The position numbers and the translations under genes were made by a program. Shown piece by piece: positions 1 through 26,538 of a stretch of DNA of 26,538 nucleotides (its first letter is position 1; each line of letters begins with the position of its first letter). The DNA lies in IMG/VR virus record IMGVR_UViG_3300027777_000130, positions 1-26,538 of that record; one strand, written 5' to 3'. The notes beneath the pieces are model-generated. The model saw only the letters and a list, made by a program, of their open reading frames with translations. It was not told where the DNA came from and made no database searches. The DNA is from a virus.

Positions 1-48
1 AAATTCAGGATTTTTGCATGATTTTTTAGGGCAAAATGAGGTGCAGTT

Positions 49-525
49 ATGACTAGAGGTAGAAAACCTAATAAGAGACAGCTATTATCTCTTAATCCAA
101 ATCCAAGACCATCAACAGTAAACCCATCACCTGTTGCATGGGATGTAAATGATCCCATGATGCCTGACTGGTTGGATAAACTTGGTCAGAAAAAATGGCA
201 TGAACTTCTTACAGGTCTAAAGCCAATGGCTATTCTTTCATCAGTGGATGCTGATGCTATCGCTGTTTACTGTGCGATGTATTCGCAAGTAATCAGATGC
301 CAGTTACAGATTAATGAATCTGGTGGATTCATCCAGGAGGAAGGCCGACCAAAGAAATCAGATCCCGCAGTGGATCAGCTAACCAGTTTATCAGCGCGAC
401 TTTCCACCCTTGGGAAATCTCTTGGTCTTTCTCCCATGGCAAGATCAAAGATGGTTTCTGATCCTGTTGTCACTCAGGGAAACTGGATCAAGGATCTTTG
501 TGGTGTGGATATAAATGCAGATTAA
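49..525 (+). CDS. terS: Terminase small subunit, P27 family
   Basis: This 158-residue protein would recognise phage DNA and hand it to the large terminase for packaging. The N-terminus (TRGRKPNKRQ) is the basic opening typical of P27-type small terminases (T-R-G-R-x-P). It is followed by a P-x-x-L-D-x-x-G-x-x-x-W-x-E-L-like stretch (PDWLDKLGQKKWHEL, about residues 39-53) and the GG(F)IQEEGRPKKSDPAV segment usual in the family. The C-terminal part around residues 118-130 (SLGLSPMARSKM) matches the family's LGLTPxxRxKL-like ending. Length is normal. A GAGGTG ribosome site lies about 8 bases before the ATG. The frame ends 11 bases inside the large-subunit gene, so the two are translationally coupled. 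Family assignment rests on motif recognition and on the adjacent large subunit. Confidence 0.9.
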   Translation: MTRGRKPNKRQLLSLNPNPRPSTVNPSPVAWDVNDPMMPDWLDKLGQKKWHELLTGLKPMAILSSVDADAIAVYCAMYSQVIRCQLQINESGGFIQEEGRPKKSDPAVDQLTSLSARLSTLGKSLGLSPMARSKMVSDPVVTQGNWIKDLCGVDINAD

Positions 526-2068
526 GAAACCAAAGAAAAAACCTGCTGCTGCAGATCCATTGATCATTCCATTTATCGAACGAGCCTTGAAACATCACAA
601 GGGTGAATGGTCAGGGAAGAGATTCACGCTTCAAGAATGGCAGAAGGAAATACTGCGTGAAGTGTTTGGGAAAGTGGACAAAGACGGCAACAGGATTATA
701 AGGCAGGTCTATCTTGAAGTGCCAAGGAAAGCGGGCAAAACAACTTTAGCTAGTGCCATAGCATTGTGGCTTTTGATAGAGGGTGAACCAGGTGCAGAGA
801 TCTACAGCGCAGCAGCTAGCCGAGAACAAGCCCATATCTGTTTTGATTCAGCTAAAAACATGGTGGAAGCTTGCCCACCCCTAGCTGCAAAGCTCCAACC
901 ATTTAAAAATACCATCATCTACCCTGACACAAAATCGTTTTACAAGTCCATCAGTGCAGATGCACATACCGCGCATGGGGGCAACCCTCATGGAATTGTA
1001 ATTGATGAATTGCATACTCAGAAATCGCGCGAACTTTACGACACTTTGATGACTGGAACACTAGCTAGACGGCAACCATTGTGCGTGATGATCACTACTG
1101 CGGGTTCGGATAGAACTAGCTTTTGTCACGATATGCACAGTCAGGCTATGAAATGGTTGGATGGAACTATCCAGGACAAAACATTCTATGCAAAAATCTT
1201 TGCTGCTGATATCGATGATGACTGGACATCTGAAGCAACTTGGAAGAAAGCTAACCCTGGTTATGGGATCACAGTTAAGCCAGCTTACTTTCACCAGAAG
1301 GTGCAGGAATGCAAAGACAACCCAGCACTTGAAGCAGCTTTCAGACGAGACCATTTAAATCAGTGGATTGAAACCGATGTCCGATGGATCAGTCCGTTGA
1401 AGTGGGATGAGTGTGAAATAGCAGCACCCGATATGACTGGCAGGGAATGCTGGGCAGGGCTTGATCTCAGTGCCACCATGGATCTCACAGCACTGACTTT
1501 GTTTTTTCCTAGCACTCATGAAGATGAACCGCATTATGTGCTGCCCTTCTACTGGGCACCTGAAGAAGCCGATAAACTGCGGGAGAGGTTGAACCGATTT
1601 AGAATTGGTCCATGGGTGAAGTCTAAAAAGATTACAGCGACCGCAGGCAATCGGGTGGACTATCGACAGATCAAACGAGACATCATGGCACTGGGAGAAA
1701 TCTACAAGATTCAAGAGATCGCTTACGACCCTTGGCACTCTGATCAGATCGTGCATGAACTCAGTGATGACTTCACCATGGTCAAGTTTGGTCAGACCCC
1801 TTTGAACCTATCACCACCGACTAAAAAACTAGAGGAATGGATCCTATCTAATCAGATTTCGCACGATGGAAACCCTGTTTTGAGATGGAATCTAGGGAAT
1901 ATCAGTGTGAGTCTTGATGACAATAATAACTACAAGTTGTCAAAAAAGAAATCTCGTGACAAAATAGATGGAATTATAGCTTTGGTTATGGGTCTAGGCA
2001 GGTGGATGGTGACAGCAGGGGCTGAAACACACACAGAAAACACAGGAGCAGGGATAGAATTCCTGTAA
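515..2068 (+). CDS. terL: Terminase large subunit (packaging ATPase-nuclease)
   Basis: The 517-residue protein is the packaging motor: it pumps DNA into the prohead through the portal and cuts concatemers. A Walker A-type loop, PRKAGKTT, is at residues 70-77 (Lys75). The Walker B motif IVIDE is at 161-165 (Asp164, Glu165), and the coupling motif ITTAG is at 193-197. The RNase-H-like nuclease half shows acidic residues in the expected order: Asp317 in GLDLSATMD, Asp405 in AYDPW and Asp485 in DKIDG. Length and domain order are those of HK97/phiC31-type large terminases. The ATG at 515 overlaps the small-subunit gene by 11 bases. No frameshift or missing catalytic residue is visible. Confidence 0.96.
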   Translation: MQIKKPKKKPAAADPLIIPFIERALKHHKGEWSGKRFTLQEWQKEILREVFGKVDKDGNRIIRQVYLEVPRKAGKTTLASAIALWLLIEGEPGAEIYSAAASREQAHICFDSAKNMVEACPPLAAKLQPFKNTIIYPDTKSFYKSISADAHTAHGGNPHGIVIDELHTQKSRELYDTLMTGTLARRQPLCVMITTAGSDRTSFCHDMHSQAMKWLDGTIQDKTFYAKIFAADIDDDWTSEATWKKANPGYGITVKPAYFHQKVQECKDNPALEAAFRRDHLNQWIETDVRWISPLKWDECEIAAPDMTGRECWAGLDLSATMDLTALTLFFPSTHEDEPHYVLPFYWAPEEADKLRERLNRFRIGPWVKSKKITATAGNRVDYRQIKRDIMALGEIYKIQEIAYDPWHSDQIVHELSDDFTMVKFGQTPLNLSPPTKKLEEWILSNQISHDGNPVLRWNLGNISVSLDDNNNYKLSKKKSRDKIDGIIALVMGLGRWMVTAGAETHTENTGAGIEFL

Positions 2069-2072
2069 AATT

Positions 2073-3716
2073 ATGCCATTTAAAGCCCTCAGATCCCTTG
2101 TGTCACAAACAATCGGCAAGTGGGGTGGGTATTCAGTTCTTTCTAACTATGGTTCATGGTTTTATTCATCAACATCTACCGCAGGCGCACAGGTAAACCA
2201 AGCCACCGCACTCACATCATCCGCAGTTTGGTCTGCTGTCAGGCATATTTCAGAAGGTGTTTCAAGCTTACCACTTATCCTTTATAAAAAAGGTGCTGAT
2301 GGTGCTAGGGTGTGTGCAGACTTTCATCCCCTTTATTTGATTCTCAAGGATCGAGCTAATCCTGAGATGTCATCAATGATCTTTCGGGAAACTCTCATGG
2401 GTCATGTGTTGACCTGGGGAAATGGTTATGCAGAAATCGAACGAGATCCTGACACTGGCAGAGTTGTCGCACTCTGGCCCTTGCGCCCAGACATCATGGA
2501 ACCAGTGCGTGATAAAAATGGCGATCTGTTCTACCGCTATGGCAGTTTGATCTTTCTTCCTGAGGAAATCTTCCATCTCAAAGGACTTGGTTTTGACGGT
2601 GTGAAGGGGTACAGCATTGTTGCACAGGCTAGGGATTCCATTGGGCTTTCGATGGCCCTTGAGAATTTCGGATCTACCTTTTTCGGCAATGGTGCAAAAC
2701 CTGCAGGGGTGATCAGTGTGCCAGGCAAACTATCAGCAGAAGCATTGCAGAACATGCGGAAGTCTTGGGAGGACATGCACAGTAGCCAAAGGAATGCACA
2801 TCGAGTTGCTATCCTTCAGAATGGCGTGACCTTCCAATCCATTGGAACTGATCCAGATGATTCCCAGTGGTTGATTTCCAGAGGATTTCAGATCCAAGAA
2901 ATTGCTCGATGGTTCAAAATACCTTCATCCAAGCTCGGTGATAACGCAAATAAGACCTACTCATCCTTAGAACAAGACAACTTGGCATTCCTTCAGGAAA
3001 CCCTGAGGCCTTGGATGGTCAGGTGGGAGCAGGAAATACAGCATAAGCTGATTAGCGACATGGATTCCATGTACTGCGAGCATAACAGTGATGCCCTTTT
3101 GCGCTCTGATTCTGCAGGCAGGGCAGCATTCTATGCCTCTGCTTTGTCTTGGGGATGGTTATCTAGGAATGAAGTTCGCATGATGGAATCACTTAGCCCA
3201 TTTGAGGGTGGTGATTCTTACATGACACCCAAAAACATGGACCCAACTTTTGGACCAGGACAAACACCCGCAGCGGTGGATCAGTCCAAGACTCTTGGGA
3301 AAATGCCATACGATGAGCCAGGACTAATCCCAGTGCCAATCCCACCACCACAACAAAATCACTTTGGCTTTGCTAAGTTGTTGGAAGCTGCTAGGAAGCA
3401 AATCAGAAAAATAGAAGCATCCCACCTAGCTAGAATTTCCAATAAGCCAGGGGAATTCATCCCTGCCTTAGAGAAGTTTTTAGAAGCTCATCAGGAGCGA
3501 GTCCAGATTATCCTTGAACCTGTGATGGAATTCCTTAAGCCTGAATCGGGTGGTGGTGTCCGAGCTGCTGCAGATCACTGTGAATGTCTCAAGGCTGAAT
3601 GGTTGGATCTTGCTGGATCAGCAACACCAAGGAATCTAAAACTTTTGGCCGATGCTAAATTAGTAAACTGGATCGATACCAAAGCTAACTGGGAGAAAAC
3701 ATCATGGTTAAACTAG
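2073..3716 (+). CDS. Portal protein, HK97 family, with long C-terminal extension
   Basis: This protein forms the dodecameric ring at the capsid vertex through which DNA enters and leaves. Portal hallmarks are visible: an early AVWSAVRHISEGVSSLPL segment (about residues 50-68), WGNGYAEIERD (about 114-124), FGNGAKPAGVIS and the ADxN-like GDNANKTYSSLEQDNLAF region. The body matches HK97-type portals, but the protein is 547 residues, roughly 100 or more longer than the usual 400-430. The extra part is a charged, probably helical C-terminal segment (about 430-547). It follows a Pro-rich linker. The ATG lies 4 bases after the terL stop without a well-spaced ribosome site, suggesting coupled translation. 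The end overlaps the protease gene by 13 bases. Confidence 0.94.
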   Translation: MPFKALRSLVSQTIGKWGGYSVLSNYGSWFYSSTSTAGAQVNQATALTSSAVWSAVRHISEGVSSLPLILYKKGADGARVCADFHPLYLILKDRANPEMSSMIFRETLMGHVLTWGNGYAEIERDPDTGRVVALWPLRPDIMEPVRDKNGDLFYRYGSLIFLPEEIFHLKGLGFDGVKGYSIVAQARDSIGLSMALENFGSTFFGNGAKPAGVISVPGKLSAEALQNMRKSWEDMHSSQRNAHRVAILQNGVTFQSIGTDPDDSQWLISRGFQIQEIARWFKIPSSKLGDNANKTYSSLEQDNLAFLQETLRPWMVRWEQEIQHKLISDMDSMYCEHNSDALLRSDSAGRAAFYASALSWGWLSRNEVRMMESLSPFEGGDSYMTPKNMDPTFGPGQTPAAVDQSKTLGKMPYDEPGLIPVPIPPPQQNHFGFAKLLEAARKQIRKIEASHLARISNKPGEFIPALEKFLEAHQERVQIILEPVMEFLKPESGGGVRAAADHCECLKAEWLDLAGSATPRNLKLLADAKLVNWIDTKANWEKTSWLN

Positions 3717-4273
3717 AAACAAGATTCACCACAGAGTTCCGAGTTGAAGCTGATGGAAAAAAGCTAGTAGGTTATGCTGCTAAGTTCTCGCCTAATCGAT
3801 CTCAGGATCTCGGTGGATTCATCGAGCAGATCGATGCTAGAGCTTTCACCAGATCATTAGCAGGGAATGCTGATGTCAGGGCACTCATCAACCATGACCA
3901 GAACCTAATCCTAGGTAGGTCCACCAGTGGCACTCTTAATCTTTCCGTAGATTCTGAAGGGTTACTAGTAGAGATCACCCCACCAGATACCAGCTATGCA
4001 AGGGATCTAATGGTCTCGATGAGCAGAGGAGATGTTACCCAGATGTCATTCGCCTTTGTGACGAAAAAAGATAGCTGGGATAAAGAGGGTGATGCAAACA
4101 TCAGAACCCTGCTTGATGTAGACCTTCATGATGTGTCTGCAGTTACCTATCCCGCATACCTCAATACTGAAATAGGGCTGAGATCCCTGCAATACTATCA
4201 AGAACTAGAGCTGGAAAAGGATCTGGAGATTCAAAGACGGATGAACCAGATCAGAATATTAAAGATTAAATAA
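3704..4273 (+). CDS. Prohead maturation protease, HK97 family (peptidase U35)
   Basis: The 189-residue serine protease would cleave scaffold or delta peptides from the capsid protein during head maturation. The family pattern is clear: GYAAKFSPNRS near residues 23-33, an acidic-Phe block (ARAFTRSL, 45-52), the putative catalytic His64 in NHD, the putative catalytic Ser115 in QMSFAF, and the conserved HDVSAVTYPAY at 142-152. Length is typical. The ATG lies inside the portal's end, with GGGAG about 10 bases upstream. The position between portal and capsid genes is the standard HK97 order, apart from the small membrane protein that follows. Catalytic residues are assigned from family knowledge. 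Confidence 0.95.
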   Translation: MVKLETRFTTEFRVEADGKKLVGYAAKFSPNRSQDLGGFIEQIDARAFTRSLAGNADVRALINHDQNLILGRSTSGTLNLSVDSEGLLVEITPPDTSYARDLMVSMSRGDVTQMSFAFVTKKDSWDKEGDANIRTLLDVDLHDVSAVTYPAYLNTEIGLRSLQYYQELELEKDLEIQRRMNQIRILKIK

Positions 4274-4335
4274 AATAGGTATCGCAAAAAGCTTCTGCTA
4301 CCATGGTTTCATTACTCGCACTGGAGGATGGAACC

Positions 4336-4587
4336 ATGGGTCATGCTGTTTTTATCGTGCTGCACTTTTTAGCATTCATGTGTGGATTCTTTGGGTTGTT
4401 TCTAACCATTCCACTGCATGTGATTTATGCAACCATGGCTGAAAAGAATAAGGAACCAGCACCACCGCAAAACATAGGTCATTTAATTGGTTTATGCATT
4501 CGGGTGGTTCTGATATTCATTGCAGGGTTTATTGTTTATCTTGTAACTACCCCCATTTATACATTTCTTAAAACTCATATTCGCTAA
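4336..4587 (+). CDS. Small two-span membrane protein inside the head operon
   Basis: An 83-residue hydrophobic protein with two probable membrane segments: about residues 3-27 (rich in F, L, I, V) and about 47-70 (IGLCIRVVLIFIAGFIVYLV region). They are separated by a short polar, Pro-rich loop (AEKNKEPAPPQN). An in-frame ATG exists at 4303, but the one at 4336 has a strong GGAGG at 4323-4327 with ideal 8-base spacing, so that start is used. No family is recognised. A membrane protein between protease and capsid genes is not part of the normal head module. It could be a moron acting in the host membrane (superinfection exclusion or similar) or a lysis-related protein; nothing in the sequence decides this. 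A strong terminator follows. Confidence 0.75.
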   Translation: MGHAVFIVLHFLAFMCGFFGLFLTIPLHVIYATMAEKNKEPAPPQNIGHLIGLCIRVVLIFIAGFIVYLVTTPIYTFLKTHIR

Positions 4588-4609
4588 AAGTGATATCACC
4601 TCATCCTCT

Positions 4610-4639
4610 AGCCCCTAGCTAATCCCTAGGGGCTTTTTT
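4610..4639 (+). terminator. Rho-independent terminator after the packaging genes
   Basis: A perfect 9-bp stem (AGCCCCTAG, 4610-4618, with CTAGGGGCT, 4626-4634) encloses a 7-base loop and runs into T(6) at 4634-4639. This is a textbook intrinsic terminator on the + strand. It would end or attenuate the terminase-portal-protease transcript just before the capsid gene. Confidence 0.9.
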
Positions 4640-4657
4640 CGTTTCATTCCCTACGAT

Positions 4658-4685
4658 TTGACACATTTACCATCCATGTGAAAAT
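4658..4685 (+). promoter_or_regulatory. Candidate sigma-70-like promoter for the capsid operon
   Basis: A consensus -35 TTGACA (4658-4663) is followed after 16 bases by GAAAAT (4680-4685, 4 of 6 matches to TATAAT). The preceding TGT makes an extended -10 (TGn). It sits between a strong terminator and the capsid leader, exactly where a separate capsid promoter would be expected. Planctomycete promoter preferences are less well known, so the -10 is tentative. Confidence 0.6.
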
Positions 4686-4694
4686 TGGTCAGCC

Positions 4695-4760
4695 CTGCAG
4701 TTTTTACGCATGGTGGCCACCAGAGCATTCTGGATCGGTGCCACTGCGTATGCAGCCACC
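4695..4760 (+). promoter_or_regulatory. Structured 5' leader of the major capsid mRNA
   Basis: Nested pairing spans most of the leader: CTGCA (4695-4699) with TGCAG (4751-4755); TACGCA (4705-4710) with TGCGTA (4745-4750); GTGGC (4713-4717) with GCCAC (4740-4744); and an inner hairpin CCAGA-GCAT-TCTGG (4720-4733). GGTGGC (4712-4717) can instead pair with GCCACC at 4755-4760, giving two exclusive folds. The ribosome site AGGGGAT (4774-4779) lies just downstream. This could tune capsid translation or stabilise the mRNA; no known RNA family is recognised. Confidence 0.5.
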
Positions 4761-4786
4761 AAACAATTTTTATAGGGGATTTGAAC

Positions 4787-6157
4787 ATGGCTATAGCCGA
4801 TTTGCGAAAGCTCGCATCTGATCGAGTTGAACTGGTTAACCAATTGGAAGAACTTTCCAAGCGCAACCTAACACCAGAGGAGCAAACCGCATTTGATGGT
4901 TTGGTTACTCAGGTTTCTGGAATTGATGAACGAGTCAAAACACTGGAGGATGAAATGTCACAAGACGCTAGCGCAGACGCAGCAGCAGCTCCTGCACCCG
5001 CAGCAGCTCAACAGAATTCAGCTAAGCTTGACCTCATCAAAAGGTCTACCCGCAAATCAGCACCCCTTCAAGGTGCAGCCAACTTTGTAACTGACTTAGG
5101 TGATAAAAAAGCTTCCAGAAATCGTAGTGATGCGATCCGTGGCTGGATGCTCAAGGGCACCAGGGGATTCAGATCTGAATTCGCCAAGGCAGCTAATGAC
5201 ATTGGGTTTGATTTGAATTCAAACTCGATCAACATTGAAGGCATGTCTGAAGATCGTGCCCAGGGTATTGGTTCCACCAGCATCGGTGGTGCTTTGATTA
5301 ATCCTACCTTCTACGGCACCCTGACCAGTGCTTTGAAAGATTATAATGGTGTGCGCCAGATCGCTAAGATCTTGCAAACCAGCAATGGTTCTAATATTTC
5401 CATGCCATGCTTGGATGACACTAGTAATGCTGGCACCATCATTTCTGAAAATGGTTCGATCACTGAAACAGCTTTAGCTTTCAGTTCCAAAACCTCAACA
5501 GTTTATAAGTTCTCTTCTGGCCAGATCCTGACCTCTTACGAACTTTTGCAAGATTCCTTGATCGATGTGGAATCACTTGTTGCAGAGTCCGCAGGGGTAA
5601 GAATCGGCCGAGCTGAGGAAGATTTTTTCACAATAGGAACTGGCAGTGGTCAGCCCCAGGGGGTCGTTGTAGGAAGTTATGCAGGGGCCACCTGCGTAGC
5701 AACTAACGCAATCACGATCGATGAAGTGCTAGATCTCTTCTTCAGTCTTGATCCAGCTTATAAGCAGTCCACTGGCTGTGCATTCATGTGCCACAGTTCA
5801 GTGTTAAGCTCGCTTTCCAAGCTGCGTGGTGCAGATGGTCACCCTGTTTTGTCAAACAACTATAACCAGGCTGATGGCCGAGTGCCGACTATCATGGGTT
5901 ATCCTGTGGTAATCAATCAGCACATGGCCAGCACCCTTGCTGCAGGCAACAAAGTGTTGCTGTTTGGTGACTTCTCTAGCTACCTTGTGCGTGATGTTGC
6001 GGGTGATGGTGGTCTGACGATCATCCGTCAGTCAGAAACCTATGCAACTTCAGGTCAGATTGGCTGGGTCGCTATCCATAGGTCAGGTGGTCTTCTGTTG
6101 GCTGCTAACGCAACCGCACAAAACCCACTTAAGCACCTTAAGATGGCGGCTTCTTAA
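4787..6157 (+). CDS. Major capsid protein, HK97 fold
   Basis: This protein builds the icosahedral shell. The first 90 or so residues are a predicted coiled-coil delta/scaffold domain (ADLRKLASDRVELVNQLEEL and on) ending in an Ala/Pro-rich linker (about 61-75). The protease probably cuts near residues 85-100. The rest shows HK97-capsid features: GGALINPTFYG, an E-loop-like region, IISENGSITETALAF, TSYELLQDSLIDVES and a late IIRQSETYA...GWVAIHRSGG segment. Reading from the upstream TTG at 4685 would give 490 residues, but the ATG at 4787 with AGGGGAT 7 bases upstream gives the usual delta-domain start and 456 residues. The cleavage site is inferred. Confidence 0.95.
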   Translation: MAIADLRKLASDRVELVNQLEELSKRNLTPEEQTAFDGLVTQVSGIDERVKTLEDEMSQDASADAAAAPAPAAAQQNSAKLDLIKRSTRKSAPLQGAANFVTDLGDKKASRNRSDAIRGWMLKGTRGFRSEFAKAANDIGFDLNSNSINIEGMSEDRAQGIGSTSIGGALINPTFYGTLTSALKDYNGVRQIAKILQTSNGSNISMPCLDDTSNAGTIISENGSITETALAFSSKTSTVYKFSSGQILTSYELLQDSLIDVESLVAESAGVRIGRAEEDFFTIGTGSGQPQGVVVGSYAGATCVATNAITIDEVLDLFFSLDPAYKQSTGCAFMCHSSVLSSLSKLRGADGHPVLSNNYNQADGRVPTIMGYPVVINQHMASTLAAGNKVLLFGDFSSYLVRDVAGDGGLTIIRQSETYATSGQIGWVAIHRSGGLLLAANATAQNPLKHLKMAAS

Positions 6158-6423
6158 TGCTAGTAAAAATATTAAAAAATCTGGTTGGTCTAGGCCGTGG
6201 CTTAGCTGTCAACCAGATAACTGATATCCCTGATGATGTCGCTGCTGAGTGGTGCAGGATTGGTTATGCCATCCCTGCATCACCCCCAGTGGTGTTCGAG
6301 AAAGCCAATTCCAAAGTTAACCCTGAGGTGAGAGATGCAGCTACTGGGATCGTCACTGGTGGTTTCTCAACCCAGCCAAGAACCAGTAACACTGGCAGAA
6401 GCAAAAAGTCATCTAAGGATTGA
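6157..6423 (+). CDS. Short post-capsid head protein (unrecognised)
   Basis: An 88-residue protein whose ATG shares its first base with the capsid stop codon (TAATG), so translation is coupled. The first half resembles the short proteins often found right after phage capsid genes: a basic hydrophobic strand (MLVKILKNLVG), then ITDIPDDVAAEWCRIGYAIP, comparable to the 'V.D.lA..Li..G.A' ending in such proteins. The second half is polar, Ser/Thr/Lys-rich and probably disordered. Its last 89 bases are overlapped by the gp6-like connector gene in another frame, which may explain the low-complexity tail. A role as head accessory or connector partner is inferred from position only. Confidence 0.7.
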   Translation: MLVKILKNLVGLGRGLAVNQITDIPDDVAAEWCRIGYAIPASPPVVFEKANSKVNPEVRDAATGIVTGGFSTQPRTSNTGRSKKSSKD

Positions 6424-6976
6424 TGGCTCGGATGATGACACCCTCATCGGTTTGTGCATTGGTGCATCTAGGCAATACTTTGAAAACGCTTGCCAGATTC
6501 ACATTGCATCTAAAACAGTGCAGTTAGCCCTAGACAGTTTCCCAGTGACAGTTCCCAACCTCACTGTGACTTCAAATATCAACTACCCATTCCAAACCAA
6601 GTACTATCCCTTTGATGGATGCATCTATCTCACTGGCCCAGTTAGTTCTGTAGAGAGTGTAGCCTACACCGACACAGCAAATGCTGAGCAAGCTTTGGGA
6701 TCTTATCGGGTGGATTTGATTAGCAGTCCTGCAAGGATCACCACCAGCAATGGGGCAGCATGGCCCACCACCGCAAAGATTACCAATGCAGTCAGAGTTA
6801 ATTACACCGCAGGTTTTGCTAATGGCGCAGTGCCAAAATTGCTCAAGGCTGGCATCCTATTCTATGTGTCGCACTTGTATGAGAATCGTGAAGCAGTAAC
6901 TACTGGAAGCCTGACAGAAACCCCTTTAGCAGTTGAATCGATCATCCTTCAGTACTCATCAGGAGTCTACCATTGA
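6335..6976 (+). CDS. Head-tail connector, HK97 gp6-like
   Basis: The 213-residue protein belongs to the gp6-like connectors that form a ring under the portal. The diagnostic N-terminal stretch EPVTLAEAKSHLRIDGSDDD (about residues 17-36) is followed by LIGLCIGASRQYFENACQ, the usual helix pair. A long strand-rich insertion (LALDSFPVTVP to VSSVESVAYTDT) precedes the conserved ending with VRVNYTAGF, VPKLLKAGILFYVSHLYENRE and the C-terminal helix. The start at 6335 lies within the preceding gene, but the residues before EPVTLAEAK (SLVVSQPSQ) fit the family, so the 89-base overlap looks real. Confidence 0.88.
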   Translation: MQLLGSSLVVSQPSQEPVTLAEAKSHLRIDGSDDDTLIGLCIGASRQYFENACQIHIASKTVQLALDSFPVTVPNLTVTSNINYPFQTKYYPFDGCIYLTGPVSSVESVAYTDTANAEQALGSYRVDLISSPARITTSNGAAWPTTAKITNAVRVNYTAGFANGAVPKLLKAGILFYVSHLYENREAVTTGSLTETPLAVESIILQYSSGVYH

Positions 6977-7290
6977 GAAGTGGCCCGATGAGACACCGAG
7001 TGGAAATCCAAGAGGTTACCAGCTCGCCTGATGCCATGGGTCAACCTACGATCTCATGGGGAACAACGCAATCAGCTTGGGCACAGATCCTCCCTTTAAC
7101 AGCGCGCGAATTATACTTTACGAAAACAGTCAGGCCAGAAACCACCCACCGGATTACCATGAGGTATTTTGCAGGCTTGACCAGCGCAAACAGGCTCAAG
7201 ATGGGATCTAGGATTTTTAATATCCTTGGATTGATAAACGAAAACGAGCTAAAAAAAACATGGCTAGTTGATGCAGTGGAGGTGCCATGA
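6973..7290 (+). CDS. Head closure / head-tail adaptor (SPP1 gp16-like)
   Basis: A 105-residue protein of the phage head-tail joining family, which plugs the portal-connector complex and provides the tail docking surface. Typical elements are RHRVEIQEVTSSPDAMGQPTISW (start), WAQILPLTARELYFTKTV, HRITMRYFAGL and the final RIFNILGLIN...LVDAVEV. Translation probably starts at the TTG at 6973, overlapping the connector stop (TTGA). AGGAG lies at 6961-6965, 7 bases before it. The in-frame ATG at 6988 would be too far from that site. The 3' end overlaps the next gene by 4 bases (ATGA). Confidence 0.88.
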   Translation: MRSGPMRHRVEIQEVTSSPDAMGQPTISWGTTQSAWAQILPLTARELYFTKTVRPETTHRITMRYFAGLTSANRLKMGSRIFNILGLINENELKKTWLVDAVEVP

Positions 7291-7874
7291 GTAAGCTAGA
7301 CAAATCCATACTTTTTAAAAAAGGTCAAGTCAAGATAGAAGGACTAGATCAGTTAATATCCAAATTCAAGGAATTAACTGGTGGTAAGTCTGATACTAAG
7401 CTGGTTTCGGCTATGCGCTATGCTCTGCAACCCCTGCAAAAACAAGTAAAGGCCAACGCACCAAGGCTGAGGTCAAATAAAAATAAAGACGGCAGGACCG
7501 GCCTATTAAGAAAAGCAATAGCCGTGAAAGCTAAAAAGTTTGGCAGGGGAAACAAAAAGAAAATACTAGGACTAGTAGGTCCAAAGTTCAGTACATCCAT
7601 CACATTAAAAAATGGTCTTAAGATTGAGCCATTTCGATATGCTCATCTTGTTGAAAGAGGAGCTGCACCACACAAGGTCAGCCCTAGAGGTAAGGAAAAG
7701 CGAAAAAGTTTTGTGGGTCCAATTATGCCTGGCAGATTTAAAAGCTGGATGCATCCAGGAGCAAAAGCAAAACCCTTCATGAAGCCCGCACTGGATGCGG
7801 TGGGATCTCAGATCTTTAATCGGTTTGCTGAGAAGATGAAAGAAATTATCTCTAAAATAGGGGTAAAGAAATGA
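7287..7874 (+). CDS. HK97 gp10-like head-tail connection protein
   Basis: The 195-residue, strongly basic protein has the order expected for HK97 gp10-type neck or tail completion proteins. It begins with a GLDQLISKFKEL helix, followed by AMRYALQPLQKQVKANAPR, TGLLRKAIAVKAKK, a central basic loop, and FRYAHLVERGAAPHKV, the family's 'YA..vE.Gt..H' block. The ending, HPGAKAKPFMKPALDAVGSQIFNRF, is the most conserved part of the family. It starts in ATGA overlap with the adaptor gene and ends in ATGA overlap with the tail completion gene. A Lys/Arg-rich insertion (about 61-95) is longer than in many homologues. Confidence 0.88.
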   Translation: MSKLDKSILFKKGQVKIEGLDQLISKFKELTGGKSDTKLVSAMRYALQPLQKQVKANAPRLRSNKNKDGRTGLLRKAIAVKAKKFGRGNKKKILGLVGPKFSTSITLKNGLKIEPFRYAHLVERGAAPHKVSPRGKEKRKSFVGPIMPGRFKSWMHPGAKAKPFMKPALDAVGSQIFNRFAEKMKEIISKIGVKK

Positions 7875-8293
7875 TTGAATCTGATTTGTACACCTACATA
7901 AATGATCAGGCAACGATCACCAGTCTGGTAGGAACTCGGATCTATCCCGATACCGCACCGCAAAAATGCGATTACCCCTTCATGGTATACAGCAAGATTG
8001 ACACCACCCGAGAAATGCATCTTAGAGGTGCAACTGGGGTCTGTGTCGCAAGGTTCCAGATCGACATATATGCACCAAGCCGTATGATTTGCGAATCCAT
8101 CATTGAACAAGTTAGACTTAGATTTAATGGTTTCCAAGGAAACTGGGGCACCACTTTTATCCATCAGGTCAGATTAGAATCTGAATCGAATGGATGGGAT
8201 ATTGAATCAGGAAAAGATACTGGGATTCATACTGCGAGTGTGGATCTAGTTATTGTGTTTACGGAAGCAACAACCGACTTTTTTGGAGGCTAA
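7871..8293 (+). CDS. Tail completion/terminator protein, DUF3168-like
   Basis: A 140-residue protein matching the tail-completion family that caps the tail tube at the head end. Supporting features are the start IESDLYTYINDQATITSLVGTRIYP followed by APQKCDYPFMVYSKID, the common 'lVg.RIyp..aPq....PyivY' pattern. A strand with FQIDIYAP, IIEQVRLRFNGF and a C-terminal DTGIHTASVDLVIVF strand complete the fold. It overlaps the preceding gene by ATGA. Its place between the gp10-like protein and the tube protein is the standard order in this phage type. Confidence 0.87.
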   Translation: MIESDLYTYINDQATITSLVGTRIYPDTAPQKCDYPFMVYSKIDTTREMHLRGATGVCVARFQIDIYAPSRMICESIIEQVRLRFNGFQGNWGTTFIHQVRLESESNGWDIESGKDTGIHTASVDLVIVFTEATTDFFGG

Positions 8294-8296
8294 GCC

Positions 8297-8692
8297 ATGG
8301 CAGTTCAATCAACTTATGGGGTAACTCTTACAGCAGGTTCTGCTGTGGCTGAAGTGATTTCCATCACTCCACCTGTGTCAAAAATTGGATCGATTCAGAC
8401 TACCAATCTTTCAAGTACAAATCATGCTCATACATTTATTGCAGGGTTTGAAGATGGTGGGGAAATGACTTTTGAAGTCAATCTAGACGGTTCAAATTTT
8501 ACAGCCTTAAATGGAATCGCAGTGGCTAGAACTGCATCCAATTTTGTCATCGCCATTCCTGCACCGATTTCTCTTTCGATTACTGTTAATGGATTCATCA
8601 CGAGCAGGGGCATTAGTTCCATTGCTGTTGGTGACGATTTAATTAAGGCAACTTTCACTGTTAAGGTCTCGGGTATTTGTTACCCAGACTAA
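8297..8692 (+). CDS. Probable major tail tube protein (short form)
   Basis: The 131-residue beta-rich protein lies where siphoviruses encode the tail tube subunit, between tail completion and the tail chaperones. It contains LTAGSAVAEVISITPPVSKIGSIQTT, a GFEDGGEMTFEVNLD strand pair (about 50-64) and IPAPISLSITVNGFITSRG. These agree with the tube fold, in which a 'G..d.Gem.fe..yd' hairpin is common. It lacks the C-terminal Ig-like domain of larger tube proteins. A GGAGG ribosome site lies 8 bases before the ATG, consistent with high expression. The call depends on fold pattern and gene order, not on a diagnostic motif. Confidence 0.78.
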   Translation: MAVQSTYGVTLTAGSAVAEVISITPPVSKIGSIQTTNLSSTNHAHTFIAGFEDGGEMTFEVNLDGSNFTALNGIAVARTASNFVIAIPAPISLSITVNGFITSRGISSIAVGDDLIKATFTVKVSGICYPD

Positions 8693-8707
8693 TAGGAGTC
8701 TTTTGTT

Positions 8708-9061
8708 ATGGCTTTATCGAGATCACAGATCCTTGCGAAAAAAGACAACTTGCCCAGGCAAGAGGTTTTGGTACCCGAGTGGGAAGGATCTGTCTGGGTC
8801 AGAAGTCTGACTGTTGGTGAACGAGACAGCATCGATAACGAATTCAACGCAGCACGAGTCAAAGGGAAAACCCCTGACAACCTTAGGGCACGGATGCTCA
8901 TCAAGGGGTGCTGCGATGAATTAGGAAAACCGCTATTCACAGAAGCCGATATCGCAGAAGTGAATGTGTTACCTGCAACGATCTTGGAAAAGATATTTGA
9001 TGCGATCTTGAAGATCAATCGCATTGGCGCAGGTGCAACTGAGGAAGCGGAAAAAAACTAA
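8708..9061 (+). CDS. Tail assembly chaperone, short (G-type) product
   Basis: This is the short form of the two-product tail chaperone that coats the tape measure during tail assembly. It is 117 residues. The N-terminal half (EVLVPEWEGSVWVRSLTVGERDSIDNEF) is the characteristic 'V.vPeW.g.V.vR.ltg.eRd.fe' pattern of this group. It continues with LRARMLIKGCCDELGKPLFTEADIAEVNVLPATILEKIFDAILKIN. AGGAG (8694-8698) is well placed before the ATG. The gene ends GAA AAA AAC TAA, placing a slippery heptamer just before the stop; a fraction of ribosomes would shift to make the long form. Confidence 0.88.
   Translation: MALSRSQILAKKDNLPRQEVLVPEWEGSVWVRSLTVGERDSIDNEFNAARVKGKTPDNLRARMLIKGCCDELGKPLFTEADIAEVNVLPATILEKIFDAILKINRIGAGATEEAEKN
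9052..9058 (+). promoter_or_regulatory. -1 programmed ribosomal frameshift site (A AAA AAC)
   Basis: The heptamer is exactly phased: zero-frame codons are GAA(9050) AAA(9053) AAC(9056) TAA(9059). Tandem slippage by -1 opens the frame that runs to 9378. A Shine-Dalgarno-like GAGGA (9041-9045) lies 6 bases upstream. A weak 7-bp hairpin (9072-9078 with 9088-9094, one G-U pair) lies downstream; both are possible stimulators. The shift joins the two halves of a recognisable tail chaperone, as in lambda G/GT. Confidence 0.9.
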
Positions 9062-9378
9062 GGGAAAGCCCATCTAGATTATTTTTATTTAGATTGGCTG
9101 GTCATTTAAAAAAGATGGTGTCAGAGATCGAGCAAGAGATGAGCCACTCTGAACTCATGGAGTGGGTGGCTTTCTCCCGCATCGAACCCATAGGGGATGC
9201 AAGGTTAGATTTCTTAGCTGGATCCGTTCAGCATACTCAAGTGGCTTGCACCAGCACCAGCAAACACAAGCTATCTGATTTTATTCCTGACTGGTTAGGT
9301 GAGAGAGCAGAGCAGAAACAAACCCCAGCACAGTTGGCAGCAATGTTAGGTGGGTTAGTTACCAAAAAAAGGACTTAG
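9058..9378 (+). CDS. Tail assembly chaperone, frameshift extension (T domain of G-T fusion)
   Basis: This segment is read after the -1 shift and is fused to the 8708 product, giving about 223 residues. Directly after the slip the frame reads LRESPSRLFLFRLAGHLKKM, then VSEIEQEMSHSELMEWVAFSRIEPIGDARLDFLAG. This is the typical T-domain pattern 'RLa..lg.....l...ms..El.eW.af.riep.g..r.d...g'. The protein would bridge the chaperone spiral to the tail tube subunit. The in-frame TTG at 9094 has no ribosome site and would remove the conserved start, so independent translation is unlikely. The stop lies 2 bases before the tape measure ATG. Confidence 0.88.
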   Translation, partial: LRESPSRLFLFRLAGHLKKMVSEIEQEMSHSELMEWVAFSRIEPIGDARLDFLAGSVQHTQVACTSTSKHKLSDFIPDWLGERAEQKQTPAQLAAMLGGLVTKKRT

Positions 9379-9380
9379 AC

Positions 9381-11411
9381 ATGGCAGATACATCTTTAGG
9401 ACGAGCCAGTCTAAGTGTTACAGCAGACCTATCCAGTTTCACATCTGCGATGGATTCAGCAGCATCAAAAACCAGTGGATTCAATAAGGCTAATAATCTA
9501 GCAGCGGATTCCACTAGAAAATTGATGGATGCTACCGATAAAGCTAACAAAATTAATGCAGGTGGTGGGCAAAAATCTAAGGGTGCATCATCCAGTGGTG
9601 GTATGAAAATCACCGATATGCTAGGCATAGGATTCTTCACTAGTGCATTCAGCAAGATCTTTGATGGGGCAATCAATCTGGTAACTAAGATCACATCCTC
9701 TGTGATTGATTTAGGGGCCAAGGTTATTGAATCAGGCAGTAAGTTTCAGGAACTGGATCATCGATTAAAAGCCATGACCGGATTCAAGGGAATAGCCAAA
9801 GGTTTGCAAGACATCATGAAGACTGGCCCCAGTGCCAGCTTTACTGCTTTGGGTGAAGCAGCTACTCGATTAGCTGGGATGAAGTTTCGACCAGATGCGA
9901 TTGCTGGACTCATCAAAGATTTTAATAGGTTGGGTGTTGCGCTAGGGAATCCCGAAAAGATCGTAGCACTGATCACAGATAAGATCGCAGATATGGCAAC
10001 CAATGGTGGTGCTGATATGGCATCCTTGGGGAAACTGGCAGACGAGCAGATCCCAGTGTTTGAAGCCCTGGCTAAACGCATGGGAGTCAGCATTGATGAA
10101 GCCAAGCGCAGAGTGGCAGCGGGTTTGGTTACAGTAGCAGAAGCGACTCAGGCTATTGCTGATGCAGCTAATATGCCACAGATCGCAGCAGCAGCAGCAG
10201 AATCTGCGAATAGTTTTAGTGGAATATGGTCAAGAGTTGCCAACAACATAGAAGTAGTCTTTCAAAATGTAGGAGCTAGCATTTTAAAGGGTTTTGGTCT
10301 GGTAACGATGGGAGAAACCATCACAGAATTCTTTAAAGAAATCGAAATTAAAATTTTAGACCTTGCCCCCATGCTGGAAAAAATTGGGGAGTTTGCTGCT
10401 GATGTTACCAAAATGATCATGGATGAAATATCAAGCTTTTTATCAGGATGGAAAACCTTTACCGATGATACCAGTGCAGAGACTATGCTTTCATCGATGA
10501 GCAACATGTCTAGGGAACTGGTTGACCTCCTAAGAGAAGTGGTAAAGGCAATTATAAGTGCTTCAGTTGAAGCTGCAAAAGCTGCAAAAAATATAAGCTG
10601 GTGGACTAATATAGATTTGATTAATAATCCTGTGGCAGACCTTTTCAAGCAAATTGTAGTTTCAACAGGCGAATTTGTTCTGAATGTGGGTGAGTGGTCC
10701 GATGGAATAGAGACCATTGGTGGTGCTGCAAATAACGCAGCGGATGGAGTAAATAACCTAGCGAATGCTTTCGATCTAGCAGCGCAAAATGCCCAGAATT
10801 TAGCAGATACTGACATGAGTGGTGCTGGTGGTGGTTTTGGTCCAGATGATATTAATGACATGATGCAACCTGCATCTAATGGTGGTGGCACTTGGCTAAC
10901 TGCATTAGAAGAAGAGATGCAATCAGCCGAAATGGAGCTAGCAGACTTTGATAAGCAGTGGCAGAAACTGCATGATGAAGTCCAAAAGCCTATCCATGTG
11001 GGGGAAGCAGGGTGGAAGAAGTTTTTTGCCGATAACATCACACCCATGCAGCAGTATGAAAGTGAAGTGGCCAAACTAAGGGGCATGATGGATGGATCCA
11101 AAGAAGGGGCTATGGCCTTTGCGCTTGGTTCTGCCAATGCTATCAAAAAGCTTAAAGAAGCCACTGGCCTAGGGGGTCCACAGCAATTCGCATCCGCAGT
11201 TCAAGCTGGATCGGCTGAAGCTTTCCAAGTCAAAATTGACGAGATGGGAAAAGCTAAAAATGTTCAGGAAGAAATCAGACAACTCATGGAAGCTGCTGCA
11301 GAGGTAGAAGCCCAACAGCTACAAGCAGCCAAAGATATTGCTGCAGCGATTGAAGCACTACCCGCACAAATGCCAAGAGCCCAACAAATTGCAGTTGCAG
11401 TCAACCCCTAA
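9381..11411 (+). CDS. Tape measure protein
   Basis: The longest gene in the window (676 residues) directly follows the chaperone pair, as tape measure genes do. It sets tail length and is ejected during infection. The start SLGRASLSVTADLSSFTSAMDSA resembles the opening 'g.l.v.it.d.s.f..al..a' of many tape measures. A hydrophobic stretch at about residues 75-115 (MLGIGFFTSAFSKIFDGAI and on) may enter the host membrane. The middle (SFTALGEAATRLAGMKF...QIPVFEALAKRMGVSIDEAKRRVAAG) is the tape-measure N-terminal domain pattern. The C-terminal third is Ala/Gln-rich and helical. At roughly 0.15 nm per residue the tail would be about 100 nm. AAGGA precedes the ATG. Confidence 0.93.
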   Translation: MADTSLGRASLSVTADLSSFTSAMDSAASKTSGFNKANNLAADSTRKLMDATDKANKINAGGGQKSKGASSSGGMKITDMLGIGFFTSAFSKIFDGAINLVTKITSSVIDLGAKVIESGSKFQELDHRLKAMTGFKGIAKGLQDIMKTGPSASFTALGEAATRLAGMKFRPDAIAGLIKDFNRLGVALGNPEKIVALITDKIADMATNGGADMASLGKLADEQIPVFEALAKRMGVSIDEAKRRVAAGLVTVAEATQAIADAANMPQIAAAAAESANSFSGIWSRVANNIEVVFQNVGASILKGFGLVTMGETITEFFKEIEIKILDLAPMLEKIGEFAADVTKMIMDEISSFLSGWKTFTDDTSAETMLSSMSNMSRELVDLLREVVKAIISASVEAAKAAKNISWWTNIDLINNPVADLFKQIVVSTGEFVLNVGEWSDGIETIGGAANNAADGVNNLANAFDLAAQNAQNLADTDMSGAGGGFGPDDINDMMQPASNGGGTWLTALEEEMQSAEMELADFDKQWQKLHDEVQKPIHVGEAGWKKFFADNITPMQQYESEVAKLRGMMDGSKEGAMAFALGSANAIKKLKEATGLGGPQQFASAVQAGSAEAFQVKIDEMGKAKNVQEEIRQLMEAAAEVEAQQLQAAKDIAAAIEALPAQMPRAQQIAVAVNP

Positions 11412-11423
11412 GGAACTTGCATC

Positions 11424-12395
11424 ATGGCTATTGATCTATTTGAAGAACTATGGGAAGAAAGAAAAGCAACTCTAGATAAGAGCTACCAGAACACCTACAC
11501 CCGCACCTTTATTGTTCACACCACCACCATCGAGCAAACCGATATCGGCATTTACGATGCGATCTATGGTCATGTCAACTGCCCCCAGATTGGTGATAAT
11601 TACCCAGGGGATTTTGACACCTATGTTCAAAGTGTAAATATCAGCCCAGAACAAGGTGATGCCCAGACATGGAAATGCTCGATTGAGTATTCATCCAACC
11701 CAGACGCATCCTCTAGCAGCTCGGGTGGCAGCACTCCACCACCACAGGTGGAAACGCAGCAAGCAGGGCAACAACCTGCAGACCGAGAAAAGAACCCAAC
11801 CTTAAGACCCCCAGATTTTAAGGTAAACTTTGTTTCATTCCCTTACATAGTGCCGAACATTAACAACTCTGCGGGTGATCCCTTTGTGCCACCTATTACG
11901 GTGGAAAAGTTTAGACCAGTGTTCAGCATTGGTTGCAATGTCAGAGCTATTAATTCCTACACTCTAGCCACCTACATAGGCAAAGTAAACTCCACCAGTG
12001 TGACCTTCACCACTGGCACTGGGTGTGTTCTGAGCATCCCAGCTAAAACTGGCAAAATCAAAAACATCAACACCGAACTGTTGCTGGAAGGCAGTCTTCA
12101 GTATTGGCGATTAACTTATGAAATCGAAATTAACACCAGCTTAAGCCCAGAGGATGGAACCACAGTTACTGGTTGGGATATGTACCTTTTGGATAGGGGC
12201 TATCGGATCAAAAAAGATGATGGCGAGAGGGCACCAATCTTTGAAGGTGGGGTTAAAATCACGCAACCAGCAAGGCTGGATAGTTTTGGCAAAAAGTCTT
12301 CACCCTCCACCCCAGATAGATATGTGGTGTTTACTGCTGCCAATGTCTACGGCACCATCAATTATGCAACCTTACCAGGACTAGGATTCTTCTAA
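11424..12395 (+). CDS. Putative distal tail / baseplate protein
   Basis: A 323-residue beta-rich protein immediately after the tape measure, the place of distal tail proteins. The N-terminal domain (about 1-95) ends in WKCSIEYSSNP. A low-complexity Ser/Gly/Pro/Gln linker (about 94-125) follows. The C-terminal domain (about 130-323) includes YIGKVNSTSVTFTTGTGCVLSIPAKTGKIKNIN and LQYWRLTYEIEINTS and ends in a Gly/Phe-rich tail. No named family is certain. Tail-tip identity is inferred from position, beta character and linked domain layout. It ends 1 base before the next ATG. Confidence 0.6.
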   Translation: MAIDLFEELWEERKATLDKSYQNTYTRTFIVHTTTIEQTDIGIYDAIYGHVNCPQIGDNYPGDFDTYVQSVNISPEQGDAQTWKCSIEYSSNPDASSSSSGGSTPPPQVETQQAGQQPADREKNPTLRPPDFKVNFVSFPYIVPNINNSAGDPFVPPITVEKFRPVFSIGCNVRAINSYTLATYIGKVNSTSVTFTTGTGCVLSIPAKTGKIKNINTELLLEGSLQYWRLTYEIEINTSLSPEDGTTVTGWDMYLLDRGYRIKKDDGERAPIFEGGVKITQPARLDSFGKKSSPSTPDRYVVFTAANVYGTINYATLPGLGFF

Positions 12396-12396
12396 C

Positions 12397-12900
12397 ATGC
12401 CTGACCCAGTAGCATTTGAATTTGAAACAGCTAAGCAACTCCTAAGACTCCTGAAGAAGTCCAAGGATGGAAACTTCTCAGCAGCAATCGATGATACTAT
12501 CCCTTTGGATCATAGCCCTGCATTCATTTGGGCATATGTTCCTGCCACTATAGCCTGCACCTATGATGCCACAGTCAAAGCTTGGATCATACCTAATGCA
12601 GTAACTTGCTATCCAATCAATTCAGGGGTGGATGCAGCGGGCCTGATGCAGTGGGGCAAAAATGATGTGAATGGTTTGGTGACAGGTGGGATTACCTGCA
12701 CGACCTTCACACCAAAGCTAGGAAGTGAATCCGCACCAAGCATAGGCAAGGGTTTCTACCTAGGCACGATCTTTGGGTATAACGGATCAGAACAGCCAAG
12801 GGTGCTGATAGGTTTGCCACCAGGTGTTGGTGGTGTATCTAATGTTCAATGTGTTGGCAATGTGCTTAGAGTCACCTACTCTGGAGGTTCTCAAATATGA
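12397..12900 (+). CDS. Unrecognised tail-tip protein (167 aa)
   Basis: No family is recognised. The protein has a helical start (FETAKQLLRLLKKSK), then a beta-rich body with five cysteines (ATIACTY, AVTCYPI, GGITCTTF, NVQCVGN), and a Gly-rich end (LPPGVGGVSN). It contains WAYVPATIACTYDATVKAWIIP and GLMQWGKNDVNGLV. The start follows the previous stop by one base and the end overlaps the next gene in ATGA, so it belongs to the tail-tip operon. It may be a minor tail or baseplate subunit; this is inferred from context only. Confidence 0.6.
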   Translation: MPDPVAFEFETAKQLLRLLKKSKDGNFSAAIDDTIPLDHSPAFIWAYVPATIACTYDATVKAWIIPNAVTCYPINSGVDAAGLMQWGKNDVNGLVTGGITCTTFTPKLGSESAPSIGKGFYLGTIFGYNGSEQPRVLIGLPPGVGGVSNVQCVGNVLRVTYSGGSQI

Positions 12901-13385
12901 GCGATGAAAATTTCAATTGTTATAACTCTGCTTCAAACCCTACTGGAGATGTACCCCCAGTTCATTACAAAGTTTTTATGTGTGACTGGAAAGGTAAGAC
13001 TCCTAAGGTGTTTTACGGGACATGGCAAATGGTTTCTGCTCCTGATGGAATGTGTACTGACTATCCATTAACTCCAACAGCAGTAGAATTCACGAAAACT
13101 ACTCCAGATTGTGAAGACAGTGCTTTCTACCAAGCTGCACCTAGACCTTCTCCTCTACCTCAGGTTCCATTTGTGGTGGCGATAATTGATCCTCTTGTTT
13201 ACGAATACCGAACCCTTTCAGAGCAAGCAAAAGATGGTGTAGCAATATTGGGAGATGCGACAGCAGGACCGACTGGTGATACACCCACAGGAATTAATTG
13301 CAGTGCAACAACTTTTACAATGACTGAAAACTTTAATAACATGAATTGCAAATTTACTATTAGCCTTACAGGAATTTCATTTTGA
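12897..13385 (+). CDS. Unrecognised tail-tip protein (162 aa)
   Basis: No family is recognised. It starts in ATGA overlap with the previous gene. Cysteines are spread through the protein (NCYNS, FMCDW, GMCTDY, DCEDS, INCSAT, MNCKF). A Pro-rich middle (APRPSPLPQVP, about 91-101) separates two halves. The C-terminal half is Thr/Asn/Gly-rich and probably beta-structured, with a GDATAGPTGDTPTG loop. The Cys content and beta character resemble its neighbours rather than the head genes, suggesting one structural block. A surface-exposed or disulfide-stabilised tail-tip role is speculative. Confidence 0.6.
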   Translation: MSDENFNCYNSASNPTGDVPPVHYKVFMCDWKGKTPKVFYGTWQMVSAPDGMCTDYPLTPTAVEFTKTTPDCEDSAFYQAAPRPSPLPQVPFVVAIIDPLVYEYRTLSEQAKDGVAILGDATAGPTGDTPTGINCSATTFTMTENFNNMNCKFTISLTGISF

Positions 13386-14467
13386 TACATGGCTATGGTT
13401 TAAAAATTGGAGGTGTTTGCAACAGTGGGTCGAGAAGGTTTTCTCCCATGGGGGTCGCTACGGCTTATGTTACCTTTGATGCTGCTAGTGTATCTACAGT
13501 CAGGGAAGACCTGAGCCAGTGGAAAAACAACACCACACAAGGCGATTATCCGCATTATGATAGAGTGCTTGCTGGAAGAACTTATAACGAAAGCCACATT
13601 CAAAACACCACTTTCAGCGATTATTATTTTGATATTTCCGAAATTAATAGCTGGGCTGATCGTGGCATAAATTGCTCAGGGTTTCCCCCACTGTGCCAGT
13701 ACATATTTACAGGACCAAAATTTAAAAACACCCTTGCAGTAATTCCACTCAGCCAGCATAAGAAAGGGGTTGGATTACTTAAGCAGGGCCGACTTACTTA
13801 CGATTTTTTGAATGCAGATCCAGTAAGCATTTCTTCACCACTTATCGACCCAATAGAATTTTCTGGTGTCTACCCCTACACCCCTGAAGATTTAGAAACT
13901 ATTAGAGACCCTGCTGGGTGGATGTACAGCAATACCAATGTGGCCGAACCCTATTTAACGCAAACAAACTATGAGGGTAGTGGTAGTGCAATTGACAGAA
14001 CCACATCCGATTCAACGCAGCAAAATTTCTTGCCATTTGTAAATCCTCTTAGGGTTTATGATTTAAATGAAAACCTAATTGGGGAATTTAACGGACTTGC
14101 TTTTGTTTTGTTTTATGGGGAAACCGCATTCAAATTGCCCTTTGATGACTTACCAGAATACACTGGACTAATTCCCACATTTTCACCAAGTGTGCAAACT
14201 ATCGGGCTTGAGGCAAATATATTTCTAGCAGGGGATGGTTTGCCAAGTCCACGCATTGGCAGGTTACGATGGCATGTAAAAAATGAAGGATCATTCAACG
14301 ACCCATCCCTAAATTACTTTACATCCATTTTTGAAAAAAACATTTCAATAAGCTACACCATGCCGATGGATTTAAAAGTTAAGCCATCCCAACTTTCAGA
14401 AGGCGATCCACTTAGTAAGGCCGTAAAAATTCCCATGAGTAATATTAAAATTACGGTAGGTGCATGA
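13382..14467 (+). CDS. Unrecognised minor tail protein (361 aa)
   Basis: No family is recognised. The frame opens at TTG 13382 (TTGA overlap with the preceding stop, AGGA about 9 bases upstream). The first in-frame ATG is at 13448, which would remove 22 residues including GLKIGGVCNSGSRRFSP; coupling favours the TTG. The body is aromatic- and Asn-rich. It contains GDYPHYDRVLAGRTYNESH, YYFDISEINSWADRGINCSGFPPLCQY, a region with IRDPAGWMYSNTN, and a late EANIFLAGDGLPSPRIGRLRWHVKNEGSF. This fits a beta-rich extracellular adhesin or baseplate component. It ends in ATGA overlap with the next gene. Function is inferred only from position. Confidence 0.6.
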   Translation: MIHGYGLKIGGVCNSGSRRFSPMGVATAYVTFDAASVSTVREDLSQWKNNTTQGDYPHYDRVLAGRTYNESHIQNTTFSDYYFDISEINSWADRGINCSGFPPLCQYIFTGPKFKNTLAVIPLSQHKKGVGLLKQGRLTYDFLNADPVSISSPLIDPIEFSGVYPYTPEDLETIRDPAGWMYSNTNVAEPYLTQTNYEGSGSAIDRTTSDSTQQNFLPFVNPLRVYDLNENLIGEFNGLAFVLFYGETAFKLPFDDLPEYTGLIPTFSPSVQTIGLEANIFLAGDGLPSPRIGRLRWHVKNEGSFNDPSLNYFTSIFEKNISISYTMPMDLKVKPSQLSEGDPLSKAVKIPMSNIKITVGA

Positions 14468-15969
14468 TGCCATATGTTGTGAGTGGGTACGCTGATCTAC
14501 ATAAAACGCATGCCACAAAAGTTGGTTATAATGTGTGCGATCCAAACCCGCATGAGTCAAAGGGCTTTGACATCAATTGCAGTTTAGTGTGTACACTAGG
14601 GCAACCATTTATCTCTGGGATGGCTTCATTTTTTACCTATCGAGAAGATTGTGACGGCACTTTAATTAACACTCGATTACTTAATCCTAATATGTTTTAC
14701 ATCCCTATTGGTTGCCCTTCTAATTACAATGAAGATAGTCCTTATAATGACACATGGGCTGGCAGCTCAAGCTCCACCACACCGCATGGCACCATTGACG
14801 GACACCCAGCAGGATATCGGCTGAAAATGGATGCGGTCATGACTGCCCTATCAGTAGGTCATCTAAGCCTGACGATTACCACCAGCAGGTTAATGCCAGG
14901 AAGTTTGACTTATGTTGTCTGTAATTCGATTACGATGGCCATGACTGAGACTTCCGCATCTGTGGCATCCGATGGATATGATGCTAGGTACTATGAGTCT
15001 GAATTATTAAGCACTTCTTTTGATCAGGACAACTGTGGTGGAGAAGTAAAGAAAGTAAGAGCCACTGTAGTGTTGATGTCCTATCACTTTGGTTGCGGTA
15101 TAACCTACACCCCATCCGCAGACAAATGCAATTTACGAACCACCAGAGGGGGTGCTGTTCGTGAGTATTCCTGTTTAGTGGGTTTGGCATCACCTGCAGA
15201 TGGATCTTCATGGCTTCCTCAGGTTGTGCAGCTAGGGGTTAACCCAGTCAATTGCCATCTAACAGACCGATGTGGTTGCTATTACTGGGATGGGTATCAG
15301 ATGCACCCATCACACAGCATGCCATCGGATCTAACAATCGTAGGATGCCCGAACGAGCCAGCCCCTTACTCTTCACCACCCAGTACAAAGCAAAGAATTC
15401 AAACAGCAATCCTTGGAAGCTCATCCTATGGGTCTTATGAAGTGGTTTTAAAAACTATAGGATTAGGATCAATCTGTGTGGCAGCCAGGCTGATAGGAAT
15501 GACCACAGGGGCATGGGTAATAGGATCGCTAACGATTGTAAAATCGGTCAACCCTTTTATCATGACGGCAAGTTTTTCAGGACTACTTGCAGGAAATCCA
15601 GTCTTTCAATTTTATGGGATGGAGTTTCCCACATCGGTTTTGCAAGACTGCATAAATGCTATTTCTGGCCCTCCTCCAATGGAACCTCACGCTATACGAA
15701 ATTTAAAAATTTTAGAAGCACCCATGCCAATATCCATTCCACCACAAGAAAGCCCAGCAATAGCCAAGGCCAGAGAAATGGTGAAACGAATATACCAAGT
15801 AAAAGCGCAACCCTGCAAAAGTCTTGGGATGGCATTAGAACAAACAGCTTCCTGTGGATGCGGTGGAGCTGTGCTTCATGAATGCTCGACACATGGCCAG
15901 TGTAGACAATCCGGCAACGACCCTAAAACAAAACTTTGCTGGCAGTGTTCAGATTATTCAGCTAAGTAA
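14464..15969 (+). CDS. Cys-rich minor tail protein with C-terminal zinc-binding-like module
   Basis: A 501-residue protein rich in Cys, Ser and Thr. It looks beta-structured through about residue 420 (for example CGITYTPSADKCNLRTTRGG and NCHLTDRCGCYYWDGY). A helical linker (PAIAKAREMVKRIYQVKA, about 430-447) follows. The last 50 residues carry Cys451, Cys464, Cys466, Cys474, His477, Cys480, Cys492 and Cys495 in the order PC..LG, CGCGG, HEC.THGQC, C..CSDY. From memory this arrangement recurs at the ends of planctomycete proteins and probably binds a metal. No enzymatic motif is seen. A host-contact or tail-tip role is inferred from its place in the late operon. The ATG overlaps the previous stop (ATGA). 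Confidence 0.62.
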   Translation: MMPYVVSGYADLHKTHATKVGYNVCDPNPHESKGFDINCSLVCTLGQPFISGMASFFTYREDCDGTLINTRLLNPNMFYIPIGCPSNYNEDSPYNDTWAGSSSSTTPHGTIDGHPAGYRLKMDAVMTALSVGHLSLTITTSRLMPGSLTYVVCNSITMAMTETSASVASDGYDARYYESELLSTSFDQDNCGGEVKKVRATVVLMSYHFGCGITYTPSADKCNLRTTRGGAVREYSCLVGLASPADGSSWLPQVVQLGVNPVNCHLTDRCGCYYWDGYQMHPSHSMPSDLTIVGCPNEPAPYSSPPSTKQRIQTAILGSSSYGSYEVVLKTIGLGSICVAARLIGMTTGAWVIGSLTIVKSVNPFIMTASFSGLLAGNPVFQFYGMEFPTSVLQDCINAISGPPPMEPHAIRNLKILEAPMPISIPPQESPAIAKAREMVKRIYQVKAQPCKSLGMALEQTASCGCGGAVLHECSTHGQCRQSGNDPKTKLCWQCSDYSAK

Positions 15970-15981
15970 AAGGACTTCCAT

Positions 15982-17319
15982 ATGGCATCTCTATTCCCAT
16001 TTACTTGTTTCCAGCCTGATTTTATTGCAGGTATACATGACTTAGAACACGACACATATAAGCTGGCACTCACAGCAGGAGTGTACGACCCTGAACTAGA
16101 TGAATATTCAGCAATTCCACTTAACAAAACAACATGGAATAGCACAGATTTCCCTGAGCTGTTTGGAAGTGCTGCTTATCCCGATGGGGGTTATGTACTT
16201 GAGAAAACCAACTATGTGGCTAGTGGTGGCAGTTACAGTTTATATGTAAAAAGCCTTAGGTTTGATTGTGCCGAAAGCCAATTCTTTGGGCCGTTCAGAT
16301 ATTTGGTTGTTTACAATCACACAAAAAGTAATCGCTTAGTTGGATACTATGACTACACAGTGGTAAAAGATCTCAGTTCAGGGGAAACATTTTTCGTAAA
16401 CTTTCATCAAGAAGTTTTGCCAGCTATAAAATTCGCTGCTCTTTCTGAAGCTTTTATTTTTGTTTCTCAGTCCGCTGGTACTCCCGATTATTCTGGGCAA
16501 GGTTTAACTTGTATGGATTCACTGAAAGTAAATCTTTACGGACTAGGTGGCGATAAGACCATAACTTTTAGAACTGGATTGGCTGGATTACTGCATTATA
16601 ACTATGCTCTGGTTGGATCAAATCCAAGTGAACTTAGCATGTTTGGAAGCATTAGCATTGATGGTGTCGATCTTGGCTTAGCCATACCGGACCACAGAAA
16701 AATTGGAAACATAGCCGTCACTGCAAACCAAACTGTAGTATTGTTTTTTCGTGGGAATAGTCTTGTTAATTTTCACGCTGAAATGTTTATTGGTGCTGCA
16801 GTACCAGCTCCCACTGTAACCAGTATTCTGCCTGCTGCTGGTCCGATTGCAGGTGATACCAACATTACTATTAAAGGTACTGGGTTTGTAGGAGAAACCA
16901 CCGCTACTGTGGGTGGGGTTGCGGTTACTGATATTGCTGTTGTGAACTGTACAACAATTACAGCTAAAACAGCAGCGCACAGTGCAGATATAGTTAGTGT
17001 GCTAGTAACAACACCTACTGGCACCAATGCTGCAAACACCTTGTTTACCTATGCTGCTGTTCCAACTGTAAGTAGTCTTTCACCTGCTACTGGTTCTACC
17101 TATGGTGGCACCGCCATTACCATTTCAGGCACTAATTTTACAGGTGCAACTTCTGTTACCATTGGTGGCATTGCTGCTACTGATGTTATTGTGGTTAGCT
17201 CAACAACTATTACCGCATATACCTATGCTCACGCTGCAGGTTCTGCCAGTGTGTTAGTCACCACAGCAGGTGGAACCAATTCTGCAAACACCTTATTTAC
17301 TTATGAAACCCCAAGCTAA
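15982..17319 (+). CDS. Tail adhesin-like protein with two C-terminal IPT/TIG domains
   Basis: The N-terminal about 270 residues are unrecognised and beta-rich (HDTYKLALTAGVYDPELDEYSAIP near 32-55). The last about 170 residues form two IPT/TIG immunoglobulin-like repeats: PTVTSILPAAGPIAGDTNIT...GTGFVG...VLVTTPTGTNAANTLFTY, then PTVSSLSPATGSTYGGTAIT...GTNFTG...VLVTTAGGTNSANTLFTY. Such domains act as spacers or glycan-binding modules in cell-surface proteins and phage receptor-binding proteins. AAAAGGA lies about 8 bases before the ATG. The next gene starts 12 bases after its stop. A receptor-contacting structural role is likely but inferred. Confidence 0.75.
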   Translation: MASLFPFTCFQPDFIAGIHDLEHDTYKLALTAGVYDPELDEYSAIPLNKTTWNSTDFPELFGSAAYPDGGYVLEKTNYVASGGSYSLYVKSLRFDCAESQFFGPFRYLVVYNHTKSNRLVGYYDYTVVKDLSSGETFFVNFHQEVLPAIKFAALSEAFIFVSQSAGTPDYSGQGLTCMDSLKVNLYGLGGDKTITFRTGLAGLLHYNYALVGSNPSELSMFGSISIDGVDLGLAIPDHRKIGNIAVTANQTVVLFFRGNSLVNFHAEMFIGAAVPAPTVTSILPAAGPIAGDTNITIKGTGFVGETTATVGGVAVTDIAVVNCTTITAKTAAHSADIVSVLVTTPTGTNAANTLFTYAAVPTVSSLSPATGSTYGGTAITISGTNFTGATSVTIGGIAATDVIVVSSTTITAYTYAHAAGSASVLVTTAGGTNSANTLFTYETPS

Positions 17320-17330
17320 AGGATTCAACC

Positions 17331-17588
17331 ATGGTAATTCACTTTGCGTTGCATCCTAGCTGGACTCAATCTCTACTGTTTGGAGATGCCATCAAGGCTG
17401 GGGTATCCTTAGGGAAGGACAATCATTGGCATTACCAAGGCATCACTGGTTTATATGTGGTTTCCAATGGTTTCCTGATCATCGAGATCATTGAAAAGCC
17501 CTGCGATATTGTGCCCAGTTTAATCAGAATTACGATACGACAAATACAGGCACGATTGCTGCTGCCAAGGAAAAAGAATGGCAAGTGA
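17331..17588 (+). CDS. Hypothetical protein (85 aa)
   Basis: No family is recognised. It starts at ATG after AAAGGATTC, with good spacing. The sequence has aromatic and His residues (HFALHPSW, NHWHYQG), a hydrophobic strand (GLYVVSNGFLIIEIIEK) and a basic C-terminal helix (RITIRQIQARLLLPRKKNGK). It lies between the TIG protein and the small fibre genes, so it may be a minor structural or assembly protein. It overlaps a possible 49-residue frame at its 3' end. Confidence 0.6.
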   Translation: MVIHFALHPSWTQSLLFGDAIKAGVSLGKDNHWHYQGITGLYVVSNGFLIIEIIEKPCDIVPSLIRITIRQIQARLLLPRKKNGK

Positions 17589-17727
17589 AGAGGTAAGCTT
17601 TGAAGGTTATAAGGCTAGCACCCTGAGTCAGACATCTGATGAAACTATGGTGGTAATTTTTTCTAGGAGATCACTACTATGGCTGCAGGAAATTATACCT
17701 TTTTCGCTGAGCAGGGCGCAACCTTAG
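17578..17727 (+). CDS. Possible small gene (49 aa) between minor tail genes
   Basis: An ATG preceded by AAGGA at 7-base spacing opens a frame of 49 codons (MASEEVSFEGYKASTLSQTS start, ...LSRAQP end). It overlaps the upstream gene by 11 bases and the downstream gene by 49. It would fill the only 90-base gap in this tightly packed stretch. The first half looks like protein, while the second half lies over the next gene's ribosome site. It may be spurious. Confidence 0.3.
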   Translation: MASEEVSFEGYKASTLSQTSDETMVVIFSRRSLLWLQEIIPFSLSRAQP

Positions 17728-18026
17728 AGAGAGTGATTACTTACACCGACTCCCTAGATGCCATCATCAATATCACTAGCTACACCGCTAAAATGCAGGT
17801 CCGCACCACCGCAGCATCAGCAACAGTTATTCTCGAACTCACGGACACTGCAGGCATCACCATCAATGGATCTGCTGGAACCCTAACCCTGTTGGTTTCA
17901 GCTTCCACCATGTCAGCAATCGCAGCTAATACCTATGTGTATGACCTTGAAATCACCGCACCCTCAACCAAAGTAACCCGATTAATTGAAGGCAAATTCA
18001 TCGTCAAAGCTGAGGTGACCCGATGA
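17679..18026 (+). CDS. Small tail protein (BppU/fibre-associated type)
   Basis: A 115-residue beta-sandwich-like protein with ITSYTAKMQVRTTAASATVILELT (about 32-55), an AGTLTLLVSASTM strand and the final YVYDLEITAPSTKVTRLIEGKFIVKAEVTR. The patterns 'i.gyt.kmqvR' and 'Y.YDLEi....vtRli.G.f.v..evTR' are typical of small proteins that precede phage collagen-like or fibre genes, and resemble the N-terminal domain of baseplate upper proteins. AGGAG lies about 10 bases upstream of the ATG. The stop overlaps the next start (ATGA), so it is probably made stoichiometrically with the collagen-like protein. Confidence 0.7.
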   Translation: MAAGNYTFFAEQGATLERVITYTDSLDAIINITSYTAKMQVRTTAASATVILELTDTAGITINGSAGTLTLLVSASTMSAIAANTYVYDLEITAPSTKVTRLIEGKFIVKAEVTR

Positions 18027-18364
18027 GTGTAACTGTAGACGAGAATAACAACACCATTCTAATCAGCCAAGACTCCAACGCTATTGCTGTCACCCAATCG
18101 GGTGGGATCGTTTCGGTAGTGGATGGTGGTGCAGGAAGAATCAGTGTTCTATTCCCAAGTAATGCAGTAGAGGTATCCAGCCCTGGATATGTTGGCCCAG
18201 TTGGTCCAGTTGGACCCCAAGGCGCAACAGGCACTAGCAATGGCCCACTGGATGACCTGACTGATGTTCTCATTGTGAGTGCTGCAGATGGTGATGTTTT
18301 AAAATATTCGCAAGGCTTGGGTGTCTGGACTAACACAAACAAATTAGATGGTGGAAATTTTTGA
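18023..18364 (+). CDS. Short collagen-like tail protein
   Basis: A 113-residue protein with a short Gly-X-Y run at residues 55-70 (GYVGPVGPVGPQGATG), able to form a brief collagen-type triple helix. It is flanked by an N-terminal beta region (TILISQDSNAIAVTQSGGIVSVV) and a C-terminal motif DDLTDVLIVSAADGDVLKYSQGLGVW. The latter is the 'l.DV.i..p..gqvL.yng..W.N' module frequent in phage fibres. It ends in LDGGNF, an ending echoed by the next two genes. It starts in ATGA overlap with the gene before. It is likely a trimeric fibre or connector piece. Confidence 0.75.
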   Translation: MSVTVDENNNTILISQDSNAIAVTQSGGIVSVVDGGAGRISVLFPSNAVEVSSPGYVGPVGPVGPQGATGTSNGPLDDLTDVLIVSAADGDVLKYSQGLGVWTNTNKLDGGNF

Positions 18365-18377
18365 AAGGGTTTAAATC

Positions 18378-19472
18378 ATGGCAACGACACTAAGAATCAA
18401 AAGGCGATCCAGTTCCACAGTTGGCGCCCCTTCTACTTTGGCTGCTGCTGAAATTGCGATGAACGAAACATCTGGGGGTAGGGTGTTGTACTACGGATTG
18501 GGGGACGTCAGTGGAACAGCCAGTTCTGTAATAGCAATCGGTGGCCCCGACTTTATCGCCAACTCCATCCCGAACTTAACAGGGGTAGTCACTTCATCTG
18601 GTGTAGCCACTTCCATTGCAGCGGGTGCCATTACTAACACCATGTTAGCTAATGGGGCAGTGGCTAATCTTTCAGGAACAAACACTGGCGATAACGCAAA
18701 TACAACTGGAACATCGGCTAATGTTACTGGGATTGTTGCCATCGCAAATGGTGGTACTGGTAGTTCAACAGCACCCAATGCTAGGACTGCATTAGGGGTA
18801 GCTATTGGGAGTAATGTGCAGGCATGGGATGCCGATCTTGATGCAATTGGTGCTATCGCAGGAACTTCTGGTCTATTAAAAAAGACGGCTGCCAACACTT
18901 GGACTTTAGATACTAACGCTTATGGATCAGGCACAGTCACTTCTGTAGGTGTATCGGTGCCCACATCCATACTTTCTGTAGCTAGTTCCCCAGTAACCAC
19001 ATCAGGAACGATAGCCCTATCCTTAGCTACCCAGACGGCAAACTATGTGTGGTCTGGCCCTACTACTGGAGCTGCTGCCACACCCACTTTTCGCGCCTTG
19101 GTTGCCAATGATATCCCATCCCTTAGTTACCTGCCTAGTGCTGGTGGAACAGTGTCAGGAAATGTGGTGGTAACTGGCACATTGGAAGTTCAGGGTAGCA
19201 CCACTACTATTAGCTCTAGCACATTAGTGGTAAACGATAAGAATATTGAACTAGGAAAAGTAGCATCACCAAGCGAGTCCACTTGCACAGGGGGTGGTAT
19301 AACTTTGAAGTCCTCTGTAGATCACACGATCTTGTACACCGCTGCAACAACTTCATGGGATTTCTCTGAGCATGTAAATCTTGCTACTGGAAAATCTTTA
19401 AAAATTAATGGAACAACAGTCCTTTCTGCAACCGCTCTTAGTGGTGTGGATATAGATGGGGGGAGTTTCTGA
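18378..19472 (+). CDS. Tail fibre protein with N-terminal KR..ELA.N module
   Basis: A 364-residue fibre-like protein. Residues 1-40 (RIKRRSSSTVGAPSTLAAAE and on) resemble the attachment module at the N-terminus of the major tropism determinant and similar phage proteins. It continues with fibre-repeat motifs: NGGTGSSTAPNARTALG (124-140), SGTVTSVGVSVPTSILSVAS (184-203) and VSGNVVVTGTLEVQGSTTTI (259-278), the last a common 'tG.l.v.g..t.i' strand pattern. It ends in DIDGGSF. The last codons (GATGGGGGGAGT) also provide the ribosome site for the next gene, whose ATG overlaps the TGA stop. The gene's own AAAGGG lies 9 bases before its ATG. Confidence 0.75.
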   Translation: MATTLRIKRRSSSTVGAPSTLAAAEIAMNETSGGRVLYYGLGDVSGTASSVIAIGGPDFIANSIPNLTGVVTSSGVATSIAAGAITNTMLANGAVANLSGTNTGDNANTTGTSANVTGIVAIANGGTGSSTAPNARTALGVAIGSNVQAWDADLDAIGAIAGTSGLLKKTAANTWTLDTNAYGSGTVTSVGVSVPTSILSVASSPVTTSGTIALSLATQTANYVWSGPTTGAAATPTFRALVANDIPSLSYLPSAGGTVSGNVVVTGTLEVQGSTTTISSSTLVVNDKNIELGKVASPSESTCTGGGITLKSSVDHTILYTAATTSWDFSEHVNLATGKSLKINGTTVLSATALSGVDIDGGSF

Positions 19473-20080
19473 TGGCTAATCTAAATTTTGTTTCAGCGTC
19501 CAATACCGATTATTCCTTTACTGGGGATGGTTCATCCGGCACACCATTAACTGGATCGAGGTATAGCTATAGCGGGGCGCAAACAGTTACCTATACTGCT
19601 GGCATAAGTGGAACCATAAACTATAATTTCTGGCTTTACGACATGATGTATTCGATGGCATCTTGCTACATAACGGTTAATGGGTCATACCTTGGTGCTG
19701 CTACTTTAAGTACTCCCGGAGCTAGCCTTTCTGGATCTACTGCAATTACTTCCGGTGATACGGTGATACTGTATTTCAATCCCGGTTCTGATACCTCACA
19801 TATGTCCTACCTGACATTGACTTCCCTATATATCGCTGCGAGTTCACCAACCCCAACACCTACTCCAACACCGACACCTACGCCAAGTCCAACACCCGCA
19901 AACATCATCCGACCCAAAAGAAGTTCGACTGCATCTGCTACTCCGACAGGATTAGCAGCTTATGAATTAGCAGTAAATATTTCTGATAAACGTATATGGG
20001 TCGCTGATGCAACAGGGGCACCTGTGCTAATGTCTGAACTTAACGACCTCCCGAGCTCGATCGATGGGGGTACGTTTTAG
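19472..20080 (+). CDS. Fibre accessory protein: beta domain, Pro-Thr linker, KRS module
   Basis: A 202-residue protein in three parts. Residues 1-125 form a Ser/Tyr/Thr-rich beta domain (TVTYTAGISGTINYNFWLYD, ITVNGSYLG, DTVILYFNPGSD), not recognised but reminiscent of carbohydrate-binding sandwiches. Residues 126-142 are a Pro-Thr repeat linker. Residues 144-187 repeat the module seen at the start of the neighbouring fibre genes (IIRPKRSSTASATPTGLAAY, ELAVNISDKRIWV). It ends in SSIDGGTF. The order looks like an extra head domain grafted onto a copy of the module. The stop shares a base with the GTG start of the collar fibre gene. Confidence 0.7.
   Translation: MANLNFVSASNTDYSFTGDGSSGTPLTGSRYSYSGAQTVTYTAGISGTINYNFWLYDMMYSMASCYITVNGSYLGAATLSTPGASLSGSTAITSGDTVILYFNPGSDTSHMSYLTLTSLYIAASSPTPTPTPTPTPTPSPTPANIIRPKRSSTASATPTGLAAYELAVNISDKRIWVADATGAPVLMSELNDLPSSIDGGTF
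19847..19897 (+). repeat. Pro-Thr coding repeat (linker)
   Basis: An imperfect tandem of CCA/ACN codons encodes alternating Pro-Thr from residue 126 to 142 of the 19472 gene. Third positions vary, so selection on the peptide is more likely than recent slippage. The peptide would be a stiff extended linker. Confidence 0.85.
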
Positions 20081-21600
20081 TGGCGAACACGATTCGACCT
20101 AAGCGATCTTATACAGCAGCAGCAGTTCCTAGTGGATTGCTAGCTTCTGAATTGGCAATCAATGCAGCCGATGGTAAAATTTACTTAGGAAATGCTGCAG
20201 GTAATGCTAATATTTTGGTTTCTTCCTTGGCTTTCACAGATCACACCGGAACAGTATCTAATACTCAGTTAAGCACAACTGCAGTCACGGCTGGATCCTA
20301 TACCAACTCAAGTATCACAGTAAATGCCCAGGGCAGAATCACGGCTGCATCCAGTGGAACTGCATCTGGAACAGTTACTTCAGTAGCAATGACTGTTCCT
20401 ACTGGCTTATCGGTTTCTGGAACACCCATTACGACAGCAGGAACTTTAGCCTTAACCCTAACGGCTGGCTACTCGATCCCAACCACTACCGATCAAACGA
20501 ACTGGGGAACAGCATACACTAACAGGATCACTTCCTTAACGGTTACTGGTTCATCAGGCGCAGCAACTTTAACCAGCAACACTTTGAATATTCCCACCTA
20601 CACCCTAGCTGGTTTAGGTGGTCAGGCTTCCTCTACCAACCTGACATCTTTATCTGGTCTGACCTATGCTGCAACTTCCTTTGTAAAGATGACTGCTACA
20701 GGAACCTTTGGTTTAGACACATCAACCTACCTCACAGCTAATCAATCCATCACACTGTCAGGCGATGTCACAGGCACAGGTACTACAGCAATCACCACCA
20801 CCTTAGCAACTGTTAGTGTAGCTAAGGGTGGCACAGGATTAACCACCCTTACGGCAAATAATGTCATCTTAGGTAACGGCACTAGCGCACCCAGCTTTGT
20901 TTCCCCTGGGACATCTGGCAACCTACTAACATCAAATGGAACAACTTGGCAAAGCACCGCACCCGCAGCCCAGATGCCTACTGGCGCACTCACCGCTTAC
21001 GCAGGAGCAACCGCTCCCACTGGGTATCTGTTATGTGATGGCAGTAGCGTCAGTAGTTCAACTTATTTAGCACTACACGCAGTCATCAGCAATACTTATG
21101 GCGGATCAGCTTACACAGGGGCAGGGGCACTTAGTTTCAATCTACCAGACCTTAGGGGCAGGCTCCCGATGGGTGCTGGAACTGGCACAGGGCAGAACGC
21201 ATCCGGCACAGGGGCACCGAGTGGAACCGCACAGACAGCTAGGACTAGGGGTCAATGGCTAGGGGAAGAAACGCATCTGCTAACTGCAACAGAACTGGCA
21301 AGTCATACACACGCAAACACGGTTGGTTCATCTGCAGGTGGGAGCAATTCTATCACAGGGGCAATGAGTGCAAATGCAACACATTTTCACACCCTAGTTA
21401 ATAAAGCAGCAGGGCCAGCGGGTTCAGTATATAACATCACAAATAAGCTTGGCAACGACAACGATGTGCTATCAACCAATACGGCTGATACATCTCACAC
21501 CCACAACATTGGTATTAACAATGTGGCCAATACTCCAAGCGATGGACGACACGCTACGATTCCCCCTTGCGTTGTCTTAAATTACATCATTAAAACCTAG
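20080..21600 (+). CDS. Tail fibre with C-terminal phage collar domain
   Basis: A 506-residue fibre protein, probably the distal receptor-contacting part. Residues 1-48 are the KRS...ELA.N module (TIRPKRSYTAAAVPSGLLAS). Fibre-repeat motifs follow (SGTVTSVAMTVPTGLSVSGT, 96-115; VAKGGTGLTTLTANNVILG, 247-265). Residues 301-365 are a collar domain (GYLLCDGSS and FNLPDLRGRLPMG). The C-terminal region has three His-X-His pairs (409-411, 435-437, 473-475), like the metal-binding core of T4 gp12, and ends with the usual ATIPPCVVLNYIIKT. Start is GTG at 20080 with a G-rich ribosome site inside the preceding gene's end. Confidence 0.9.
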   Translation: MANTIRPKRSYTAAAVPSGLLASELAINAADGKIYLGNAAGNANILVSSLAFTDHTGTVSNTQLSTTAVTAGSYTNSSITVNAQGRITAASSGTASGTVTSVAMTVPTGLSVSGTPITTAGTLALTLTAGYSIPTTTDQTNWGTAYTNRITSLTVTGSSGAATLTSNTLNIPTYTLAGLGGQASSTNLTSLSGLTYAATSFVKMTATGTFGLDTSTYLTANQSITLSGDVTGTGTTAITTTLATVSVAKGGTGLTTLTANNVILGNGTSAPSFVSPGTSGNLLTSNGTTWQSTAPAAQMPTGALTAYAGATAPTGYLLCDGSSVSSSTYLALHAVISNTYGGSAYTGAGALSFNLPDLRGRLPMGAGTGTGQNASGTGAPSGTAQTARTRGQWLGEETHLLTATELASHTHANTVGSSAGGSNSITGAMSANATHFHTLVNKAAGPAGSVYNITNKLGNDNDVLSTNTADTSHTHNIGINNVANTPSDGRHATIPPCVVLNYIIKT

Positions 21601-21609
21601 GATCAAATC

Positions 21610-21798
21610 ATGGAAATATTAATATGCGAATACACTAGCAGCGACAACACCACCACCGGCTTCAATGTCACCTTCATTAATCGCAATAAAAAAAAGGTGG
21701 TTAATGATGCAGACTTTTTTCCAGCAGGCTCAGAGGTGGAAGTGAAAATAGGACAGCTTAAAAAGTTACTTAAACAATACTTTGATGCACAGGTATAA
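21610..21798 (+). CDS. Hypothetical protein (62 aa)
   Basis: No family is recognised. The protein has a short acidic start (MEILICEYTSSDN), a strand (GFNVTFINRNKKKVV) and a helical end (IGQLKKLLKQYFDAQV). The ATG follows AGGATC at about 7 bases. It sits between the collar fibre and the secreted protein gene, with 9 and 2 bases on either side, so it belongs to the late transcript. It may be a fibre chaperone or part of the lysis cassette; neither can be shown. Confidence 0.6.
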   Translation: MEILICEYTSSDNTTTGFNVTFINRNKKKVVNDADFFPAGSEVEVKIGQLKKLLKQYFDAQV

Positions 21799-21800
21799 TT

Positions 21801-22463
21801 ATGAACCTAATACCAATTCTATTACTCACACTTGGTCAGCAGGTAACACTGCCACCCGAGATCCATGGTCAGCCTGGAGCTTTCATCAGCATCCCATCAG
21901 TCACTGATTGCAAGTCTGTTCAATGGGTGGTACTCGATGCAGGGCTTAACCTATTTCCAGTGGAGTTATTACGAGATACCACCACCGCAGTTGTCAGCGC
22001 AAACAACCCTGGCAAATACAGAGTCCTAGCCTATGCTGCAAAAGGGGATGCTGCCAGCAAACCTGTGATCACCACTGTCATCATTGGCGATCCACCCGAA
22101 CCAACCCCAGTACCGGATGAGGCAACCAGCAAATTCCAGCGAGAGCTTAAGTCCTTATATGTGTCACTTACAGAGGATGATAAACAAGGGAAAGTTAACA
22201 AACTATCCAGCCTTTATGCCAGCTTTGCCACCACTGTTAAGGGTGAGGAAGTCACGACTGCTGGGGAGTTATTAGCCATTTGTAAAGAAGCAGTAGCAAG
22301 GGTATTAAGTCCTTCAGATTTGCGAGAAATAAGAGTAAGGATACAATCTGAGATGTCAGGTTTCCCGACTGATCCAGATGAAAAGCTGGATGACAAAACA
22401 AAAAAAGTAATAAGTGGGAAATTTATGGAAATATCTAAAGCCTTGGAGCGAATAACTAAGTGA
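21801..22463 (+). CDS. Probable secreted protein of planctomycete-phage type
   Basis: A 220-residue protein with a hydrophobic, signal-like start (MNLIPILLLTLGQQ) but no basic n-region. It is followed by an Ig-like domain (about 15-93), with SVQWVVLDAGLNLFP and VVSANNPGKYRVLAYAAKGD, closing in VIIGDPPEPTPVPD. A Pro-rich hinge leads to a C-terminal helical domain (about 107-220) with LKSLYVSLTEDDKQGKVNKL and SLYASFA. From memory this domain sequence is common next to the papain-like peptidase in planctomycete prophages; no biochemical role is known to me. It overlaps the peptidase gene start in GTGA, so the two are coupled. Confidence 0.7.
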   Translation: MNLIPILLLTLGQQVTLPPEIHGQPGAFISIPSVTDCKSVQWVVLDAGLNLFPVELLRDTTTAVVSANNPGKYRVLAYAAKGDAASKPVITTVIIGDPPEPTPVPDEATSKFQRELKSLYVSLTEDDKQGKVNKLSSLYASFATTVKGEEVTTAGELLAICKEAVARVLSPSDLREIRVRIQSEMSGFPTDPDEKLDDKTKKVISGKFMEISKALERITK

Positions 22464-23374
22464 GTGGCCCATCCAATCTAGGATGGATTCCACCCTGTGA
22501 CCGCACTGCCGAGCAGATCGAGATGGACTCACAAATCCAAGCTCGATGGGAACCCTTCAAGATTAGGGGCAAGTATAAAGAACCCACCTCAGCCCTTCTC
22601 TATCGCTTCATTCATGATCATCACCCCTTCTACCAGATGACTGGCAGTTGCGTTGGCAATGGCCTAGGCATGGCTTTGTGGTGCCTTGAGTCCATAGAGG
22701 TGAATCAACTAGGTCAGCTTGAAAATCCTGTGTGTCCTTTTTGGCTACTCCCTTACGGAAAATCGCGCGAACTTGCTGGCATGAGTGGTAGAGGTGAAGG
22801 TAGTTTTGGCAGTGCAGCGATAGAAGCCTTGATGAAATTTGGCACCCTGCCATCCGATGATCCATCCGTACCACAACCTAAACTGGTAGACGGTGGTTTG
22901 ACCTGGGGTGAAGCTGCCGAAATGACATGGTCAGATGGCGCAGCAATCAAACCTGCATTCCTATTACGATCAAAAAAATACACCCTGCAAACCTCTGCCA
23001 GAATCAAATCATGGCAAGATGCCAAAGCTGCATTGATCAATGGGTATCCGCTAACCTGTGCCAGCAACTGGGGTGGGGAAATGGCCCCATCCATCAAAGG
23101 CACACCTGCAGTTATTCTAAATAAACGAGTAACCACATGGGGTCATCAGATGTGCTGCCTAGGGTGGGTCGATCATCCCGAACTTAAAGACATTTTTTGG
23201 ATTCAAAATTCATGGGGCATCTGTCACGGGAAATCCCCTGGTAATTACCATGAACCTGAAGGTGGATTTTGGATCACCGCAAAGGATATGCAATGGATTT
23301 GTGACGATGGTGAGGTGTTCTCATTGTCGAATTTTGAAGGGTTTCCAGTACAGAAACTCGATTGGTTAATTTAA
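22460..23374 (+). CDS. Papain-like (C1-type) cysteine peptidase
   Basis: The 304-residue protein carries the papain catalytic order: Gln59 upstream of Cys64 in GSCVGNG (oxyanion and nucleophile), His229 in TTWGHQM, and Asn250 in IQNSWG, the classic active-site Asn-Ser-Trp-Gly. Other family features are the Gly/Ser-rich loop (MSGRGEGSFGSAAIEALMKF, 108-127) and GGFWITAKDM near the end. No export signal is visible. Start is GTG at 22460 in overlap with the upstream stop. It occupies the usual endolysin position, between tail fibres and membrane proteins, yet no muralytic enzyme is seen in the window. Substrate is unknown: it could be a lysin on a protein-rich envelope, a maturation protease or a host-takeover factor. 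Confidence 0.85.
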   Translation: MSGPSNLGWIPPCDRTAEQIEMDSQIQARWEPFKIRGKYKEPTSALLYRFIHDHHPFYQMTGSCVGNGLGMALWCLESIEVNQLGQLENPVCPFWLLPYGKSRELAGMSGRGEGSFGSAAIEALMKFGTLPSDDPSVPQPKLVDGGLTWGEAAEMTWSDGAAIKPAFLLRSKKYTLQTSARIKSWQDAKAALINGYPLTCASNWGGEMAPSIKGTPAVILNKRVTTWGHQMCCLGWVDHPELKDIFWIQNSWGICHGKSPGNYHEPEGGFWITAKDMQWICDDGEVFSLSNFEGFPVQKLDWLI

Positions 23375-23386
23375 CTAGGAGTCAGT

Positions 23387-23566
23387 ATGTATTTTATCGT
23401 AGCAGCAGTTTTGGCAGTAGCACCAGTGGATTGCAAAGAGTGCAAACAATACAGCAAAAGCTGTGTGTCAGGTGCAGCCGTTAACAGTTCACCCGCAAAG
23501 AAGGTTCACAACCGACTGAAGACCATCAGGAATAAATTCCGCAGAGGTGGCAAATCCTGTGGCTGA
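23387..23566 (+). CDS. Small Cys-containing probable secreted protein (59 aa)
   Basis: The ATG is preceded by AGGAG at 7-base spacing, and the frame fills an otherwise empty 180-base gap. The start MYFIVAAVLAVAPVD is a short hydrophobic segment like a minimal signal peptide. It is followed by a Cys cluster (DCKECKQYSKSC) and a basic tail (KKVHNRLKTIRNKFRRGGKSCG). No family is recognised. The 3' end overlaps the next gene by 8 bases if that gene starts at 23559. A role with the lysis or membrane proteins is inferred only from position. Confidence 0.6.
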   Translation: MYFIVAAVLAVAPVDCKECKQYSKSCVSGAAVNSSPAKKVHNRLKTIRNKFRRGGKSCG

Positions 23567-23816
23567 GATCGACTGGCCCAATCTGATAGATAAATTAGGG
23601 GTGCCTGTCGCAGCTCTCGCTGCGATAGGTTACTCGATTTACAGCACCATCCGATGGATCGGAAACAACATCCTAATGCCAATCCACCAAAGACACCTGC
23701 TGTTTTTGGATCGTCTAGAGTCCAGCATTGATAAGATCTGCACCACTCAGGTGGACCAAAATAGCCAGATCATAAACCTAGCTAACAAGATTTCTCAAAC
23801 TAAGGATAAAGCCTAA
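23559..23816 (+). CDS. Single-span membrane protein, possible holin or spanin-like
   Basis: An 85-residue protein: a short N-terminal part (AEIDWPNLIDKLG), one membrane segment (about 13-31, VPVAALAAIGYSIYSTIRW), then a predicted amphipathic coiled helix (HLLFLDRLESSIDKICTTQV and on). The frame could start at GTG 23547, but GTG 23559 sits about 8-11 bases after AGAGGTGG and is preferred. Location after the peptidase and size suit a holin or lysis accessory. A single span with a long cytoplasmic or periplasmic helix is also seen in Rz-like or unknown phage proteins. The stop shares a base with the next ATG. Confidence 0.65.
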   Translation: MAEIDWPNLIDKLGVPVAALAAIGYSIYSTIRWIGNNILMPIHQRHLLFLDRLESSIDKICTTQVDQNSQIINLANKISQTKDKA

Positions 23817-24145
23817 TGCTATTACCATTTCCAGTAGATCTTCCCATAGAAGCAGTTGGTCTTTTGATTGATCGGCTCAGGGGCAAACCTATTCCCTTGC
23901 AAACAGCTTTGAACGCTGCATGGAATTTGGCAGGTTACGCTGCTACTCAAGTTCCAGTGAAAAGCGCAGAGGCTGAACCTGTGCAGGATTACCCTATCTC
24001 GGATGATGAAGTAGTAGCCCTGTTGGAACGCATCCAAGGCTTTTACTCAGTACCACAAAATGGTGACCCTGTTCAGTTTGGCATCATCCCCTGGGCAATT
24101 GTGTTGAAGGTCTTAATTAAGATGCTGATCAGTGCAGCCCTCTAG
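23816..24145 (+). CDS. Hypothetical protein with C-terminal hydrophobic helix (109 aa)
   Basis: No family is recognised. The first two-thirds are soluble-looking (LPFPVDLPIEAVGLLIDRLR, LQTALNAAWNLAGYAATQVP). A central acidic stretch follows (SDDEVVALLERIQGFYSVPQ), and the end is a hydrophobic helix (IIPWAIVLKVLIKMLISAAL, 90-109) that could anchor it in the membrane. The ATG shares a base with the preceding stop, so it is translated with the membrane protein before it, probably as a second lysis-cassette component. It overlaps the HNH gene by 14 bases. Confidence 0.6.
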   Translation: MLLPFPVDLPIEAVGLLIDRLRGKPIPLQTALNAAWNLAGYAATQVPVKSAEAEPVQDYPISDDEVVALLERIQGFYSVPQNGDPVQFGIIPWAIVLKVLIKMLISAAL

Positions 24146-24440
24146 AATATGTTTTGGGATACCCAGATCCAACAAATGGCCCACAGTCAGGAAGCAGTTT
24201 CTAAAGCTGCATCCTTTCTGTGCTGCCTGTGGATCCACTGAAAAGGTTGAGGTTCACCATGAGGTTCCCTACCACCTAGACCGATCTAGAGAGCTAGACT
24301 TTTCCAACATGATTCCCCTGTGCATGGGCAGTGGCCGATGTCATTTCGTTTGGGGTCACCTGTTAAGCTGGAAATCGGTAAACACTTCTGTTAGACTTGA
24401 CTGCATCAGGTATTACAAGAAAGTTGAAACACGACCTTAG
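24132..24440 (+). CDS. HNH endonuclease
   Basis: A 102-residue HNH nuclease. The zinc-knuckle Cys pair is FCAACGS (Cys30, Cys33), and the catalytic block is VEVHHEVPYH (His42-His43). An Asn follows at 59 (FSNMIPLC, Cys64), then CHFVWGHLL (Cys70, His71, His76). The start SNKWPTVRKQFLKLHPFCAACG is that of stand-alone phage HNH proteins, seen from memory in planctomycete prophages. HNH proteins can assist terminase cutting or act as homing nucleases. Here the gene is beside the attachment site, far from terS in linear order but not on a circular map. The only supported start is GTG 24132, inside the preceding gene, with a weak ribosome site. Confidence 0.85.
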   Translation: MQPSRICFGIPRSNKWPTVRKQFLKLHPFCAACGSTEKVEVHHEVPYHLDRSRELDFSNMIPLCMGSGRCHFVWGHLLSWKSVNTSVRLDCIRYYKKVETRP

Positions 24441-24464
24441 GATGGATCCGCATTAGGAACCCCT

Positions 24465-24863
24465 ATGGGAAATGTCAGGATGATAGACTGCTTACTCTGC
24501 GGACAAAACAAACCCCACAAATCCAGAAACTTATGTCTGGCCTGTTATCAGAGGCCGGAATCGGAACACCTCAAAATTGAAACCCGCCACCGAGTAGAGC
24601 GAAACACCAACGCTATGCTGGAACCTATTGGGTTACCCGATCACCCGACTGAACATCTACCAGGCTCAGAAGAAAAGATGCTGGTGATGTCACAGCGTAT
24701 CGCAGACCTGCGTGAGATCCACCACCCTGATGATGCAATGATCACACCGGATTGTTATTTCAGAAACGATGGCAAGAAGAAGCGCAAGGGTGTATTGTCT
24801 AACAATTATGCACCTAGACGGATGATCACCATGGAGATATCAGAGGAAGAGGAAGAGGTTTAA
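24465..24863 (+). CDS. Small zinc-ribbon protein (132 aa)
   Basis: The N-terminus has two Cys pairs, CLLC (9, 12) and CLAC (24, 27), spaced as a treble-clef or ribbon zinc site. The middle, PTEHLPGSEEKMLVMSQRIA (60-79) and then REIHHPDDAM, matches from memory a family of small planctomycete proteins with 'PT.alPGs.eKv.vm..R...g..l.hP.Da'. These are often next to phage or DNA-binding genes. The C-terminus is basic then strongly acidic (SEEEEEV). It may bind DNA or RNA as a regulator; this is inference. Starts at 24465 or 24480 are both possible. It is the last gene before the attachment region. Confidence 0.7.
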   Translation: MGNVRMIDCLLCGQNKPHKSRNLCLACYQRPESEHLKIETRHRVERNTNAMLEPIGLPDHPTEHLPGSEEKMLVMSQRIADLREIHHPDDAMITPDCYFRNDGKKKRKGVLSNNYAPRRMITMEISEEEEEV

Positions 24864-24995
24864 GCTGGTACAACTTTCCCCCTGTTTAAAAGAATAAAAC
24901 CTGCATAAAAACGATATTAATTTGAAAGCTATTTCTTGCTAATCCCTGCATGAATCGCTATGTTTTGCAGTTGTTAGATCAGTCTAATATATCAG

Positions 24996-25040
24996 TTTGG
25001 GGTGGAAGAGGTCGCAGGTTCAAATCCTGTATCCCCGACC
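24996..25040 (+). other. attP: attP core: 3' half of a tRNA gene (probably tRNA-Pro)
   Basis: The segment from TTTGGGG (an anticodon-loop sequence with UGG) reads to a complete T arm, GCAGG-TTCAAAT-CCTGT (25014-25030). It is followed by an acceptor strand ATCCCCG, discriminator A and CC (to 25040). No D arm or 5' acceptor strand lies upstream, so it is not a functional tRNA gene. Carrying the tRNA 3' half lets integration restore the host gene. The UGG anticodon and the CCCCGACC ending fit tRNA-Pro. The base after ACC is T, not A. Confidence 0.8.
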
Positions 25041-25058
25041 TTGTTTTAGCGAAAAGTG

Positions 25059-25098
25059 GAGTGGTCAAAAAGTTGTACTAGTACAACTGGTACCACTC
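25059..25098. repeat. Nested inverted repeat with 18-bp perfect palindrome
   Basis: AGTTGTACTAGTACAACT (25071-25088) is a perfect palindrome. It is framed by GAGTGGT (25059-25065) and ACCACTC (25092-25098), a second inverted pair. It overlaps the proposed -35 of the integrase gene, so it may be an operator, or an integrase/excisionase binding site near the core. Confidence 0.75.
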
Positions 25099-25108
25099 TT
25101 GCTATGAT
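25080..25108 (+). promoter_or_regulatory. Candidate integrase promoter
   Basis: TATGAT (25103-25108) matches TATAAT at 5 of 6 positions. AGTACA (25080-25085) lies 17 bases upstream as a weak -35 inside the palindrome. Placement about 50 bases before the integrase ATG is reasonable, but the -35 is poor, so this is tentative. Confidence 0.35.
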
Positions 25109-25156
25109 TCTGTGGTCTGTCAGCTACTTTAGCCGACTAATCAAAGGGTTATAGCC

Positions 25157-26350
25157 ATGAAGAAAATTAAAGTACCAGGACTGTTACATCACAAAGGTAA
25201 GAGTCTGGGTTACTCCATTGACCCTAGAGATAAAAAGAGAATCTATCATGGGCAGTGGGGTCTTAGGCTTACCCAGTCTAAGTATGAGATCTGGCTGGCT
25301 GAATTCTTAGCCACCCGCAACCAACCACCTCAAGCTGATCCCGAACAATCAGAACCCATCCTAGCTGATCTTGTTTCAGCTTTCATGCGCTGGGCTGATG
25401 GTTACTATAGAAACCCAGTTACCAAACTTCCCACCTCCCAGCACCATGTTTTAAAATCTGCAATCAGGGAGCTTAAGCCTTGGATTGAATCGGGTAAACC
25501 TGTTGCCGAGTTTACAACCAAGGATCTGATCGCAGTCAGGGCAGGAATTGTCAACAGATGCATCATGCCCCAGTCAGAGTTTACCCCACGCAAAAAATTA
25601 ACCATCTCCACTGTGAACATCTTGATTTGCAAAATCAGATTGATGTTCAAGAAGGGTGTTGAGTTTGGTCTAGTTCCTGAGCCTGTTTTCCGTGCGTTGA
25701 TGTGTGTGCAACCGTTGAATTGGCGAACAGCTCCCAGCCTTAGGAATCCAGAACCCATCAAGCCAGTGGAAAAGATTTCCATCCTTAAGATCCGACCCTT
25801 CCTAAAACCTGTTTACCAAGTGATGATGAAAATCCACACCACCACTGGCATGAGGGTTAAGGAACTGGTTCAGATGCGGTGGTCAGAGATTGAACCGCCA
25901 ACCAAAGGTGATCCCACCCTATGCTGCTACATACCCAGTCAGCATAAAGGCAGTCACAGAGGACAGGACAGAAGGATCTATATTCATGTGGATCACATAG
26001 CCCTGATGCGCTGTATCAGGAAACCACTATGGGAAAAAGACTTTGTGTGGTGCAGTCATGGGAAAGGAATCAATGCAGGGTACAGCGGACAGATGACACC
26101 TGCAGCGTATTACCTTGCGATCAAGTCCGCTATTAGAAGGTACAATCTAGTTAACAAGATCAAGCTCGAGCCATTTACACCACTTCAGATCCGACATTTA
26201 GTGGGAACAGAGATCAGGGAAACTGATGGAATTGAAGCTGTTGCTGCTACGCTAGGGCATGTGAGACTGAATACTTCAGAAATATATGCAGAAAAATCTT
26301 TTACCAAGGCCAAGGAAAGAGCGCGAAATTCAGCTGAAATAGTAAGTTAA
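25157..26350 (+). CDS. int: Tyrosine recombinase (phage integrase)
   Basis: The 397-residue integrase would recombine attP with a host tRNA gene. A core-binding helical domain (about 65-195) precedes the catalytic domain. Catalytic residues are Arg233 (TTGMRVKEL), Lys264 (SQHKGSHRG), Arg346 (LQIRH), His368 (LGHVR) and the nucleophile Tyr377 (SEIYAEK). Box II reads TPLQIRH, with Leu343 where the family has His (HxxR). The ending GIEAVAATLGHVRLNTSEIY resembles integrases of planctomycete elements. AAAGGG (25143-25148) lies 8 bases before the ATG. It stands directly beside the tRNA-type attachment site. Convergent with a - strand gene downstream. Confidence 0.93.
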   Translation: MKKIKVPGLLHHKGKSLGYSIDPRDKKRIYHGQWGLRLTQSKYEIWLAEFLATRNQPPQADPEQSEPILADLVSAFMRWADGYYRNPVTKLPTSQHHVLKSAIRELKPWIESGKPVAEFTTKDLIAVRAGIVNRCIMPQSEFTPRKKLTISTVNILICKIRLMFKKGVEFGLVPEPVFRALMCVQPLNWRTAPSLRNPEPIKPVEKISILKIRPFLKPVYQVMMKIHTTTGMRVKELVQMRWSEIEPPTKGDPTLCCYIPSQHKGSHRGQDRRIYIHVDHIALMRCIRKPLWEKDFVWCSHGKGINAGYSGQMTPAAYYLAIKSAIRRYNLVNKIKLEPFTPLQIRHLVGTEIRETDGIEAVAATLGHVRLNTSEIYAEKSFTKAKERARNSAEIVS

Positions 26351-26384
26351 ATATTCAGCAAATCTTTAAAGTTAATTTACTTTG

Positions 26385-26402
26385 AAAATCTTTACGGATT
26401 TT
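26385..26402. terminator. Possible bidirectional terminator between int and the - strand gene
   Basis: AAAATC (26385-26390) and GATTTT (26397-26402) form a short stem with a 6-base loop, with A-runs on one side and T-runs on the other. It lies in the 58-base AT-rich gap between two convergent genes. The stem is short and A/T-rich, so the call is weak. Confidence 0.35.
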
Positions 26403-26408
26403 AATTGC

Positions 26409-26538
26409 TCAGCTGATTTCAAATGCTAACTTGATCAAATCTAATGTGTCAAGGATGACCAGTGGTGGCAGGATGCCAATCAAAACATCCCTAGATGTTT
26501 TGAACCACACATCAAGTTTCACGAAAGGATTCCCGCCC
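26409..26538 (-). CDS. C-terminal part of an unrecognised gene on the - strand (partial)
   Basis: An open frame enters from the right edge and ends at TGA (26409-26411). The 42 visible residues (GGNPFVKLDVWFKTSRDVLI start, ILPPLVILDTLDLIKLAFEI end) look like a folded protein end, with alternating hydrophobic residues and no low complexity. The N-terminus lies outside the window. It is convergent with the integrase gene, as expected where a lysogeny or control region begins. The overlapping + frame from ATG 26455 is also open but has no ribosome site. Confidence 0.5.
   Translation of the reverse strand, partial: GGNPFVKLDVWFKTSRDVLIGILPPLVILDTLDLIKLAFEIS

Follow-up and report, generated by a model that had tools for sequence, protein, structure and literature searches.

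A temperate tailed phage, whose entire IMG/VR record of 26,538 b forms the window analysed here, carries a small gene cassette that is probably a lysis module. Its lysin would be a papain-fold cysteine peptidase of family C1 (PEP), acting with a secreted partner protein (SP) as a functional stand-in for an endolysin. The gene order of the window is terminase, portal, prohead protease, capsid, tail genes, fibres, cassette, HNH gene, tRNA-like att core and integrase (Table 1), and PEP thus sits in the endolysin place of a conserved cassette, as a first-pass annotation of this DNA had proposed. The record is a fragment of its phage, since relatives are about 34 kb long and have an early region that is absent from the window. 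A search of the window for an att site by tRNA scan gave none.

Table 1. Positions of the cassette genes and of the adjoining integration features in the window
Feature	Position	Strand	Basis and remarks
SP, secreted partner, 220 aa	21801..22463	+	ORF; carries a signal peptide, an Ig-like beta-sandwich (about 15-95) and a C-terminal domain of five helices (about 111-219)
PEP, C1 (papain-fold) cysteine peptidase, 304 aa	22460..23374	+	ORF; GTG start, without signal peptide; Gln59, Cys64, His229, Asn250
CysSec, 59 aa	23387..23566	+	Homologues in 39 loci; hydrophobic N-terminus and several cysteines, fast-evolving
HOL, holin-like protein, 89 aa	23547..23816	+	Homologues in 51 loci; alignment; N-terminal hydrophobic segment, then charged helix
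DLP, 109 aa	23816..24145	+	ORF; homologues in 53 loci; C-terminal hydrophobic segment, kept in cassette
HNH nuclease	24132..24440	+	Pfam PF01844 E 8e-5, above cut-off; homologues in 60 loci; travels with cassette
tRNA gene 3'-half, probable attP core	25010..25040	+	GGTCGCAGGTTCAAATCCTGTATCCCCGACC, single copy; T-arm and acceptor read by eye; just upstream of integrase
Tyrosine integrase of the phage (context)	25157..26350	+	Pfam PF00589 E 7e-11

Results

PEP has the sequence and fold of a C1 peptidase. Counted from the GTG start, its catalytic residues fall at Cys64, His229 and Asn250, and Gln59 is probably the residue of the oxyanion hole. In an alignment of 22 diverse relatives Gln59, Gly62, Cys64, His229 and Asn250-Ser-Trp-Gly are all kept, and among the family loci that cover these positions the Cys is intact in 130 of 130 (two loci end before it and fall outside this count), the His in 132 of 132 and the Asn in 132 of 132, with the Gln present in 129/130, Asn-Ser in 132/132 and the Trp in 129/132. 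The residue order Cys-His-Asn, the oxyanion-hole Gln and the Asn-Ser-Trp motif are those of family C1. An AlphaFold2 model (pLDDT 88.4, pTM 0.89) has the papain fold, with xylellain (3ois) as the best Foldseek match (E 1.6e-11, 19% identity) and the cathepsins next. A profile made from the 22-relative alignment also finds xylellain best in the PDB (E 0.0056). Fold matches in BFVD are phage proteins named Peptidase_C1, another named peptidoglycan-binding-like and, more weakly, mycobacteriophage Lysin A. Pfam, NCBIfam and PHROGs gave no usable match from which PEP could be named: a PHROGs 'peptidase' family matches weakly (E 0.022), and the window PEP does not match PF00112, whose threshold an intein-bearing relative (L160) reaches exactly (score and cut-off both 20.7 bits, E 0.0005). 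The conserved residues, the PDB profile match, the fold matches of the model and the relative at the Pfam cut-off together make the C1 assignment well supported. The intact catalytic triad and C1 type read in the first-pass annotation are thus borne out, and the structural prediction that it proposed places xylellain as the nearest solved structure. Judged from these sequence features, PEP would be an active peptidase.

Successive scans of IMG/VR yielded 21, then 52, then 202 candidate PEP loci, and the best 80 of the 202 were kept. By HMM count the family comprises 132 loci in 27 clusters (clustered at 70% identity). It is phage-borne, on contigs of up to 221 kb; it has no Pfam model, and four queries of INPHARED found no record matching it. 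Across relatives dN/dS is about 0.05-0.15, and on this measure PEP is conserved beyond chance and appears to be under strong selection. Contigs of 221 and 206 kb each hold two slightly different PEP copies about 145.6 kb apart (L111/L121 and L118/L120), which are either two genes or the joined assembly of two strains. In L149 (4711-6711), L152, L155 and L160 (1130-3193) an intein with a LAGLIDADG homing endonuclease lies directly before the catalytic Cys, and L146 and L154 have the same insertion as judged by ORF length. The catalytic Cys is the +1 residue of the inserted inteins, and the two intein types share 25% identity and come from different clusters. Inteins favour the active sites of important genes, and their insertion at the PEP active site is a hint that the peptidase may be essential.

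The PEP start codon (GTGA) lies inside the stop of the preceding SP gene, so that the two genes are probably translationally coupled. The SP model (pLDDT 88, pTM 0.51) has two domains that are not fixed relative to each other. Fold and sequence searches give Ig-like matches alone, the Ig domain resembling the ones found in phage tail proteins, lambda gpV among them; the helical domain has no match in these searches, and no conserved polar residues hinting at an enzyme were seen in SP. Homologues of SP stand directly upstream of PEP in most clusters, with short gaps or overlaps. Other genes intervene between the two in L048, L052 and L097, and in exceptions such as L104 and L109 PEP is not adjoined by SP or an SP-like secreted protein. 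A lipoprotein in L167 appears, by eye, to retain the helical part of SP alone.

The window clade and its cousins have the cassette after the tail-fibre and collar genes, arranged as SP, PEP, CysSec (not always present), HOL, DLP and HNH. Three loci (L022, L041, L042) have the cassette intact but reordered, as HOL, DLP, HNH, SP and PEP, and for most large phages neither HOL nor DLP can be recognised beside SP-PEP. The only recognisable enzymes of the cassette are PEP and the HNH nuclease, which probably stands outside any lysis function. CysSec is weakly conserved. HOL, a putative holin, has a weak match to phrog_18771 (E 9e-5), a family of unknown function, and neither HOL nor DLP matches a named holin family in Pfam or PHROGs. 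The first-pass annotation had described the cassette as a secreted protein, the peptidase, a small Cys-rich secreted protein and two single-span membrane proteins. A signal-peptide protein is indeed encoded upstream and a 59-aa Cys-containing protein with a hydrophobic N-terminus downstream, and the two membrane proteins are plausible by hydropathy, since at a 19-residue threshold DLP passes and HOL falls just short while its homologues pass. Genes neighbouring PEP elsewhere in the family vary and include secreted Cys-rich proteins. A secreted trypsin-like serine protease lies a few genes downstream of PEP in L053 (L053:11971-12885), and an AAA ATPase adjoins a subtilase in a PEP-bearing prophage (L189:2618-5996), which together may form a defence system.

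The location of the pair is indicated by variants of its architecture. The window PEP has no N-terminal anchor. In five clusters, represented by L093, L164, L052, L097 and L099, hydropathy places a hydrophobic anchor at the N-terminus of PEP, and the same five clusters have a fusion of an SP-like protein with holin-like membrane helices. This coupling of an anchored enzyme with a fused partner, our strongest argument, points to a PEP-SP pair that works in the envelope. An N-terminal signal anchor on the enzyme, as in SAR endolysins, is present by hydropathy only in these variants. Consecutive genes of L054 encode two holin-like proteins, SP, a secreted thioredoxin-like protein and PEP. Secreted thioredoxin-domain proteins, some with Cys-rich stretches, occur beside PEP at L167:6852-7982, L168:6903-7505 and L054:6228-6572; a thioredoxin partner was rejected as a general feature, being found in 2 of 27 clusters only. 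Where present, such a protein might act as a reductase that maintains the active state of the catalytic Cys or opens envelope disulphides.

No ordinary endolysin was recognised alongside PEP. The first-pass annotation had seen no lysozyme, amidase or peptidoglycan peptidase in the window, and none was seen among the window proteins scanned against Pfam and PHROGs. It had also named a true endolysin elsewhere in the genome as the finding that would speak against its reading, and this was sought in more complete relatives. One of these (IMGVR_UViG_3300042526_000622; loci L013, L056 and L057), with a PEP 92% identical to that of the window, is listed by IMG/VR as linear but has an exact 127-bp direct end repeat and is therefore circular and complete. 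It has no peptidoglycan hydrolase among the best 25 Pfam families listed (the rest being weaker than 8.5e-4), in the complete NCBIfam list, or in PHROGs among the best 25 of 113 matches listed and ten unknowns searched singly. The complete phage-plasmid pPLIM01, described below, likewise has no recognisable peptidoglycan hydrolase by Pfam, so that in both complete genomes no other lysin of a recognisable family was found. Another relative, G004, has no peptidoglycan hydrolase by Pfam; its circularity was not relied on, as its 126-bp end match falls in a fibre gene with repeats. CHAP, Amidase_2, Phage_lysozyme, Peptidase_M15_3, Amidase_3 and SLT are absent from 38 PEP-bearing records totalling 3.5 Mb, some of which may be fragments, in searches that cover known hydrolase families and that give matches in control genomes. 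A phage control of 11 large contigs, chosen via ribonucleotide reductase, is uninformative because these contigs, which have no PEP, also have no Phage_lysozyme. PEP itself has no recognised peptidoglycan-hydrolase catalytic domain in Pfam, NCBIfam or PHROGs, and for this reason we describe it as working like an endolysin and do not file it as one. Neither PEP nor SP has a peptidoglycan-binding domain recognised by Pfam or PHROGs.

The sole convincing plasmid match of the PEP family is on pPLIM01 (L093, NC_014149.1) of Planctopirus limnophila DSM 3776, with 29.5% identity and E 1e-30 to the locus L052. This phage-plasmid, a complete circle of 37 kb, encodes terminase, portal, capsid, tape measure and tail proteins, an integrase and ParB, and its head module is shared with that of the window (TerL 37%, portal 32%, capsid 32%). 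The search for homologues and neighbouring genes suggested in the first-pass annotation thus led to a planctomycete element on which a distant PEP, with its catalytic residues kept, stands beside the same SP partner; the planctomycete link that had been raised there as a condition is real. On pPLIM01 the PEP-SP pair is followed closely by HNH and terminase genes and does not come after the fibres. Its PEP is annotated only as hypothetical, and a literature search on pPLIM01 found nothing. From this link we infer a planctomycete host for the window phage. The window PEP also matches the PEPs of prophages L164 and L165 (32% and 29%, E 5e-25 and 1e-24), whose IMG identifiers look like those of isolate genomes. 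Verrucomicrobiota were considered as hosts through an Opitutaceae bin carrying L054 and rejected; among 388 genomes only that bin matched, and it is therefore weak host evidence.

Discussion

In the lysis role that we propose, PEP would be made late in infection in the cytoplasm, as expected for an enzyme without a signal peptide, while SP is exported to the periplasm. The holin-like membrane proteins would then open the inner membrane, allowing PEP to meet SP in the envelope and to cut peptide bonds that keep the envelope intact. In pPLIM01-like lineages PEP brings its own anchor, and SP is fused to the holin-like helices. The substrate may be an envelope protein or the peptide part of peptidoglycan, with a slight preference for the former, since ordinary peptide bonds are what C1 enzymes cut; these enzymes are not known to be peptidoglycan hydrolases.

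The envelope of planctomycetes has been debated for decades. The premise of the first-pass annotation, that a protein wall replaces peptidoglycan in these bacteria, belongs to an older literature, as cited in PMC2754498, and is outdated: the sacculi of P. limnophilus consist of peptidoglycan that contains DAP and is sensitive to lysozyme (PMC4432640), and the premise is therefore unsupported. Given this sacculus, some activity against peptidoglycan should be needed, which counts against PEP as the lysin. It also lends weight to a variant of the lysin reading in which PEP, as CHAP and NlpC/P60 enzymes do, cuts the stem or cross-bridge peptides of peptidoglycan. No other hydrolase was found on pPLIM01 or, for the six domains, in the 38 carriers, and BFVD contains a phage protein of C1 fold whose annotation is peptidoglycan-binding-like. 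Nevertheless the motifs of PEP (Gln, Cys, His, Asn-Ser-Trp) are those of true C1 proteases, its nearest structures are xylellain and the cathepsins and not CHAP or NlpC, and neither PEP nor SP has a recognised peptidoglycan-binding domain. We therefore regard this variant as a rather doubtful form of the lysin reading.

Roles in the virion or in the host cytoplasm are less likely than lysis. A virion or assembly protease would mature tail-fibre proteins, or would ride in the particle and cut host surface proteins at entry. This would suit the position of the gene in the window clade, behind those for tail fibres and collar, and the resemblance of the SP Ig domain to those of phage tails, but the signal peptide of SP and the PEP anchor in five clusters are ill suited to assembly in the cytoplasm, the pPLIM01 pair is not placed after the fibres, and an S78 or ClpP-type protease already serves the head; we think such a role quite improbable. 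It is also unlikely that PEP is no lysin and acts inside or on the host, for example to shut it off, to exclude superinfection or to remodel the envelope while infection proceeds. The exported SP and the anchored PEP variants argue against a cytoplasmic target, and lysis by carriers with no recognised lysin would stay unexplained, even though a host function would fit phages of up to 221 kb that carry PEP, often beside metabolic genes, and the varied neighbours such as secreted Cys-rich proteins.

The lysin reading can be set beside known systems. Both C1 peptidases and phage lysins have been described before; the literature searched contained no C1 peptidase that takes the place of a lysin together with a dedicated secreted partner. 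Xylellain, the C1 protease of Xylella fastidiosa, has the papain fold and the Cys-His-Asn active site of PEP, but is a cellular enzyme with no secreted Ig-helical partner and no phage cassette. Peptidase_C1 or peptidoglycan-binding-like proteins of BFVD, such as A0A6J5LAR6, A0A6J5TCZ4 and A0A6J5MXS7, show the C1 fold in tailed phages, at 16-18% identity to PEP in a comparison by fold. CHAP and NlpC/P60 belong to the same peptidase clan as C1, and endolysins of these types have the role proposed for PEP but differ in motifs and fold branch. Like holin-endolysin cassettes, the PEP cassette combines a soluble enzyme with a separate predicted membrane protein after the tail genes, and the anchored enzyme and membrane protein of SAR-endolysin/pinholin cassettes are paralleled by the pPLIM01-like variants. 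Unlike both, its enzyme is a protease by family, it has an extra secreted partner and its membrane proteins match no known holin. The exit of planctomycete phages is essentially undescribed in the literature searched; the sole release study found describes a chronic release in which cells are not lysed and mentions no lysin, lysozyme or peptidase in its text (PMC10945688).

More tentatively, the family may represent an unrecognised and widespread lysis route of tailed phages, in which a true protease rather than a peptidoglycan hydrolase serves as lysin alongside a secreted partner of its own. Its users would be phages that infect planctomycetes, and perhaps related bacteria, and that range from 33-kb temperate phages to phages with contigs of more than 200 kb; we hold this broader proposal as a possibility that the evidence leaves doubtful. 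PEP and SP can now be named as a widespread gene pair that appears to be under strong selection, and a copy resides in the culturable strain P. limnophila DSM 3776, so that the question of lysis is directly testable. If the lysis role is correct, the pair would constitute a new class of lysin and would provide a probe of what holds planctomycete envelopes together.
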